NCBI RefSeq assembly: GCF_022024115.1 | Contig: NZ_CP091792.1 | Span: 2,294,001-2,358,000, forward strand | DNA from: Prevotella communis | GTDB lineage: Bacteria > Bacteroidota > Bacteroidia > Bacteroidales > Bacteroidaceae | DNA length: 64,000 nucleotides | Reading direction: 5' to 3' | Part shown: positions 1-64,000 of the stretch, piece after piece | How the letters are laid out: each line of letters opens with the position of its first letter | Position numbering within the stretch: position 1 is the first letter of the stretch | Position numbers and translations under genes: made by a program | Notes under the pieces: generated by a model | Told to the model about the DNA's origin: nothing | Seen by the model: the letters and a program-made list of their open reading frames with translations, nothing else | The model's database searches: none

Positions 1-348
1 ATCGATGATTTGTCTAAGCGTGTAGAAGATTTCGTAGCTAATACTGCCGATGACCCCACCCTGCCCGAACTGAGTGTACGCGAAGTGCACCTTTTGGGAC
101 GCTGTAAGGTCAGCGATCGTCATGTGATTATCGTTGAGGTCAGCCCAAAGGCTACCTACGACTCCTATTTCCAGATGCAGAATGCTGTGGTAGCAGGCTA
201 CAACCACCTACGCAACGAATTGGCCCTCAAACAATTCCAGCACCCCTACGCTCAGTGTAATGCAGAGCAGCGAGATGCCATTGCCCTGGTCTATCCCCAG
301 CGCATCAGCGAGCAGGCTCTTGAAGAGAAAGGAGGTGAGTCATCATGA
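1..348 (+). CDS. exbD: ExbD/TolR-family biopolymer transport protein (5' truncated by window edge)
   Basis: The frame is open from base 1, so the N-terminus and membrane anchor lie outside the window. The visible 115 residues match the periplasmic domain of ExbD/TolR proteins, which work with ExbB and TonB to carry proton-motive force to outer-membrane receptors. The stop codon overlaps the start of a second ExbD-like gene by 4 nt, an arrangement of paired ExbD genes that is common in Bacteroidetes ExbB-ExbD-ExbD-TonB operons. ExbB is probably just upstream. The family call rests on the neighbour and the domain pattern, because the diagnostic transmembrane Asp is not visible here. Confidence 0.75.
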   Translation: MDDLSKRVEDFVANTADDPTLPELSVREVHLLGRCKVSDRHVIIVEVSPKATYDSYFQMQNAVVAGYNHLRNELALKQFQHPYAQCNAEQRDAIALVYPQRISEQALEEKGGESS

Positions 349-809
349 AACGTGGAGTTTTTCGCAGAAAGAAACATGAGATGCCAGGTCTGAATACAGC
401 AGCCCTACCCGACCTGATATTCACCGTGCTCTTCTTCTTCATGATTGTCACCCACATGAGGGATGTCGACTTACAGGTGCGTTACGATGTGCCCAAGGGA
501 ACAGAAGTACGAAAGCTGACTCACAAGTCATCAGTCAGCACCATCTACGTAGGTCGTGTACCAGGTCAACCGGCCGATAGTTTCTATATCCAACTAAACA
601 ACAAACTGGCCACCATGTCGGACATCAAAGCCTTCGTGGAAACCGAGAAAGCCCAGATGAATTCAGAAGACCAACCCAGAATGACAGTCTCCATCAAGGC
701 CGACCGCGACGTACCATTCGGCATGATAGCTCAAATTAAAAAAGCCTTGCAACAATCGTTTGCACTAAAAATCAATTATTCAGCAGTAGAGAAAACAAAC
801 AAGAATTAA
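345..809 (+). CDS. exbD: ExbD/TolR-family biopolymer transport protein
   Basis: This 154-aa protein has a basic cytoplasmic start (MKRGVFRRKKHE), one membrane helix at about residues 21-40 and a periplasmic domain after it. Asp23, in PDLIFTVLFFF, sits where ExbD has its essential intramembrane Asp that carries protons. It should assemble with ExbB and the preceding ExbD to energise TonB-dependent uptake. The ATG overlaps the previous stop (ATGA), which suggests translational coupling. The next gene starts only 17 nt later, so it may share the transcript. Confidence 0.88.
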   Translation: MKRGVFRRKKHEMPGLNTAALPDLIFTVLFFFMIVTHMRDVDLQVRYDVPKGTEVRKLTHKSSVSTIYVGRVPGQPADSFYIQLNNKLATMSDIKAFVETEKAQMNSEDQPRMTVSIKADRDVPFGMIAQIKKALQQSFALKINYSAVEKTNKN

Positions 810-826
810 GATTTAAAATTAAGAAT

Positions 827-1306
827 ATGGCAAAAGAAAAACTTGACAGACTGGACAAGCAGATTCTGAAGCTTGTCGCCGCCGACGCACGTATTCCTTT
901 TCTAGAAGTAGCACGTGTATGTGACGTGAGTGGAGCAGCCATTCACCAGCGCATCCAGAAATTGACCAATATCGGTATCCTGAAAGGCTCACAGTTCCTT
1001 ATCGACCCTGAGAAGGTGGGTTATGAGACCTGTGCCTTCATTGGTTTGAACCTGAAAAATCCTGAGGATTTTGACCAAGTATTAGAGGAACTAAAGAAAA
1101 TTCCCGAGGTAACGGAATGCCATTACACCACGGGAAATTTCGATATGTTTATTAAGATTTATGCTCAGAACAATCACCATCTGCTCACCATCATCCATGA
1201 CAAACTGCAGCCTTTAGGACTTAGCAGTTCGCAGACGCTGATTTCATTTCACTCAGCCTTCGAGAGACAGTTGCCCGTAATGGACATGGTAGACCTTGAT
1301 GACTAA
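827..1306 (+). CDS. Lrp/AsnC-family transcriptional regulator
   Basis: This 159-aa protein has the Lrp layout: an N-terminal helix-turn-helix (about residues 5-50, beginning LDRLDKQILKLVAADARIP) and a C-terminal RAM/AsnC effector-binding domain (about 70-150). Members bind DNA as dimers or octamers and respond to amino acids. It sits 17 nt after exbD, so co-transcription is possible although the functions look unrelated. The specific ligand and targets cannot be read from sequence. Confidence 0.9.
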   Translation: MAKEKLDRLDKQILKLVAADARIPFLEVARVCDVSGAAIHQRIQKLTNIGILKGSQFLIDPEKVGYETCAFIGLNLKNPEDFDQVLEELKKIPEVTECHYTTGNFDMFIKIYAQNNHHLLTIIHDKLQPLGLSSSQTLISFHSAFERQLPVMDMVDLDD

Positions 1307-1333
1307 TGTAAGATGGGCTGATGTGAGATAGTC

Positions 1334-1816
1334 TTAACGTCTTACATAGTCAACAAACGCATAAGGATAGGCGTGACGATCATCCGCGGGGTGATCTTCG
1401 CGCCATTTTTCTTGCCAGTCTTCCTCATATTCAGGGAAAAACGTATCGGCTTGCGCAGGTGTATCGTCAATCTCCGTCAGACAGAGACGGTCGGCCTTGT
1501 CCAACAGGTTTGTATAAAGGCTGGCGCCCCCAATGATATAGATATCCTCATCAGGCTTGCAACTCTTGAAAAAGTCGTCCCAACTATCAAAGCAGTCACA
1601 ACCTGGAAGTTCTTTAGAACTCTTTGTCAGCACGCAGTTCCTGCGATTAGGAAGAGCCCCTTTTGGCAGACTCTCAAACGTCTTACGTCCCATCACAATG
1701 GTGTGTCCCGTTGTCAAAGCCTTAAAACGCTTTAGGTCATTGGGCAACCAGTAAATCAGTTTATTCTCAAAGCCAATAGCGCGATTCTTCGCTACGGCGG
1801 CAATCATTGATATCAT
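1334..1816 (-). CDS. folA: Dihydrofolate reductase
   Basis: This 160-aa protein is full length for chromosomal DHFR. It carries the N-terminal [15 protein letters not shown] strand, the [12 protein letters not shown] helix with the substrate-binding acidic residue, the NADPH-binding GRKTFESLP segment and the IIGGASLY motif. It regenerates tetrahydrofolate with NADPH. It overlaps the upstream thyA stop by 4 nt, so the two are translationally coupled. The pairing fits their chemistry, since ThyA produces the dihydrofolate that FolA reduces. Confidence 0.97.
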
Positions 1817-2607
1817 ACGCTTACCTCTGCTTTAATATGTGGCCAGGGATCATAATTCTCTAATTGGAAGTCCTCATACTTGAAGTCGAAAATACTCTTC
1901 ACGTCGGGATTAATCTTCATTGTGGGCTGAGGTCGAGGCTCACGCGTGAGCTGCAAGCGGGCCTGTTCCAAATGGTTCAGATACAGATGAGTATCGCCTG
2001 TAGTATGAATGAACTCACCAGGTTTCAGTCCACACACCTGTGCCATCATCATACACAACAGGGCATACGATGCGATGTTAAACGGTACACCCAGGAAGGT
2101 ATCTGCACTACGCTGATATAGCTGCAATGACAACTTGCCGTCGGCCACGTAGAACTGGAAAATCGTGTGACAAGGAGGCAACGCCATCTTGTTCACCTCA
2201 GCCACGTTCCACGCCGATACAATCATACGTCGCGAATTAGGATTATTCTTAATCTGATCCACCACATACTTTATTTGGTCTATCGTACCTCCGTCGTAGT
2301 CTGGCCAAGAGCGCCATTGGTGCCCATAGACGGGTCCAAGTTCGCCGTTCTCATCAGCCCATTCATTCCATATCCTTACACCGTTATCCTGCAAGTATTT
2401 CACATTTGTGTCGCCATTAAGAAACCACAGCAATTCGTAGATAATCGACTTGAGGTGCAACTTCTTTGTAGTGAGAAGAGGAAATCCCTTACTTAGGTCA
2501 TAACGACTCTGCGTACCAAAGATGCTCAGTGTGCCCGTACCCGTACGGTCACCTTTCTGCGTCCCCTCTTTTAGGATGCGATCCAGTATGTCAAGGTATT
2601 GTTTCAT
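1813..2607 (-). CDS. thyA: Thymidylate synthase
   Basis: This 264-aa protein has the standard ThyA length. The catalytic cysteine is Cys146 in [12 protein letters not shown], and the RRMIVSAWN and [18 protein letters not shown] motifs bind dUMP and folate. It methylates dUMP to dTMP using methylene-tetrahydrofolate. It is the first gene of a thyA-folA operon read leftwards, with a promoter just upstream. Confidence 0.98.
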
Positions 2608-2631
2608 TTAAGTTTTGATGTTTTTATGGCA

Positions 2632-2639
2632 CAAAGGTA
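2632..2639 (-). promoter_or_regulatory. -7 box of the thyA-folA promoter
   Basis: On the minus strand this reads TACCTTTG, a perfect Bacteroidetes TAnnTTTG box, about 25 nt upstream of the thyA start. A TTTG about 20 nt further upstream fits the -33 element. Confidence 0.75.
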
Positions 2640-2729
2640 GTGCAAACCAATTGAAACGCAAAACAAAAAAGCATTTATTTCATTTTACTTACCCAAATTG
2701 TAGTTCTTTTTTGCATGATAGGAACAATG

Positions 2730-2761
2730 TTTGGTGGTACAGAGATAAATGAGTTCCTTTG
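2730..2761 (+). promoter_or_regulatory. Promoter of the SDR gene
   Basis: TTTG at 2730-2733 is followed after exactly 20 nt by TTCCTTTG at 2754-2761, a near-match to TAnnTTTG. It lies 27 nt upstream of the ATG at 2789 and is divergent from the thyA promoter. Confidence 0.65.
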
Positions 2762-2788
2762 CAAAAACTTTATTAAAACAGAAAAAAA

Positions 2789-3499
2789 ATGGCAAACGAA
2801 AAGATTGTTTTGGTGACAGGTGCCAACAAAGGCATCGGCTTTGGCATTGCAAAGCATCTGGGCCTAAGCGGATGGAACGTGATAATCAGTGCACGCGACG
2901 AGCAGCGTGCTGAGAAAGCCATCTGCGAACTGAAAGCTGCTGGCGTCAACGTACTGGGCTATGTGAATATCGAACTGAAGGACCTGAATGGTATCAATCA
3001 GGCTACAAAAGAAATCAGCGAGAATTACCCCAACCTTTCACTCCTTGTCAACAATGCTGGCATTCCTGGCGACATGAGTGTAGATAGCGCTCACACGGAA
3101 TTGAACGATATCCGCGAAACACTGGATGTGAACTTCATCGGCACATGGGCGCTAACAAAAGCCTTGCTCCCAGTATTAGCGAACAATAATGGTCGCATTG
3201 TGAATATCACCGTGCCTTCAGAAATCAGTCCCTACTGGCATCCTTTGGCTTATGTTGCCAGCAAGGCCGCCCTGAATGCCATGATGGGCGTGATGGCAAT
3301 AGAATTCCAACAGAGCAATACGCCCGTAGAGATTTTCTCAGTACACCCAGGTCCCACTACCACCGACCTGAATGGCAACATGTCTCTGCCTGGTTTCCAC
3401 GATATCGAGACTGTAGGTCAGAAAACAGCCGAACTGATTAATGACGGACAAAATCATCAGGGTGAGTTCATCGAACTCTATCCCATCGTAGAAGAGTAA
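2789..3499 (+). CDS. Short-chain dehydrogenase/reductase (SDR) family oxidoreductase
   Basis: This 236-aa classical SDR has the Rossmann dinucleotide motif TGANKGIG at residues 10-17, NNAG near residue 88 and the catalytic YVASK (Tyr near 154, Lys near 158) with an upstream Ser in the strand VNITVPS. The K in the glycine-rich motif is typical of NADPH-preferring members. It resembles carbonyl-reductase-like SDRs, but the substrate cannot be inferred. It is a single-gene unit with its own promoter and a downstream hairpin terminator. Confidence 0.9.
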   Translation: MANEKIVLVTGANKGIGFGIAKHLGLSGWNVIISARDEQRAEKAICELKAAGVNVLGYVNIELKDLNGINQATKEISENYPNLSLLVNNAGIPGDMSVDSAHTELNDIRETLDVNFIGTWALTKALLPVLANNNGRIVNITVPSEISPYWHPLAYVASKAALNAMMGVMAIEFQQSNTPVEIFSVHPGPTTTDLNGNMSLPGFHDIETVGQKTAELINDGQNHQGEFIELYPIVEE

Positions 3500-3505
3500 A
3501 ATCTT

Positions 3506-3535
3506 ATTGAGCCCACCTCTTAACGTGGGCTCAAT
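3506..3535. terminator. Bidirectional terminator between converging genes
   Basis: The 11-bp stem ATTGAGCCCAC/GTGGGCTCAAT has an 8-nt loop and is followed by CTTTT on the plus strand. It serves the SDR gene and includes the stop codon region of the converging lipoprotein gene. Confidence 0.8.
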
Positions 3536-4227
3536 CTTTTCTCCTGCTCTATCAATGCCTTACGATAAACAGGGCCATTGATAAATTCCATACCTATTAC
3601 ATTTGCTCCTTCTATGTTTTCAGGAATCCAATAGAGACGGAAGTATAGATTTTTCTTTCTCCAATGATGAGTAGAAAAAGATAATATATCAGCTGTATCC
3701 GCCTCCGTATACATATATTTATTTGAATCTGAACCATATACGCTCTTGAAATAAGTTGCAAGCGAATCAAAATCCGCTTTAGTCAGGTCTGCCCAATCCT
3801 CCAAACCATGATAACGCCATGTTATGTAGACGTTAAATGCATACAACTTATCTTCATAAAACAGGCTCTTACCTGTAGTTGCACAGTAAGAAATGCTATC
3901 CAAGTCCAGTCGGAACTGGTCACACTCTAGTCTTGGCAAATGATAGGCATGGTCAACATTTTGTTTCACACTTCTTCCAAACCTGAAACCTGCAATAAGT
4001 TCTTTGACTGATTCCGGCTGTGTTTCTGTGAATGAGGCGAAAGCATTTAATTGTTTTAATGTATCTTCTTGTACGTGGAAGGTATTGTTCTCTGTACTAT
4101 CTGCAGAGTCAACTAATGATGTCCGAATACTATCTACATCTTGCACAGAAACGTTATCTTTCTGTGTTTTACTTCCGCCACAAGCCACAAAGGCAAAGGT
4201 TGCTAAGATTACAAAAAATTCCTTCAT
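3520..4227 (-). CDS. Hypothetical lipoprotein
   Basis: This 235-aa protein begins with a lipoprotein signal peptide whose lipobox ends at Cys16 (FAFVACGGS), followed by a Ser/Asp/Thr-rich linker of about 50 residues. The remainder is a soluble, Tyr/Asp-rich domain that I cannot assign to a family. It should be anchored in the outer or inner membrane facing the periplasm. It is monocistronic, with a TACCTTTG promoter box on the minus strand near 4255-4263, divergent from the GH28-GH43 gene. Confidence 0.7.
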   Translation of the reverse strand: MKEFFVILATFAFVACGGSKTQKDNVSVQDVDSIRTSLVDSADSTENNTFHVQEDTLKQLNAFASFTETQPESVKELIAGFRFGRSVKQNVDHAYHLPRLECDQFRLDLDSISYCATTGKSLFYEDKLYAFNVYITWRYHGLEDWADLTKADFDSLATYFKSVYGSDSNKYMYTEADTADILSFSTHHWRKKNLYFRLYWIPENIEGANVIGMEFINGPVYRKALIEQEKRLSPR

Positions 4228-4306
4228 GTTTTAAGTTAAAGTTTAAATCTGTATGCAAAGGTAAAAAAATATCATTATTAGGCAAAGGAAACAAAATAAA
4301 AAATAT

Positions 4307-4314
4307 TACCTTTG
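4307..4314 (+). promoter_or_regulatory. -7 box of the GH28-GH43 gene
   Basis: TACCTTTG is a perfect -7 box 20 nt upstream of the ATG at 4335. It shows that the open frame extending upstream to about 4032 is not translated and fixes the start at 4335. Confidence 0.75.
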
Positions 4315-4334
4315 CACACATAAACAAAATAATA

Positions 4335-7226
4335 ATGAGGAAAACTATTTTGATGACTACGCTCATCCTGTCACTATGGGCAGGAAAGGCAGGGGCACGT
4401 GATTATAATATTGTGGCATATGGCGCAAAAACGGATACCACAATGCTCAGTACAAAAGCCGTGCAGCAGGCAATTGACGACTGTGCGAAGGCGGGAGGCG
4501 GCAGAGTGGTAGTACCCACCGGCCAATATAAAATTGGCTCTATCGTACTGAAATCAGGTGTAAACCTCTATCTGGAACAAGGGGCTACGCTCTTTGGTAG
4601 CACGGACCTGAAGGAGTATCTGCCTATGAAGTCTGATTACGTATCATTGCGCACGCAGACCTCAACCATCCAGTTGATTTATGCCGACAACGTGAAAAAC
4701 GTAGTGATTGATGGCTTTGGCACCATCGACGGACAAGGTCGCGCCTTCAAGAAACTCACCTGGAACGACGAGGGCATCACTCGTCCCCACCTCATCCGTT
4801 TCATCCAAAGTCAGGATATCACCATCAAGGACATCACCCTTAAGAACTCCGGTTGCTGGATGCAACACTATCTGGCCTGCGACCGCGTAAGAATAGAAGG
4901 CATCAAGGTGTTCAATCGCAACAACTACAACAATGACGCGCTTGATATCGATGGCTGTCATGAAGTCATTGTCAGAGGCATTATAGCCGATAGCGACGAC
5001 GATGGTATCACACTGAAGAGCACTTCACCTCGTCTCTGCGAAAATATCCGAATCTGTGACTGCGTGATATCCAGCCATTGCAACGCCGTAAAACTGGGAA
5101 CAGAGACCAATGGAGGCTTCCGCAATATCAATATTTCAGGTATCGTGGTTAAACCCAGCAGTGACCAGTCAAGCCAGTTCTTTGGTGCTCCTTCTAAAAT
5201 TGGAACGTCGGCCCTCTCATTGGAGATTGTGGATGGTGGAATGCTCGAGAATGTTAGCGCATCAGACTTCACCGTTGAAGGCACCGAGTCGCCCATCTTT
5301 ATCCGTTTAGGCAATCGTGGACGAGGTTATAAATTGAAAGAAGCAGGGAAAGCGCTCAGTGGCACGGGCAATGATGACACCATCACCGAACTGATTCCCA
5401 TAAACCACGTAGGTCGTATTGACGGTATCCGTTTGGAAAACTTCCATATTCGGAATGCTGGTCCTGTGGGCTGTTCTATCACAGGTCTGCTAGGCTATCC
5501 AGTGCGCAACATATGGCTATCGAATATCACCATCCAACATCAGGGAGGCGTGAACGAAATCGACCTCAAGGCCATCAACGACTCCATAGCTAACGAAAAG
5601 GAAAAAGCCTACCCCGAGGCCACTATGTGGGGCAACCTGCCTGCTAAGGTTTTTTATCTGCGACACACCCGTAATGTACATTTCAATAACATCGACATTA
5701 GGACTGATGCCCCCGATGTACGTCCCGACTTTGTGCGCAGCGATACAGAGGGCTGGGGCGACCAAGGTAACGGCACCTACAAGAATCCCGTGCTCAATGC
5801 CGACTTCTCCGATCCTGACGTCATTCGTGTTGGCAAGAAATACTATATGGTAGCATCCGATTTTCATTTCCTCGGCATGCAGGTATTGGAATCAGACGAT
5901 ATGATTAATTGGCAGTATACCAGTCAGATATACAGTCGCTTCAACGAGCCTGGATGGGACGAGAACAAGCATTACGCCGGTGGTTCGTGGGCACCTGCCA
6001 TCCGCTATCACGATGGTCTCTTCTACGTCTATTTCTGTACCCCAGAAGAGGGACTTTATATGACTACCGCAAAAGACCCGCACGGCCCTTGGGCACCCCT
6101 TCACCTGGTCAGACGCGTGGTCAAATGGGAAGATCCCTGCCCATTCTGGGATGAGGACGGACAAGCCTATTTAGGTCGCAGCAAACATGGTGCAGGTCCT
6201 ATCATCGTACATCGGATGTCGGCCGATGGCAAACAACTGCTCGACGAGGGTACCACCGTCTATGAAGGTCCTATCGCCGAAGGCACTAAGTTCATGAAGC
6301 GTAATGGCTATTACTACCTCATCATCCCCGAGGGCGGTGTAGGAACTGGTTGGCAGACAGTACTGAGAGCCAAGAATATCTATGGACCCTACGAGCGAAA
6401 AATCGTGCTCGAACAGGGTTCTACCTCCATCAACGGCCCTCATCAGGGTGCCTTGGTCGATACCCCCGATGACACCTGGTGGTTTTACCATTTCCAGGAA
6501 ACGCCCGTCTTAGGGCGCGTGGTTCACCTGCAACCCGTTCGCTGGCAGGACGATTGGCCCCTCATGGGAGTCGATTATGATGGCAATGGTATTGGTGAAC
6601 CCGTTTCTGAATGGCAGAAGCCGATAACTTCATCCTTGCAATTTCTCCCACAAACAGACGATGAATTTTCATCATCCACACTAGGTCTGCAATGGCAGTG
6701 GAACCACAATCCCGTTGACACCCACTGGAGCTTGAAGGAGAAAAAAGGCTGGCTTACGCTAAAAGCCCAGCCCGCTGATAGTCTGAAACTCTGTAGGAAT
6801 ATGCTCACGCAGAAGGTCATTGGCTATCAAAGCGAGAGCACCACCCTACTCACCGCACAGGGCAACTGCTATGCCGGTCTCTTCTGCAGTGGCAAGACAT
6901 TCCATGGCATCGGCCTCTGTAAAGACGGCATTTTCATTGAGTCTCAAGGCAAGCGTGAAGTCATTCAGAAGGGTAAGTTCCAGAAGCTCTGGGTGCGCAT
7001 TAATAACGACTGTCAGGCTAATCGTCACCAGTTCTCCTACAGCACCGATGGCACCCGTTTCATCCAAGCGGGCGACGCATTCCCCATGCGTGCCGGCTAT
7101 TGGAAAGGCATCCGCGTAGGCCTCTTCTGCTATGGAAACAGTGGAAAAGCAGCCTTCGACAGTTTTGCCCAGCAGAACACCAGTTTTGCTTGGCATGCTT
7201 TTTGCATGGATAAAGAAAAACATTAG
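4335..7226 (+). CDS. Secreted GH28 polygalacturonase-like / GH43-like two-domain glycoside hydrolase
   Basis: This 963-aa protein has a signal peptide (MRKTILMTTLILSLWAGKAGA). Residues about 22-470 form a right-handed beta-helix of GH28 type, with the conserved sites seen as NNDALDIDG (about 199-207), DSDDDGITLKS (about 219-229) and SSHCNAVKLGTE (about 248). Residues about 484-800 form a five-bladed GH43-type domain with the catalytic base in ADFSDPDVI and further acidic motifs EDPCPFWDEDG and GPIAEGTKF. A C-terminal beta-sandwich of GH43-associated type follows. The two activities suggest removal of galacturonic acid and arabinose- or xylose-type residues from pectin, which is inference. It stands alone without SusC/D, and the grpE start lies 4 nt after its stop. 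Confidence 0.88.
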   Translation: MRKTILMTTLILSLWAGKAGARDYNIVAYGAKTDTTMLSTKAVQQAIDDCAKAGGGRVVVPTGQYKIGSIVLKSGVNLYLEQGATLFGSTDLKEYLPMKSDYVSLRTQTSTIQLIYADNVKNVVIDGFGTIDGQGRAFKKLTWNDEGITRPHLIRFIQSQDITIKDITLKNSGCWMQHYLACDRVRIEGIKVFNRNNYNNDALDIDGCHEVIVRGIIADSDDDGITLKSTSPRLCENIRICDCVISSHCNAVKLGTETNGGFRNINISGIVVKPSSDQSSQFFGAPSKIGTSALSLEIVDGGMLENVSASDFTVEGTESPIFIRLGNRGRGYKLKEAGKALSGTGNDDTITELIPINHVGRIDGIRLENFHIRNAGPVGCSITGLLGYPVRNIWLSNITIQHQGGVNEIDLKAINDSIANEKEKAYPEATMWGNLPAKVFYLRHTRNVHFNNIDIRTDAPDVRPDFVRSDTEGWGDQGNGTYKNPVLNADFSDPDVIRVGKKYYMVASDFHFLGMQVLESDDMINWQYTSQIYSRFNEPGWDENKHYAGGSWAPAIRYHDGLFYVYFCTPEEGLYMTTAKDPHGPWAPLHLVRRVVKWEDPCPFWDEDGQAYLGRSKHGAGPIIVHRMSADGKQLLDEGTTVYEGPIAEGTKFMKRNGYYYLIIPEGGVGTGWQTVLRAKNIYGPYERKIVLEQGSTSINGPHQGALVDTPDDTWWFYHFQETPVLGRVVHLQPVRWQDDWPLMGVDYDGNGIGEPVSEWQKPITSSLQFLPQTDDEFSSSTLGLQWQWNHNPVDTHWSLKEKKGWLTLKAQPADSLKLCRNMLTQKVIGYQSESTTLLTAQGNCYAGLFCSGKTFHGIGLCKDGIFIESQGKREVIQKGKFQKLWVRINNDCQANRHQFSYSTDGTRFIQAGDAFPMRAGYWKGIRVGLFCYGNSGKAAFDSFAQQNTSFAWHAFCMDKEKH

Positions 7227-7230
7227 AATT

Positions 7231-7809
7231 ATGGAAGAAAAAGATATAAAGAAAGAAGAGCAGGAGGTAAATACTGACGATATGGCAGTAGAAACCCCTA
7301 CTGACGAAGTGACAGAAGAACAGACTGACGCAAAAGTTGAGGAAGCTGAGGAAGAGACAGATCCTCTGAAAGCTGCAGAAGCTCAGATTGCCGACCTGAA
7401 GGACAAATTACTCCGTCAGATGGCAGAATTTGACAACTATCGCAAGCGTACGCTGAAAGAGCGTTCAGAACTGATTCTGAATGGTGGAGAGAAGACCATC
7501 ACAGCCCTACTCCCCGTTATCGACGATATGGAGCGCGCCATTGCCAATGGCGAGAAGACAGACGACCCACAGGTTCTGCGTGAAGGTATGCAACTGATTT
7601 ACCAGAAGTTGATGAAGGCGCTGGAGGCTCAGGGCGTGAGCAAGATTGAGACAGAGGATGCCGACTTCGACACCAGCCTGCACGAGGCAGTAGCCCTGGT
7701 TCCTGGCATGGGCGACGACAAGAAAGGAAAAGTCATCGACTGCATGGCTCCTGGCTATAAACTGAACGACAAAGTGATTCGCTACGCTAAAGTAGCCGTA
7801 GGACAATAA
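7231..7809 (+). CDS. grpE: Nucleotide exchange factor GrpE
   Basis: This 192-aa protein has an acidic, disordered N-terminus (about 1-45), a long coiled-coil (RQMAEFDNYRKRTLKER) and the C-terminal GrpE beta-domain (HEAVALVPGMGDDKKGKVI). It releases ADP from DnaK. The ATG at 7231 starts the acidic region. The open frame continues 33 codons upstream into the previous gene, but that part has no GrpE character. It is followed 13 nt later by dnaJ. dnaK is not in the window. Confidence 0.96.
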   Translation: MEEKDIKKEEQEVNTDDMAVETPTDEVTEEQTDAKVEEAEEETDPLKAAEAQIADLKDKLLRQMAEFDNYRKRTLKERSELILNGGEKTITALLPVIDDMERAIANGEKTDDPQVLREGMQLIYQKLMKALEAQGVSKIETEDADFDTSLHEAVALVPGMGDDKKGKVIDCMAPGYKLNDKVIRYAKVAVGQ

Positions 7810-7822
7810 GAACTGACAATTA

Positions 7823-8983
7823 ATGGCACAAAAAAGAGACTACTACGAGGTACTTGGTGTAGAGAAGACGGCCTCGGAAGAAGAGATTAAGAAGGCATAC
7901 AGAAAAATTGCCATCAAGTATCACCCCGACCGTAACCCTGGCGACAAACAGGCAGAGGAGAAGTTCAAGGAGGCCGCAGAAGCCTACAACATCCTGCACG
8001 ACCCACAGAAGCGTCAGCAGTACGACCAGTTTGGTTTCAACGGACCTATGGGTGGCGGATCAGGAGGCTTTGGAGGCTTCGGCGGTGCGTCTATGAATAT
8101 GGACGACATCTTCTCTATGTTTGGTGATATCTTTGGCGGACACGGATTCAGAGGCTTCGGCGGACGCGGTGGACGCCCTCAGCAGCACAGAGGCAGCGAC
8201 CTGCGACTAAAGGTACGCCTCACGCTGGAAGAGATCAATCAGGGTGTTACCAAGAAATTCAAGGTTAGAAAAGATACCACCTGCTCACACTGTCACGGCA
8301 CAGGTGCTGCCGACGGTAGTGGCAGAGAGACCTGTCCTACCTGTCATGGTTCAGGCGTTATCACCCACACCACACAGAGCATCTTTGGTATGATGCAGAC
8401 ACAAGGTGTATGTCCTACCTGTCAGGGTGAGGGTCAGATTATCAAGAACAAGTGTCCGCATTGTAGTGGCACTGGTGTGACCAAGGGTGAGGAAGTAGTA
8501 GAAATCAATATCCCCGCTGGTGTAGCCGAAGGCATGGTAGTCAACGTACCAGGAAAGGGTAATGCCGGCCATCGCGGAGGCGTTGCCGGTGACATCCAGG
8601 TATATATTGAAGAGGAAGACCACAAGCTTTTTGTCAGAGACGGTAACGATTTGATATACAACCTCTTGCTCGACTTCCCAACAGCAGCACTTGGAGGTGA
8701 GGTAGATATCCCCACCATCGAGGGCAATAATCTGAAGATTAAAATTGAGAACGGCACACAGCCTGGTAAGACCATGCGCCTGAGAAGCAAGGGACTGCCT
8801 GCTGTTCAGGGATACGGAAGCGGACGCGGCGACTTGGTGGTCAATATCAGTGTGTACGTACCAAAGACACTCTCGCGCGAAGAGAAGAAAGCCATCGAGA
8901 GCTTTGTTGGCAGTGACAACTTCAAAGGCGACAACCAAACGAAAGAGAGCATCTTCCAACGTTTCAAGAACTACTTCAATTAA
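7823..8983 (+). CDS. dnaJ: Chaperone protein DnaJ
   Basis: This 386-aa type I DnaJ has the J-domain with HPD at residues 34-36, a Gly/Phe-rich region (about 75-120, rich in GGFGGFGG) and four zinc-binding CxxCxGxG repeats ([32 protein letters not shown]). Substrate-binding beta domains follow. It stimulates DnaK ATPase and delivers unfolded clients. It forms an operon with grpE. Confidence 0.98.
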
Positions 8984-8995
8984 ATTTCAACTCTC

Positions 8996-10315
8996 ATGAC
9001 CTACCAAGAAGCAACAGAATATTTGTTCTGCAAGACATCGAATTTTGAACATCAAGGTGTTGGCGGTTACAAAGAAGGACTGGAGAACACCCTAAAACTG
9101 GACGAGCACTTCGGTCATCCGCACGAGCACTTCCGCAGTATCCATATTGCAGGAACAAACGGCAAGGGCTCCGTGTCAAACATGTTGGCAGCCCAGTTGC
9201 AGACATGCGGCTACAAAGTAGGACTCTACACTTCGCCCCACATCATTGACTTCAAGGAGCGTATCCGCGTGAACGGTACACCTATCAGCGAGGACTACGT
9301 CACGAAGTTTGTGGAAACAGAGAAATCATTCTTCGAATCATTCAACCCCACCTTCTTTGAGATAGCCACAGCAATGGCTTTCAAGTATTTCAAGGAGATG
9401 GACGTAGATATCGCCGTTGTAGAGGTAGGCCTGGGCGGACGCTTGGACTGCACGAACATCATCACCCCTATCCTATCCGTAATCACCAACATCTCACTGG
9501 ACCACACCCAATTACTCGGTAACAGTCTGGAACAGATTGCGATAGAGAAAGGCGGTATCATCAAACGCGGCATTCCCGTGGTCATAGGCGAGTCGACAGC
9601 TGAGACAAAAGCCGTGTTCGACACACTGGCAGCAGAGGCCCACTCACCGATTACCTACGCTGAAGAACAGGATGAAGTAATCTCGTGGGAAGAAGAGCCC
9701 AACGGTTCAGGCATCAAATATCATACAAAGCACTACGGCGACTTCCTTTGCGAACTGTCAGGATCGTTCCAGCCAAAGAACATGAAAACGGTTCTGGAAA
9801 CCATGCATCAGTTGGAGAAACTGGGATACATGTCGGCCTACCCAGAAAGCGGGCACAACGAGAATACCATCTCTGAGATAGAAAATGCCTTCAAGAATGT
9901 GACAAACATCACGGGACTGATGGCACGCTGGCAGATTATCCGACAGAATCCCACCGTGGTATGTGACACAGGTCATAATCCCGGCGCTTGGGAATACCTG
10001 GGCAAGCAACTTGAGAACACGAAATGCCGCGAACTGCGCATCGTTTTCGGACTGGTGGAGGACAAGGACATCTATACCGTGATGTCACTGCTCCCCAAAA
10101 ACGCCACCTATTATTATACTAAAGGAAGTACGAAGCGTGCTTTCCCTGAGACCTCTCTGAAGATATTCGGCGACCAATTCGGTCTGAAAGGCGAATGTTA
10201 CCCCACAGTAGAGGAAGCATACCAGGCAGCCATGCAAGGTGCTACCAATGAGGACTTTATCTTTGTAGGCGGCAGTACGTATGTGGTATCAGACTTTATG
10301 AAATCGCGCATTTAG
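8996..10315 (+). CDS. folC: Bifunctional dihydrofolate synthase/folylpolyglutamate synthase
   Basis: This 439-aa Mur-ligase-like enzyme has the ATP-binding P-loop GTNGKGSV at about residues 53-60, the VEVGLGGRLDCTN motif and the C-terminal domain with DTGHNPGAW. It adds glutamate to dihydropteroate and polyglutamylates folates. It starts 12 nt after dnaJ, so it is probably co-transcribed although unrelated in function. It ends at a strong hairpin terminator. Confidence 0.95.
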   Translation: MTYQEATEYLFCKTSNFEHQGVGGYKEGLENTLKLDEHFGHPHEHFRSIHIAGTNGKGSVSNMLAAQLQTCGYKVGLYTSPHIIDFKERIRVNGTPISEDYVTKFVETEKSFFESFNPTFFEIATAMAFKYFKEMDVDIAVVEVGLGGRLDCTNIITPILSVITNISLDHTQLLGNSLEQIAIEKGGIIKRGIPVVIGESTAETKAVFDTLAAEAHSPITYAEEQDEVISWEEEPNGSGIKYHTKHYGDFLCELSGSFQPKNMKTVLETMHQLEKLGYMSAYPESGHNENTISEIENAFKNVTNITGLMARWQIIRQNPTVVCDTGHNPGAWEYLGKQLENTKCRELRIVFGLVEDKDIYTVMSLLPKNATYYYTKGSTKRAFPETSLKIFGDQFGLKGECYPTVEEAYQAAMQGATNEDFIFVGGSTYVVSDFMKSRI

Positions 10316-10336
10316 TTGTTTTTAACACCAAATTTT

Positions 10337-10362
10337 TACCGATTTGTTTGCACAAGTCGGTA
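10337..10362 (+). terminator. Rho-independent terminator after folC
   Basis: An 11-bp stem, TACCGATTTGT/ACAAGTCGGTA with one G-U pair and a 4-nt loop, is followed by a run of seven T. The galM promoter box (TACTTTG, 10372-10378) begins just after the T-run. Confidence 0.88.
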
Positions 10363-10416
10363 TTTTTTTGTTACTTTGCAAAAGGAATAATTAATTCGTA
10401 ACTAAAAACAAACATT

Positions 10417-11508
10417 ATGGCGAACACAACAGAAAATGCGAATCTGTGTGGTCTGAAGCGCGAAGACTTCCAGACCACAATTAATGGTAAGAAAACCGAC
10501 CTTTACATTTTACGCAACCGCAAGGGTTACGAAGTAGCTATCTCAAACTATGGCGGTGCTATCTGTGCCATCATGGTTCCCGACAAAGACGGCAACGTTG
10601 GCAACGTCATTCAGGGACACGCCAATATCCAGCAGCTTATGAGTGGAAACGAACCATACCTTTCAACACTGATTGGTCGTTGGGGTAACCGTATCTGCAA
10701 AGGTACGTTCATCCTGAACGGCAAAGAGTATCAGGTAGCACTCAACGATGGTCCTAACCACCTGCACGGCGGTCTGAAGGGATTCAACGCAAAGGTATGG
10801 GATGCCCGTCAGATGGGTCCACGTTCACTGGCTTTGCACCGTGTTTCTTCATACGGTGAAGAGGGCTACACAGGCGAGCTCGACGTCACAGTAGAATTCA
10901 CCTTCACAGATAACAATGAACTCGTATTGGAGTATCTGGCTACCACCAACAAGAAGACCGTTGTCAACCTGACACACCACGCTTTCTTCTCATTGGCAGG
11001 TACAGCCGATCCTACTCCTACAGTAGACGATCTGGTTTGCGAGATTAACGCAGACTTCTATCTGCCCACCGACGCAACAGCCATTCCTACAGGTGAGATC
11101 CTGAAGGTAGAAGGCACACCATTCGATTTCCGTCAGCCCAAGGCTATCGGCAAGGAGATTGATGCAGACAATGAGCAAATTAAGTTTGGTAAGGGCTATG
11201 ACCACAACTACGTACTGAACAAGCAGGAAGAGGGTGAGTTGAGTTTCGCCGTACGTCTGACAGAACCCAAGAGCGGACGTACGCTGGAGTGCTACACCAC
11301 AGAGCCTGGTATGCAGCTCTACACAGGTAACTACCTGAATGGTTACAAGGGAGCTAACGGTGCGACCTTCCCCCGCCGTTCAGCAGTATGTCTGGAGGCA
11401 CAGCACTTCCCCGACTCTCCCAACCGTCCCTACTTCCCCAGCGTTATCCTGAATCCAGGTGAGCGTTACAAGCAGAAGACAATTTACAAGTTTGGCGTTG
11501 TCAAATAA
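10417..11508 (+). CDS. galM: Aldose 1-epimerase (galactose mutarotase)
   Basis: This 363-aa GalM-type beta-sandwich enzyme carries GRWGNRI (about residue 88), the catalytic-His motif NHLHGG, the second His motif LTHHAFFSLAG and the C-terminal catalytic Glu region LEAQHFPDSPN. It interconverts alpha- and beta-galactose. It is followed 20 nt later by galK, so this is a galactose-use operon. No signal peptide is seen, so it acts in the cytoplasm. Confidence 0.95.
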   Translation: MANTTENANLCGLKREDFQTTINGKKTDLYILRNRKGYEVAISNYGGAICAIMVPDKDGNVGNVIQGHANIQQLMSGNEPYLSTLIGRWGNRICKGTFILNGKEYQVALNDGPNHLHGGLKGFNAKVWDARQMGPRSLALHRVSSYGEEGYTGELDVTVEFTFTDNNELVLEYLATTNKKTVVNLTHHAFFSLAGTADPTPTVDDLVCEINADFYLPTDATAIPTGEILKVEGTPFDFRQPKAIGKEIDADNEQIKFGKGYDHNYVLNKQEEGELSFAVRLTEPKSGRTLECYTTEPGMQLYTGNYLNGYKGANGATFPRRSAVCLEAQHFPDSPNRPYFPSVILNPGERYKQKTIYKFGVVK

Positions 11509-11528
11509 AACAGAACTAAAATACATCT

Positions 11529-12692
11529 ATGGATATTGAATTTGTAAGAAGTCGCTTCATCAAGCACTTTGACGGAAAGACAGGAAATGTCTATGCATCT
11601 CCTGGCCGTATCAACCTGATTGGTGAACATACTGACTATAACGGCGGATTTGTCTTCCCTGGCGCGGTAGACAAAGGAGTAATCGCTGAAATGCGCGCCA
11701 ACGACACAGAAGACACCGTGATGGCCTATGCTATCGACCTGAAGGACCGTGTGGACTTCAAGTTGAGCGACCCTGCAGGTCCCAAGGCTTCCTGGGCCCG
11801 CTACATCTACGGCATCGCATTGGAAATGAAGAAGTTGGGTGTTCCCGTGAAGGGTTTCAACATTGCCTTTGCTGGTGATGTACCCCTCGGTGCCGGTATG
11901 TCTTCAAGTGCTGCCATGGAAAGCTGCTTTGCCTGTGGCCTCAACGACATCTTCGGCGACAACAAGGTCTCTCAATGGGACATGGTGCTGGCTGGTCAGG
12001 CAACAGAGCACAACTACTGCGGCGTGAACTGCGGTATCATGGACCAGTTTGCCTCTGTATTCGGCAAGGCAGGCTGTCTGATGCGCCTTGACTGTCGCAG
12101 TCGTGAGTTCGAGTATTTCCCATTCAAGCCCGATGGCTATCGTCTGGTATTGCTCGACTCTGTAGTGAAGCACCAGTTGGCTGGCTCACCCTACAACGAT
12201 CGTCGCAACTCATGCGAGAACGTGGTGAAGCACATCCAGGCTAAGCACCCCGAGGGCAAGTTTGAGACCCTGCGCGACTGCACATGGGAGCAGCTCGAAG
12301 AGGTGAAGGCCGAGGTTGGTGAAGAGGACTACAAGCGCGCTAAGTTCGTGCTTGGCGAGAAGGACCGCGTACTGGCAGTCTGCGATGCCCTGAACGAAGG
12401 CGACTACGAGAAGGTGGGCGAGTTGATGTACAAGACACATGAAGGTCTGTCAAAAGACTACGAGGTTTCTTGTGAGGAACTCGACTTCCTGAACGATATC
12501 GCCAAGGAATGCGGCGTTACCGGTTCCCGTATCATGGGCGGCGGCTTCGGTGGCTGCACCATCAACCTGGTACGCAATGACCTGTATAAGCAGTTCGTCG
12601 AGACTGCCAAACAGAAGTTCAACACCAAGTATGGCCATGAGCCCAAGGTTTATGACGTAGTCATTGGCGATGGCTCTCGCAGACTTTGCTAA
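11529..12692 (+). CDS. galK: Galactokinase
   Basis: This 387-aa GHMP kinase has the galactokinase signature PGRINLIGEHTDYNGG at residues 25-40, the ATP-binding GAGMSSSAA motif and the C-terminal GGGFGGC motif. It phosphorylates alpha-galactose to galactose-1-phosphate, the first Leloir step after GalM. galT and galE are not in the window. The gene ends at a strong hairpin terminator. Confidence 0.97.
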   Translation: MDIEFVRSRFIKHFDGKTGNVYASPGRINLIGEHTDYNGGFVFPGAVDKGVIAEMRANDTEDTVMAYAIDLKDRVDFKLSDPAGPKASWARYIYGIALEMKKLGVPVKGFNIAFAGDVPLGAGMSSSAAMESCFACGLNDIFGDNKVSQWDMVLAGQATEHNYCGVNCGIMDQFASVFGKAGCLMRLDCRSREFEYFPFKPDGYRLVLLDSVVKHQLAGSPYNDRRNSCENVVKHIQAKHPEGKFETLRDCTWEQLEEVKAEVGEEDYKRAKFVLGEKDRVLAVCDALNEGDYEKVGELMYKTHEGLSKDYEVSCEELDFLNDIAKECGVTGSRIMGGGFGGCTINLVRNDLYKQFVETAKQKFNTKYGHEPKVYDVVIGDGSRRLC

Positions 12693-12699
12693 ACAATAA

Positions 12700-12725
12700 A
12701 AGCCCCCTGAGCCATCAGGGGGCTT
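12700..12725 (+). terminator. Rho-independent terminator after galK
   Basis: The stem AAGCCCCCTGA/TCAGGGGGCTT (11 bp) with loop GCCA is followed by AAATTTTAAT. Confidence 0.92.
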
Positions 12726-12738
12726 AAATTTTAATATT

Positions 12739-13170
12739 ATGTTTCAGATAGACCGTTCATATATAGACCACATATCCTTAGAATCTATCCAGGGACACAT
12801 CTGGGATATCCGTACAGACCACAAGGACGACCCCACCCTGCCCAGAATAGAAAACTACCACATCACGGAGAAAGCCTTCGAGGATTATCTGGAGAAGAAA
12901 CAGAAATTCGAGGACTTCAAGGACTCCTGGCGTACCCGTCGCTACATCATCCTGGGATTGGCATTTATCATCCCTGTGGCATTGTTCAGTCTTTTAGTAA
13001 GAGGTTCAAACACAGCACTCTACGCCTATTCGTCAGGTTTCCTGCTCTGCACGCTCATCTATTTAATCTACACATTAATAGAAGCGACAAAAGCCAAGAA
13101 ATTCCGCAACAACCCATACGAAACATTTATTAAAGCATTATTATCCTGGGAGGCGAATCAACGCGCCTGA
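12739..13170 (+). CDS. Hypothetical two-helix membrane protein
   Basis: This 143-aa protein has a soluble N-terminus with a long charged helix (about residues 40-70), two membrane helices (about 75-93 and 99-117) and a short cytoplasmic tail. I do not recognise the family. It starts right after the galK terminator and its stop lies 2 nt before the GH25 lysozyme gene, so the two are probably co-expressed and the protein may act at the envelope. Confidence 0.7.
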   Translation: MFQIDRSYIDHISLESIQGHIWDIRTDHKDDPTLPRIENYHITEKAFEDYLEKKQKFEDFKDSWRTRRYIILGLAFIIPVALFSLLVRGSNTALYAYSSGFLLCTLIYLIYTLIEATKAKKFRNNPYETFIKALLSWEANQRA

Positions 13171-13172
13171 TT

Positions 13173-14390
13173 ATGCACTACTTATTATCCATCATATTAG
13201 CTATCAGTTCGTTTAGTACAAAACACCAACAGATACAAAACGAGCTCACTTATTACCTACAACGCCACTCCGTCCAGGACGAAGGTTTTGATATGGTTGC
13301 CCGTTATGCTGAAAAGGGTGACTCCACCTTAGCTGCCTATATGCCAAAAGGCAAACTGACGATGACCAGTTTCCTGCATCTGAAAGACTATCCCCGCGAA
13401 GGGAAATGCCTGACAAAAGATATGTATGGTCGCATTATCATAGGTCAGTTTCATGCCGACACACTGATGTACGGCATCCGCATTGACGCCCACGGCACCT
13501 ATGCAGGCCAGTTCGACAGACACATGATGGCCAGTGGACACGGTTCCTACCAGTCGGCCGACTATCAATACTACGAAGGTCACTGGGAGATGGACAGACG
13601 TCATGGCTTCGGTTTCTGCGTATCACCCGATTTCCTGAAAGCCGGCATCTGGAAGAAAGACCGCTATATGGGCGAAAGAATGGTATATACCACAGAGCGC
13701 ATCTATGGTATCGACATCTCGCGCTACCAGCATGAACAAGGGCGTAAGCGCTTCAATATCAACTGGAAGCAGCTACGCATCAAGGGACTTGGACGCCGTA
13801 TCAGCACCAATCGCGTCAATGGCGAGGTGGACTATCCCGTTTCGTTTGTCTATATCAAATCAACGGAAGGCATCTCAATCCTGAATCGCTATTACGCGAA
13901 CGACTATAGGAGTTGTCATCTCAACAAGATTCCCGTTGGAGCCTATCATTTCTTCTCCACCCGCCAGGATCCCACAGCTCAGGCCAATCATTTCCTGAGA
14001 CATACCAGTTTTAAGCGTGGCGACCTGCCCCCAATGCTCGACATAGAACCCAGTGATGCCATGATCAAGCAGATGGGCGGTCCTGAGATACTATTCAAGA
14101 ATATCCGTACCTTCCTGAAGGTTGTAGAGAGACGACTGGGCGTCCGTCCACTGCTGTATATCAACCAGCGCTTTGTCAACACTTGGCTGGACTATGCCCC
14201 AGACCTGAAGAAAGACTATCATTTCTGGATTGCGCGCTATGGCGAGTACAAACCCGACATCCATCTGTCATTGTGGCAACTCAGCGCCGACGGCTATGTG
14301 AAAGGCATCCAGGGACATGTGGACCTGAACGTATTCAACGGCTATCAGGGACAGTGGGAAGAATTCGTTAGCGAGCATTGCATACGCTGA
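13173..14390 (+). CDS. GH25 lysozyme with N-terminal MORN-like repeats
   Basis: This 405-aa protein has a short hydrophobic N-terminus that may be a signal peptide. Residues about 75-160 hold MORN-like repeats (for example YYEGHWEMDRRHGFGF). The GH25 (Chalaropsis-type) muramidase domain fills about 178-400 and shows the catalytic and structural motifs YGIDISRYQ, FVYIKSTEG, PVGAYHFF and MLDIEP. GH25 enzymes cut the MurNAc-GlcNAc bond of peptidoglycan. The MORN fusion is unusual and might bind the membrane or help oligomerisation. It sits 2 nt after a small membrane-protein gene. Confidence 0.9.
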   Translation: MHYLLSIILAISSFSTKHQQIQNELTYYLQRHSVQDEGFDMVARYAEKGDSTLAAYMPKGKLTMTSFLHLKDYPREGKCLTKDMYGRIIIGQFHADTLMYGIRIDAHGTYAGQFDRHMMASGHGSYQSADYQYYEGHWEMDRRHGFGFCVSPDFLKAGIWKKDRYMGERMVYTTERIYGIDISRYQHEQGRKRFNINWKQLRIKGLGRRISTNRVNGEVDYPVSFVYIKSTEGISILNRYYANDYRSCHLNKIPVGAYHFFSTRQDPTAQANHFLRHTSFKRGDLPPMLDIEPSDAMIKQMGGPEILFKNIRTFLKVVERRLGVRPLLYINQRFVNTWLDYAPDLKKDYHFWIARYGEYKPDIHLSLWQLSADGYVKGIQGHVDLNVFNGYQGQWEEFVSEHCIR

Positions 14391-14487
14391 GCAAAACGAC
14401 ACTTTATAATTCAATATTTTTAATTACACAAATAATTTATTGTTAAATACTTAAAATATTAACAAAATCAATTAACCAAAAATACCG

Positions 14488-14513
14488 TTGTATTTAAAAA
14501 CTTCCTATCTTTG
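14488..14513 (+). promoter_or_regulatory. Promoter of the rprXY-PBP operon
   Basis: TTG at 14488-14490 and TATCTTTG at 14506-14513 lie in AT-rich DNA, 26 nt upstream of the kinase ATG. The spacing is slightly short of the usual 19-20 nt. Confidence 0.7.
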
Positions 14514-14539
14514 CGACATCGAATCAAGAAAATAAGAAG

Positions 14540-16096
14540 ATGAAGAAATCAACGATATGGGTCATAGCAATCATCATGGGTCTTTCCTTCCTGGGATTAC
14601 TCTACATGCAGATCTCTTACATCGAAGAGATTGCCAAGATGAAGAAAGAACAATTTGATGAGAGCGTCAACAGAAGTCTTTATCAAGCCTCCAGGAATCT
14701 GGAGCTTAACGAGACGCTGCGCTACCTTGAGAAAGACGTCAACGACGTTGAGCGCAGAGCCTATTCACAGGATTCCGTCATTGTCAACGGACTTGATGGC
14801 AGCATCCAGCACGCCCATCAGTTCTCCGTATCAGCAGAGGACGGCACCTTCTATTCAGAGTTTGAGCTGAAGACCTTCGCCACCAAGCCAGCCAATGTGC
14901 CCAAGGCCATGATGATGCGTACAGACAAGGACCAGTTGTCGGAAGCTACGAAATCGCTTCAGGAGATTGTGCGCAATCGCTATGTCTATCAGAAAGCCCT
15001 GCTCGACGAAGTCGTATATAATATATTGTATACAGCCAGTGAGAAGCCCCTGAAGGAGCGCATCAATTTCAAGCTCCTGGACCAGGATATCCGCAACGAA
15101 CTGCAGAACAACGGTATCGACATCCCCTACCACCTGACAGTATCTACTGCCGACGGACGTGAGATTTACCGTTGTCCCGAATATAACGAGAAAGGTGAAC
15201 AGTGGAGCTATTCACAAACCCTGTTCCACAACGATGCCATCAACAAGCGAGGCGTTGTCAGGATTCACTTCCCAGACATGGACTCATACATCTATTCCAG
15301 TGTACGGTTCATGATTCCTGCCGTGATTTTCACCATCGTCCTGCTGCTCACATTCATCTTCACCATCGTGGTCATCTTCCGTCAGAAGCGTTACACAGAG
15401 ATCAAGAACGACTTCATCAACAACATGACCCATGAGTTGAAGACCCCTATCAGCAGTATCTCACTGGCCGCTCAGATGCTTGGTGATGAGTCAGTTACGA
15501 AGAGTCCTACAATGATGAAGCACCTCAGCACCGTGATTGGCGACGAGTCGCGCCGTCTGCGTTTCCTCGTAGAAAAAGTGCTGCAGATGTCCATGTTCGA
15601 CAGAAAGTCGACCTCCTTCAAGAAGAAAGAGCTCGACCTCAACGAACTCCTGGAGCAGACTGCTGCAACCTTTAATCTCCGCGTAGAACATACAGGCGGC
15701 AAGATCAACACCGAGATAGAAGCCGTTGACTCTGCCATCTTCGTGGACGAGGTGCACTTCCAGAATGCCATCACCAACCTGTTGGACAATGCCGTGAAAT
15801 ATCGTAAGGCAGACCAGCCCGTCAATATCCATATCCGCACATGGAACGAGGGCGAGCACCTCTGCTTCTCCATCAGCGACGACGGCCAAGGCATCAAGAA
15901 AGAGAACGTAAAGAAAGTCTTCGACAAATTCTACCGCGTCCATACAGGTAATGTACACGATGTGAAAGGCTTTGGACTGGGTCTAGCCTACGTGAAGGAG
16001 ATTATCAACCTGCACGACGGAGAGATCAAGTGCGAGAGTGAGTTGGGCAAAGGCACCAAGTTCACTGTCAAGCTCCCTATTTTGCAAGAGAATTAA
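14540..16096 (+). CDS. rprX: Sensor histidine kinase, RprX-like
   Basis: This 518-aa inner-membrane kinase has a first membrane helix at about 6-24, a periplasmic sensor region of about 230 residues, a second helix at about 254-280, HisKA with phosphoacceptor His298 in NNMTHELKTP, and an HATPase_c domain with NLLDNAVKY, DDGQGI and GFGLGLAYV boxes. Length, order and sequence character resemble RprX of Bacteroides. The cognate response regulator follows 36 nt later. The signal it senses is not evident. Confidence 0.88.
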   Translation: MKKSTIWVIAIIMGLSFLGLLYMQISYIEEIAKMKKEQFDESVNRSLYQASRNLELNETLRYLEKDVNDVERRAYSQDSVIVNGLDGSIQHAHQFSVSAEDGTFYSEFELKTFATKPANVPKAMMMRTDKDQLSEATKSLQEIVRNRYVYQKALLDEVVYNILYTASEKPLKERINFKLLDQDIRNELQNNGIDIPYHLTVSTADGREIYRCPEYNEKGEQWSYSQTLFHNDAINKRGVVRIHFPDMDSYIYSSVRFMIPAVIFTIVLLLTFIFTIVVIFRQKRYTEIKNDFINNMTHELKTPISSISLAAQMLGDESVTKSPTMMKHLSTVIGDESRRLRFLVEKVLQMSMFDRKSTSFKKKELDLNELLEQTAATFNLRVEHTGGKINTEIEAVDSAIFVDEVHFQNAITNLLDNAVKYRKADQPVNIHIRTWNEGEHLCFSISDDGQGIKKENVKKVFDKFYRVHTGNVHDVKGFGLGLAYVKEIINLHDGEIKCESELGKGTKFTVKLPILQEN

Positions 16097-16132
16097 ACAA
16101 TTAGAATATTAATCATTTAAACATTTAGAATT

Positions 16133-16831
16133 ATGGAAGACAGACTAAAAATCTTGCTTTGCGAGGACGACGAGAACCTCGGCATGTTGTTGCGTGAATA
16201 TCTGGCAGCCAAAGGCTATGAGGCCGAGCTATGCCCTGATGGAGAAGCCGGTTTCAAGGCTTTCACAAAGACCAAGTTCGATATCTGTGTGCTCGACGTG
16301 ATGATGCCCAAGAAAGACGGTTTCACACTGGCTCAGGAGATCCGCACCGCCAACGCCGAAATCCCCATCATCTTCCTCACCGCCAAGACCCTGAAGGAAG
16401 ATATCCTGGAAGGTTTCAAACTGGGTGCCGACGACTATATCACCAAGCCCTTCTCTATGGAGGAGCTCGTATTCCGTATTGAGGCCATCCTGCGCCGCGT
16501 TCGTGGTAAGAAGAACAAGGAGTCTACCATTTACCGCATCGGCAACTTCGTGTTCGACACCCAGAAGCAGTTGCTCACCATCGGCGACCAGCAGACCAAG
16601 TTGACCACCAAGGAGAATGAGCTCCTGGCTCTGCTCTGCTCACACGCCAACGAGATCCTGCAGCGCGACTTCGCCCTGAAGACCATCTGGATTGACGACA
16701 ACTACTTCAATGCCCGTTCTATGGATGTGTATATCACCAAGTTGCGCAAACATCTGAAGGATGACCCACAGATTGAAATCATCAATATCCACGGTAAAGG
16801 TTATAAACTCATCACACCAGAAGAGGAATAA
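16133..16831 (+). CDS. rprY: OmpR/PhoB-family response regulator, RprY-like
   Basis: This 232-aa protein has a receiver domain (acidic pair EDDE near residue 10, phosphoacceptor Asp55 in CVLDVMMPKKDG, LTAK and KPF signatures) and a C-terminal winged-helix DNA-binding domain (about 130-230, ending KLRKHLKDDPQIEIINIHGKG split over its recognition helix and wing). It is the partner of the upstream kinase and is probably in one transcript with the class A PBP 15 nt downstream, which may be a target. Confidence 0.93.
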   Translation: MEDRLKILLCEDDENLGMLLREYLAAKGYEAELCPDGEAGFKAFTKTKFDICVLDVMMPKKDGFTLAQEIRTANAEIPIIFLTAKTLKEDILEGFKLGADDYITKPFSMEELVFRIEAILRRVRGKKNKESTIYRIGNFVFDTQKQLLTIGDQQTKLTTKENELLALLCSHANEILQRDFALKTIWIDDNYFNARSMDVYITKLRKHLKDDPQIEIINIHGKGYKLITPEEE

Positions 16832-16846
16832 ACAGCACCATTGCAT

Positions 16847-19186
16847 ATGAGAAAATGGTTTATCGGATTCCTATGGACACTGCTCGCCGTTGTTGTCATC
16901 GGCGCAGCAGTGTGTTTCTGGGCTATATCCGAAGGAAAGATAGGCTACATGCCTCCTATCGAGGACCTGCAGAACCCCATCAACCGTTATGCCACACAGG
17001 TATATTCCTCTGATGGAAAACTGCTTGGTACATGGAGCATTAGCCGTGAAAACCGTGTCATGGTAAACTACTCAGAGATAGCGCCGTCGCTCATCCAAGC
17101 CCTTGTGGCCACTGAGGACGCCCGTTTCTATGAGCATTCCGGCATCGACTTCTACGCCCTGGGGCGTGCCATCATCAAACGTGGCGTCATGGGTCAGAAA
17201 GCAGCCGGTGGTGGTTCTACCATTACACAGCAGTTGGCCAAACAGCTCTTCTCAGAGACAGCCCATTCTACGATGGAGCGTGCCCTGCAGAAGCCCATTG
17301 AGTGGGTTATCGCCGTGAAGCTGGAGAAAAACTACACGAAGGACGAGATTATCACCATGTATCTCAACTACTTCGACTTCCTCCATAATGCGGTGGGTAT
17401 CAAGACTGCAGCCAACACCTATTTTTCAAAAGAGCCATCAGAACTGACGATTACTGAGAGTGCCACACTGGTAGGCCTCTGTAAGAACCCCTCGTATTTC
17501 AATCCTGTGCGATACCCCGAGCGTTCACTGGAGCGCCGTAACGTCGTCTTAGGCCAGATGCTGAAAGCCGACTATCTCACACAGGAAGAGTATGACAGTT
17601 GCTGCCAGGTGCCTTTGAACCTGAACTTCCATGTTGCTGACCATAATGACGGAGAAGCCACCTATTTCCGCGATTTCCTGGCCCATTACATGATGGCAAA
17701 GAAACCCGTAAGGTCCGACTATCCAGACGGTTACTACGTGAAGTACTACATGGACTCCCTCTATTGGGAACAGGATCCGCTGTATGGCTGGTGCAACAAG
17801 AACGTGAATCGCAATGGCGAGCACTACAACATCTACACAGATGGTCTGAAGGTGTATACCACCATCGACTCACGCATGCAGCAGTATGCCGAACAGGCCT
17901 GCTACGACCATATTGTGAAGTATCTGCAGCCAGAGTTCAACAAGGCCATGCGCAACAAGCCCAACGCGCCCTATTCTCGTAATCTGACGCAGGCCGAGAT
18001 ACAGAAGATTCTGCAGCGCAACGTCCGTCAGTCAGAGCGCTATCGCGTGATGAAGAACAGTGGCAGTAGTGACGAGGAAATCAGGCGTGCCTTCGCAACG
18101 CCCGTGCCCATGACCATCTTCACCTACCATGGCGAGGTGGACACCACGATGACACCGATGGACTCTATCCGCTATTACAAGTCGTTCCTGCGCACAGGCT
18201 TCTTCAGCATGGAGCCCCAGACAGGAGCCGTGAAGGCCTATGTGGGTGGACTCAATTTCCGTCATTTCGCCTACGACATGGCTACACAGGGACGCCGTCA
18301 GGTAGGTTCTACCATCAAGCCCTTCCTCTATTCACTGGCTATGGAGAACGGTATGACACCCTGCGACGAGGTGCCCAATGTGCAGGAGACCTATATGGTC
18401 AACGGCAAGCCATGGACCCCACGTAACGGCAGTCGTGCACGCTATGGTGAGATGGTAAGCCTGAAATGGGGTCTTCAGCAGTCAAACAACTGGATATCAG
18501 CTTATTTGATGATGCACCGTCTGACACCGGAAGGTTTTGTAACCCTGCTCCACAACTACGGCATCCGCAATCCTGAGATTCACCCGGCACCATCACTGTG
18601 CCTTGGTCCCTGCGAGATTTCCGTTGCCGAGATGGCCAGTGCCTACACCGCCTTCATCAACCACGGTATCCGTTCGGCACCATTGTACGTCACCAAGATT
18701 GTGGACAACGAAGGCAACACGCTGGCCGAGTTCAAGCCACGCATGAACGAGGTTATCAGTGGCGATGCAGCCGACAAGATGTTGTACATGCTTCGTGCCG
18801 TTGTTGATGGCGGTACAGCCGGACGCCTGCGCTTCCGCTATAACATCACGGCACCGCTGGGCGGTAAGACAGGTACGACCACCAACAACAGCGACGGATG
18901 GTTTATGGGCGTAGCCCCAAGACTCGTCTCTGCCTGCTGGGTAGGAGGTGATGACCGCGATATCCACTTCGACTCCATGACCTATGGTCAGGGTGCCTCC
19001 ATGGCGCTGCCTATCTTCGGTCTCTACATGAAAAGTATCTATGCCGACTCCACCCTGCCCTATTCACAGGATGACCAGTTCGACCTACCCCCTGGATTTG
19101 ACCCGTGTAGCACTGAGGACGATATGCGCATCGTTGACGGCGCACCTGGTGAAGCTGACGAAATCATTGAACAGATTTTCGAATAA
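16847..19186 (+). CDS. Class A penicillin-binding protein (transglycosylase/transpeptidase)
   Basis: This 779-aa bifunctional peptidoglycan synthase has an N-terminal membrane anchor (about 6-28), a GT51 domain with the catalytic Glu in ATEDARFYEHSG (about residue 90) and [14 protein letters not shown], and a transpeptidase domain with Ser488 in GSTIKPF, an SNN-like motif (QQSNNW) and KTGTTT near 672. The ATG at 16847 is preferred over a TTG two codons upstream. It is one of two class A PBPs in this window, and its link to the two-component genes is positional. Confidence 0.95.
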   Translation: MRKWFIGFLWTLLAVVVIGAAVCFWAISEGKIGYMPPIEDLQNPINRYATQVYSSDGKLLGTWSISRENRVMVNYSEIAPSLIQALVATEDARFYEHSGIDFYALGRAIIKRGVMGQKAAGGGSTITQQLAKQLFSETAHSTMERALQKPIEWVIAVKLEKNYTKDEIITMYLNYFDFLHNAVGIKTAANTYFSKEPSELTITESATLVGLCKNPSYFNPVRYPERSLERRNVVLGQMLKADYLTQEEYDSCCQVPLNLNFHVADHNDGEATYFRDFLAHYMMAKKPVRSDYPDGYYVKYYMDSLYWEQDPLYGWCNKNVNRNGEHYNIYTDGLKVYTTIDSRMQQYAEQACYDHIVKYLQPEFNKAMRNKPNAPYSRNLTQAEIQKILQRNVRQSERYRVMKNSGSSDEEIRRAFATPVPMTIFTYHGEVDTTMTPMDSIRYYKSFLRTGFFSMEPQTGAVKAYVGGLNFRHFAYDMATQGRRQVGSTIKPFLYSLAMENGMTPCDEVPNVQETYMVNGKPWTPRNGSRARYGEMVSLKWGLQQSNNWISAYLMMHRLTPEGFVTLLHNYGIRNPEIHPAPSLCLGPCEISVAEMASAYTAFINHGIRSAPLYVTKIVDNEGNTLAEFKPRMNEVISGDAADKMLYMLRAVVDGGTAGRLRFRYNITAPLGGKTGTTTNNSDGWFMGVAPRLVSACWVGGDDRDIHFDSMTYGQGASMALPIFGLYMKSIYADSTLPYSQDDQFDLPPGFDPCSTEDDMRIVDGAPGEADEIIEQIFE

Positions 19187-19213
19187 TCTTTGATTTTAAT
19201 TATAATTTGGTAG

Positions 19214-19258
19214 TTTTCCGCAAATTTACTAACGAAAGTGTTGGTGATTTGCGGAAAA
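19214..19258. terminator. Long imperfect hairpin between the PBP gene and ilvD
   Basis: The 12-bp outer arms TTTTCCGCAAAT/ATTTGCGGAAAA enclose inner arms ACTAAC/GTTGGT with a GAAAGT loop. There is no immediate T-run. It could terminate the PBP transcript, and it overlaps the expected -33 region of the ilvD promoter. Confidence 0.55.
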
Positions 19259-19263
19259 TGCTT

Positions 19264-19271
19264 TATTTTTG
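19264..19271 (+). promoter_or_regulatory. -7 box of the ilvD-ilvB-ilvN operon
   Basis: TATTTTTG matches TAnnTTTG and lies 30 nt upstream of the ilvD ATG. The likely -33 TTG (19241-19243 region) lies inside the second arm of the hairpin at 19214-19258. Confidence 0.6.
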
Positions 19272-19300
19272 CAGTTCTTTAAGAAAATCAAGATACGATT

Positions 19301-21094
19301 ATGAAACATCAACTGAGAAGTAGCATCTGCACAGAAGGCAGACGTATGGCAGGAGCGCGCGCCCTTTGGGTGGCAACAGGTATGAAACGTGAGCAATTCG
19401 GCAAACCTATCATTGCCATTGTCAACTCCTTCACCCAGTTCGTCCCTGGTCATACCCATCTGCACGAGATTGGTCAGATTGTCAAACAGGAAATCGAGGC
19501 CATGGGATGCTATGCAGCAGAATTCAATACAATAGCCATTGATGATGGTATCGCCATGGGACATGATGGCATGCTCTATTCACTGCCCTCACGCGATATC
19601 ATTGCCGACTCTGTGGAGTATATGGTCAACGCCCATAAGGCAGATGCCATGATTTGCATCTCCAACTGCGACAAGGTGACACCAGGCATGCTGATGGCCT
19701 CTATGCGCCTGAACATCCCCACCGTGTTCTGTTCTGGCGGACCTATGGAGGCAGGCAAATGGCGTGGCGAGAATGCCGACCTGATCACAGCGATGATCAA
19801 GGGTGCCGACCCCTCTGTATCCGACGAGGAGATGGCTCAGATTGAAGGCTGTGCCTGTCCTGGATGCGGCTCATGCTCAGGTATGTTTACTGCCAACAGC
19901 ATGAACTCACTCACAGAGGCTATCGGCCTCTCTCTGCCAGGCAATGGTACTATCCTGGCTACCCACGCCAATCGTATCGAACTCTTCAAGGCTGCTGCCC
20001 GTCAGGTGGTAAAGAATGCCCTGGCTTACTATGAGGATGGCGACGAGAGCGTACTGCCTCGCAATATCGCTACGCGCGATGCTTTCCTCAATGCCATGAC
20101 CCTCGACATCGCCATGGGTGGCTCTACCAATACGGTGCTCCATCTGCTGGCTGTGGCTCAGGAGGCTGGTGCCGACTTCACCATCAAGGATATCGATGAA
20201 CTGAGTCGTAAGACGCCCTGCCTCTGCAAACTGGCTCCCAACACGCAGAAATACTCTGTTCAGGAGTGCAACCGTGCCGGTGGCATCCTGGGCATCATGA
20301 ACGAGCTCAACAAGGGCGGACTTATCCGCACCAATGCGCCTCGCGTGGATGGCATGACGCTGGGCGAGGCCATGAAGGCTTATGATATTACTAGTGAGAC
20401 TAGTAAGACTAGTATCTACTTCTCTGCCCCAGGCAACCGATTCTCTACCAAGATGGGCTCACAGAGCGAGGTATATCCATCACTCGACACAGACCGTGCC
20501 AATGGCTGTATCCGTGATATCGCACATGCCTACACCAAGGATGGCGGACTGGCTGTGCTTTTCGGAAATATCGCACAGGACGGTTGTGTGGTAAAAACAG
20601 CCGGTGTTGACGAGAGTCTGTGGCATTTCGAAGGTCCTGCCGTGGTCTTCGACTCTCAGGAAGATGCCTGCGAGGGCATCCTTGGCGGTAAGGTGAAGAA
20701 AGGCGACTGCGTCGTCATCACCCACGAAGGTCCCAAGGGCGGTCCCGGCATGCAGGAGATGCTCTACCCCACCTCATACATCAAGTCTATGCATATGGGT
20801 AAGGAGTGTGCCCTGATTACCGACGGACGCTTCTCTGGTGGCACCAGCGGCCTCTCTATCGGCCATATCTCACCCGAGGCAGCCTCTGGCGGCAACATCG
20901 GCAAGATTAAGGATGGCGACATCATCGAGATTGACATCCCCAACCGTTCTATCAACGTAAGACTCTCAGACGAGGAACTTGCAGCCCGTCCTCAGCAGCC
21001 CCTGAAGCGCAATCGCGTGGTCAGCAAGGCGCTGCGTGCCTATGCACAGAGCGTATCGTCAGCAGACAAGGGCGGCGTTAGAATCATTGATTAA
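19301..21094 (+). CDS. ilvD: Dihydroxy-acid dehydratase
   Basis: This 597-aa IlvD/Edd-family enzyme has the iron-sulfur cluster cysteines in [11 protein letters not shown] and [16 protein letters not shown], and the C-terminal substrate region [16 protein letters not shown] and [19 protein letters not shown]. It dehydrates dihydroxy-acids in valine and isoleucine synthesis. A variable loop (DNA 20390-20416) is encoded by three tandem 9-bp units beginning ACTAGT, which looks like an in-frame repeat insertion. It is the first gene of an ilvD-ilvB-ilvN cluster. Confidence 0.97.
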
Positions 21095-21107
21095 GACTCT
21101 CCCCCGC

Positions 21108-21127
21108 CCCCTCCCTGGAGGGAGGGG
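21108..21127 (+). repeat. GC-rich intercistronic hairpin between ilvD and ilvB
   Basis: CCCCTCCC/GGGAGGGG with loop TGGA forms an 8-bp stem with no T-run. A similar C-rich/G-rich hairpin is embedded in the primase-like gene near 54490-54510. It looks like a dispersed stem-loop repeat and not a terminator, and could affect mRNA stability between the two genes. Confidence 0.55.
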
Positions 21128-21151
21128 AGAAATTACATATTTATCAGAGAA

Positions 21152-22861
21152 ATGTTGAAAGATAGAATTACAGGCGCAAAAGCGCTGATGCGCGCACTAC
21201 AGGCCGAGGGCGTGAAGACCATCTTCGGCTATCCTGGTGGCAGTATCATGCCCACCTACGACGCGCTCTACGACTATACACGAGGCGAGAAAAAATGTTT
21301 CGACCATATCCTGGTACGCCACGAACAGGGAGCTACCCATGCTGCTGAGGGCTATGCCCGCGTCAGTGGCGAGGTTGGTGTGGTACTGGTGACCAGTGGT
21401 CCTGGTGTGACCAACACGCTGACAGGTATCGCTGATGCCATGATGGACTCTACGCCTATCGTAGTCATTGCCGGTCAGGTGCCTACAGGTGCGCTGGGTA
21501 CTGATTTCTTCCAGGAGGTCGACCTCGTAGGCGTGGCACAGCCTATCTCCAAGTGGAGCTATCAGATACGTCATGCATCCGATGTGGCATGGGCTGTGAG
21601 CCGTGCCTTCTATATCGCGCGCACAGGACGTCCTGGTCCTGTGGTGCTCGACTTCACCAAGAACGCACAGACTGAGGAGATTGACTGGGAGCCCAAGAAA
21701 TGCGACTTTATCCGTTCTTACGTGCCCTATCCTAAGCTCGACAACGAGGCTGTTCGCCAGGCTGCCGAACTCATCAACAACGCGAAGCGTCCTTTGGCAC
21801 TCGTGGGTCAGGGCGTAGAACTGGGTAACGCGCAGGAGGAACTGAAGGCATTCCTCGAGAAGGCCGACATCCCTGCCGGACGCACCATGCTGGGACTCTC
21901 TGCCCTGCCCTCTAATCATCCGCTCAACGTAGGCATGCTGGGTATGCATGGCAATTATGCCGTGAACCTGAAGGAACAACAGTGCGACGTACTCATCGCT
22001 ATCGGCATGCGCTTCAGCGATCGTGTGACAGGAAACCTGAAGACCTACGCCAAACAGGCCAAGGTGATTCATCTGGATATTGACCGTTCTGAGATTGACA
22101 AGAACGTGAAGGCCCATGTGGCTGTGGTGGCCGACTGTAAGGAGTCGCTCCCTGCCCTCACGGCGCTGGTCAGCAAGAACAACCATCAGGAGTGGCGCGA
22201 CTCTTTCCATGAGCTCGACGAGAAAGAGCGTACCAAAGTCATCGAGCCGGCCATCCATCCCAAGGAGGGTCCACTGCTCATGGGCGAGGTGGTCAATGCT
22301 GTTGCCGAGCAGGCAAAAGAAGACGCCATACTCGTAACGGATGTTGGTCAAAACCAGTTATTTGCAACCCGTTACTTCAAGTATCACAATAAGCGCAGCA
22401 TCTGCACCAGTGGTGGTCTTGGCACCATGGGTTATGGTATGCCTGCAGCCATCGGTGCCACCTTCGGTGCCCCTGATCGTCAGGTATGCTGCTTCATGGG
22501 CGATGGTGGTTTCCAGATGTGTATCGAGGAACTGGGCACCATCATGGAACAGAAGGCGCCAGTGAAGATGATTCTCATGAACAACCACTACCTGGGCAAC
22601 GTACGCCAGTGGCAGGACATGTTCTGGATGCGCCGCAAGTCGTTCACCAAGATGATGAATCCCTGCTACGAGCTCATCGCTCAGGGCTACGGCATCCCCT
22701 ATCAGGCCGTGACAGACCGTAAGGACCTGGCGTCAGCCATCGAGAAGATGTTTGCCACCGATGGTCCATTTATCCTGGAGTGTGCTATCAAGGAAGACGA
22801 TGACGTGCTGCCTATGACGCCTCCAGGTATGGATGTTGATAAGATGAAATTGGAGATTTAA
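21152..22861 (+). CDS. ilvB: Acetolactate synthase, large (catalytic) subunit
   Basis: This 569-aa thiamine-diphosphate enzyme has the N-terminal FGYPGGSIMPTYDAL with HEQGATHAAEGYAR (catalytic Glu in the Pyr domain), a central FAD/Rossmann domain, and the C-terminal TPP/Mg motif MGDGGFQMCIEELGT with NNHYLGNVRQWQ. It condenses two pyruvates, or pyruvate with 2-ketobutyrate. The regulatory subunit gene starts 4 nt after the stop. Confidence 0.97.
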   Translation: MLKDRITGAKALMRALQAEGVKTIFGYPGGSIMPTYDALYDYTRGEKKCFDHILVRHEQGATHAAEGYARVSGEVGVVLVTSGPGVTNTLTGIADAMMDSTPIVVIAGQVPTGALGTDFFQEVDLVGVAQPISKWSYQIRHASDVAWAVSRAFYIARTGRPGPVVLDFTKNAQTEEIDWEPKKCDFIRSYVPYPKLDNEAVRQAAELINNAKRPLALVGQGVELGNAQEELKAFLEKADIPAGRTMLGLSALPSNHPLNVGMLGMHGNYAVNLKEQQCDVLIAIGMRFSDRVTGNLKTYAKQAKVIHLDIDRSEIDKNVKAHVAVVADCKESLPALTALVSKNNHQEWRDSFHELDEKERTKVIEPAIHPKEGPLLMGEVVNAVAEQAKEDAILVTDVGQNQLFATRYFKYHNKRSICTSGGLGTMGYGMPAAIGATFGAPDRQVCCFMGDGGFQMCIEELGTIMEQKAPVKMILMNNHYLGNVRQWQDMFWMRRKSFTKMMNPCYELIAQGYGIPYQAVTDRKDLASAIEKMFATDGPFILECAIKEDDDVLPMTPPGMDVDKMKLEI

Positions 22862-22864
22862 AAT

Positions 22865-23413
22865 ATGGAAGACAAGAAAAAATTATACACCCTGCTCGTC
22901 TATTCTGAGAACGTGGCAGGTATCCTGAACCAGATCACCGCCGTGTTCACCCGTCGTCAGGTTAATATCGAGAGTCTGAACGTATCGGCCTCCAGCATCC
23001 CTGGCGTACACAAATACACCATCACCGCCTGGAGCGATGAAGACCAGATTAAAATCATCACCCGTCAGATTGAGAAGAAAATCGACGTGGTGAAAGCCAA
23101 CTATTTCACTGACGACCAACTCTTTATCCGCGAGGCTGGCCTCTATAAACTTTCTACGGAGAAGGTGCTGGCCAACCCTGAGATTTCGCGCACCGTGCGT
23201 CGCTATGACGCCACCATCACGGAGGTGAACCCCACCTATACCATTGTGATGAAGAGCGGCAAGACCGACGATATCATCGAACTATTCCGCGCGCTCGACG
23301 CCTACGAGTGCGTGCTGCAGTACACCCGCTCAGGTCGTATTGCCGTGACGCGCGGCATGCAGGAGCAGGTCAGCGCCTTCCTCGAAGAACGCGAGGAGAC
23401 AAGGGAAGCGTGA
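22865..23413 (+). CDS. ilvN: Acetolactate synthase, small (regulatory) subunit
   Basis: This 182-aa protein has an N-terminal ACT domain (about residues 5-80, with the SENVAGILNQITAVFTRR signature) and a C-terminal ALS_ss domain. It activates the large subunit and normally confers feedback inhibition by valine. The 3-nt gap from ilvB supports coupled translation for subunit balance. The next gene, a thioesterase, follows 24 nt later and is probably in the same transcript. Confidence 0.95.
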   Translation: MEDKKKLYTLLVYSENVAGILNQITAVFTRRQVNIESLNVSASSIPGVHKYTITAWSDEDQIKIITRQIEKKIDVVKANYFTDDQLFIREAGLYKLSTEKVLANPEISRTVRRYDATITEVNPTYTIVMKSGKTDDIIELFRALDAYECVLQYTRSGRIAVTRGMQEQVSAFLEEREETREA

Positions 23414-23437
23414 ATCTTATCAATATGAAATAAAAAT

Positions 23438-24196
23438 ATGAAAAACATGGATAAAATAGGAAAATACGAATTCTTGGCCGAGCCGTTCCACTGCGACTTC
23501 TCAGGCCGTCTTTTCATGGGCCATCTGGGCAACCACATGCTCAATGCAGCCGACTTCCACTCGTCGGCCCGAGGCTTTGGTATGAAATACCTCATGACCA
23601 TCAACCGCTCGTGGGTGCTCTCGCGCCTGGCTATCGAGATGGAGGAGATGCCCCAGCAATACACCAAGTTCAATGTGGAGACATGGGTAGAGAGTGCCAT
23701 GCGCTATTTTACCAGCCGTAACTTCGCCGTCACAGGTGTTGATGGCAAGGTCTATGGCTACGGACGCTCTATCTGGGCCATGATCGACACCGACAGTCGC
23801 CAGCCAACGGACATCTTCTCGATAGACAATGGCGCCATCAACAACTGGATTGTGGCAGACAAGGACTGCCCTATCGACAAGGGCGGACGCGTGAAGATGA
23901 GCGACGGCGCCGAACTCATCCGCACCATCGACACTTTTTACAATGATGTAGATATCAACGGGCATATCAACTCCGTGAAATACATTGAGCACGTGCTCGA
24001 CCTCTGGGACCTCGACTGGTATCGCACACATGCCATCAAGCGCTTCGAAATAGCCTATGTGGCCGAGGCTCACGCTGGCGACAAACTCTCTTTCCATCAG
24101 GAACATACGGCCGACGACGAGTACTGCGTCCGCATTGTTCGCACGGATGGCACCGAATGCTGTCGCAGCAAAGTGACATTTACAAAAATATCTTAA
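23438..24196 (+). CDS. Acyl-ACP thioesterase
   Basis: This 252-aa double hot-dog protein of the acyl-ACP thioesterase family has the N-terminal pattern YEFLAEPFHCDFSGRL and the catalytic-region motif DVDINGHINSVKYIEHVLD, where Asn and His match the plant FatA/FatB-type active site. It releases fatty acids from acyl carrier protein. Its position after ilvN may link it to branched-chain fatty-acid metabolism, which is inference. Confidence 0.9.
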   Translation: MKNMDKIGKYEFLAEPFHCDFSGRLFMGHLGNHMLNAADFHSSARGFGMKYLMTINRSWVLSRLAIEMEEMPQQYTKFNVETWVESAMRYFTSRNFAVTGVDGKVYGYGRSIWAMIDTDSRQPTDIFSIDNGAINNWIVADKDCPIDKGGRVKMSDGAELIRTIDTFYNDVDINGHINSVKYIEHVLDLWDLDWYRTHAIKRFEIAYVAEAHAGDKLSFHQEHTADDEYCVRIVRTDGTECCRSKVTFTKIS

Positions 24197-24211
24197 TTTT
24201 TCTGATAAACC

Positions 24212-24243
24212 TTTGGCGTTTTCAATGAAAATGCCTAATTTCG
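24212..24243 (+). promoter_or_regulatory. Promoter of the EF-G-like gene
   Basis: TTTG (24212-24215) and TAATTTCG (24236-24243) are separated by exactly 20 nt. The -7 box has one mismatch to TAnnTTTG. The spacer contains a small hairpin, GGCGTTTTC/GAAAATGCC. Confidence 0.6.
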
Positions 24244-24285
24244 AACCCACAATTTATTATACCTATAACCTAAAGACTATAAAGT

Positions 24286-26445
24286 ATGAAAGTTTATCAG
24301 ACAAACGAGATTAAGAACATTGCATTGCTTGGCAGTGCGGGTAGCGGCAAGACTACTCTTGCCGAAGCAATGGTTTACGAGGCCGGCATCATCAAGCGTC
24401 GCGGCACCGTAGAAGGTAAGAACACCATGAGCGATTATTTCCCCGTTGAACAGGAATATGGCTACTCGGTGTTCTCTACTGTTTTTCATGTGGAGTGGAA
24501 TAACAAAAAACTCAATATCATTGACTGTCCAGGTTCAGACGACTTCGTAGGTGGTGCCATCACCGCCCTCAACGTCACCGACCAGGCTGTTATTCTGCTG
24601 AATGGCCAGTATGGCCCTGAGGTAGGCACCCAGAATGCCTTCCGCTACACAGAAAAGCTGCAGAAGCCCGTCATCTTCCTGGTAAACCAGTTGGATAAGG
24701 AGCACTGCGACTTTGACACTATCCTTACTAATATGAAGGAGATCTACGGTGAGAAGTGCGTACCCGTGCAGTATCCTATTGCCACAGGTCCTGATTTCAA
24801 CGCCGTGATCGACGTGCTTCTGATGAAGAAATACTCATGGAAGCCCGAAGGCGGTGCTCCTATCATTGAGGAGATTCCTGCCGACCAGATGGAGAAAGCA
24901 AAGGAGTTGCACGCTACCCTCGTAGAGGCTGCTGCAGCCAACGATGATACACTGATGGAGAAATTCTTCGAGAGCGAGAGCCTCACTGAGGACGAGATGC
25001 GCGAAGGTATCCGCAAGGGTCTGGTAACCCGTTCTATCTTCCCCGTGTTCTGCGTCTGCGCAGGCAAGGATATGGGTGTGCGCCGTCTGATGGAGTTCCT
25101 GGGCAATGTGGTGCCCTTTGTGAGCGAGATGCCCAAGGTGCGCAACACCCGTGGCGAGGAGGTCACCCCCGATGCCGCAGGCCCCACATCGCTCTATTTC
25201 TTCAAGACGGGCGTAGAGCCCCACATCGGCGAGGTGCAGTATTTCAAGGTGATGAGTGGCGCTGTGAAGAGTGGCGACGACCTGACCAACTCCGACCGTG
25301 GTTCTAAGGAGCGCATCGGCACCATCTATGCATGTGCAGGAGCCAACCGCATCCCAGTTGACGAACTGAAGGCCGGCGACATCGGCTGTACCGTGAAACT
25401 GAAGGACGTGAAGACCGGCAATGCCCTCAACGGCAAGGACTGCGAGTGGCGCTACGACTTCATCAAGTATCCTAATTCTAAGTATTCTCGCGCCATCAAG
25501 GCCGTCAACGAGGCCGAGACCGAGAAGATGATGGTGGCCCTGACCAAGATGCGTCAGGAAGACCCCACATGGGTTGTAGAGCAGTCTAAAGAGCTTCGCC
25601 AGATCATCGTTCATGGTCAGGGAGAATTCCACCTGCGCACCCTGAAATGGCGTATGGAGAACAACGAGAAGATCAAGATTGAGTATATCGAGCCCAAGAT
25701 TCCTTATCGTGAGACCATCACGAAGATGGCACGTGCCGACTATCGCCACAAGAAGCAGTCAGGCGGTGCTGGTCAGTTTGGTGAGGTCCACCTGATTGTA
25801 GAGCCCTATGCTGACGGTATGCCCGATCCTACATCATTCAAGATTAACGGCCAGGAGTTCAAGATGAACATCAAGGGCAAGGAAGAGATCGACCTGGAAT
25901 GGGGCGGCAAACTCGTCTTCATCAACTCCGTGGTGGGTGGTGCCATCGATATGCGCTTCATGCCCGCTATCCTCAAGGGTATCATGGAACGCATGGAACA
26001 GGGTCCTCTGACAGGTTCTTACGCTCGCGACGTGCGCGTTATCGTCTACGACGGTAAGATGCACCCCGTTGACTCTAACGAGCTCTCATTCATGCTGGCT
26101 GCACGTAATGCATTCAGCGCTGCCTTCCGCGAGGCTGGACCTAAGGTGCTGGAGCCTATCTACGACCTCGAGGTCTATGTACCTGCCGACTATATGGGCG
26201 ACGTGATGAGCGACCTGCAGGGGCGCCGTGCCATCATCATGGGTATGGACTCTGAGGCTGGCTATCAGAAGCTCTCTGCCAAGATTCCTTTGAAGGAGCT
26301 CTCCAACTATTCTATCGCACTGAGCTCTATCACTGGCGGTCGTGCATCGTTCACCACCAAGTTTGCCTCTTACGAACTGGTGCCAAACGATATCCAGCAG
26401 ACCCTTATCAAGGAGCACGAGGCCGAACTCAAGGACGAGGACTAA
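24286..26445 (+). CDS. Elongation factor G paralogue (EF-G2 type)
   Basis: This 719-aa protein has the full EF-G domain order, but its G-domain deviates from canonical EF-G. The P-loop reads GSAGSGKT (residues 12-19), the switch I region around YFPVEQEYGYSV lacks the usual RGITI, G3 is DCPG, and G4 is NQLD in place of NKxD. Domains II-V follow, with the EF-G domain IV pattern YRHKKQSGGAGQFGEV. An EF-G paralogue of Bacteroides, EF-G2, is known to support translocation without GTP hydrolysis and to matter for gut colonisation. This gene is a plausible orthologue, but I have not compared sequences. Confidence 0.88.
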   Translation: MKVYQTNEIKNIALLGSAGSGKTTLAEAMVYEAGIIKRRGTVEGKNTMSDYFPVEQEYGYSVFSTVFHVEWNNKKLNIIDCPGSDDFVGGAITALNVTDQAVILLNGQYGPEVGTQNAFRYTEKLQKPVIFLVNQLDKEHCDFDTILTNMKEIYGEKCVPVQYPIATGPDFNAVIDVLLMKKYSWKPEGGAPIIEEIPADQMEKAKELHATLVEAAAANDDTLMEKFFESESLTEDEMREGIRKGLVTRSIFPVFCVCAGKDMGVRRLMEFLGNVVPFVSEMPKVRNTRGEEVTPDAAGPTSLYFFKTGVEPHIGEVQYFKVMSGAVKSGDDLTNSDRGSKERIGTIYACAGANRIPVDELKAGDIGCTVKLKDVKTGNALNGKDCEWRYDFIKYPNSKYSRAIKAVNEAETEKMMVALTKMRQEDPTWVVEQSKELRQIIVHGQGEFHLRTLKWRMENNEKIKIEYIEPKIPYRETITKMARADYRHKKQSGGAGQFGEVHLIVEPYADGMPDPTSFKINGQEFKMNIKGKEEIDLEWGGKLVFINSVVGGAIDMRFMPAILKGIMERMEQGPLTGSYARDVRVIVYDGKMHPVDSNELSFMLAARNAFSAAFREAGPKVLEPIYDLEVYVPADYMGDVMSDLQGRRAIIMGMDSEAGYQKLSAKIPLKELSNYSIALSSITGGRASFTTKFASYELVPNDIQQTLIKEHEAELKDED

Positions 26446-26474
26446 CCCCTCGCCTATCGATAAACGAAAAAAAA

Positions 26475-26498
26475 GATGCGTCTCAAAAGAGGCGCATC
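26475..26498. terminator. Terminator after the EF-G-like gene
   Basis: The stem GATGCGTCTC/GAGGCGCATC (10 bp, one T-G) with loop AAAA is followed by ACTTTTTTG. The preceding A-run makes it usable for the minus-strand tRNA-Tyr transcript as well. Confidence 0.9.
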
Positions 26499-26530
26499 AC
26501 TTTTTTGTTTTCAAAAAGCTTTTAGTGAAG

Positions 26531-26613
26531 TGGGTGCTGATGGATTCGAACCACCGAAGTCGAAAGACAGCAGATTTACAGTCTGCCCCATTTGGCCACT
26601 CTGGAAAACACCC
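26531..26613 (-). tRNA. tRNA-Tyr (GTA)
   Basis: This is an 83-nt class II tRNA on the minus strand. The acceptor stem GGGTGTT pairs with AGCACCC with discriminator A. The anticodon loop CTGTAAA gives anticodon GTA. The variable arm is long and the T-loop is TTCGAAT. CCA is not encoded. A TACCTTTG promoter box lies about 20 nt upstream. Confidence 0.97.
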
Positions 26614-26631
26614 GTTTTTCAAAAGCGAGTG

Positions 26632-26639
26632 CAAAGGTA
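26632..26639 (-). promoter_or_regulatory. -7 box of tRNA-Tyr
   Basis: The minus strand reads TACCTTTG, 19 nt upstream of the mature tRNA 5' end. Confidence 0.7.
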
Positions 26640-26766
26640 CTGATTTTTTTCGAGACTACCAAATATTTTTCGCAGAAAAAAATCTTTTCAAAGAAAAAGT
26701 ACGTCTTGTTTAAACCTCAGGATAGTGCCCCCGTCTAATTACGTAGTAAATTTAATCAATCATTAA

Positions 26767-27654
<888 letters not shown>

Positions 27655-27679
27655 AACACGCTTCTACAGAGCAAAATAC

Positions 27680-27707
27680 AGAGGATGAGCCATGTGACCC
27701 ATCCTCT
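27680..27707 (+). terminator. Terminator after the esterase gene
   Basis: AGAGGATG/CATCCTCT stem with a 12-nt loop and an uninterrupted run of T. Confidence 0.85.
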
Positions 27708-27745
27708 TTTTTTTATTTCTCATACCTATTTCGGATTAACCAAAC

Positions 27746-27778
27746 CTTACAATCTTACATTCTTACAATCTTACATTT
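27746..27778 (+). repeat. Left array of 8-bp repeats, locus 1
   Basis: Four tandem units alternate TTACAATC and TTACATTC/T. The array is the inverted counterpart of 27871-27905 and lies outside any gene. Confidence 0.9.
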
Positions 27779-27806
27779 GGTATAAAAAAAATGCGGAGAG
27801 AAGTAT

Positions 27807-27844
27807 AAGTAATATAATAATATTATAATATTATTATATTACTT
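27807..27844. repeat. Perfect 38-bp AT-rich palindrome, locus 1
   Basis: The sequence from AAGTAATATAATAATATT to its mirror end ATATTACTT equals its own reverse complement over all 38 bases and contains only two G/C pairs. Its centre (27825.5) coincides with the midpoint of the two flanking arrays. Confidence 0.95.
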
Positions 27845-27870
27845 AACTCCAACCTCAAAAAAAACATATG

Positions 27871-27905
27871 AAATGTAAGAATGTAAGATTGTAAGATTGT
27901 AAGAT
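27871..27905 (-). repeat. Right array of 8-bp repeats, locus 1
   Basis: Four tandem units of GTAAGATT type (GTAAGAAT, then GTAAGATT twice, then GTAAGATA) are the reverse complement in character of the left array. Confidence 0.9.
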
Positions 27906-27938
27906 ATTCATGTTTTCATATTTCTTGACAAATAATAA

Positions 27939-27969
27939 TTGTAGATATCATTTTTTATGAGTACCTTTG
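27939..27969 (+). promoter_or_regulatory. Strong promoter followed by a structured leader and a truncated frame
   Basis: TTG (27939-27941) and TACCTTTG (27962-27969) are separated by exactly 20 nt, matching the Bacteroidetes consensus. The start point should be near 27976. The predicted leader contains the hairpin AATTTTCCT/AGGAAAATT (28014-28039) before an ATG at 28121. Between the esterase terminator and the LUD gene nothing else coding is seen. Confidence 0.8.
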
Positions 27970-28120
27970 CATCGTCAATAAGGGATAAATATTGCGCCCT
28001 AACTAGCGAGAATAATTTTCCTAGTGCACGAGGAAAATTGGAAGCACGAAGACACTATAGAAGCCCGAAATTGACACCAATAAAAATAATTAACAATACC
28101 ATTTAAAACACATTTAGATT

Positions 28121-28213
28121 ATGCCATTCTTTGAACTCATTAACCAGACCATCAGTATCCTAGGTTTTCACCTACCAACACAACGACATGTCGGCCCTGA
28201 GGGGAGTTCCTGA
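28121..28213 (+). pseudogene. Short open frame, probable remnant of a truncated gene
   Basis: The frame begins MPFFELINQTISILGF and stops after 30 codons. It has a good promoter, a 140-nt leader and a typical A-rich pre-start region. From about codon 11 it runs antisense into the 3' end of the converging LUD gene, whose own C-terminus (VGENLGY) looks intact. The simplest reading is that an earlier gene was cut here. A genuine 30-aa peptide is possible. I recognise no family. Confidence 0.4.
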
Positions 28214-28787
28214 GGAAATGGACATAGTTACAGATAGACTGCGACGAGTTGCAGTTATGACACACACCGTCGGTCTTGCAAGGCGTCTTGACATCGAAGC
28301 GCGCCGCGTTGGTAGGCGCCGCCGTGCTGCGCGCCCTAGCCAGAGCAGCCTCCACACTTTGAGCCACCTTATTTATACCGACGATAAAGATCACCTTCTT
28401 CGGTCCCCAGGTGATGGCAGCCACCCGGTTTCCGTTGCCATCAATGTTCACAATGACGCCATCCTCAGAGATAGCATTGGCGCTAGACAGATAGACGTCT
28501 GAAGAGAACGCCCTGAGATATATCGCTTGTGCTTCCTCTGGCGTTGCAGCGAGGTCACGGTCGAGCACCTCGAGTGTACCACGGTCTTTAAGATACTGGG
28601 GGATACCCATGTCGCGGACAGTCATTGTACCGCCCCACGTCACACTGCTTCCGTCCTCAATGAGTTCAGAAACTTTCTTCACGGCCTCTTCTGCCGTCGC
28701 ACAATAGAAGCCCTCCATATGCCGGCGCTTCAGGTTCTTGATAACGGTCTGAGCCAACTGCTCATTTCTTTGTTCCAGTGGTGTCAT
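28152..28787 (-). CDS. LUD domain protein (LutC/YkgG-like)
   Basis: This 211-aa protein matches the LUD/lactate-utilisation LutC-type family: an N-terminal helix followed by the NagB-like alpha/beta domain with SSVTWGGTMTVRDMG, the YLSSANAISEDGVIVNIDG segment and a C-terminal Cys-rich stretch (CKTDGVCHNC). Family members take part in lactate oxidation with LutA and LutB, but those are absent here, so it may be a stand-alone form of unknown role. It is monocistronic. Confidence 0.85.
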   Translation of the reverse strand: MTPLEQRNEQLAQTVIKNLKRRHMEGFYCATAEEAVKKVSELIEDGSSVTWGGTMTVRDMGIPQYLKDRGTLEVLDRDLAATPEEAQAIYLRAFSSDVYLSSANAISEDGVIVNIDGNGNRVAAITWGPKKVIFIVGINKVAQSVEAALARARSTAAPTNAARFDVKTPCKTDGVCHNCNSSQSICNYVHFLRNSPQGRHVVVLVGENLGY

Positions 28788-28925
28788 AGCAAAAAACTAG
28801 TTTATTCTCTTCTATAGTATATATATTTTGCCTGCAAATATAAGAAAAAAGAGCCATATTCGGCCATAATTTAAAGAAAACAGAAAATTATTGCAAAAAA
28901 ATTTGTGAGAGTCAGAATTATTTCG

Positions 28926-28933
28926 TACCTTTG
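28926..28933 (+). promoter_or_regulatory. -7 box of the tRNA-Ser/Glu/Glu cluster
   Basis: TACCTTTG lies about 50 nt upstream of mature tRNA-Ser. The three tRNAs that follow, ending at one terminator, form one likely transcript. Confidence 0.75.
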
Positions 28934-28982
28934 CACCCGCATTTGAGCGAGAATGCTTTTCGGACACCTTTAAGGGAACCGA

Positions 28983-29069
28983 GGAAGTTTGGGTGAGTGG
29001 CTGAAACCAGCAGTTTGCTAAACTGCCGTACGGGTTCCCGTACCGGGGGTTCGAATCCCCCAGCTTCCG
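28983..29069 (+). tRNA. tRNA-Ser (GCT)
   Basis: This is an 87-nt class II tRNA. The acceptor stem GGAAGTT pairs with AGCTTCC with discriminator G. Anticodon loop TTTGCTAAA contains GCT, the variable arm is a long GC-rich hairpin (GTACGGGTTCCCGTAC), and the T-loop is TTCGAAT. Confidence 0.97.
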
Positions 29070-29096
29070 CGCTCATAATATTACTGAAGAACCAAT

Positions 29097-29168
29097 GGTC
29101 GATTCATCTAATGGTTAGGATACAAGATTCTCAATCTTGGCATAGGGGTTCGATTCCCCTATCGACTA
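29097..29168 (+). tRNA. tRNA-Glu (CTC), copy 1
   Basis: This is a 72-nt tRNA. Acceptor GGTCGAT pairs with ATCGACT with discriminator A. The anticodon stem CAAGA/TCTTG encloses the loop TTCTCAA, giving anticodon CTC, which reads GAG. It is identical to copy 2. Confidence 0.93.
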
Positions 29169-29208
29169 CGAAAGGGTTCTTTCAAGGTAAAAAGATTTAT
29201 AAATGAAT

Positions 29209-29280
29209 GGTCGATTCATCTAATGGTTAGGATACAAGATTCTCAATCTTGGCATAGGGGTTCGATTCCCCTATCGACTA
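29209..29280 (+). tRNA. tRNA-Glu (CTC), copy 2
   Basis: This is base-for-base identical to copy 1, 40 nt downstream, with different flanks. It is a recent tandem duplication or a gene-converted pair. Confidence 0.93.
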
Positions 29281-29288
29281 CAAAAAAG

Positions 29289-29308
29289 GCTTCTCATTTT
29301 TGAGAAGC
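29289..29308 (+). terminator. Terminator of the tRNA cluster
   Basis: GCTTCTCA/TGAGAAGC with loop TTTT is followed by seven T. Confidence 0.93.
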
Positions 29309-29368
29309 TTTTTTTGTTTTTCAATTCTTAATTCCCACTCGCCTTAGGCGGCACTTCTTACTTAAATC

Positions 29369-30694
29369 CTAACTCCTTTCCACCAAGTCCTCCAGCTTCA
29401 CATCCTTTGCCTGCTTGAGGTAGCCCATGCGCATCACCACAGCACGCCCCCACTCCGCATTCATCAGGTTGCTCAGCGGAAGGTCGAGCTTCCAACTGCC
29501 CTGCGCCTCCAGACGATCAATCATCACACCCACACTGAGATTATCAAGACTCTCGGCAGGCACAAAGACAGAGGTAGCACCCTTCTCATCAGACGATACC
29601 TCGATGACCATTTTAGCCTCGGCCAACTTAAACAGCAGGTCGTTGACAATACGGATGGGGATGCCCGTCTCCTTACGCAGATCATCGGCCGAGGGAGCCG
29701 CCTTGCCATCAGCAAAACGACGACAGATGCGCGACATGAGCAGAGCGGAAATCATCAGCTGGTAGCGATGCGAGATATCATCGGTATGCGCGTCGTAGTC
29801 GTAGAAATCCAGGTTCTGCGACGTATAGGTCAGTTCGGCACCAAACAGGCAGATAGTCCACGATATCTGCACCCAGAGCATAAACAGAGGCAGGGCAGCA
29901 AAAGAACCGTAGATGGCGTTATAGCCAGTGACCCACATCTGAGAATGGATATACACAAACTGCACCATCTGCATGGCGATACCCGAGAGGATGCCTGGCA
30001 CAATGGCGTTCTTCACCTTGACATGCGTATTGGGCATCAAGACGTAGAGGGCGATGAAGAGCAGACACATCAGGAAATATGGCGTGGCATCAATAAAAAA
30101 CTTCAGCGTAGAGCCCAACAGCAGGAAATCGTCCATGGAGTTGGCCATCGTGGCCAGAAACAGGCTGAGACCCGACGACACCACGATGAGGATGGGGAAA
30201 AGAAAGAACATAGACAGATAGTCCGTGATGGTACGGAAGATGCTACGTTTCTTCTTCACCTGCCATATCTCATTAAAAGTCAGCTCGATATTGTTGACCA
30301 GCATCATCACCGTGTAGAGCATAAAGATAAGACCCACACCCAGGAAGATGCCACTCTTGGTATGCACCAGATAACTGTTGACGAAGCCAACGATGACCTC
30401 GGCCACCTGAGGCTGCGACGAAAACGAGTCGAGGAACCATACCTCTATATACTTATTATAGCCGAAGCCGCGCGCTATGGCAAAGACCACAGCCAGGATG
30501 GGCACGATAGCCAGCAGCGTGGAATAGGTAAGCGCCGAGGCCTGATTGACCACACGCTTGGTGGTAAAGAAACGGATAGCCAGTGAGGCCACCTTGATAA
30601 TCTCGTAGCACACACGGCGCACAGGCGACAGTTCCTCATCAGGAATACGCCAGATATCCACCTGCAAGAATCGTATCAGTTTTTTTAGTCCCAT
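29369..30694 (-). CDS. YihY/BrkB-family membrane protein
   Basis: This 441-aa protein has the YihY (BrkB, formerly called RNase BN) fold with about six membrane helices between residues 40 and 300. Conserved family segments include NQASALTYSTLLAIVPILAV and the NAIYGSFAALPLFMLWVQISW helix start. A cytoplasmic C-terminal extension of about 130 residues (from about 310) has a winged-helix-like pattern. The biochemical role of the family is uncertain. It is monocistronic and lies downstream of rnpB on the same strand. Confidence 0.9.
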   Translation of the reverse strand: MGLKKLIRFLQVDIWRIPDEELSPVRRVCYEIIKVASLAIRFFTTKRVVNQASALTYSTLLAIVPILAVVFAIARGFGYNKYIEVWFLDSFSSQPQVAEVIVGFVNSYLVHTKSGIFLGVGLIFMLYTVMMLVNNIELTFNEIWQVKKKRSIFRTITDYLSMFFLFPILIVVSSGLSLFLATMANSMDDFLLLGSTLKFFIDATPYFLMCLLFIALYVLMPNTHVKVKNAIVPGILSGIAMQMVQFVYIHSQMWVTGYNAIYGSFAALPLFMLWVQISWTICLFGAELTYTSQNLDFYDYDAHTDDISHRYQLMISALLMSRICRRFADGKAAPSADDLRKETGIPIRIVNDLLFKLAEAKMVIEVSSDEKGATSVFVPAESLDNLSVGVMIDRLEAQGSWKLDLPLSNLMNAEWGRAVVMRMGYLKQAKDVKLEDLVERS

Positions 30695-30751
30695 AAGCCT
30701 CTATAAAGCGGAAGCCGCTCGACCTTTGGTCGCTTGCACGGCAAGAAATTT

Positions 30752-30778
30752 TTCACTTTTCACTATTCACTTTTCACT
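30752..30778 (-). repeat. 7-bp-period repeat (TTTTCAC) upstream of the YihY gene
   Basis: Tandem TTTTCAC/TATTCAC units lie between rnpB and the YihY gene. The same TTCACTC/TTTTCAC family occurs in-frame inside the primase-like gene near 54425-54450. Confidence 0.7.
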
Positions 30779-30786
30779 AAAAAAAA

Positions 30787-31171
30787 GAAAGCATTGCCCC
30801 TATAAGCCGGGTTCTGTGCCAGCATTGCTGCCGGTGCCTGCCATTTATCTACTACGCATGTCACCATACGTCTCTAGCGTTCTACCCTCCATCGCATCCA
30901 CGAAGGAACTCGGGCGGGCAACCCTGACATGGCGATGGTATACATGAACTTGCGGCCTCCAGTGGGAACAGCACAACGATCACCCGCTGCCTGGTGGTCT
31001 CTTACACCACCTTCTCACCCTTACCTCGCAAGCGAGGCGGTCATTCTCTTCTCCCCTGACCAACTGTCACCAGCTGCTTCTACTTTCAGAAGTGGAGCGC
31101 CCTGTGCCGCCCGGACTTTCCTCTCGTCTCTCCTTTCAGAAAGGCCAGCGACAAGCCGGAGCAGTGCTTTC
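30787..31171 (-). ncRNA. rnpB: RNase P RNA, class A
   Basis: On the minus strand this RNA contains the universal P4 region GAGGAAAGTCCGGGC and the 3' pattern ACAGAACCCGGCTTATAG. The two ends pair as a long P1 helix (5' GAAAGCACTGCTCC with 3' GGGGCAATGCTTTC). It is the catalytic RNA that trims tRNA 5' leaders. A TACCTTTG box at 31178-31185 puts the 5' end close to 31171. The ends are set by P1 pairing and are accurate to a few bases. Confidence 0.95.
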
Positions 31172-31177
31172 AGCCTG

Positions 31178-31185
31178 CAAAGGTA
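31178..31185 (-). promoter_or_regulatory. -7 box of rnpB
   Basis: The minus strand reads TACCTTTG about 7 nt upstream of the predicted 5' end of RNase P RNA. Confidence 0.8.
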
Positions 31186-31335
31186 GTGCAAATCGAGCGA
31201 AAAACCAAATTTATTTGAGTTTTTCCGAGATGCAGCCTACCTTCGACAAAGTCAGAGGTTGTAAAATTAGTGGCCAAAGGAACCAAAAGTATGATGCAAA
31301 GCACAGTAATTAACATTTTTTTTGAAACATACGTA

Positions 31336-31365
31336 TTGTTTTTTCATGACAAATGCTTAATTTTG
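31336..31365 (+). promoter_or_regulatory. Promoter of the Cache-sensor operon
   Basis: TTG (31336-31338) and TAATTTTG (31358-31365) lie 19 nt apart. The -7 box sits inside the longest open frame, so transcription starts near 31372 and the ATG at 31386 is the real start. An in-frame ATG at 31353 is excluded. Confidence 0.7.
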
Positions 31366-31385
31366 CTCACAAATATACTGTGAAC

Positions 31386-32891
31386 ATGCTACGTGCACCT
31401 AAAATAATCAACAAATCACTATCCATAAGGCTTAGTTTGATGATAGTGTTGGCCATGTCTATTTTGCTTCTGGCCTCAATGGTTTGCATGTTGTATTTTT
31501 CCAGGAAAGCCGTTAAGGAAGAGGCCACCCTGAACGCCCAGCAGACACTCGACGGCACCATTTCCCGCATAGACAACGTATTGCTGAGTGCCGAACAGAC
31601 AGCCGGTAATTTCTACTTCATGATGCTTCCCCACCTGAACCAACCAGAGCAGATGTATAAGTTCAGCAGGGAACTGGTAGAGTCAAATCCCTTTATCATC
31701 GGCTGTGCCATCGCCTTTGAACCCGGTTTCTATGAAGAGGGCAAGGAGTTCATGGCTTATTATCACCGTACGGACGAATACGATCCCACACTGGTAAGGT
31801 CAGAGACATTTGGCTACTCACGCTATACCCAGCAGGCGTGGTACAAACAGCCTATACAGACAGGCAAATCGGGATGGATGAACCCCATGTCCGATGTGGA
31901 GGGTGTGACAGAGCCCATCGTCACCTTTGGAATACCCATACACCAGAGTGGCAGCGAGAAGCCCATCGGCGTGATGGGTATCGACGTGTCGCTCAAGTTG
32001 TTGTCAGACGTGGTACTGGCCTCCAAACCCTCGCTCCACTCATACAGCATCCTGTTTGACGGCGACGGTACGTATATCGTTCACCCTGACACCAGCAAAC
32101 TATTCCACCAAACCATCTTCACGCAAGAGGAATACAAGACGGAGGACGGTCTGAAGGAAGCCGCAGACGCCATGCTCAGGGGCGAGTCGGGCTACAGACC
32201 ATTCATGAAGAACGGCGCCAAGCAGTTTATCTTCTACAAGCCCTTTACACGACTTGCCGTGAAGGGTCGCTCCATGGAGACGCTCAACTGGCACGTGGGC
32301 ATCGTCTATCCCAAGGAGGACGTCTATGGCGAGTACGACAACCTGTTGTACTATGTCTTTGCACTCGCCATCGTCGGCCTGATACTGATGTACATACTCT
32401 GTCATGTTATCATACGCTATATGCTGCATCCGCTGAAACTGCTCACCACATCGGCACAGCGCATCGCAGAGGGCAAGTTTGACGAGCGCATCCCTGCCAG
32501 TCACCACTCTAACGAGATAGGACATCTGCAGGACAACTTCAGGGCGATGCAACAGTCGCTGGCTGTAAACATCGGCGAGATGGAACAGCAGAAAGTCACG
32601 CTGCAGAAACGTGCCGACGAACTGAAAAAGGCTTACAACGATATCAAGAAGGCCGACCGCATGAAGACGGCATTCCTGCACAACATGACCAACCAGATGA
32701 TTACGCCGGCAGCGCAGATAGACAAGGATGTAAGCACGATGTTTGCCGGCACCACGTCAACAGACGGCATTCTCACCCTGACGGAGGATGTACAGAAGAA
32801 CGGTGAGGCCATCACCAAACTGCTCAACGACCTGATAAACATGTCGGAAGAGGAAATGAGAAAGGAGGACAGCTATGAAAATGAAGATTAG
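31386..32891 (+). CDS. Cache-HAMP sensor protein with a degenerate, truncated kinase end
   Basis: This 501-aa protein has membrane helices at about 14-37 and 319-346 enclosing a double-Cache periplasmic domain (FGYSRYTQQAWYKQP, GVMGIDVSL). A HAMP linker, a coiled-coil and a HisKA-like helix (about 425-460) follow. In the helix FLHNMTNQMITPA the position of the phosphoacceptor His is Asn436, and no HATPase domain follows. It overlaps the next gene, a complete kinase with the same sensor architecture, by 17 nt. It is probably a paralogue that lost catalysis and may form mixed dimers with it or act as a signal sink, which is inference. Confidence 0.82.
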   Translation: MLRAPKIINKSLSIRLSLMIVLAMSILLLASMVCMLYFSRKAVKEEATLNAQQTLDGTISRIDNVLLSAEQTAGNFYFMMLPHLNQPEQMYKFSRELVESNPFIIGCAIAFEPGFYEEGKEFMAYYHRTDEYDPTLVRSETFGYSRYTQQAWYKQPIQTGKSGWMNPMSDVEGVTEPIVTFGIPIHQSGSEKPIGVMGIDVSLKLLSDVVLASKPSLHSYSILFDGDGTYIVHPDTSKLFHQTIFTQEEYKTEDGLKEAADAMLRGESGYRPFMKNGAKQFIFYKPFTRLAVKGRSMETLNWHVGIVYPKEDVYGEYDNLLYYVFALAIVGLILMYILCHVIIRYMLHPLKLLTTSAQRIAEGKFDERIPASHHSNEIGHLQDNFRAMQQSLAVNIGEMEQQKVTLQKRADELKKAYNDIKKADRMKTAFLHNMTNQMITPAAQIDKDVSTMFAGTTSTDGILTLTEDVQKNGEAITKLLNDLINMSEEEMRKEDSYENED

Positions 32892-34803
32892 ACTGCACCA
32901 CCTTTCCACCAGGCTCGCCTTCGTGATACTGCTGCTGGCAGCACCCGTCTTCATCACGACGATAGGTGCGCTTTTCCTGGAGGCACGACAGGTAATCAGA
33001 CATAAGGCCGTAGGACGTGCCAAGAGTGCGCTGAACGCCAGTATGCAGCGCCTGGACAGAAACCTGCTGGCGGTACAGACGGCCACCGAAGCGTACAGCT
33101 GGGTGCTTGAGGAGCAGTTGCACCCCGACTCATTCCTGACGCTCTCGCACAAGGTGGTGGCCCTGAACCCGCATATAGACGGCTGTTCGGTGAGCGGCGA
33201 ACCTTTCCTGTTTCCCGACAAGGGGCGCTACTACTCGGCCTATACCGTGAGAGAGGACGACAGCGTGAAGACCGTGGTGGAAGATATATATGAATATTTC
33301 CAGAAGTCATGGTACAAACTGCCACACGACCAGGATGCTGCCTGCTGGGAGATATTTTTCGACGAGACCGACTCGCTGACGCTGACCATCGACGGCATGC
33401 TGGCATCGTACGGCCGACCGCTGCACAACCAGGACAACGAGGTGGTGGGCATCATCTCTACAGACCTGTCGCTGCTGAAAATCACAAAGATCATCAATCA
33501 CGAGCGCCCCTACCCCAACAGCTATTTCATGATGCTCGACCACGACGGACGCTACGTGGTGCATCCCGACACTACGCGTCTGTTCAAAAAGACCATCTTC
33601 GACGATGCCGACCCTCGCACGCAGCAGGACCTCATCGCACTGGGTCACCAGATGACGGCCGGCAAGGAAGGAGGCATGGCGGTATATGTTGACGGCAAGG
33701 GTTACTTGGTGTGCTACAAGCCTGTGCCGGGCACTGACTGGAGCCTGGCCATCGTGTGTCCTGACAATGATATCCTGAAGAATTACTACATGCTGACCAA
33801 CATCCTGGTACCCTTGCTGGTCATCGGATTGCTGATCATCGTGCTGCTGTGCTACAGGGCCGTGTCGCAGAGTTTCAGCAGCATCAGAGAACTGCTGGCG
33901 AAAACACGTATGATTGCTGAGGGCAACCTGGAGGTGTATATACGGCGCAGTAAGCGGATTGACGACATTGGACGACTGCAAAACAGTTTTGCCGCCATGC
34001 TACAGGCACTGCAGTTCCACATTGGCATCGTGCGCTTTATCACAGACAAACTGCAGCTGCGCAATAAGGAATTGGAAGAGGCCACGAAACTGGCTCAGGA
34101 GGCCAACAAGCAGAAAACGGCCTTCATTCAGAATGTGTCGCACCAGATACGCACCCCACTGAATATCGTCATGGGATTCTCGCAGGTGCTCCACGATACG
34201 ACAGGAAAGAAGGAGGCGCTGCCCGAAGAGGAGATGAAGAGCATCGTCAGCACAATGGATCATCAGGCAAAACTGCTCCACCGTCTGATCAGCATGCTGT
34301 TTGACAGTTCCGACTCGGGCTTCTCCGAGGAACTGCGCACAGCGCAATTCGACATGGTGAGATGCAACGATATGGCACGCGAGTGTCTGGAATACCTGAA
34401 GAGCCACTACCCCAATATTCACATAGAACTCCAAACGGAGGTCGACGATGATGTCTGTGTAGAGTCCAACCGGGTTTACCTGATACGCTGTCTGAGTGAG
34501 CTGCTGTACAACTCTGCCAAATACTCTGACAGACAGCATATCGTCCTGAGAATCGTACCCACGGGCAGCGCCATACGCTTCATCGTAGAGGATACGGGTA
34601 AAGGTATCTCTGAGCCTTATCGCGACCTGATGTTCAAATTCTTCACAAAGATAGATGACCTGTCTGAGGGTTTGGGATTAGGACTGCCGCTGGCTAAGCG
34701 CCACGCGCTCAACCTGGGTGGCGACCTATGGCTCGACGACAGCTACCAAGAGGGGTGCCGCTTTGTGCTTGAGATTCCGTTAAAGCAGATTGAAAACGAT
34801 TAA
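32875..34803 (+). CDS. Cache-HAMP sensor histidine kinase
   Basis: This 642-aa inner-membrane kinase has a double-Cache sensor between helices at about 15-35 and 304-328, a HAMP domain, a coiled-coil, HisKA with phosphoacceptor His423 in NVSHQIRTPLN, and HATPase_c with ELLYNSAKYS, DTGKGIS and GLGLGLPLAK boxes. It is preceded, with overlap, by a kinase-dead sensor of the same layout. No response regulator is adjacent; nth follows directly, so the partner must be encoded elsewhere. Cache domains usually bind small organic molecules. Confidence 0.92.
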   Translation: MKMKIRLHHLSTRLAFVILLLAAPVFITTIGALFLEARQVIRHKAVGRAKSALNASMQRLDRNLLAVQTATEAYSWVLEEQLHPDSFLTLSHKVVALNPHIDGCSVSGEPFLFPDKGRYYSAYTVREDDSVKTVVEDIYEYFQKSWYKLPHDQDAACWEIFFDETDSLTLTIDGMLASYGRPLHNQDNEVVGIISTDLSLLKITKIINHERPYPNSYFMMLDHDGRYVVHPDTTRLFKKTIFDDADPRTQQDLIALGHQMTAGKEGGMAVYVDGKGYLVCYKPVPGTDWSLAIVCPDNDILKNYYMLTNILVPLLVIGLLIIVLLCYRAVSQSFSSIRELLAKTRMIAEGNLEVYIRRSKRIDDIGRLQNSFAAMLQALQFHIGIVRFITDKLQLRNKELEEATKLAQEANKQKTAFIQNVSHQIRTPLNIVMGFSQVLHDTTGKKEALPEEEMKSIVSTMDHQAKLLHRLISMLFDSSDSGFSEELRTAQFDMVRCNDMARECLEYLKSHYPNIHIELQTEVDDDVCVESNRVYLIRCLSELLYNSAKYSDRQHIVLRIVPTGSAIRFIVEDTGKGISEPYRDLMFKFFTKIDDLSEGLGLGLPLAKRHALNLGGDLWLDDSYQEGCRFVLEIPLKQIEND

Positions 34804-35456
34804 TGAGAAGAGAAGAGAGATACAAACTGGTATTAGACTATTTTAGGAAGGAGATGCCCGAGGTGGACACAGAACTGACGTATGGCAGTGTGTTTCAACT
34901 ACTGGTGGCTGTGGTGCTGAGTGCACAGTGCACGGACAAACGCGTGAACCAGGTGACACCCGAACTGTTTCAGCGCTATCCTGACGCGCAGCACATGGCA
35001 CAGGCCGAACCCGACGAGATACTGGATTACATCAGTAGCGTGAGCTACCCTAACGCGAAGGCGAAACATTTGTCGGAGATGGCTCGACTGCTGATGGAGC
35101 GGCATCAAGGTCAGGTGCCTCAGGATATGAATGCGCTACTGGATTTGCCTGGCGTGGGACGGAAGACGGCCAACGTGATGCAAGCTGTAGCCTTTGGGCA
35201 GTCGGCTATGCCTGTAGATACGCATGTGTATAGGGTGAGCCACAGGTTAGGACTGGTCACGAAAAAGGAAAACACGCCCTACAAGGTGGAGATGATGTTA
35301 AGAAAACACATTCCTGAGCAGGAGATGGCGCAGGCCCACCACTGGCTGCTGCTCCACGGACGCTATGTATGCACATCGCGCAAGCCGCATTGCGAGAAAT
35401 GCGCGCTGGAGCCATTATGTCCAAAGTATTTAGAGGATTCAAGATTAGAACACTGA
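34803..35456 (+). CDS. nth: Endonuclease III
   Basis: This 217-aa protein has the HhH-GPD motif LPGVGRKTANVMQAVAFG with the catalytic Lys and, just after, the catalytic Asp in PVDTHVYRV. The C-terminal iron-sulfur cluster has the spacing CTSRKPHCEKCALEPLC. It removes oxidised pyrimidines and nicks the abasic site. Its start shares one base with the kinase stop (TAATG), so it is translationally coupled. ispE follows 14 nt downstream. Confidence 0.97.
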   Translation: MRREERYKLVLDYFRKEMPEVDTELTYGSVFQLLVAVVLSAQCTDKRVNQVTPELFQRYPDAQHMAQAEPDEILDYISSVSYPNAKAKHLSEMARLLMERHQGQVPQDMNALLDLPGVGRKTANVMQAVAFGQSAMPVDTHVYRVSHRLGLVTKKENTPYKVEMMLRKHIPEQEMAQAHHWLLLHGRYVCTSRKPHCEKCALEPLCPKYLEDSRLEH

Positions 35457-35470
35457 GATAAAAAGAAAAA

Positions 35471-36301
35471 ATGATTGTATTTCCTATTGCAAAGATTAAT
35501 TTAGGACTGAATGTCGTAGAACGCCGGCCAGACGGCTATCACAATCTGGAGACCGTATTTTTCCCTGTAGAACTGAAGGATGCACTGGAGGTGCAAGAGA
35601 TGAACGAGGCGTTCCCCTCGCCCTTCGACTGTGACCTGAAGGTAACGAATATCCATATTGAGGGCGACGAGCAGCGCAACCTGGTGGTGAGGGCCTATAA
35701 CCTGCTGAAACAGGACTTTCCACAGATGCCACGCGTACATGCACACCTCTATAAGGCTATTCCCACGCAGGCCGGCATGGGAGGCGGGTCGAGCGACTGT
35801 GCCGCAATGTTGCTGGCGCTGAATGAGATGTGCCACTTAGGACTGACAGAACAGCAGTTGATTGACTATGCCGCACGCCTGGGTGCCGACTGTCCGATAT
35901 TCATCCTGAACAAACCGGCTTATGCCGAGGGTATCGGAGAGCGTCTGCAGACGATAGATGTGAACCTGAAGGGCTACTACCTGGCTATCGTCAGACCTGA
36001 CATCCCAGTGCCTACGAAAGAGGCGTTTTCACGTATTGTACCCCAGAAGCCCGCGAAGAACTGTCGTACCATCGTCAGTCAGCCTATTGAGACATGGCGC
36101 GACGAACTGGTGAATGATTTCGAGACGAGCGTCTTTGCCCTGCACCCCGAGATAGGACAAATAAAAGAACGGCTCTACCAGATGGGAGCCGTCTATGCCG
36201 CTATGAGTGGTAGTGGCAGTGCGCTGTTTGGCATCTTCCGCGAAGAGCCAGACCTCAGAGCCGACTTTGGCACGATGTATAACAAGGTGCTTAGGCTATG
36301 A
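35471..36301 (+). CDS. ispE: 4-diphosphocytidyl-2-C-methyl-D-erythritol kinase
   Basis: This 276-aa GHMP kinase has the N-terminal PIAKINLGLNVVERRPDGYHNL motif (Lys and Asn for substrate) and the ATP-binding loop QAGMGGGSSDCAA. A C-terminal SGSGSALFGIF glycine-rich segment completes the fold. It performs the ATP-dependent step of the MEP isoprenoid pathway. Its 3' end overlaps the converging PqqD-like gene by 11 nt. Confidence 0.96.
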   Translation: MIVFPIAKINLGLNVVERRPDGYHNLETVFFPVELKDALEVQEMNEAFPSPFDCDLKVTNIHIEGDEQRNLVVRAYNLLKQDFPQMPRVHAHLYKAIPTQAGMGGGSSDCAAMLLALNEMCHLGLTEQQLIDYAARLGADCPIFILNKPAYAEGIGERLQTIDVNLKGYYLAIVRPDIPVPTKEAFSRIVPQKPAKNCRTIVSQPIETWRDELVNDFETSVFALHPEIGQIKERLYQMGAVYAAMSGSGSALFGIFREEPDLRADFGTMYNKVLRL

Positions 36302-36557
36302 TGCCTGCCTCCTGCCACTTGGCAATGAGTTGGGTGGCATCCTGACGGGCAGTAGCCTCATCAATATCATATTCCTCAAGGAGCAGTTTCGTCAGCGTGT
36401 CAGCGTCAAAATCTGCTCCTTGAATGTGTTGCCACAGGTAGGCAGCCGACTCGTTCATGCTGATGATACGACTGAAATCAATATTCTCAATACCTTCTGC
36501 CACGATGATATTCTCACCGCAGATGGTACGCAATTTAAAACCTTTCTTTGTCTTCAT
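36291..36557 (-). CDS. PqqD-family protein (RiPP recognition element-like)
   Basis: This 88-aa protein has the winged-helix PqqD fold: MKTKKGFKLRTICGENIIVAEG split strands, then SRIISMNESAAYLWQHI and a C-terminal helix ending in TQLIAKWQEAGII. PqqD-type domains bind leader peptides of ribosomally made, modified peptides. ATG 36557 is chosen because upstream codons lie inside the preceding gene and lack PqqD character, and it gives an ATGA-type 4-nt overlap. It is the last of four overlapping genes (secreted protein, HprK-like kinase, S24/S26 peptidase, PqqD). Confidence 0.85.
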   Translation of the reverse strand: MKTKKGFKLRTICGENIIVAEGIENIDFSRIISMNESAAYLWQHIQGADFDADTLTKLLLEEYDIDEATARQDATQLIAKWQEAGIIA

Positions 36558-37033
36558 TTGAATCGTTGGGGTATATGGGGATAAATAATAAATAGCAGGT
36601 AACGACGGAGGGGATAGAGGCGCGTCCACCACCAGGAATAGAGGCGCCACTTACGTCCGTCAGTACGGTCGAGCGTCTGTCTGCCCTTCCGATAAAAGCC
36701 CACGGCCTTTGCCCTGATGTCACTCAGCATACAGTGTTCGTCGCTGAGGTTGCCATCGCCACGAAGGGTCACCTGTCTGCCCTCGATACGGATGATGCGA
36801 TGGAGCACGAAGAGACCCTTTGAAATCTCGGCCAGCACGGCATCGCCCACCTGCGGATGGTCGCAAAGCTGCAGCAGGGCCTTGTCGCGCCCGTCTTCCA
36901 GGAAGGGGCGCATACTGCGTCCACGCAAGGGAAGAGTGGCTGTATGCCCTTCGTTCAACTGCTCTATGACAAAGGGCAGGAACACATCATTGGGCATCTG
37001 GACGGTCTTTATCTGGTGATGGTCTTGTGGCAT
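36554..37033 (-). CDS. S24/S26-family peptidase
   Basis: This 159-aa protein has the serine protease fold of LexA/signal-peptidase families. Ser40 in LRGRSMRPFLEDG is the nucleophile. The general-base position appears as His78 in FVLHRIIR, as in Ser-His signal peptidases, and GDAVLAEI and LRGDGN are typical strands. It could process a precursor peptide or a membrane-linked substrate. A hydrophobic/aromatic C-terminus (about 135-157) may touch the membrane. It overlaps the kinase stop by 25 nt and the PqqD start by 4 nt. Confidence 0.85.
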   Translation of the reverse strand: MPQDHHQIKTVQMPNDVFLPFVIEQLNEGHTATLPLRGRSMRPFLEDGRDKALLQLCDHPQVGDAVLAEISKGLFVLHRIIRIEGRQVTLRGDGNLSDEHCMLSDIRAKAVGFYRKGRQTLDRTDGRKWRLYSWWWTRLYPLRRYLLFIIYPHIPQRFK

Positions 37034-37893
37034 AGCACGGCTGCTTCTTGATCAGGTAAACAATACAGGGTATAGACAGGGGTGGTCTCGATGATACGTG
37101 ACACGGCATCGCACAGGTGGTTGTAGATTACCGCGTCCCACTTCATGCTGCTACAGGCTGGAAGCACGGAGGCGAAAGCCTGAACGGGGCCCAGTTGCTC
37201 AATACGGTTCTGGGGGGCACGCTCTATACGGGTGACAGCACCCAGGCGGGCACGCACAGGACGATAGCAGGGCGTCTTACCACTCCAGGGAGAGCCAAAG
37301 ATATAGGGCAGTCCGTCGTCCATGATTCGAACGATAGGATTATCATCGTTCATCAGCTGGCAGTCCTCGATATGTTTCAGCCAGAGCGAGGAATGTGTGC
37401 TCTTGCCGGTACCACTCTGGGCAATAAACGGATAGCCATAGCCATGATGCATGATGGTAGAGGCATGAATCAGCATGGTGTGCCGATAGGCCCCAGCAAA
37501 GGCATAGGCCAGCATCAGGGCATCATTAAGTCCGAAGGAGCGCATCAGCCAGTCGCCATTCAGCGCACAACGACAATCGGAGAAATCGCTATTGGCAATC
37601 AACAGACAGCAGTCGCGATCGTGGATATCACGGATGATAAACTGATAGCCTCCGTCAGGCAACTGATAGACCAGGGTGTCGCCATTGCCAGTATCAAACT
37701 TCCTGACGAGTTTCTTGTTGCCCGCAGGACGGATGGTGTCATCGACAGTCAGCGTGAAAAGAAAATCATCCGACTCCTGACAGCACTGAAACGCTCCAAA
37801 GGAAGGGAGCAGCGTCATTGAGTTGACAGTGGTGTCAGCGAACCGGATGCAGACTTGATGCCCTGCAATGAGAAAGACATTACTGTTCGGCAT
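37009..37893 (-). CDS. HprK-like serine kinase / PEP-carboxykinase-fold protein
   Basis: This 294-aa protein has a Walker A motif, AQSGTGKST at residues 158-166, in the context FIAQSGTGKSTHSSLWLKH followed by DDNPIVRIMDDG. This matches HPr kinase/phosphorylase-like domains found beside PqqD and peptidases in RiPP clusters, where some of them phosphorylate lasso peptides. The N-terminal 120 residues are an unassigned domain. A PTS HPr role is less likely given the neighbours. It overlaps the upstream secreted-protein gene by 14 nt. Confidence 0.8.
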   Translation of the reverse strand: MPNSNVFLIAGHQVCIRFADTTVNSMTLLPSFGAFQCCQESDDFLFTLTVDDTIRPAGNKKLVRKFDTGNGDTLVYQLPDGGYQFIIRDIHDRDCCLLIANSDFSDCRCALNGDWLMRSFGLNDALMLAYAFAGAYRHTMLIHASTIMHHGYGYPFIAQSGTGKSTHSSLWLKHIEDCQLMNDDNPIVRIMDDGLPYIFGSPWSGKTPCYRPVRARLGAVTRIERAPQNRIEQLGPVQAFASVLPACSSMKWDAVIYNHLCDAVSRIIETTPVYTLYCLPDQEAAVLCHKTITR

Positions 37894-38332
37894 TCACGTC
37901 GTCGAAATAGTCACGAAGATTGATGGTCTTGAAATGAAACTCCTTATCCTCCAGATAGCGCAGGTCGTACTGCTGGTGCTGGTTCTTGGACTGCTGGGTA
38001 TAGAGTTTCTTGAACTTCAGGAATTGCTTCTCCACCTTCTTCTTGTTCTTATTGGCATATACCACACAGGTGCGACGGGGCATCTGCTTCTGATTGGCCA
38101 GGAAGTCGCGCAACTGATAGGAATACAGTTCGCGCGTCTGCAAGAAATTATTCTTCTTCTCAATCCATGCGCTGTCAATCTCCTGCACATTGGTGAAGTG
38201 CACAATAGTATCATTAAACGAAGCTGCAAAACCAAAGATGTACATCTTGGGCACCTGCACCTTCTTGGCACTTGTCTGCACGCTCATGCCGAGTGCCATC
38301 ACAGCAATGAGCATCATTACGACTCGTTTCAA
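37880..38332 (-). CDS. Conserved-looking secreted protein of unknown function
   Basis: This 150-aa protein has a signal peptide (MKRVVMMLIAVMALGMSVQTSA) and a small basic alpha/beta domain with a run of Lys (ANKNKKKVEKQFLKFKK). I do not recognise the family. It starts 34 nt after the rpoD stop and overlaps the HprK-like kinase gene by 14 nt, so it belongs to the kinase-peptidase-PqqD operon and may be its envelope partner or substrate. Confidence 0.7.
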   Translation of the reverse strand: MKRVVMMLIAVMALGMSVQTSAKKVQVPKMYIFGFAASFNDTIVHFTNVQEIDSAWIEKKNNFLQTRELYSYQLRDFLANQKQMPRRTCVVYANKNKKKVEKQFLKFKKLYTQQSKNQHQQYDLRYLEDKEFHFKTINLRDYFDDVNAEQ

Positions 38333-38366
38333 AATATCACTAGTTTTATTATATTCTCTACTAAAA

Positions 38367-39227
38367 TTAACCCAGATAGCTTTTCAGCATCTTGTTCTGG
38401 GTGTTGTTGCGGAGGCGGCGGATAGCCTTCTCCTTGATTTGGCGCACACGCTCACGGGTGAGACCATATCTGGTGCCAATCTCCTCAAGCGTCATCTCAG
38501 GCTGCTCTATGCCATAGTAGGCCTCGATAATCATGCGCTCACGCTCATTGAGACACGAGAGGGCCTTCTGTATCTCCTGACGAAGCGACTCCAGCACGAG
38601 CTGCTTGTCGGCAGAAGGCGAGTTATCGTTGACCAGCACATCCAGCAAGGAGTTGTCCTCGCCATCGGCAAAGGGTGCATCCACGGATACATGTTTGCCA
38701 TTGATGCTCAGGGCCTCGTCAATCTTCTCCAGGGGCAGGTCCACCTGCTCAGAGATTTCATCAACCGACGGACGGCGCTCGTTTTCCTGTTCAAAGCGAC
38801 TCAGCACCTGACTGATCTTATTGACGGAACTGACCTGATTAAGGGGCAGACGCACGATGCGACTCTGCTCGGCTATGGCCTGGAGGATGCTCTGACGAAT
38901 CCACCACACGGCATAGGAGATGAACTTGAAGCCACGTGTCTCGTCAAAGCGCTCTGCAGCCTTGATAAGCCCCAGATTGCCCTCGTTGATGAGGTCTGGC
39001 AACGACAGGCCCTGATTCTGATATTGCTTCGCGACACTGACAACAAATCTAAGATTGGCTCTTGTGAGAGTTTCCAATGCTTTCTGGTCACCTTTCTTAA
39101 CACGTGCTGCAAGTTCTACTTCTTCCTCCACAGTAAGGAGCTCCTCCTTGCTGATTTCCTGAAGGTATTTGTCAAGCGACTCGCCATCACGGTTAGTGAT
39201 TGATTTAGTTATCTTCAATTGTCTCAT
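38367..39227 (-). CDS. rpoD: Primary sigma factor RpoD (sigma-70 family, Bacteroidetes type)
   Basis: This 286-aa protein lacks the long region 1.1 and the non-conserved insertion of proteobacterial RpoD, as in Bacteroidetes. Region 2 ([47 protein letters not shown]), region 3 and region 4 ([20 protein letters not shown]) are intact. It should direct transcription from the TTTG/TAnnTTTG promoters seen across this window. It has its own promoter at 39254-39261. Confidence 0.97.
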
Positions 39228-39253
39228 AGCTCTATCAGTTTCTAGTCAATGTG

Positions 39254-39261
39254 CAAAGGTA
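39254..39261 (-). promoter_or_regulatory. -7 box of rpoD
   Basis: The minus strand reads TACCTTTG, 26 nt upstream of the rpoD ATG, just after the htrA terminator. Confidence 0.75.
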
Positions 39262-39283
39262 AACCAAAAAAATGATATGGCCA

Positions 39284-39328
39284 AAAAAAAAGTGCAGATT
39301 CTTGGATAATCCTCAAATCTGCAACCTT
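39284..39328 (-). terminator. Terminator of the htrA gene
   Basis: Outer arms TGCAGATT/AATCTGCA enclose the inner arms GGAT/ATCC. On the minus strand a run of nine T follows. Confidence 0.82.
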
Positions 39329-39341
39329 TTATGAAAATAAA

Positions 39342-40835
39342 TCAATCGTTCTGCAGCTGTACGATGAAGTAGCCGCGCTTACCAGTGGGGAAGATACCCT
39401 TGATAACGAGGACGGGCTCCTTAGAGGTAGAAGCATCCTTGACAATATCCTGCAGATCCTCAACAGTATTCATCGCCTCGTCGTTGACGCGCTGGATGAT
39501 GAAGCCCTTAGGCACACCAGCCTCCTTCATCTTGCCGGCATTGACCTTGATAACCTCCAAACCGTAAGAAATTTCCAACTGCTCCTTCTGTGCCTTCGTC
39601 ACCTCACGGAAGTCGGCTCCCAGCACGTCGAGGTCGGCATTCTTCACCACCTTGGTGTTGCCCTGCTCGTTGCGCAGCGTCACCGTCTTCGTCTGCTTCT
39701 TCTTGTTGTGCAGGTAGGTCAAGCTAATCTTATCGCCAGGACGCTTCTGGGCAATCAAACCAGAGAGGTCGCCAAACTTCGTCACCTTGTGGCCATCCAC
39801 CTCAGTGATGATGTCGCCCTTCTCAATGCCAGCCTCGGCAGCAGCGCTATTCTCCACAACCTCAGCCACATAGATACCCTCCATAGTGCCATAGTCAGCA
39901 TCCTTGCCATCCTCCTTCTCAATGTCAACCTGTGTCTTCACGTCGCGTCCGCTGATACCAATCATAGCACGCTGCACGGTGCCATACTGCTTCAGGTCGG
40001 CCACCACCTTGTTCATCATCGCCGTAGGAATAGCGAAGCCATAGCCGCTATATGAACCTGTCTGGGAATAAAGCATGGCATTGATACCAACCAGTTCGCC
40101 ATTGGTATTGACAAGGGCACCACCTGAGTTACCTGCATTAATGGCAGCGTCGGTCTGGATGAAGCTCTCCACGCCATTGGCACCCAGTGTACGGGCCTTG
40201 GCTGAGATGATACCAGCAGTAACGGTATTGGTCAGACCGAGGGGGTTACCAATAGCCAGCACCCACTCACCTACCTTCACATTGTCACTGTTAGCAATAC
40301 GGATAGCAGGCAGGTTCTTGGCATCAATCTTGATGAGTGCCAAATCTGTCGTTTTGTCAGCACCGATGATACGGGCAGAGTATTCCTTGTTGTCATTCAG
40401 CGTGACTGTCAGTTCGTCAGCACCGTCAACCACGTGGTTATTGGTGACGATATAGCCGTCTGCAGAGATGATGACACCAGAACCGGTGGCAGTCTTCTTA
40501 GGCGTCTGCACCTGCTGTTTGCGTGTGCCGCCCTGACCACGCTGTCCGCGTCCAAAAAAACCTCCAAACGGATCACTGAAGAAATCGTCAAAGGGGTCGC
40601 TCTGCACTTCTACAGTCTGGATTTTTGAATTCTGCACGTATTTAATATGTACAACACAAGGCAGCGCCTTTTCAGCTGCATAGGTCAGGTCAACAGGTTG
40701 AACGGCTGTGGCCGTTGACATTTCCAAAACTTCCGGCTCTTGCGTAGCAGCCTGTGTCTCACTGAATGCTGCTACTGAGAAAACAAGGGCTGCCATACTA
40801 AGAGAGGGCACCACATAATTTAAAATCTTTTTCAT
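39342..40835 (-). CDS. htrA: HtrA/DegQ-family periplasmic serine protease
   Basis: This 497-aa protein has a signal peptide (about 1-29), a trypsin-like domain with the triad His134 (TNNHVVDG), Asp164 (TTDLALIKI) and Ser237 (AGNSGGAL), and two PDZ domains (about 300-390 and 400-490). A Gly/Arg-rich loop (about 90-115) precedes the protease domain. It degrades or holds misfolded envelope proteins. It is monocistronic, with a promoter box reading TATATTTG on the minus strand near 40884-40892. Confidence 0.95.
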   Translation of the reverse strand: MKKILNYVVPSLSMAALVFSVAAFSETQAATQEPEVLEMSTATAVQPVDLTYAAEKALPCVVHIKYVQNSKIQTVEVQSDPFDDFFSDPFGGFFGRGQRGQGGTRKQQVQTPKKTATGSGVIISADGYIVTNNHVVDGADELTVTLNDNKEYSARIIGADKTTDLALIKIDAKNLPAIRIANSDNVKVGEWVLAIGNPLGLTNTVTAGIISAKARTLGANGVESFIQTDAAINAGNSGGALVNTNGELVGINAMLYSQTGSYSGYGFAIPTAMMNKVVADLKQYGTVQRAMIGISGRDVKTQVDIEKEDGKDADYGTMEGIYVAEVVENSAAAEAGIEKGDIITEVDGHKVTKFGDLSGLIAQKRPGDKISLTYLHNKKKQTKTVTLRNEQGNTKVVKNADLDVLGADFREVTKAQKEQLEISYGLEVIKVNAGKMKEAGVPKGFIIQRVNDEAMNTVEDLQDIVKDASTSKEPVLVIKGIFPTGKRGYFIVQLQND

Positions 40836-41052
40836 ATCTTCTCGTATTATGTTAATGATTATTTCTTGCTAGAAAGCGTTGATGCAAATATATAGGCAAA
40901 AATCATGAAACTGACAATATGTCTCGATTTTTTCTTGCATTTTAACATTTCACGCAAAACCTTTAAAATCCGTTTGCTCGCTGACGAAAGAAATTTGCAT
41001 TCGTTTAATAATTTAATTTAAGTAAATTTTTGCTTTTCACGCCATTTTTTCG

Positions 41053-41060
41053 TACCTTTG
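41053..41060 (+). promoter_or_regulatory. -7 box of the HD-hydrolase gene
   Basis: TACCTTTG lies 14 nt upstream of the ATG at 41075. This excludes longer starts and gives a leader of only about 8 nt. Confidence 0.75.
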
Positions 41061-41074
41061 CAGTCAGAAGAATT

Positions 41075-42298
41075 ATGGACGACGCAAAAATCATCAACGA
41101 CCCGGTATTCGGGTTTATCAAAATACCACGCGGCCTGCTTTATGACATCGTGAAGCACCCGCTGTTTCAACGACTCAATCGCATCAATCAACTGGGTCTG
41201 GCATCTGTGGTCTATCCAGGTGCCCGCCATACGCGTTTTCAGCACTCGCTGGGGGCCTTCCACCTGATGAGCGAAGCCATCCAGTCGCTCCAGCAGAAGG
41301 GACAGTTTATCTTTGACTCTGAAGCCGAGGCAGTAGAGGCGGCCATCCTGATGCACGACATCGGGCACGGCCCGTTCTCGCACGTACTGGAGAATACCCT
41401 CATCAGGGGCATCTCCCATGAGGACATCTCGCTGATGATGATGGAGCAGATCAACAAGGATTTGGGAGGACAGTTGAACCTGGCCATCTCTATCTTCAAG
41501 GACCACTATCCGAAACGTTTTCTGCACCAGTTGATATCCAGTCAGCTGGACATGGACCGACTGGACTATCTGCGTCGTGATTCGTTCTTCACCGGTGTCA
41601 CGGAGGGCAATATCGGCTCTGCCAGAATCATCAAGATGCTGAACGTGGTAGACGACCGTTTAGTGGTTGAACAAAAGGGTATCTATTCACTCGAGAACTA
41701 CCTGACTTCCAGGCGGTTAATGTACTGGCAGGTATATCTCCACAAGACGGCTGTTGCCTACGAAAAGGTGCTGGTCAACATGCTGACCAGGGCAAAGGAT
41801 CTGGCCAAACGGGGACATCAGGTATTTGCGTCGCCTGCCCTCTCCTACTTCATCGAAAACGATGTCAACGCACAATGGTTTGCCGACCACGAAGAGGCGC
41901 TTCACATGTACGAGGAACTGGACGACAGCGACATCTGGAGTGCCATGAAAGCATGGAAGCATTCCGATGACAAGATACTGTCGACCCTGGCTACGGATAT
42001 GCTGGACCGCCGCATCTTCAAGGTGGAGGTACACGACAGTCCCATCACCGACGAACGTATTGACGAGCTGCAGACCATGATAGCGCGGAACATGGGCATC
42101 GACAAGCGCGATGCCCACTACATGATGAGCATCAACAGAATTCAGAAAGATATGTACGCCGTTGACGACGATTCTATCGACATTCTCTACAAAGACGGCA
42201 CCATCAGGGACATCTCGGAAGCCTCGGAGATACTGAATGTGGCGCTTCTTTCTAAAAAAATACGAAAATATTACCTTTGTTATCAACGTTTTCAATAA
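41075..42298 (+). CDS. HD-domain phosphohydrolase
   Basis: This 407-aa protein has the metal-binding HD pattern: His in ARHTRFQHSLGAFHLM, HD in LMHDIGHGPFSH, and a later Asp in SSQLDMDRLDYLRRDS. This is the YdhJ/SAMHD1-like subgroup, which includes dNTP triphosphohydrolases, so a nucleotide substrate is possible but not shown. The C-terminal 150 residues are family-typical. The lpxD promoter (TATCTTTG, 42306-42313) begins just after the stop, so it is a separate unit from the lpx cluster. Confidence 0.9.
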   Translation: MDDAKIINDPVFGFIKIPRGLLYDIVKHPLFQRLNRINQLGLASVVYPGARHTRFQHSLGAFHLMSEAIQSLQQKGQFIFDSEAEAVEAAILMHDIGHGPFSHVLENTLIRGISHEDISLMMMEQINKDLGGQLNLAISIFKDHYPKRFLHQLISSQLDMDRLDYLRRDSFFTGVTEGNIGSARIIKMLNVVDDRLVVEQKGIYSLENYLTSRRLMYWQVYLHKTAVAYEKVLVNMLTRAKDLAKRGHQVFASPALSYFIENDVNAQWFADHEEALHMYEELDDSDIWSAMKAWKHSDDKILSTLATDMLDRRIFKVEVHDSPITDERIDELQTMIARNMGIDKRDAHYMMSINRIQKDMYAVDDDSIDILYKDGTIRDISEASEILNVALLSKKIRKYYLCYQRFQ

Positions 42299-42305
42299 AA
42301 ATGCT

Positions 42306-42313
42306 TATCTTTG
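42306..42313 (+). promoter_or_regulatory. -7 box of the lpxD operon
   Basis: TATCTTTG lies 30 nt upstream of the lpxD ATG. It probably drives lpxD-lpxC/fabZ-lpxA-miaA-PBP as one transcript, because the following gaps are at most 9 nt. Confidence 0.75.
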
Positions 42314-42342
42314 CATCCTAAAAAGAACACTGAATCATTATT

Positions 42343-43380
42343 ATGGAGTTTACAGCCAAACAAATTGCCGAGTTTATCGGTGGCCGAGTGGAAGGCAACG
42401 ATAATACAGCCGTCCATACATTTGCAAAAATAGAAGAGGGTCAGCCTGGAGCTATCTCGTTCCTCTCGAACCCCAAATATACCCACTATCTTTATGAAAC
42501 AGCTTCCAGCATCGTCTTGGTGAACGATGATTTGGAATTAGAGCAGGAAGTGAAGGCTACACTGATTCGCGTAAAGAATGCCTACGAGGCTGTGGCCAAA
42601 CTGCTGCAGCTCTACGAATCAATGAAGCCTAAAAAGACGGGCATCGATCCACTAGCTTTCGTATCACCTAAGGCCACACTGGGAAAAGACGTCTATGTTG
42701 GTGCATTCGCCTGCATCGGCGATGGTGCTGTCATTGGCGACGGCACACAGATTTATCCCCACGTAGTGATTGGCGAGGGTGTGAAGATGGGAGAGAAATG
42801 TCTTATCTATCCTAACGTCACCATCTATCAGGGATGTAAGATTGGTCAGAACGTAACGATTCACGCCGGCAGCGTCATTGGTGCCGACGGCTTCGGTTTC
42901 GCTCCCAACGTAGAGGGTTACGATAAGATTCCACAGATTGGTATCGTCATCATTGAGGATAATGTGGAGATTGGTGCCAATACCTGCGTAGACCGTTCTA
43001 CGATGGGTGCTACCGTCATCCACAAGGGTGTCAAGCTGGACAACCTGATTCAGGTGGCTCACAACTGTGAGATTGGCGAGAACACGGTGATGTCTGCCCA
43101 GGTAGGCATGGCTGGCAGCACAAAGATCGGTTCGTGGTGTATGGTGGGCGGACAGGCTGGTTTCGCTGGTCATATCCACGTAGCCGACAAAACATTCGTG
43201 GGTGCTCAGTGTGGCGTCATCGGTGACACCAAGGGCAATGGCGAACAGCTGATTGGTTCACCTGCCATGGATCCAAAGGTGTACTTCAAGGGCATGGCCA
43301 TCCTGCGCCGTCTGCCTGATATGTACAAGGAGATGAGCGCTCTGAGAAAAGAATTGGAAGAATTAAAAGCAAACAAATAA
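42343..43380 (+). CDS. lpxD: UDP-3-O-acylglucosamine N-acyltransferase
   Basis: This 345-aa protein has an N-terminal uridine-binding domain (about 1-100) and a left-handed beta-helix of hexapeptide repeats (about 105-300) with the catalytic His in [14 protein letters not shown]. It adds the second acyl chain to UDP-acylglucosamine in lipid A synthesis. It is the first gene of a compact lpx operon, 4 nt before lpxC/fabZ. Confidence 0.97.
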
Positions 43381-43384
43381 GCAT

Positions 43385-44767
43385 ATGAAACAGAAGACTC
43401 TGAAAGGCAGTTTCTCGCTCTGCGGAAAAGGCCTGCACACTGGACTGAGCCTCACGGTGACGTTCAATCCCGCTCCAGAGAATCATGGTTATAAGATTCA
43501 GCGCATCGATCTTGACGGCATGCCTGTCATCGACGCTATAGCCGAAAACGTAGTAGACACACAACGCGGCACAGTGCTTGGTAAGGGCGACATCCGCGTT
43601 TCAACAGTAGAACACGGTCTGTCAGCACTCTATGCACTTGGTATTGACAATTGCCTGATTCAGGTAAACGGTCCTGAGTTCCCTATCCTTGACGGCTCTG
43701 CCATCCAGTATGTCAATAAGATTGAGGAGATTGGTACTGAGGAACAGAATGCGCCAAAAGACTGGTATGTCATCCGCAAGAAGATTGAGGTAAGAGACGA
43801 TGAGACCGGCTCTTGCATCACCATCCTGCCTGATGAGCAGTTCTCACTCACCACCATGTGCTCATTCGAGTCAAAATTCATCAACAGCCAGTTTGCAACG
43901 CTCGACGATATCACCAAGTATACCTCTGAGATTGCAGCTGCACGTACATTCGTATTCGTACGCGATATCGAGCCACTGGTTCAGGCTAACCTGATTAAGG
44001 GTGGTGACATGGACAACGCTATCGTCATCTACGAGCGTCAGACCACTCAGGAGCGTCTCGACATGCTGGCTGACCTGCTGCATGTAGAGCATCGCGATGC
44101 TACCGAACTGGGTTATATCCAGCACAAGCCACTGCAGTGGGAGAACGAGTGCACACGTCACAAGTTGCTCGACGTGATTGGCGATATGGCCCTCATCGGT
44201 AAGCCCATCAAGGGACGTATCATTGCAACACGTCCTGGACATACTATTAATAATAAGTTCGCGCGCGAGATACGCAAGGAGATTCGCAAGCACGAGATTC
44301 AGGCACCTGCCTACGATCCCAATGAAGAGCCTGTGATGGACGTGAACCGCATTCGTGAGCTGCTCCCCCATCGCTATCCCATGCAGTTGGTAGATAAGGT
44401 CATCGAGATTGGTCCTACAAGCATCGTTGGTGTGAAGAATATCACCAGCAACGAGCCATTCTTCACCGGTCACTTCCCTCAAGAGCCCGTCATGCCTGGC
44501 GTACTTCAGATTGAGGCTATGGCACAATGTGGCGGTCTGTTGGTACTCAACGCCGTTGAAGAACCTGAGCGCTGGTCAACCTATTTCATGAAGATTGACG
44601 GTGTCAAATTCCGTCAGAAGGTAGTTCCTGGCGACACCCTGATTTTCAAGGTAGAGCTGATTGCTCCTCTCCGTCATGGTATCTCAAGCATGCACGGCTA
44701 TGCTTTCGTAGGCGACCACGTTGTTTCTGAGGCCACCTTCACCGCCCAAATTGTAAAGAACAAGTAA
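43385..44767 (+). CDS. lpxC: Bifunctional LpxC deacetylase / FabZ dehydratase
   Basis: This 460-aa fusion, characteristic of Bacteroidetes, has LpxC in residues about 1-305 with zinc ligands in STVEHGLSALYALGIDN and in HKLLDVIGDMALIG, and FabZ in about 315-460 with LPHRYPMQLVDKV and the catalytic His/Glu in GHFPQEPVMPGVLQIEAMAQ. It carries out the committed deacetylation of lipid A synthesis and beta-hydroxyacyl-ACP dehydration. Fusing the two may balance lipid A against phospholipid synthesis. Confidence 0.98.
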   Translation: MKQKTLKGSFSLCGKGLHTGLSLTVTFNPAPENHGYKIQRIDLDGMPVIDAIAENVVDTQRGTVLGKGDIRVSTVEHGLSALYALGIDNCLIQVNGPEFPILDGSAIQYVNKIEEIGTEEQNAPKDWYVIRKKIEVRDDETGSCITILPDEQFSLTTMCSFESKFINSQFATLDDITKYTSEIAAARTFVFVRDIEPLVQANLIKGGDMDNAIVIYERQTTQERLDMLADLLHVEHRDATELGYIQHKPLQWENECTRHKLLDVIGDMALIGKPIKGRIIATRPGHTINNKFAREIRKEIRKHEIQAPAYDPNEEPVMDVNRIRELLPHRYPMQLVDKVIEIGPTSIVGVKNITSNEPFFTGHFPQEPVMPGVLQIEAMAQCGGLLVLNAVEEPERWSTYFMKIDGVKFRQKVVPGDTLIFKVELIAPLRHGISSMHGYAFVGDHVVSEATFTAQIVKNK

Positions 44768-44776
44768 AAAGACAAT

Positions 44777-45547
44777 ATGAATCAAATACATCCCCTAGCA
44801 GTAGTTGACCCTGAAGCTAAACTGGGTGACAATAATATCATCGGTCCATTCTGCGTTATCGACAAGAATGTGGTGATGGGTGATAACAACCACCTGCTAA
44901 ATAATGTGACCATCCATACAGGTGCCCGTATAGGTAGCGGCAACGAGTTTTTCCCTGGTGCCTCTATCTCAACAAAGCCTCAAGACCTGAAGTTTAAAGG
45001 AGAAGAGACAACCTGCGAGATTGGTGACAACAACTCTATTCGCGAAAACGTGACCATCAGTCGTGGTACGGCCAGTCGCGGCAAGACCGTCGTTGGTTCT
45101 GGAAACCTGTTGATGGAGAATATGCACATAGCCCACGACTGTATCATCGGTAATGGTTGTATCATCGGCAACTCAACCAAGTTTGCCGGAGAAGTGGAAG
45201 TTGACGACTTCGCCATCATCTCAGCCGAGGTGCTATTCCACCAGTTCATCCGCGTAGGCAGCTACGTCATGATTCAGGGTGGCAGTCGCACCAGTCAGGA
45301 CATTCCTCCCTACATCATCGCAGGTAAGGAACCCATCCGTTTCGCTGGCGTCAATCTGATTGGCTTGCGTCGTCGCGGTTTCTCTAATGAGACCATCGAG
45401 ATGATTCACGATACCTATCGCACCATCTATGCCAAGGGCATTATCAAGGATGGTGTTGCAGAGGCACGTTTAAAATATCCCGATAGTAAAGAGGTTGAAT
45501 ATATCTGCTCGTTCTTTGAGAACTCAAAGCGCGGAGTCATTCGTTGA
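44777..45547 (+). CDS. lpxA: UDP-N-acetylglucosamine acyltransferase
   Basis: This 256-aa left-handed beta-helix acyltransferase has the catalytic His in [13 protein letters not shown], hexapeptide repeats over the first 190 residues and a C-terminal helical domain ([20 protein letters not shown] split across two helices). It performs the first step of lipid A synthesis. Its stop overlaps the miaA start by 4 nt. Confidence 0.97.
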
Positions 45548-46440
45548 AAAAGACGCTGATAGTCATTACCGGACCTACTGCCGTTGGAAAAACGGATTTA
45601 TGTCTGGACATTGCCAAATATTTTGGCATTCCTATCATCAATGCCGACTCTAGGCAGATTTATCGTGAAATAAAAATCGGTACAGCCGCACCTACTGAAG
45701 AACAACTTCGGCAGGTGCGGCATTATTTTGTGGGAACACAGGCATTGACGGATTATTACAGCGCCTCTATCTATGAACAGGAGGTGATGAGCCTGCTCGA
45801 CACGTTGTTCCAGACATCCGACTATGCCCTGCTCTCTGGTGGCAGTATGATGTATATCGATGCTTTGTGCAACGGCATCGATGATATCCCGACGGTAGAT
45901 GACGAGACGCGTAACACGCTGAAGAGGCGCTTGGCTGAGGAGGGACTGGAGAGTCTCTGCGAACAGCTTCGCGTGCTCGACCCGGAGCACTACGAAATCG
46001 TGGACAAGAAGAATCCACGCAGAGTGGTTCATGCCCTGGAGATTTGTCTGATGACAGGTCGTACCTACACATCATTCCGCACCAATGAACACAAGGAGCG
46101 TCCATTCAACATCATCAAGATTGGTCTTACGCGTGATCGTGAGATTATCTACGAACGTATCAACAGGCGCGTGGATATCATGATGGAGCAGGGATTCCTT
46201 GACGAGGCACGCAGCGTCTATCCTCTGCGCCACCTCAATGCACTGAATACGGTTGGCTACAAGGAACTGTTTGCCTACCTGGATGGCACGTGGTCACTCG
46301 ACGAAGCCATAGAACGCATCAAGGGCAATACACGCCGGTATGCCCGCAAACAACTGACCTGGTACAAGAAAGACCCTCTTGTCACCTGGTTTTCACCCGA
46401 TGATAAAAAACTGATTCTCAATCATATCATTAAACAATGA
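45544..46440 (+). CDS. miaA: tRNA dimethylallyltransferase
   Basis: This 298-aa protein has the P-loop [10 protein letters not shown] at residues about 10-19, the [16 protein letters not shown] motif and the DDIP insertion region. It adds the isopentenyl group to A37 of tRNAs reading UNN codons. The start codon at 45544 is TTG (Leu is written as Met), placed by the 4-nt overlap with lpxA. It also overlaps the downstream PBP by 4 nt. Confidence 0.96.
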
Positions 46441-48818
46441 ATTATATCAGGAAAATCACTGCAGCCACATGGCTCTACTGTAAGAAAGCATTCAAATGGT
46501 ATATGGGTATATTCAAGGGACGTCCTTGGTATATCAAGCTATTATCGGCAACGGCCTCTGTCATTGTCGCCTTCATACTATATCTGGGAGCTGTTGACAT
46601 CAACTTCTTGGGATTGTTTGGTAAATCGCCCAGCATGGGCACCATTATCAACACACGTCCGGCTCAGGCTTCAGAGATCTATAGTGCCGACAGTGTGATG
46701 ATTGGCAAATACTTCAGTGAAAACCGCACACCTGTGACGTACAATGATGTGAACCCTGTCTTCTGGACCGCCCTGATTGACACCGAAGACGAGCGTTTCT
46801 ATCACCATTTCGGCATTGATTTCCAAGCTTTTGGTGCCGCATTAAAGGACTACGTCATCCATCATGATGCACGTGGTGCATCAACCATTACCCAACAGTT
46901 GGCCAAGAACCTTTTCCGCGTGCGTACAGAATATTCTACCGGTCTCCTGGGCAGCATCCCTGGTGTCAAAATGCTCATCATGAAGACCAAGGAGTGGATC
47001 ACAGCCGTGAAACTGGAAGCCAACTTCAGTAAGGAGGAGATTCTGACAATGTATGCCAACACCGTTGACTTCGGCTCTAACGCCTTCGGCATCAAGACGG
47101 CCTGCAAGACTTATTTCAACACCACGCCACAGCACCTGACCCCCGAGCAGGCCGCCGTGCTGGTGGGCATGCTCAAGGCCACCACCTACTATAATCCCCG
47201 CCTGCATCCCGAGAACAGCATGAACCGCCGTAACGTGGTGCTGGGCAACATGTTGCAGCGAGGTCACCTCACCCAAGAGCAGTACGACAGCCTCACCATC
47301 AAACCCATTGAACTGGACTACAGCGTTGAGAATGCCTATGATGGAAAAGCGCTCTACTTCCGCGAAGCCGTGAAGGAATACCTGAGCGACTGGTGCAGAG
47401 AGAATGGCTACGACCTCTACACAGATGGACTGAAGATCTACACCACCATCGATACCGCCATGCAGCGCTATGCCGAACAGGCGGCATGGGAAAACATGAA
47501 ACAGTTGCAACAGCGCTTTAACAACCACTGGGGCAGAGTCAATCCCTGGCAAGACGAGTATCATCGCGAGATACCTAATTTCATTGAGAACATCGCCAAG
47601 CGCCTGCCCTACTACAAATACCTGGACAAGCGTTTCGACCATAATCAGGATTCTATCGACTTCTATCTGAACCAGCCACACCCCGTGAAACTGTTCAGCT
47701 ATGACGGTCCCTACGAAACAGAGATGAGCACGCTCGATTCCATCCGCTATATGGAGCATTTCATGCACTGTGGCTTTACGGCCATCGAACCAAAGACAGG
47801 ATATGTGAAAGCCTGGGTAGGCGACCTTGACTTTGGTACATGGAAATACGACAAGGTGACAGCGATGCGCCAGCCCGGTTCTACTTTCAAGCTCTTTGTC
47901 TATACAGAAGCCATGAATCAGGGACTGACACCCAACGACCGCCGTGAGGACTCATATTTCAGTATGAACGTATGGGACAACGAACAGAAGAAGGAAGTGC
48001 TATGGGCACCTACCAATGCCAACGGATTCTTCACAGGCTATAACATGACCTTGAAGTCAGCCTTTGCCCAAAGCGTCAACTCAATCGCTGTTAAGATAGG
48101 ACAAGAGATGGGTATAGACCGCATTGCAAAGACGGCGCACAAGATGGGTATCAAGAGTCCGCTTCACGAGACGCCCTCACTCGCCTTGGGCGCCAGCGAT
48201 GTGAACCTGCTGGAACTGGTCAACGCCTATTCTACAATCGTCAATGACGGAATGGCACACGAGCCTGTACTCGTGACACGTATCCTCGACCGCGACGGCA
48301 ATGTCATATACGAGGCATCCACCGAGCAAACCGAGGCTGTAAGCTATAGGTCTGCATTCTTTATGCAACAGATGCTGATGGCTGGCATGCGTGAACCAGG
48401 CGGAACCAGCATGAACATGTGGCGATATGTCAGGAATTTCAGTGATACCGACTTTGGTGGTAAGACAGGAACATCCAACAACCACTCTGATGCCTGGTTC
48501 GTAGGCATCAGTCCCAATCTGGTGTGTGGCGCATGGGTAGGCGGCGAATATCGCGCCATCCACTTCCGTACTGGTGAACTGGGACAAGGCAGCCGCACAG
48601 CACTCCCCATCTGTGGGCAATTCTTCGAGTCGGTTCTTAGCGACAAGCGATTTAAGCACTATCACGGCAAATTTGGTGCCCCTCGAGATGCCAGCATCCT
48701 GGACAGCATGTATCAGGGTATCAGCACCTACGAACCACTCGACAGTCTTGAAGAAGACAGTCTTGACGCCGAGCAGGAGCAAAATAACGAAGAAATACAG
48801 GATAGTATTGGCGCTTAG
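46437..48818 (+). CDS. Class A penicillin-binding protein 1A
   Basis: This 793-aa bifunctional enzyme has a membrane anchor at about 35-55, a GT51 domain with [15 protein letters not shown] and [15 protein letters not shown], and a transpeptidase with the nucleophile Ser in [10 protein letters not shown], a second motif near AQSVNS and [10 protein letters not shown]. The C-terminus ends in an acidic tail ([12 protein letters not shown]). It is the last gene of the lpx-miaA operon. Compared with the PBP at 16847-19186 it is the longer paralogue, with the same layout. Confidence 0.95.
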
Positions 48819-48957
48819 TATAAAAAGCCAAAAACAAGTTGTCGATAAAAATTCGGATAAAATAGACGAATATAGGCATTTTGAGGACTAACAAATGTTA
48901 AATAAGCGAATTGTGCACCCACACAACATTTTTTCATAAAAAAAGTTTAAGAAAAAC

Positions 48958-48988
48958 TTGCGCAGTTCAATAATTTTCCATACCTTTG
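48958..48988 (+). promoter_or_regulatory. Promoter of a candidate small RNA
   Basis: TTG (48958-48960) and TACCTTTG (48981-48988) are separated by exactly 20 nt. No gene start follows within 150 nt, but a hairpin terminator does. Confidence 0.75.
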
Positions 48989-48995
48989 CCAACGT

Positions 48996-49087
48996 TATCC
49001 TGAAAACAATCTTTTTACCTTAAAAGAACTAATACCTATTGAAGATAAGGCGATTGGCTGTGAAGCCCGTCGCTTTTGCTTTTTTAT
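48996..49087 (+). ncRNA. Candidate small non-coding RNA of about 90 nt
   Basis: The 330-base stretch between the PBP gene and rlmH holds a consensus promoter, no usable open frame, and a rho-independent terminator at about 49047-49087 (two stacked stems AAGGCGA/TCGCTTT and GGCT/AGCC, then a T-run). The predicted transcript starts AACGTT and contains CTAATACC in a probably single-stranded part. It ends before the separate rlmH promoter at 49122-49129. I cannot name the family; a 6S-type or base-pairing RNA is possible. Confidence 0.55.
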
Positions 49088-49121
49088 ATACGTCCGTATC
49101 TGATATTTACAGAAAAATCAC

Positions 49122-49129
49122 TATCTTTG
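49122..49129 (+). promoter_or_regulatory. -7 box of rlmH
   Basis: TATCTTTG lies 20 nt upstream of the rlmH ATG. Confidence 0.7.
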
Positions 49130-49148
49130 CAGCTGAATACAAGCAGAT

Positions 49149-49619
49149 ATGAAAACAGAACTAATCTTAGTTGGCAAAACCGTCAACAAACATTTCATTG
49201 CAGGCATCAACGACTATGCCGAACGTATCAGCCATTATATGCCCTTCAACATCATAACGATTCCTGAACTGAAAAACACCAAGAATCTCACGGAAGAGCA
49301 ACAAAAGACGGCCGAAGGTGAGCTTATCCTTAAACAGATCCAGCCACAAGACACTGTGGTGCTTCTGGATGAACGCGGACGCGAACCACGCAGCGTTGAA
49401 CTGGCTTCATGGCTTGAGCAGAAACGCAATACGGCCCGCCGACTCGTATTCGTCATTGGCGGACCGTATGGATTCTCTCCTGCTGTCTATCAGCGTGCTA
49501 ATGAGCAGTTATCACTCTCACGCCTCACGTTCTCACATCAGATGGTGCGCCTGGTGTTTACAGAGCAGCTCTATCGCGCTTGCACCATCATCAAGGGTGA
49601 GCCTTATCATCACGAATAA
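49149..49619 (+). CDS. rlmH: 23S rRNA pseudouridine-1915 N3-methyltransferase
   Basis: This 156-aa SPOUT methyltransferase has LLDERGREP and the knot motif FVIGGPYGFSP, with the C-terminal RLTFSHQMVRLVFTEQLYRA split helix and the final YHHE typical of the family. It methylates the modified helix 69 of 23S rRNA, a late step in ribosome maturation. It is monocistronic and ends at a GC-rich hairpin facing the converging GH2 gene. Confidence 0.97.
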   Translation: MKTELILVGKTVNKHFIAGINDYAERISHYMPFNIITIPELKNTKNLTEEQQKTAEGELILKQIQPQDTVVLLDERGREPRSVELASWLEQKRNTARRLVFVIGGPYGFSPAVYQRANEQLSLSRLTFSHQMVRLVFTEQLYRACTIIKGEPYHHE

Positions 49620-49629
49620 AAAAAACACG

Positions 49630-49664
49630 CCACGCCCCCTCTCCTCGTCGTTCAGGAAAGGGGC
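49630..49664. terminator. GC-rich hairpin between rlmH and the GH2 gene
   Basis: CGCCCC and GGGGCG enclose a loop rich in CTC and GTC. No clear T-run is present, so bidirectional termination is a guess from its position between converging genes. Confidence 0.45.
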
Positions 49665-49671
49665 GCGGACG

Positions 49672-52077
49672 TTATAGCGTGTGCAGTTTTGTCTTTACAG
49701 GTTTCATTCCAGGGGCACTAGCGGTGAGTACCACCTGCCCCTTTGCGCCAGCCTTTGAGCGCAGAATCACCGTGCACGTGCCGTTATAAAGACTGCGCCT
49801 GCAGCCCACGAGCATCTCGTTAGAGTTGATGTCGCCATTCACCACACCCACGATATCAGCAGGTCCCTCAACAGCGAAAGTCACCTCGCCAGCAGCCGTC
49901 TGCACCCTTCTGCCTTTCCTGTCCACAGCCACCACCTGCACATGCTGCAAGTCCGTGCCGTCGGCCCTCCACGCAGCGTTGTCAGTCTCTGCTTTCAGAC
50001 GCACCGCCTCCGACGTTGTCTCTATCTGATGACGCGCCACCTCGCGCCCGTTGTTGCGCGCGATAGCCACCAGTTTGCCCTGCTCGTATTTCACGTTGTT
50101 CCAGCGAATCTGGTTGCGCATCTTCGCATCCTTCACGTCGTTCAGTTTCTTGCCCAGCGACCGGCCGTTGAGCACCAGTTCCACCTCCTCAGCATTCGTA
50201 TACGTGACCAGCGACAGCACCTGTCCCTGCCTGCGGTTCCAGTGGTCAGTCATGCCGTCGTTGCCCGTCTGCACACCATTCCACATCATGTCGCCCTTCT
50301 TCTCGATCACCCCAATGTGCACCACCGGCTCATCAGCCTTGAAGAAACTCTTCATGTAGTACGCCTTCGGCTTCGCGTTCAGTTCCAGGTCGAACACTCC
50401 CTGACTCCAGCCCTTTGCAGGCCATCCCTGACTCTCGCCCAGGTAGTCTATAGCCCCCCAGTAAGCCAATCCCATGACCCGCTGCAAGTCCATCTCGAAA
50501 AAGTTCTGTCCCATAGCAGCCACCGACGCCTCACTCTGGTAGAACCTCATCCAGGGGAATCGACGCCCGTCGCCCGGGAAGTACATATATCTGTAGTTGT
50601 AAGCCTGCACATCCGTCACCATAGCCAGGTCGCACGGCAGCGAGTCCGTCTGCCAGTTGCGGTAGCGCGGATGCATGGCCACCGTGACCAGTCGTGTGGA
50701 GTCGTAGCGATGAATCAGTGTGCGCATCAGTTTAAACATCGTCACGCCAAAATCGTTAAACGGCTGGTTAGCATCCTGTTGCAGTTCGTTGCCCAGGCTC
50801 CACATCACCACGCTGGGCGAGTTTCTGTCGCGTTTGATCCACTCCGGCACATCCGTTTGCCACAGCGCCTCAAACGGCACCCGTCCGCCCGTATGCTGAC
50901 GCGTCCATTTGTCGTAGAGCTCATCGACCACCAGGATACCATTCTCGTCGCACAGTTCGATGAACTCCCTGCTGTAGGGATTATGACTCGTGCGGATATG
51001 ATTGATGCCAAACTGCTTCATCAGTTGTATGCGTTTCTCGATGGCCCTGGGATAGGCAGCCGCGCCCAGTGCGCCCAGCGAGTGGTGGTTGGCATACCCC
51101 TTCAGCAGCACCTTTTTGCCGTTGAGCAGCAAGCCCTCGTTGGGCGTTACCTCGACGGTGCGAATGCCGAAGCGCTCCTTCACACAATCCACCGCCACCC
51201 CCTTCTCGTTGTAGAGCGTAGCCACGACGGTGTAGAGGTTAGGATGGTCCGTGTCCCACAGTTGCGCATTGGGTATCTCCACCTCGGCCAACTGCTGTTC
51301 CACGATGCGTGTAGGCGTAGAGCGACGCATCTCTGTCCTCCCCTCATAGACCGTCTGTCCCTGCGGGTCGAGGATGCGCAGCGCTACCGGCATTTTCTTG
51401 TCGCGCCCGCGCGAAGCCACCTCGGCAGCGATGGTCACAAAGCGGTTGTCGCGCGTGGTGATGCGCAGCGGGTGACGCTCAAAATACAAGTCGCGGTTGG
51501 TGCTCACCAGTTTCACGTCGCGAAACAGTCCGCCCCCCGTGTACCAGCGAGAGTTGCCAGGATCGCGCGTGTCGGCACACACAGCCACCACGTTGTCCTG
51601 TCCCACCTTCAATTCCTGAGTCACGTCTATCTGGAACCCCACGTAGCCATAGTCCGTACCTCCCACCTTCTTGCCGTTCACATATACATCGCCCACATAC
51701 ATGATGCCACCGAAATCCAGCAGCAGTCGGCGCCCCCTGAGCGAGTCGGCCGGCACCAGGTGCAACCTGTACCATCCCTGCCCCATCTCCTTGAAGCCAC
51801 GACTGCTCAGTCGGCTCTTGATATTGGCTGCAGGATCGTCATTATCAGCCTTCTCGCCAGCCGCAGGCGCCACCCACGGTTGCTCTATCTGGAAGTCGTG
51901 AGGCAAGCTCACCGTGCGCCATCCTGCGTCGTTCAGTTCCACGGCCGCCCCGTTTTCCACGTTGCCCGCCTGGAAGTGCCAACCGTTGTTCAGCACGGCC
52001 ACGCTGCGCTGCGCCATAGTAGGCTGCACACACACAGCCGCCAAGGCCAGCAAAGTCCAAAATTTAGTTTTCATCAT
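49672..52077 (-). CDS. Secreted GH2 beta-galactosidase-like glycoside hydrolase
   Basis: This 801-aa protein has a signal peptide (MMKTKFWTLLALAAVCVQPTMA), an N-terminal sugar-binding sandwich (about 25-190), an immunoglobulin-like domain, the catalytic barrel and C-terminal Bacteroidetes-type beta domains. The acid/base is Glu431 in VVMWSLGNELQ and the likely nucleophile is Glu516 in FYQSEASV. GH2 members of this type usually cut beta-galactosides. It stands alone, so the natural glycan is unknown. It has a TATCTTTG promoter on the minus strand. Confidence 0.92.
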   Translation of the reverse strand: MMKTKFWTLLALAAVCVQPTMAQRSVAVLNNGWHFQAGNVENGAAVELNDAGWRTVSLPHDFQIEQPWVAPAAGEKADNDDPAANIKSRLSSRGFKEMGQGWYRLHLVPADSLRGRRLLLDFGGIMYVGDVYVNGKKVGGTDYGYVGFQIDVTQELKVGQDNVVAVCADTRDPGNSRWYTGGGLFRDVKLVSTNRDLYFERHPLRITTRDNRFVTIAAEVASRGRDKKMPVALRILDPQGQTVYEGRTEMRRSTPTRIVEQQLAEVEIPNAQLWDTDHPNLYTVVATLYNEKGVAVDCVKERFGIRTVEVTPNEGLLLNGKKVLLKGYANHHSLGALGAAAYPRAIEKRIQLMKQFGINHIRTSHNPYSREFIELCDENGILVVDELYDKWTRQHTGGRVPFEALWQTDVPEWIKRDRNSPSVVMWSLGNELQQDANQPFNDFGVTMFKLMRTLIHRYDSTRLVTVAMHPRYRNWQTDSLPCDLAMVTDVQAYNYRYMYFPGDGRRFPWMRFYQSEASVAAMGQNFFEMDLQRVMGLAYWGAIDYLGESQGWPAKGWSQGVFDLELNAKPKAYYMKSFFKADEPVVHIGVIEKKGDMMWNGVQTGNDGMTDHWNRRQGQVLSLVTYTNAEEVELVLNGRSLGKKLNDVKDAKMRNQIRWNNVKYEQGKLVAIARNNGREVARHQIETTSEAVRLKAETDNAAWRADGTDLQHVQVVAVDRKGRRVQTAAGEVTFAVEGPADIVGVVNGDINSNEMLVGCRRSLYNGTCTVILRSKAGAKGQVVLTASAPGMKPVKTKLHTL

Positions 52078-52129
52078 TTTGATTTGTTCGTTTTTAGTAA
52101 TTGCGAATCCACTGTTGGAAATCCGACTG

Positions 52130-52137
52130 CAAAGATA
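52130..52137 (-). promoter_or_regulatory. -7 box of the GH2 gene
   Basis: The minus strand reads TATCTTTG, about 53 nt upstream of the GH2 start, so the GH2 gene is transcribed independently of the leftward island that ends just before it. Confidence 0.7.
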
Positions 52138-52210
52138 GCGAAAAAAATGCGATTCCCCCGCTATTTGCAGTCGAATTTAAAGTATTTTCATGATTCTGGG
52201 CGTGCAGGTG

Positions 52211-52633
52211 TCAGATGCCGTTTCTGCACAGTTCCCATCCTCTTAGCATAGCAAACCAGTCGAAGCCCTCCGTGCCGCACTCCTGGATGCCCATGGCCGC
52301 GCCGAGGGCTATCCACCTGCCGGGCTTGTCGCTGGGTATGCCCAGCGGCTCGTCGGGCCCTATGCCCGTGAGTCTCGACACATTCTCTATATACGCCCGC
52401 GTATTATTCTCGTTGGGCGGTGCCCAGCGCGTGACTATCGCACGGATGGTATAGAGCCGATACGTGTGATAGTAGGTGCGGGTGAGCAGCACGAAGGCTG
52501 CCCGCCAGCCATACGCCATTGTTTCAAACTGACAGAACTGAGCATCTGTCTGCAAGGCCTTCATGCCCTGCCATTTATCCTTTGAACGTCTTATATTCAG
52601 CGGATTATTATTACGAATTCCTCTTGCAATCAT
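52211..52633 (-). CDS. Structural protein P5-like (phage/mobile-element lysis-type) protein
   Basis: This 140-aa protein opens with MIARGIRNNNPLNIRRSKDKW and contains FETMAYGWRAAFVLL. This is the pattern of P5-like proteins of tailless phages and Bacteroidetes mobile regions, which have a lysozyme-like fold. It may cut peptidoglycan, but I see no confirmed catalytic dyad. It is the last gene of the leftward island and overlaps the preceding hypothetical gene by 23 nt. In related clusters an amidase gene often takes this position. Confidence 0.75.
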   Translation of the reverse strand: MIARGIRNNNPLNIRRSKDKWQGMKALQTDAQFCQFETMAYGWRAAFVLLTRTYYHTYRLYTIRAIVTRWAPPNENNTRAYIENVSRLTGIGPDEPLGIPSDKPGRWIALGAAMGIQECGTEGFDWFAMLRGWELCRNGI

Positions 52634-53015
52634 TTCGTTTCTTCTTGTTTACGTTTATTGGTGTACTATTTGGAAAGGCTTCACTATAAGCCTTATCGAG
52701 CGCTTTCAGATTGACTTTCCGATAGCTGACGCCCGTTTTTACAGCCACGATAGCACGCAACAGTTCACGGTGCTTGCGCGGATAAAGACTCGGTATCGGC
52801 AGCTCGTTCCAGCCTTTCTGAGGCTCGTCATCGACCACAGCCATGTGACACACCTCCCAGATAAAATCGTCGGTGGCTTCGCTGCCAAACCATGCCTTCA
52901 ACACATTGCGGATGCAATACCGCTTACACTGACCTCCGAGGAGGCGCCTCGTGCGCTCCAGCCTGCGCCAGAGCAACACAAAGCATTCCTGCGAATTGTT
53001 TAATTCTAAATTCAT
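52611..53015 (-). CDS. Hypothetical protein
   Basis: This 134-aa basic protein starts MNLELNNSQECFVLLWRRLE and ends in a Lys/Arg-rich tail. The open frame continues 29 codons upstream, but ATG 53015 is preferred because it follows a typical AATTTAGAATTATG leader and avoids the repeat at 53045-53078. The SYRKVNLKALDKAY segment might be DNA- or protein-binding. I recognise no family. It sits between the primase-like gene and the P5-like gene. Confidence 0.6.
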   Translation of the reverse strand: MNLELNNSQECFVLLWRRLERTRRLLGGQCKRYCIRNVLKAWFGSEATDDFIWEVCHMAVVDDEPQKGWNELPIPSLYPRKHRELLRAIVAVKTGVSYRKVNLKALDKAYSEAFPNSTPINVNKKKRNDCKRNS

Positions 53016-53044
53016 AATTCTAAATTTCAATATATCATAAAATC

Positions 53045-53078
53045 GATTTTGACCAAATGACCTTGACCAAATGACCAC
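53045..53078 (-). repeat. 34-bp repeat, inverted copy of the left array at 62419-62452
   Basis: The 34 bases run from GATTTTGACC to AATGACCAC and contain two 14-bp units of TTGACCAAATGACC type. They are identical to the reverse complement of 62419-62452, 9.4 kb away. The repeat lies immediately after the stop of the primase-like gene and before the next start. Confidence 0.95.
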
Positions 53079-53079
53079 G

Positions 53080-55491
53080 TTACAACTTACGATAATTACC
53101 ATCCTCTTCCAGTATCACGAGCTTTTGTTTGCGCCAATTCTTCAGCATCTGCCGCACGGTGTTATGGTTCACGTTGGCACCCTTCACCGCCACCGATTGC
53201 TGCATAGCCTGCTCGAAAGAGAACTGGATGTCCAGTCGCTCAAAGATGGAGTCGTTCTTGCCGCGCTTGGTGCGCTCACCGTTCATATTGCCGGCGTAGT
53301 CGCGACTCTGGAAGGCGTTCTCTATGCGGTCGCGGAAGAAGTAGAGCGCGTTCTCCAACAGCGAGTCGGCTATCACGTCGTAGACCTCCAGCATCGTGGG
53401 CGTCTGCGCCTTCAGCAGCATCTCCTTCCATAGTCCCGGCTGCTGCTTCAACTGTGCCTCTGCTCTGGTCAGCCCGTGCTTCTGAATAAGGCTTTCGCAC
53501 ACCTTGCATAGCATCAGACAGCACGTCATTCTTTGGGCTGTGACGCAGACGCGGAAGCGCTGACGGGCACGGGTGCGGTCGTCGTTCTTCATCGTCTCCA
53601 GTCGGATGCGCTCCACCCATTCACGGCCCTTGGCCTCCAGCTTGGGCAGCACCACCTCGCCATACATCAGCGGCAACAGATGGGCTATCTGCTGGATGCG
53701 GTCGCGCTGGCGGTCGGTCAGCACAGGCGGCTTGTCCTGCAGCGGTGCAAAGGTATTGTCGGGCGTACGGGCCACGGCGATACGGCTCTGGAAACCGTCG
53801 GTGTAGTTGTTCACCACGCGATACAGCGCATCGGGCGTGCCGCACATACACACGTTCCACAGCAGTTTGTCGATATGCACGTTCACCGCGTCAGCACTCC
53901 TTGCCTCACGCTCGTACTTCGTACCGTCGTAGCTCTGGCGCAGCATCACGGAGAAGTCGCTCATCGTGGATTTCCATTTCTGCGCCACGGTATCGGCCTC
54001 GGGTGTAAACGAGAAGGCGTGCTTGCCCTCCGTGTTGGCCAGACGCTCGGCCAGGTTGGCCACCGTATTGTTCAGCGTCAGACAGCGCACGGGCAGTTTC
54101 GGTTCCTCGGGCTGCTCCTTCTTATTCTTCGCCGCCCGCTTCTTGGCACGCCACTCATCCTCCTGCACCTGGTACATCTTGTCGAGCGCCTGCACCTCAC
54201 TCATCCACGCCTCCACCACGGGGTCGATGCCACCCTTGCCGCTGGCAAAGTCGCCGGCGATATAGGCAATCAGGTTCAGCCCTCGCTTCTGCCCGTGCAC
54301 ATCCAGCTGCACGCCCGTGGCCAGCGTACCGATACAGGGGCAGATGGCGGTGATAACAGGCATGGAGAGCTGAGGACCGACGGCATCGATGGAGTCGCGG
54401 ATGCCCATCGGCATTCGCTTAAGGGAAGAGTGAAGAGTGAAAAGTGAAGAATTTGCTACCGCATCATCATTGTCATCTTCATCCGCTAGGCCCTCCTCCC
54501 CTTTGGGGAGGTCGTGAGAGGTTAAGGCATTCAGTGTGTTGCGCAGCCTCTGCGGAAATCCGTTGTACTCCGAACTCAGTGCACTCTTAATCTTCGCCCG
54601 TTTCTCCTCTTCGGGGAACCCGTTGTAGCAGGGAATCACCTGATCCAGCCAGTCAGCATTCTTGCCACAGATATGCCTCAGGTCGCAGGCCAACTGATAG
54701 GTCAGCGTGTCGCGGTCGCCAATGGTCGGTTCAAACCCGTGGTTGTTCAGCTCCCAGTACTTCTTCAGTATCTGCTCAAACGGTATGCCGTGGTAGTCGC
54801 TAGGGAATTTATTGTCTAAGGAGTCTAGGAGTTTAGGAGTTTTTTCATCAGCACCTTGTCCTGATACTCCTTGATTTCTATTATTTGTAGTTCCATCAAA
54901 TATCTCCTGCTTCACACTCTCGCTCACATTCTCCTCAAACAGTCGCTTATCAGGACCATAGAGCACATAGCTTCTCGGTACAGCAAACGACCCGCGAGCC
55001 AGGTCTTTTGTCTTGGAGTCATCGGTTACGCCAAGCTTAGCAGCAAGCCACTGTTTCGACTGGTCTATGCGCTCCGTTGGCGACAGATGGCCGAACTGAC
55101 TTGGAATGATATACACTATGCGCAAGCCCTTGCCCGAACAACTTACGTGTACCAATACTATCAGATGCTCCAGCTCCAGCATAATAAGCGTCTGCACCAG
55201 TCGTTTCCACACCTCGCGCGGGTCTTCGCCGTTCAGCTCATCCAGATCCAGATAGGCCATATTCGTAGGCACAGCACTCTTGGCGTGTCGGTGCCCGTCG
55301 GTATAATGGGCCATAAACATGAGCAGCGGCAACCCCTGCTTCAGCGTCTTTGCCTCGTCACTATCGTGGTCTACGGTGGTCAGTTTCTGGCACACCTCTG
55401 CCACAACTGGCGAGTCCAGAATCTCGTTCAGTTTATCCTGAGGGCAAGCCAGAACCTGCGCTGACTTGCCATTCTTACAGTATGAAATCAT
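53080..55491 (-). CDS. VirE_N (BT4734-like) / DUF3987 primase-helicase-like protein
   Basis: This 803-aa protein has a BT4734-like N-terminal domain (about 35-190, with AYLDLDELNGED and VSCSGKGLRIVYII), a middle helical region (about 230-330), a DUF3987 ATPase-like domain (about 355-700) whose Walker-A-like loop reads GDFASGKGG near residue 411 (Gly where Ser/Thr is usual), and a C-terminal winged helix ending in VRQMLKNWRKQKLV. Related proteins occur in Bacteroidetes mobile regions and resemble replication primase-helicases. Two linkers (about 207-231 and 327-358) are encoded by short-period repeats. Confidence 0.85.
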   Translation of the reverse strand: MISYCKNGKSAQVLACPQDKLNEILDSPVVAEVCQKLTTVDHDSDEAKTLKQGLPLLMFMAHYTDGHRHAKSAVPTNMAYLDLDELNGEDPREVWKRLVQTLIMLELEHLIVLVHVSCSGKGLRIVYIIPSQFGHLSPTERIDQSKQWLAAKLGVTDDSKTKDLARGSFAVPRSYVLYGPDKRLFEENVSESVKQEIFDGTTNNRNQGVSGQGADEKTPKLLDSLDNKFPSDYHGIPFEQILKKYWELNNHGFEPTIGDRDTLTYQLACDLRHICGKNADWLDQVIPCYNGFPEEEKRAKIKSALSSEYNGFPQRLRNTLNALTSHDLPKGEEGLADEDDNDDAVANSSLFTLHSSLKRMPMGIRDSIDAVGPQLSMPVITAICPCIGTLATGVQLDVHGQKRGLNLIAYIAGDFASGKGGIDPVVEAWMSEVQALDKMYQVQEDEWRAKKRAAKNKKEQPEEPKLPVRCLTLNNTVANLAERLANTEGKHAFSFTPEADTVAQKWKSTMSDFSVMLRQSYDGTKYEREARSADAVNVHIDKLLWNVCMCGTPDALYRVVNNYTDGFQSRIAVARTPDNTFAPLQDKPPVLTDRQRDRIQQIAHLLPLMYGEVVLPKLEAKGREWVERIRLETMKNDDRTRARQRFRVCVTAQRMTCCLMLCKVCESLIQKHGLTRAEAQLKQQPGLWKEMLLKAQTPTMLEVYDVIADSLLENALYFFRDRIENAFQSRDYAGNMNGERTKRGKNDSIFERLDIQFSFEQAMQQSVAVKGANVNHNTVRQMLKNWRKQKLVILEEDGNYRKL
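54420..54515. repeat. Dispersed repeats embedded in-frame in the primase-like gene
   Basis: The minus strand encodes NSSLFTLHSSL from 7-bp-period TTCACTC units (about 54423-54453) and HDLPKGEEG from a C/G-rich hairpin CCTCCCC/GGGGAGG (about 54491-54511). Both elements also occur in non-coding DNA of this window (30752-30778; 21108-21127). They fill the linker before the DUF3987 domain. Confidence 0.7.
54820..54848. repeat. 8-bp-period repeat inside the primase-like gene
   Basis: On the minus strand three units ACTCCTAA, ACTCCTAG, ACTCCTTA encode TPKLLDSLD. Three units of 8 bp keep the frame. They fall in a linker between the N-terminal and middle domains. Confidence 0.7.
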
Positions 55492-55877
55492 CGTCTATGT
55501 CCCCTTCCATTTATCAGTTCGCGAATCACTTTCTGCGCTACCGCGCTGGCCTGACGCACCAGTTTCTCGGGCAACTGCCCCAGCTGATCCTCGTCGAGCG
55601 AGAAGTAGAAATAATATCGCTTATCCTTACCGTGCGACAGCGAACAGTTGTCTTCGCGGAATATAGGTTTGTTTTTGTGTCGTTTAGGTTTCTCAGTCAT
55701 ATACACGTTGCCGTCGCGCATCCCTTGTACGTGGAAATCGCCATGAAAGGCTTCTGCTGCCACATCCTCGCAGCACTCAAAATCAAGTGTACGCAGTCCT
55801 GATTCTTGCTTGCCGAAGGTCATCAGACCCTCGACCATTACCTGTTGTCCTAAAATAGGTGTTCTTCTAGTTTTCAT
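55488..55877 (-). CDS. Hypothetical protein of the primase module
   Basis: This 129-aa protein starts MKTRRTPILGQQVMVEG, has a central basic stretch (TEKPKRHKNKP) and ends in a helix rich in Ala/Val. Its stop overlaps the primase-like start by 4 nt (ATGA), so the two are translationally coupled and likely functional partners. It could be a DNA-binding accessory factor, but no family is recognised. Confidence 0.65.
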   Translation of the reverse strand: MKTRRTPILGQQVMVEGLMTFGKQESGLRTLDFECCEDVAAEAFHGDFHVQGMRDGNVYMTEKPKRHKNKPIFREDNCSLSHGKDKRYYFYFSLDEDQLGQLPEKLVRQASAVAQKVIRELINGRGHRR

Positions 55878-55965
55878 TTTACTTAAGTTTTGCGAGCAGA
55901 AGTTTCAGAAATCCGATGGCCATCTTCACGTGAAGACTTCTTTCGCCTCAACTCAAGTTAGTTTT

Positions 55966-56661
55966 TTAGTGAAACAATGATTTGATGAATTCCTTGCCCT
56001 GCGGTGTCCACACCATGTATGGGCGCTGCTTCTTGTCACCATTCAGGGCGTAGTAGTGAAACATGCGTTCTTCCGTATAGCCGCATTCAGTATATTGGGC
56101 CTTGAGCTTGTAGCGTGAACCGTTCCAATACTGTATGCCCTTGTCCACCAAGAAGTGGTTCAGCGCGTTCGCCGTTGTTTCCAGGCTCTCGGCCACCTCT
56201 GATGCAGTGAAACAGTCGTCAGCAGGCAGGTTGGCACGCGATATGGTGCGAGCTATAATCTTGTTGGCCTCCTCAACCATCTCGCCCTCAGTCAGTGCCT
56301 CGCCAGTGCGCAGGTTCCTTGTTGGCAGATAACCGCCCGTCTGACGAATCTGCGGCAGCACCTCAGCCGTTACCCAGCGCTTAAATTCCTTAGCCTGCGG
56401 CAGCTTGGAGCTGAGTACCAGGGAGTAGAGACCAGACTCGTTGATGATAATCGTTTTCTGAGTTCCACCAAGGGGGCCCTGAATCAGGGCGTCCTTTTTG
56501 TCCTCATCATCAACATGAGCCGCTAAAGCATTACGACTTTTAGCATATCCCAGCGCCTGTGCCACATCCTTACCCACAAAGAAAGTCTCACCTTTCTCAT
56601 TTGTCATTGTTCGAACCTCGCCGAACATATCATTCTTAAAAATCTGAATATTTGTTGTCAT
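55966..56661 (-). CDS. BRO-family antirepressor-like protein
   Basis: This 231-aa protein has a BRO-N domain at about residues 1-115 (MTTNIQIFKNDMFGEVRTM, FFVGKDVAQALGYAKSRNAL, SGLYSLVLSSKLPQAKEFKR split) and a KilA-C/ANT-like C-terminal domain (about 145-231, TASEVAESLETTANALNHFL then YMVWTPQGKEFIKSLF). Such proteins are phage antirepressors and lysogeny switches. In this island it probably regulates the neighbouring leftward genes, but no repressor is evident. Confidence 0.88.
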   Translation of the reverse strand: MTTNIQIFKNDMFGEVRTMTNEKGETFFVGKDVAQALGYAKSRNALAAHVDDEDKKDALIQGPLGGTQKTIIINESGLYSLVLSSKLPQAKEFKRWVTAEVLPQIRQTGGYLPTRNLRTGEALTEGEMVEEANKIIARTISRANLPADDCFTASEVAESLETTANALNHFLVDKGIQYWNGSRYKLKAQYTECGYTEERMFHYYALNGDKKQRPYMVWTPQGKEFIKSLFH

Positions 56662-56684
56662 TGTTGTTTTTACCTTTTTATTTT

Positions 56685-56966
56685 TTACCTATTTACCTTT
56701 ATCAGGTCTGTCGCCAGTATTTCCTGGAACGTCTGTCCCTGATATTCATGTGTAGAGAATCGGAGGGTGGCGATGACGATGTCACCCTCGTAGAACCTGC
56801 ACGCCGCCAGATTACCCAGCATGGCGCACACATATTCATTTTCAAACTTTGAGCCCAGCTCCTTCAGCACGATGTTGCACTTCTGGATAACGCCCGACTC
56901 CTGTTTACTTGACTGTACGCTGAAGGCCTCGCCCTGGCGTACCACTTTCAAAATCTTTGTTTCCAT
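56685..56966 (-). CDS. Small OB-fold-like protein (DUF3127-like)
   Basis: This 93-aa protein has the alternating strand pattern of an OB fold (KVVRQGEAFSVQSSKQESG, CNIVLKELG, EGDIVIATLRFSTHEYQGQ). It resembles DUF3127-type proteins associated with single-stranded-DNA handling, which would fit beside a primase-like gene. The assignment is structural inference. It lies downstream of a terminator-promoter element and a long repeat-bearing leader. Confidence 0.65.
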   Translation of the reverse strand: METKILKVVRQGEAFSVQSSKQESGVIQKCNIVLKELGSKFENEYVCAMLGNLAACRFYEGDIVIATLRFSTHEYQGQTFQEILATDLIKVNR

Positions 56967-57051
56967 TTTGTTGTTATTAAAAATCTGTTATTATAAATTT
57001 GTTAATGTGTTCTTGCGTCCTTTCAGTAGCAAGCGAGCAAAGCTCGAGCGA

Positions 57052-57094
57052 CTGTGTCTTTAAAAACCCATTACTCTGTCTTTAAAACCCATTA
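57052..57094 (+). repeat. Two tandem copies of a 21-22-bp repeat
   Basis: CTGTGTCTTTAAAAACCCATTA and CTCTGTCTTTAAAACCCATTA (quoted as 57052-57073 and 57074-57094) lie in the leader of the OB-fold gene. They differ at two positions and by one base of length. Confidence 0.85.
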
Positions 57095-57140
57095 CTGTGT
57101 ATCAACATGTCAAAGATCGCCTTGTCGTTGTTCGACGATG

Positions 57141-57148
57141 CAAAATTA
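57141..57148 (-). promoter_or_regulatory. -7 box of the OB-fold gene, downstream of a terminator
   Basis: The minus strand reads TAATTTTG, directly after the T-run of the terminator at 57161-57187. It gives a leader of about 165 nt for the OB-fold gene. The -33 position reads TTTC, a weak match. Confidence 0.6.
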
Positions 57149-57160
57149 GGCACAAAAAAA

Positions 57161-57187
57161 AGGTGCATGAAACAACGTCATGCACCT
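57161..57187 (-). terminator. Terminator of the hypothetical/coiled-coil gene pair
   Basis: AGGTGCATGA/TCATGCACCT is a perfect 10-bp stem with a 7-nt loop. On the minus strand it is followed by eight T. Confidence 0.92.
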
Positions 57188-57230
57188 CTGTAGGTTATTC
57201 TGTAGGTTATGTAGGTTATTCTGTAGGTAT
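57186..57230 (-). repeat. Repeats of CTGTAGGTTAT next to a gene end
   Basis: Four copies of GTAGGTTAT-type units spaced 10-12 bp apart lie between the terminator hairpin and the stop of the gene at 57230. Confidence 0.75.
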
Positions 57231-57691
57231 TACGCTGTGCGCCTGTCCTCAACGGCATTTTTATACGCCTCCATCAGTTGCAGCACCCGCTGCTTGGCAC
57301 CCTGCTGCGCCCATTTGTCCACATGCAGGCGCATATACGGATTATTTCTGAACGTATTCGACAGCAACCCCTCCTGACAATGGAAGTCGCGCTCAAACTG
57401 CCTCATATTATTGGCATAGCCGTAGCAGTCGCGACACGTGCAGAAGATGACCGCCAGCGCACTGTCGCCCCAGAAGTATTGACGCACACTGTCTACACAT
57501 GTCGCCAGCGTCGCTACATCGGGCTGCTCATCATCCTGAGGCGCGTCTGGCGTCTTTGGCTCCGGCACGTGCTGGTTGACCGTCGCCCCGGGCATGGCAA
57601 ACACACAGCCGCGGATATTGCCGTTGAATACCTGACAGTTTGAGCCAGGCTCAAAATTGTTCACAACATTTTTCTGATTGTCTTTTTCCAT
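57230..57691 (-). CDS. Hypothetical protein with a QVFN motif at its N-terminus
   Basis: This 153-aa protein carries an N-terminal motif (NNFEPGSNCQVFNGNIRG, residues 11-28, then CVFAMPG) that also appears in the preceding gene product as NHFEAGSSSQVFNDRVSG. The middle is a Pro/Asp-rich linker and the C-terminal half is helical and Cys-rich (VIFCTCRDCYG). Its start overlaps the coiled-coil gene by 31 nt. The shared motif suggests that the two proteins use the same assembly module. I recognise no named family. Confidence 0.65.
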   Translation of the reverse strand: MEKDNQKNVVNNFEPGSNCQVFNGNIRGCVFAMPGATVNQHVPEPKTPDAPQDDEQPDVATLATCVDSVRQYFWGDSALAVIFCTCRDCYGYANNMRQFERDFHCQEGLLSNTFRNNPYMRLHVDKWAQQGAKQRVLQLMEAYKNAVEDRRTA

Positions 57692-58167
57692 TTTTTCTTG
57701 TTCTTTTTGATATCGTTACGTTTCTTGTTATTCTTATTCCTGTCGCTCTGGACTTTGCCAAACTTACCGCTCACCCGGTCGTTGAACACCTGCGAACTGC
57801 TGCCCGCCTCGAAGTGGTTGTGAATCTCCATAGGCTTCGCACGCACCTCCGTCTCCAGGTGCTGTCGCTCCGTCTCCAGATGCTGGTTTCTCGCCTCCAG
57901 CAGTTGCCGTTGCAGGTCGTCTATCTCCTGTTGGTGCTGACGGCGCAGATCTTCTATCTCCTGATCCCGCTGCTCCAGCTGCTCGTTCAGGTCGTCCACC
58001 TCCGCCTGCAGCCGCTCGTTCTCGGCCTGGATATCGCCAATCACCTCCGTGGCCCGTGCCAGTCCGTCCAGCATTTTCATCTGTTCCATCATTCTTTCGC
58101 GCTCCCTGTCGAGCGCACGCCTGGCGCCATCGCTCCAATCTCTCAGTTCGTCAAAATTTACGTCCAT
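57661..58167 (-). CDS. Coiled-coil protein with a QVFN motif
   Basis: This 168-aa protein has an uninterrupted charged coiled-coil at about 20-110 (IEDLRRQHQQEIDDLQRQLL within it), then the motif NHFEAGSSSQVFNDRVSG at residues 117-134 and a Lys-rich C-terminal tail (about 140-168) that could bind nucleic acid. The same motif lies at the N-terminus of the next gene product. Structural or scaffold roles are possible. It overlaps a 29-codon membrane-peptide frame by 17 nt. Confidence 0.7.
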   Translation of the reverse strand: MDVNFDELRDWSDGARRALDRERERMMEQMKMLDGLARATEVIGDIQAENERLQAEVDDLNEQLEQRDQEIEDLRRQHQQEIDDLQRQLLEARNQHLETERQHLETEVRAKPMEIHNHFEAGSSSQVFNDRVSGKFGKVQSDRNKNNKKRNDIKKNKKKWKKTIRKML

Positions 58168-58240
58168 TCTCTTCTAAGAATTTATAGTCCGTGAATATTA
58201 CCACTACCGCAATGATATAAATCCAAAAAATCGCATCCAT
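58151..58240 (-). CDS. Small membrane peptide (29 aa)
   Basis: The frame MDAIFWIYIIAVVVIF (and 13 more residues, ending ENGRKF) is one predicted membrane helix followed by a short charged tail. It starts 41 nt after a minus-strand TATATTTG promoter box (near 58281-58288), with an AACATTAAGATT leader like those of other genes here, and overlaps the start of the coiled-coil gene by 17 nt, consistent with coupled translation. It is too short for confident assignment. Confidence 0.5.
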   Translation of the reverse strand: MDAIFWIYIIAVVVIFTDYKFLEENGRKF

Positions 58241-58294
58241 AATCTTAATGTTTTTAGTTCGACATATATTGATTTCGGATTGCAAATATACAAC

Positions 58295-58325
58295 AGAGGG
58301 TGTCCCAGAAACCGGGGACACCCTC
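58295..58325 (-). terminator. Strong hairpin after the WYL gene
   Basis: GAGGGTGTCCC pairs with GGGACACCCTC (11 bp) with a loop of seven to eight bases. The T-run on the minus strand is poor, and a TATATTTG box follows immediately, so it could be a terminator at a promoter boundary. Confidence 0.6.
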
Positions 58326-58332
58326 TTGAGAT

Positions 58333-59214
58333 TTAATATCTATTAAGCATTTCTTTTATGATTTTACACATTTTAAGGCGAAGTTCAGGCGGGTCGACCA
58401 CTTCCACGCCATGGTCGTATTTCAGCAGTTCGCCTAGGAAGTCGGGCGTGGGCCTGACGTCGAGCGTAAAGTCGGTATAGGCCTCGGTCGTGTCTGCCAC
58501 CCGCTGCGAGTGGTGAAGTGGCAGCGTGCGCAGGTAGTTGGCCGTCTTGCCGTAGGCACGCACCACCACGTGCGTCAGCGGCGTTGTCTCGTCGGTCAGC
58601 ACACCGTAGTATTCGCCGAAGTACTGCTCTGACGAGAAGTCGGCAGGCATCACGAAGGTCTCGTCGGTCATCTCTACCGACAGCATGCGGTCCAGCGAGT
58701 AGGTAGCCATGTGGTGGCCCGTAAACACCAGCAGATACCAGCGACGTCCCCACAGCTTCAGCACGTAGGGCTCCACCGTCTTCTCGCTCACCTCACAGCC
58801 GAAGCGCTGGTAGCGCATGTGCAGGCGGCGGTTCAGTCTGATGGCCTTGATTATCATCGGCAGGAACTGCTCGCCCTCGGGCACGCTCTCCAGAATGATG
58901 CGGTCCTTCACCGTCGAACTGTCGGCCAGTGCCACGTTCACCGTCATCGTCGACAGCAGCCAACTCTCAATCGAATGGTCGGCCAGCTCGCCCGGGTTCG
59001 AGAAATAATACTGGTACTTCTCGTCGCACTCCATCATCAGGCCAAACAACTCGAAGATTTTGTCACGATAGCGGTTGAACGACGAGCGATAGAGCGTGTC
59101 GCCCATCTTGTCGGCCGTCCATTTCTCCTGCAGCGCCTTCAGCGTGAGGCGCTCGTTCTGCCTGATGGTCGTTATCAGCCACAGGCACTGTCGTATTGTG
59201 TTGCTTTGATACAT
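58333..59214 (-). CDS. WYL-domain transcriptional regulator
   Basis: This 293-aa protein has an N-terminal winged-helix-like region (about 1-80), a WYL domain (about 130-210, with the WRWYLLVF core as GRRWYLLVFTGHH) and a C-terminal WCX-type region (about 225-293). WYL regulators sense small ligands or nucleic acids and are common next to phage-defence and mobile-element genes. Three 10-bp-spaced ACTAG repeats lie just upstream of the ATG and may be its own operator. Confidence 0.88.
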   Translation of the reverse strand: MYQSNTIRQCLWLITTIRQNERLTLKALQEKWTADKMGDTLYRSSFNRYRDKIFELFGLMMECDEKYQYYFSNPGELADHSIESWLLSTMTVNVALADSSTVKDRIILESVPEGEQFLPMIIKAIRLNRRLHMRYQRFGCEVSEKTVEPYVLKLWGRRWYLLVFTGHHMATYSLDRMLSVEMTDETFVMPADFSSEQYFGEYYGVLTDETTPLTHVVVRAYGKTANYLRTLPLHHSQRVADTTEAYTDFTLDVRPTPDFLGELLKYDHGVEVVDPPELRLKMCKIIKEMLNRY

Positions 59215-59224
59215 AGTATTTGAT

Positions 59225-59251
59225 TCTAGTTGAGACTAGTCAAAACTAGTT
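59225..59251 (-). promoter_or_regulatory. Candidate operator: three ACTAG repeats at 10-bp spacing
   Basis: On the minus strand the leader reads ACTAGTTTTG, ACTAGTCTCA, ACTAGAATC, one turn of helix apart, 11 nt before the WYL start. The spacing suits side-by-side binding of a regulator. There is no direct evidence for binding. Confidence 0.4.
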
Positions 59252-59255
59252 TCCT

Positions 59256-59969
59256 TTATCCTCTTCTCTTTTCCCTTTCCTGCCGCAGCAGCACCTCCAG
59301 ATGGCGCTTCTCATTGAGAAGCTGCTCAATGCGCTGCTCCAGGATAGGCACCTGCTGACGCAGGCTCTTGTTCTCTTCCCTCAGCCGCTGCAGGTCTTCG
59401 TCTATGCCCTTTCTGTAGCCCGTGCGGGCCGCATACATACGCTCCTTGATGCCACCCTGAGTGACAAACTGCTTATCAAGGCCACTCAGATAGGTCTTCA
59501 TCATCTTGTCTGTCATGTGCAGCAGGGTCAGCGCCACGTTGCATTGCTCCTCGTCGCCCCACCGTTCAAAATAGGGTTCATAGTCGCTCACTTTATTATG
59601 CTGCCTGCAAAACTTCAGCAGCGTGTCGTAGCGGGGATTACCACTATCCCACACGGTAAGATGACGCGTGCAGAGGTAGTCCTCATAGTCTGCGCGCAGT
59701 TCCTTTAGCGACGAGCGTGCCACATTCAGCAGTTTCAGCTGCAGCTCTGTGGATGTCATGCCATCGGCAAATCCCTCTATGATATTCTGCTTTCCCGAGC
59801 GTGCCGCCTGTATCATCTGATCTACAGTGCGGTCAGCCTTAGCAGGCAGGAAGCGCTTGGCAAAATGATATGTCAGCGCATATAGCACCTCTGTCTTCTG
59901 ATAAAAGAAGAGGTCCTGGTATTGCACCTCGTTCTGCAACACCTTCGGAATTTCCTTATCCTTGTCCAT
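59256..59969 (-). CDS. Four-helix-bundle suffix-domain protein
   Basis: This 237-aa protein has a four-helix-bundle S23/IVS-like domain (about 10-190, beginning YQDLFFYQKTEVLYALTYHF and with ARSSLKELRADYEDYL) followed by a C-terminal coiled-coil (about 195-237, RLREENKSLRQQVPILEQRI). Such proteins are frequent near mobile genes in Bacteroidetes. Their function is unknown. It begins after the terminator-promoter element at 60009-60051 and is followed 41 nt later by the WYL gene. Confidence 0.82.
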   Translation of the reverse strand: MDKDKEIPKVLQNEVQYQDLFFYQKTEVLYALTYHFAKRFLPAKADRTVDQMIQAARSGKQNIIEGFADGMTSTELQLKLLNVARSSLKELRADYEDYLCTRHLTVWDSGNPRYDTLLKFCRQHNKVSDYEPYFERWGDEEQCNVALTLLHMTDKMMKTYLSGLDKQFVTQGGIKERMYAARTGYRKGIDEDLQRLREENKSLRQQVPILEQRIEQLLNEKRHLEVLLRQEREKRRG

Positions 59970-60008
59970 TTTTACCTTTTTACCTTAATAGAACCAATAA
60001 TTTACCTG

Positions 60009-60056
60009 CAAAGGTACAAAAAAATCCCGCTCTGTTTGTGGATAGAACGGGAAAAA
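60009..60056 (-). promoter_or_regulatory. Terminator-promoter module, copy 1
   Basis: Read leftwards, the hairpin CCCG..CGGG (60026-60051) and its T-run end the SusD-like gene, and TACCTTTG (60009-60016) immediately follows as the -7 box of the four-helix-bundle gene. The sequence is near-identical to 62305-62350. Confidence 0.85.
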
Positions 60057-60082
60057 TATTTATAAAAAAATTGAATCGAATC

Positions 60083-61822
60083 CTAGTATCCGGGATTTTG
60101 TGTGATATTGGGATTTGACATGATATCCACATAAGGAATTGGCATCAGTAACTCATAGTCGAAACAACCCGTAACAGATTGTGCCTGACCTAAACGCTTA
60201 AGAGCAGCCCAGTACCCAAAGTCGGCATAGGTGTATTTCTTCCATTCTGCAGCAACACCCTCTGGGCCTGAAGTGGCACCTCCATCACCTAATGAAACGT
60301 TAGTCTCCAATACTAATCCATCCTTACTGCCTGTAATTTCATACAGATACAACTGATGATGGGTGATAGTATAAACAGGGATATATGGTCCCGAGCTAGC
60401 TTGAGCCATTGCCCAGATAACAGGTCTTTCCATAGTTTGAAGAACAGACCTCGTCTGATAGATATACGAATCCTTGTCTATCTGGCTCAACGTATTCTGA
60501 GCCGCGCTTTTGCTCCCCAAAGTCAGTTCAATCTCTGCTTTTAGCATCTTGCCGGCATCCTTGTTGAAATAAAGTTTTCCTTCATTCTGATAATTACTTT
60601 CAGGGAGATTGCCCAAAGCATTGCAGATATCGCTGTATGCCAGTTGAAAGACTTCACTTTGGCTGCGTTGCGGTATGTTGCTGGCTTGTTCTGAAGACAT
60701 GATTGCCTGAGTGATAACGGGGACGTTACCCCACAGCATGCCAAGGTTATAATAGATAAAGGCCCTGATGGCTCTCACTTCTGCTAAAAATTGCGTAACC
60801 TGCTGATTTAGTTGAAGATCACCTCGTTCTGCCATCTCTAGAGTGTAGTTGATTCTGTTTATGGTGCTATAAGCTGCCTGCCATGTATTGCTGACTACAG
60901 GACTCTGGGCAGATATCTGGTGTACTGTGTTAGGGGTTGATCTGGTTGCCTCCAATTGCAGTTGTCCCTCAACAAATGATGCGCAACTGGCATAAATAGG
61001 AGCACGGAGCGCAACAATATTTGACTGATAATCCTCCGTAATAGCATCCATGCTTTGATACACCACTTTGGTTAACACGACAGTTGCCTTGAGCTCGTCA
61101 TCAAGTGTGCCCTCCATGCGCACGCTTATGGTACTATCTTTCTGCGAGAGCAAGGTGTAGACATACATCGGCTCGCTCGTCTGCTTATGATAGGTCTCTA
61201 TTCTGCCGTTTTTGATGAGCCATGCGTCCTCCATAGAGTGGAAACCTACGCACGAACCGTCTTTCTTAAATGAGATTTCCTTATCCTTTTGGATATATGA
61301 GTTTCTGCCCTTTTCGATAGTAAAGTCCTTGACCTTCCATGAGAAGTCTCCTGCAATCAAATCATCAGTAAACGTCAACACAGGCTGGACGACACCGCTA
61401 TCATCATCACTCTCACGGTCGAAATAATACTTAAAGGTGACGCCATTGTTTGCAGCACCCTCCCATATCATTCTTTTCCCGCTGAAGGTCACGGTAATAA
61501 CAAAAGTGCCTCCGTTGTTGCTTTTGACCGTAACGGTGTTGCCATTGACAGAATAGGTGCCAGTATAGCCAAAGGATTGGGCGGTAGATGTATAAGTACC
61601 GCCTGCGTTGATTGTCACCTCTTTACCCACCATCAGGCCATCATAAGAATGACCTTGCTGCGTGTCGGTACTCTTAACGCACATCCATGTACCGATAGCT
61701 TTACTGATGAGTTCGCCATCAGAAATGACCTCAGTCTTCTCATCGTCGTCACCGCATGATACCATCGTAGGTATCATTAATGTCGCGAGCAAAAGAACGC
61801 ACAAAAGTTTGAAATGTTTCAT
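60083..61822 (-). CDS. Lipoprotein: two lipocalin-like domains fused to a SusD/RagB-type domain
   Basis: This 579-aa protein has a lipobox ending at Cys23 (PTMVSCGDD). Two lipocalin-like beta-barrel repeats follow (about 35-135, IGTWMCVKS...; about 140-245, GDFSWKVKDF...). The C-terminal 310 residues are SusD-like (EVRAIRAFIYYNLGMLWGN, ending LLMPIPYVDIMSNPNITQNPGY split, the typical SusD C-terminus). SusD proteins bind glycans on the cell surface with a SusC porin. No susC is adjacent, and the SusD part lacks the normal N-terminus. It may be a fused orphan surface-binding protein. Confidence 0.85.
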   Translation of the reverse strand: MKHFKLLCVLLLATLMIPTMVSCGDDDEKTEVISDGELISKAIGTWMCVKSTDTQQGHSYDGLMVGKEVTINAGGTYTSTAQSFGYTGTYSVNGNTVTVKSNNGGTFVITVTFSGKRMIWEGAANNGVTFKYYFDRESDDDSGVVQPVLTFTDDLIAGDFSWKVKDFTIEKGRNSYIQKDKEISFKKDGSCVGFHSMEDAWLIKNGRIETYHKQTSEPMYVYTLLSQKDSTISVRMEGTLDDELKATVVLTKVVYQSMDAITEDYQSNIVALRAPIYASCASFVEGQLQLEATRSTPNTVHQISAQSPVVSNTWQAAYSTINRINYTLEMAERGDLQLNQQVTQFLAEVRAIRAFIYYNLGMLWGNVPVITQAIMSSEQASNIPQRSQSEVFQLAYSDICNALGNLPESNYQNEGKLYFNKDAGKMLKAEIELTLGSKSAAQNTLSQIDKDSYIYQTRSVLQTMERPVIWAMAQASSGPYIPVYTITHHQLYLYEITGSKDGLVLETNVSLGDGGATSGPEGVAAEWKKYTYADFGYWAALKRLGQAQSVTGCFDYELLMPIPYVDIMSNPNITQNPGY

Positions 61823-61833
61823 ATCTTTCTCTG

Positions 61834-62274
61834 TTAAAAATCAGTATTACACCATTCGTAAGCATTACTTAGCCAAATACCAACTTGCTTGCTTCGGTCT
61901 AATTGAAGATATAATTTATTGGGCACACCTTCTTGGGTAATCTTCTGAATCGTACCTTTATACTTCGTAGGTATTCCATATGTAACAAAGGTGACATCAA
62001 TGTTTGTACCCGATAGAACATAGGACATTGTATCTTGGTTGCAGACCCAAGAATCTACAACTTGTTGTGTAATCAAATGTCCGTTTCGGAACTTAATATA
62101 TAGATTCTCATATTTAAATGATGGGACAGATTCCAATTCAGCTTTAGTAATATCGCAATAAACTGGGGTGTTGTCTATCCTATCATCGTCACCGCACCCA
62201 CTGATTAATGACATAAGCATCATTGGCAATGCCAAAAGGAGGAACCTCTTCATAATAAGTTGTAGATTTTTCAT
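61834..62274 (-). CDS. Hypothetical lipoprotein
   Basis: This 146-aa lipoprotein has a signal peptide and lipobox ending in SLISGCGDDD. The mature part is a small beta-rich domain (TKYKGTIQKITQEGVPN) that I cannot assign. An internal ATG (MKRFLLL, at 62253) is also plausible, but 62274 lies at a reasonable distance from the -7 box at 62305-62312. It is 11 nt upstream of the SusD-like gene and shares its GCGDDD/SCGDDD anchor style, so both are likely co-expressed on the surface. Confidence 0.7.
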   Translation of the reverse strand: MKNLQLIMKRFLLLALPMMLMSLISGCGDDDRIDNTPVYCDITKAELESVPSFKYENLYIKFRNGHLITQQVVDSWVCNQDTMSYVLSGTNIDVTFVTYGIPTKYKGTIQKITQEGVPNKLYLQLDRSKQVGIWLSNAYEWCNTDF

Positions 62275-62304
62275 ATTATCGGTATCAAATACTTATATTT
62301 TTTG

Positions 62305-62350
62305 CAAAGGTACAAAAAATCCCGCTCTATTTGTGGTAGAACGGGAAAAA
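62305..62350 (-). promoter_or_regulatory. Terminator-promoter module, copy 2
   Basis: Read leftwards, the hairpin CCCG..CGGG (62321-62345) with its T-run precedes TACCTTTG (62305-62312), the -7 box of the lipoprotein gene. No leftward gene exists upstream for the hairpin to terminate, so this copy looks like a duplicate of 60009-60056. Confidence 0.85.
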
Positions 62351-62418
62351 AATTTAAAAAATGTTTTTGCAGTTATGAATCATAGGACGCCTAGTGGCTT
62401 TTTATCATTTTACAATCT

Positions 62419-62452
62419 GTGGTCATTTGGTCAAGGTCATTTGGTCAAAATC
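62419..62452 (+). repeat. Left array, locus 2 (34-bp copy also at 53045-53078)
   Basis: Units GGTCATTT and GGTCAA alternate. The array lies opposite 62537-62567 across an AT-rich palindrome, in the 500-base stretch between the lipoprotein gene and the HU-like gene, which has no coding content. Confidence 0.92.
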
Positions 62453-62476
62453 AATTTCGGGAACGCGGTCATTGCT

Positions 62477-62511
62477 CACTATATATAAATATAAATATTT
62501 ATATTATAGTG
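62477..62511. repeat. AT-rich near-palindrome, locus 2
   Basis: CACTATATATAAATAT and ATATTTATATTATAGTG mirror each other with one extra T. Only four of 35 bases are G or C. Its centre (62494) is the midpoint between the two arrays. Confidence 0.9.
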
Positions 62512-62536
62512 GCGGATTTTGACAGTCAGTTTTCGA

Positions 62537-62567
62537 TTTTGACAAATGACCAAATGACCAAATGACC
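62537..62567 (-). repeat. Right array, locus 2
   Basis: TTTTGAC is followed by three tandem AAATGACC units at 8-bp period, the reverse-complement character of the left array. Confidence 0.92.
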
Positions 62568-62633
62568 GCGCAAGACACAAAAATAGACAAAATAATCTTG
62601 GATATGTATTCGTAGACCGCAATGGAAATGTAG

Positions 62634-62641
62634 TACCTTTG
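62634..62641 (+). promoter_or_regulatory. -7 box of the HU-like gene
   Basis: TACCTTTG lies 140 bp right of the palindrome centre of locus 2. The -33 position reads TTCG, a weak match. It starts a leader of about 125 nt. Confidence 0.7.
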
Positions 62642-62655
62642 CATTGTCAAAAATG

Positions 62656-62721
62656 AGCAACACGCCGTATCGCTGACAGCAAAACGCCGGCTCGCTGAAA
62701 GCAACACGCCGTTTCTCTCAA
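62656..62721 (+). repeat. Three tandem 22-bp repeats in the HU-like gene leader
   Basis: The units (62656-62677, 62678-62699, 62700-62721) begin AGCAACACGCCG, AGCAAAACGCCG and AGCAACACGCCG. They fall inside the predicted untranslated leader. Confidence 0.9.
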
Positions 62722-62774
62722 AACGACACAAATAAATCTCAAATCTCAAACCTTAAACCTCAAAATTAAAAACT

Positions 62775-63326
62775 ATGGGAACAATTGAAATTAAGAAGGT
62801 GGAACGCAAGGTGACTGTGGGCAAGAAGGGCGAGCAGCGCCAGCAGGTGAAGAAGACCTACGGTAAGATTATCTATCGCGGCACGCTGCGACTCACCGAC
62901 ATGGCCGAGCACATCATGAAGCACGGCAGTATCTATACCGAGGACGTGGTCATCGGTGTGATCACCAAGCTGAAGAGCTGCATGCAGGAGATGCTGGCCG
63001 ACGGCTACAAGGTGAAGCTCGACGGCATCGGAACCCTCTACCCTGTCCTCACCTCCAAGGGCGTCAGCGACGCGAAGGACTTCAGCGCATCCGAGAATGT
63101 CACCCGCTTGGGCATCGCCTTCCTGGCCGACCAGAGCAAGAAGTCTGCCTACAAGGCTTCCGCCATGCGTCAGGGCGCTACGCTGAGCACCCAGCTCTAC
63201 AGCGAACTGACGGGTGAGGAGACGGAGAACGGAAACACGGAGTCAGGGAATAACGGAGGCACGGAGAACGGCGGCGGCAGTTCTAGCTCCGAATCCGGCA
63301 ACGGCGGCGGTCCCGTCAATCCTTAA
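62775..63326 (+). CDS. HU-like DNA-binding protein with a Gly/Ser/Asn-rich tail
   Basis: This 183-aa protein belongs to the HU-related group typical of Bacteroidetes: an N-terminal basic segment (KKVERKVTVGKKGEQRQQVK), the HU-like core (DMAEHIMKHGSIYTEDVVIG, then VKLDGIGTLYPVL) and a disordered tail (about 149-183) of Gly, Asn, Ser and Glu. It should bind DNA without strong sequence preference. It is preceded by the repeat locus at 62419-62567 and followed by the smalltalk gene, a pairing seen in related genomes. Confidence 0.9.
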   Translation: MGTIEIKKVERKVTVGKKGEQRQQVKKTYGKIIYRGTLRLTDMAEHIMKHGSIYTEDVVIGVITKLKSCMQEMLADGYKVKLDGIGTLYPVLTSKGVSDAKDFSASENVTRLGIAFLADQSKKSAYKASAMRQGATLSTQLYSELTGEETENGNTESGNNGGTENGGGSSSSESGNGGGPVNP

Positions 63327-63348
63327 GCCTCGCACAGAGGTGATAATC

Positions 63349-63508
63349 TCACACAGAAATCACGGAAATCACAGAAATGAGAATCGCCAGCGATTCTTTA
63401 TCCGCTGAATCCGATTAATCCGTGGTCGAAAGATTTCCGTGATTTCTATTTGCTTTGCAAATACTGGAGGCGCAGCCAATTTCTGTGATTTCTGTGATTT
63501 CTGTGTGA
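63349..63508. repeat. Inverted pair of 30-bp, 9-bp-period arrays
   Basis: The left arm at 63349-63378 (units AGAAATCAC, GGAAATCAC, AGAAAT) and the right arm at 63479-63508 (ATTTCTGTG three times) are complementary at 29 of 30 positions. The 100 bases between them contain the small hairpins GAATCGC/GCGATTC and ATTTGC/GCAAAT. No gene is seen here. Confidence 0.92.
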
Positions 63509-63565
63509 ACTTAAAATAATCAGCGTGAAATATTAATCAATCAGTGTGAAACCTAACCATTTAAA

Positions 63566-63667
63566 ATGATGAAGAACAAGACATTTTGGAAATTCGCAAT
63601 CCAGACAGCCATTAGTGTGCTGTCGGCCATCGCAACGGCACTGGGAGTGACCAGCTGCATGGCATGA
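63566..63667 (+). CDS. Smalltalk-family peptide (33 aa)
   Basis: The frame MMKNKTFWKFAIQTAISVLS then AIATALGVTSCMA has a basic start, one hydrophobic helix and a C-terminal SCM-type end, matching the short Bacteroidetes family named smalltalk protein, which is commonly found right after HU-like genes. Its function is unknown; the Cys and helix suggest a small membrane lipopeptide. The pattern and the neighbour support the call. Confidence 0.75.
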   Translation: MMKNKTFWKFAIQTAISVLSAIATALGVTSCMA

Positions 63668-63695
63668 GATTCATGACCGATGAATCGTGATGAGA

Positions 63696-63730
63696 AGGGG
63701 GAGCACCGCAGCAACGGTACTCCCCTCTCT
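63696..63730. terminator. Hairpin terminator between smalltalk and the GH28 gene
   Basis: GGGGAGCACCG and CGGTACTCCCC form a stem with one mismatch and a short loop. GTTTTTTA follows, which suits the plus-strand smalltalk transcript. Confidence 0.8.
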
Positions 63731-63740
63731 CTGTTTTTTA

Positions 63741-64000
63741 TTACTGATAGAGCGTGATATTCACGTTTTTCTTGGTGATATTCCTGCTATACTGGAAGGT
63801 GGCATCATGACGGGCGGAGATGTGGATATTCTCCAGGTGGATGCCGTCTATGGGCATCTCGGGCAGCCCGTTGAACTCCATAGCATAGCCGGCATGATAG
63901 CAGTTCACGTTGCGGATGTCTATATGGCGGAATACGGGCGTCTCGTCGGTCACGGGCATCGCAGCCACACTGGTGCTGCTGGTGCCGCCCTCGGCCAGCA
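63741..64000 (-). CDS. GH28-type polygalacturonase-like protein (C-terminal part, cut by window edge)
   Basis: The frame is open to the window edge and encodes the last 86 residues of a parallel beta-helix protein: VFRHIDIRNVNCYHAGYA, MPIDGIHLENIHISAR and NITKKNVNITLYQ, the repeat pattern of GH28 C-termini (INDINCENVHFSG type). The catalytic region is outside the window. A second pectin-type enzyme in the region besides 4335-7226 fits a plant-polysaccharide user. Confidence 0.7.
   Translation of the reverse strand, partial: LAEGGTSSTSVAAMPVTDETPVFRHIDIRNVNCYHAGYAMEFNGLPEMPIDGIHLENIHISARHDATFQYSRNITKKNVNITLYQ

Follow-up and report, generated by a model that had tools for sequence, protein, structure and literature searches.

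Organization of the Locus

The window analyzed here is a stretch of 64,000 nucleotides from the genome of Prevotella communis (G000:C1:2294001-2358000; genome size 3.57 Mb). L and G numbers below are labels of loci and genomes. Towards the right end of the window, an HU-like gene is preceded by two inverted repeat arrays that enclose an AT-rich palindrome, an arrangement termed here the array-palindrome-array element (APA). A single array of the same repeat lies behind a gene for a predicted primase-helicase (Rep), to the left of the APA. The features of this island, and of a second APA elsewhere in the window, are as follows.

52211–52633, minus strand: 140-aa gene downstream of Rep; island-copy homology stops near its stop codon; no family match
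53041–53079, minus strand: single array directly 3′ of the Rep stop codon, its repeat identical in kind to both APA arms; tandem core 53049–53077
53080–55491, minus strand: Rep, 803 aa; BT4734-like_N (AEP-type primase family), DUF3987 (predicted helicase) and C-terminal winged helix, from Pfam and a structure model
55966–56661, minus strand: BRO-N/ANT phage-antirepressor-like gene upstream of Rep, by domain match
57230–59969, minus strand: variable cargo, comprising a 153-aa protein, a WYL regulator and a four-helix suffix protein
62420–62457, plus strand: APA left arm, tandem GGTCATTTGGTCAA in two copies (62421–62448), the repeat reading toward the palindrome
62477–62511, no strand: APA centre, an AT-rich imperfect palindrome centred on 62494
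62533–62570, minus strand: APA right arm, the left-arm repeat inverted; tandem core 62543–62567 with CAAATGAC units
62634–62641, plus strand: TACCTTTG, presumed −7-like box of the HU-like gene
62775–63326, plus strand: HU-like gene, 183 aa, Pfam HU-HIG (E = 2.1e-17), with TIGR01201 just below cut-off
63566–63667, plus strand: smalltalk protein, 33 aa, DUF6486/NF033879; island-copy homology stops at about its stop codon
27743–27905, no strand: locus 1, the second APA of the window, with CTTACAAT units

The arms of the HU-proximal APA are inverted copies of one repeat of 13–14 nt with 100% complementarity, and the midpoint between the arrays differs from the palindrome centre by 0.5 bp. The palindrome itself is imperfect, as 18 of its 35 positions pair without gaps, and its closure needs one indel, as read from the sequence. 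The original prediction of symmetric arrays around an AT palindrome at 62420–62570 describes a real structure. Its proviso that such symmetry might be common by chance was addressed by 400 dinucleotide shuffles of 62275–62774, none of which gave even an AT palindrome of the required size, the real flank score being 45. Inverted arrays were found at neither of the two AT-rich palindromes in 300 kb of the same genome (15 spaced 20-kb stretches), and at both AT-rich palindromes of the window when the same detection was applied.

At locus 1, the arrays are of another type. Exact matches of CTTACAATCTTACA in the own genome number 13, all of them inside three APAs of the locus 1 type and none behind a Rep, and for the CTTACAAT APAs of this genome no Rep carrying the exact CTTACAAT-type repeat was found.

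The HU-Like Gene and Its Promoter

The TACCTTTG sequence, by its motif a presumed Bacteroidetes-type −7-like box, lies 140 bp to the right of the palindrome centre, and at locus 1 the corresponding spacing is about 137 bp (box at 27962). A promoter spacing of about 140 bp, proposed as a shared property, thus stands for these two loci but fails as a general rule: among 23 HU-linked cases (one counted twice), the distance from the APA centre to the first TAnnTTTG box, which may not be the promoter, ranges from 95 to 323 bp, and a conserved promoter distance was rejected. That distance is 137.5–140.5 bp in 7 of the 23; the loci with a spacing of about 137–141 bp are those of two repeat types of G000 together with L109. 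An RNA element of the HU transcript was also rejected, since the presumed promoter is downstream of the APA.

The architecture had further been linked to HU-like genes as such, and here the comparison of their upstream regions spoke against the prediction. Symmetric arrays were found at 3 of 30 HU-HIG loci chosen regardless of Rep (the best match in each of 30 genomes out of 80, contig ends truncating some of the loci), and all three are Rep islands. Moreover, the HU-like protein of L005 is 96% identical to that of the window, yet the arrays of the two loci are unrelated.

A Repeat Shared with the Primase-Helicase Gene

The array behind Rep matches the left arm of the APA with 67.1 bits over 62419–62457, and the right arm with 42.8 bits on the minus strand. 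Across the 3.57-Mb genome, TGACCAAATGACC has 29 matches (reversed control, 0), all accounted for by six APAs and by sites behind three DUF3987 genes. These three genes are near-identical; the repeat stands directly after the stop codon in two of them, one being the Rep gene of the window (53080–55491), and some 50 bp past the stop in the third (L016). In three more DUF3987 genes, the 3′ end carries the repeat found in the APA of the same island (L018 with L007, L020 with the island of L008, and L021 with L005). Of the three genome matches of GTGACATCGTGACAT, a single APA arm holds two, and the Rep 3′ end of that island holds the third. In matched regions, the Rep 3′ array and the APA are about 4–16 kb apart. 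The link between Rep and the arrays of its island is strongly supported.

The Rep protein of the window shares 98% identity with a Prevotella communis protein. According to the available text of PMC5862659, the BT4734-like primase domain belongs to an AEP family; DUF3987 is named there as well as in gene tables of PMC10434189. The C-terminal part of Rep was modelled as a winged helix, with pLDDT of 91–94 there. Fold searches with this model returned no Foldseek match at E ≤ 0.001, the top VIA rows being cullin winged-helix domains, and a profile of the Rep alignment compared with PDB sequences gave a best E of 0.047, to a designed protein. The AF2 model of the whole protein was poor (pLDDT 54.2), so the helicase is predicted from its family. 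The likely binder of the APA arrays is the predicted winged-helix end of the island’s primase-helicase, a protein that the original prediction had not linked to them.

Distribution of APAs and Their Match to Rep

In G000, 12 HU paralogs were found with the HU-like protein of the window as query and 20 with the HU-HIG profile. An APA occurs within about 800 bp upstream of 9 of the 12 (L001–L005, L007, L009, L011 and L012), and the HU locus L008 has a tenth APA some 2 kb upstream. The APA repeats of this genome are locus-specific and include GTGACATC, GGTCATTT, TTTGTGAC, TTATGAC, CTTACAAT and GGGACGTT. The earlier claim that the architecture is kept while the repeat changes by locus is supported, which implies locus-specific binders. 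When the window and L051–L064 were scanned together, strong inverted flanks were present at 14 of 15 palindromes with an AT content of at least 0.89. The loci L061 (7005–7197) and L063 (5213–5403), corresponding to the HU loci L009 and L012, have their flanks and palindrome in common, while both arms are wholly different (TTATGAC versus GGGACGTT).

A Rep homolog is present in 34 of 80 genomes, G000 included. Forty Rep regions were drawn on for comparison. Over 789,934 bases, inverted flanks with a score of at least 30 accompanied 34 of 44 palindromes with an AT content of at least 0.85, versus 8 of 170 other palindromes. The symmetry of these elements is approximate, with a median absolute offset of 3 bp (range 0–30, n = 34). 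L061 and L128 are one element and were counted twice in this palindrome survey, in the offsets and in the 23 promoter distances given above. Regions in which all three of Rep, HU and APA were found show divergent Rep and HU genes and, between them and nearer HU, the APA; the exception is L059, where every gene points one way. In the variant island of L059 (4611–7841), an APA (TGACAGTGACAGTTGTGACAG) precedes three genes of the same direction, namely a helicase-like gene, a primase-like gene and HU.

Among 26 Rep/APA pairs, of which three (window, L056 and L057) belong to near-identical island copies and hence are not independent, the Rep 3′ array matches the APA of its own island in 18 (SW score of at least 40), and in one polarity in all 18. 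For 18 of the 26 no other APA outscores the own one, the median score being 54.5 within and 19 between islands, and none of 20,000 permutations of the pairs reached the observed sum of 1324 (maximum 853). The eight pairs without a match are L112, L107, L120, L121, L124, L128, L130 and L131. Two elements whose regions hold no Rep of the matching repeat, the window’s locus 1 APA and the first one of L056, were omitted from the set; L107, with a flank score of 29, was retained. BLAST searches with the Rep array additionally retrieved arms in L101, L108, L111 and L133, and a single arm in L100. When 80 Rep loci were scanned in addition, partly on the earlier contigs (for example, L164, L178, L187 and L193), an inverted pair of the own array was detected in 22 of the 80 and in 21 of the 47 with at least 3 kb upstream, compared with 5–9 of the 80 for queries from foreign loci. 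By eye, 21 of the 22 own-array pairs enclose an AT palindromic core, L184 being the exception. In other genera, the same detector found no APA in 10 regions around PF08800 matches, nor in one such region of G000; the Rep profile recognises Rep in three of those regions only (L314, L315 and L320), whose 3′ ends carry short repeats by eye.

In natural domain swaps, the array accompanies the C-terminal half of Rep. The Reps of the window and L057 share 19% identity in the N-terminal and 98% in the C-terminal part, and they have the same array; those of L055 and L056 share 84% and 28%, respectively, and their arrays differ. Over all Rep pairs, which are not independent, the Spearman correlation of array similarity with Rep identity is 0.18 for the N-terminal, 0.32 for the helicase and 0.35 for the C-terminal part. 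From the swaps, it is the helicase/winged-helix half of Rep that the array seems to track, although the correlation is modest and there are exceptions in both directions: similar C-termini with unlike arrays (L095/L098, 87%, score 11; L054/L115, 80%, score 14) and unlike Reps with similar arrays (L105/L117, 19%, score 53).

Extent of the Island, Cargo and Solo Elements

Sequence common to the window, L056 and L057 extends from near the stop codon of the 140-aa gene (52211) to about that of smalltalk (63667). At the cargo site, the sister island L057 has type III restriction-modification genes (L057 12196–15920) and an AAA ATPase. Pfam and NCBIfam scans of 13 ORFs in 52211–63667 detected no integrase, transposase, terS, capsid or packaging-interference domain, and by eye no att repeat or target-site duplication was seen at the ends of the sister islands. 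Rep relatives are rare in IMG/VR (three contigs at about 25% identity, in a pattern-limited scan) and INPHARED (two records), and none was found in the plasmid set; autonomous replication of the islands is accordingly putative. One 4-kb faecal contig labelled as phage (L277, MT839699.1) encodes a Rep of 66% identity, followed on its 3′ side by an GGTCATTAAGGTCA array of its own, and may represent particle-borne or contaminating DNA.

Some APAs are solo elements. Those upstream of dtd are copies without an adjoining Rep. Among 30 dtd loci, uvrC is beside dtd in 23, and an APA lies between the two genes in 3 of these (G000, G007 and G020); the other 20 sites have none, including two with an 88%-identical dtd (G025 and G018). 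The solo APA L051, between dtd and uvrC, is 91.5% identical to window 62418–62567 over 153 bp, and its limits coincide almost exactly with the arms. The G020 element upstream of dtd (L252) is nested, its GTAACATT arms enclosing a complete GACAGAT APA. A copy of the array also occurs beyond HU in L054, L101, L102 and L131, pointing outward like the copy at the Rep 3′ end. Such solo and nested elements, together with arrays at some outer island ends, the arm difference between L061 and L063 and the confinement of CTTACAATCTTACA to three APAs, leave room for a role in mobility or recombination.

A Putative Replication Origin and Its Alternatives

Considering the pairing of Rep with the arrays, the predicted fold and the analogy with known replicons, we infer that a replication initiator encoded by the island probably acts on the APA as its cis site, and that these loci are satellite-like chromosomal islands with island-private specificity. 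Through its C-terminal winged helix, the BT4734/DUF3987 protein would bind the 7–8-bp repeats, and the two inverted arrays would load Rep on either side of the AT-rich palindrome. The palindrome might then melt or be extruded, after which the helicase would open and the primase would prime the DNA; mirror arrays would load two helicases and so give rise to two forks. The array behind rep may have an accessory function comparable to that of crr in phage P4. With most islands possessing their own pair of repeat and winged helix, an island would not necessarily fire the origin of a relative in the same genome. HU-HIG, smalltalk and the small gene behind Rep may be passengers or helpers of the same island.

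Against this reading count the eight unmatched pairs, the modest correlation with its exceptions, the CTTACAAT APAs for which no Rep with the exact repeat was found, the scanned ORFs of the window island without an integrase or transposase domain, the rarity of Rep relatives in the viral, phage and plasmid sets, and the solo APAs. An alternative is that the APA and the outer arrays are ends for recombination or transposition, with Rep or a host enzyme mobilising the island, or the APA of about 150 bp alone, and the APA resembling a circle junction or a MITE. The arm-to-arm limits of L051, the occupation of 3 of 23 uvrC-dtd sites with one nested pair of two repeat types, and the outward-pointing copies beyond HU all favour it. 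We nevertheless consider it unlikely, given the island ends without visible target-site duplication or att repeat and the scanned ORFs of the window island without a transposase or integrase domain; primase-helicases, moreover, are not known to act as integrases.

The arrays might also be operators through which Rep or a regulator controls the HU-smalltalk promoter without any role in replication; in favour are the solo APAs upstream of dtd and the TAnnTTTG box on the HU side in the 23 HU-linked cases. That the spacing varies threefold, that the third array stands behind a stop codon, away from any known promoter, and that mirrored arrays around a long AT palindrome are more than an operator needs make this account quite improbable. 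Binding by the HU-like protein itself, in autoregulation or as an architectural element, could be supposed from the adjacency of APA and HU in most islands and from the affinity of HU proteins for bent DNA and cruciforms. As a reader of the arrays, HU was rejected on account of the unrelated arrays beside 96%-identical proteins and of the 27 of 30 HU-HIG loci without an APA, and there is very little chance that such binding explains the element. Short tandem repeats of 7–9 bp are common in these intergenic regions, but chance or general repeat noise of Prevotella genomes is a practically negligible explanation in view of the control stretches, the shuffles and the match of the APA to the Rep of the same locus.

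Comparison with Known Replicons

An initiator and origin of the P4, SaPI or pRN1 type is, by analogy, the reading that best fits the anatomy of the islands. In phage P4, crr is a second iteron site located kilobases away, next to the alpha gene, and in SaPI/PICI origins an AT-rich region is bordered on either side by Rep-specific iterons. The likeness to P4 lies in a single primase-helicase with a C-terminal winged helix, predicted here from Pfam domains and a modelled fold, and in one iteron being present both at the candidate ori (62420–62570) and at a distant site beside the initiator gene (53049–53077), with repeat sharing in 18 of 26 pairs. In P4 alpha, the winged helix binds the ori repeats, followed by unwinding and then priming, as the available text of PMC4234260 states. 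P4 differs in having a Toprim-type primase (PMC4234260, available text), whereas the protein here combines AEP-type BT4734 with DUF3987. Further differences are the mirrored pair of arrays around an AT palindrome and the change of repeat from island to island.

SaPI/PICI origins are similar in that iterons flank an AT-rich region, Rep specificity being suggested here by co-variation. They differ from the island of the window, whose scanned ORFs hold no integrase, terS or capsid domain and whose ends by eye show no att repeat, and in which rep and ori are kilobases apart. In pRN1, as in the islands, an AEP primase, a helicase and a winged helix are joined in one protein (ORF904; helicase and winged helix being predicted here), and a stem-loop origin of 100 bp downstream of rep conserves its structure but not its sequence (PMC4234260, available text); in the islands as well, the layout is kept while the sequence varies, and an element lies 3′ of rep. 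The order from winged helix through helicase to primase is stated in that text for P4 alpha and only proposed for pRN1. The pRN1 origin, on the other hand, is without iterons and belongs to a plasmid, whereas the present islands are chromosomal, with the full structure away from rep and a single array only at its 3′ side. Vibrio PLE offers a chromosomal satellite with its own initiator, RepA, and iterons; as far as the available text goes, this is a RepA_N initiator without predicted primase or helicase, and the iteron layout differs (PMC7145576).

A wider proposition, which we put forward tentatively and hold to be somewhat short of an even chance, is that Prevotella harbours a large family of primase-helicase islands with a private-key origin code. 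Most islands would have their own 7–8-bp repeat in mirror arrays, matched to the winged-helix end of Rep; both arms would change together and leave palindrome and flanks as they are, as between L061 and L063, and the origin of about 150 bp might spread or persist alone or nested. If so, a natural, fast-diversifying set of orthogonal initiator-origin pairs would be at hand. Should the islands replicate, they would be a common replicating chromosomal element of rumen and gut Prevotella; our literature search for the element found no description. In any case, one island plan unites the poorly known families of BT4734/DUF3987 proteins, HU-HIG and smalltalk, and its variable cargo includes a restriction system. 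The DNA target of a DUF3987 protein is here predicted from sequence alone, and the many natural Rep/iteron pairs of differing specificity constitute a ready set for decoding winged-helix recognition.

Other Repeats of the Islands

Three additional repeat features were observed. The 5′ leader of the HU-like gene (window 62656–62712) contains three 22-bp direct repeats (AGCAACACGCCGTATCGCTGAA), which also occur in the leaders of L001–L005 and, in diverged form, in L006. Between HU and smalltalk, inverted tandem arrays with a 9-bp unit lie at 63352–63378 (CACAGAAAT) and 63479–63505 (ATTTCTGTG), without an AT palindrome. In L131 (18443–18544), about 100 bp from behind Rep recur behind HU at the opposite end of the island, a terminator-like hairpin being part of the repeated stretch.
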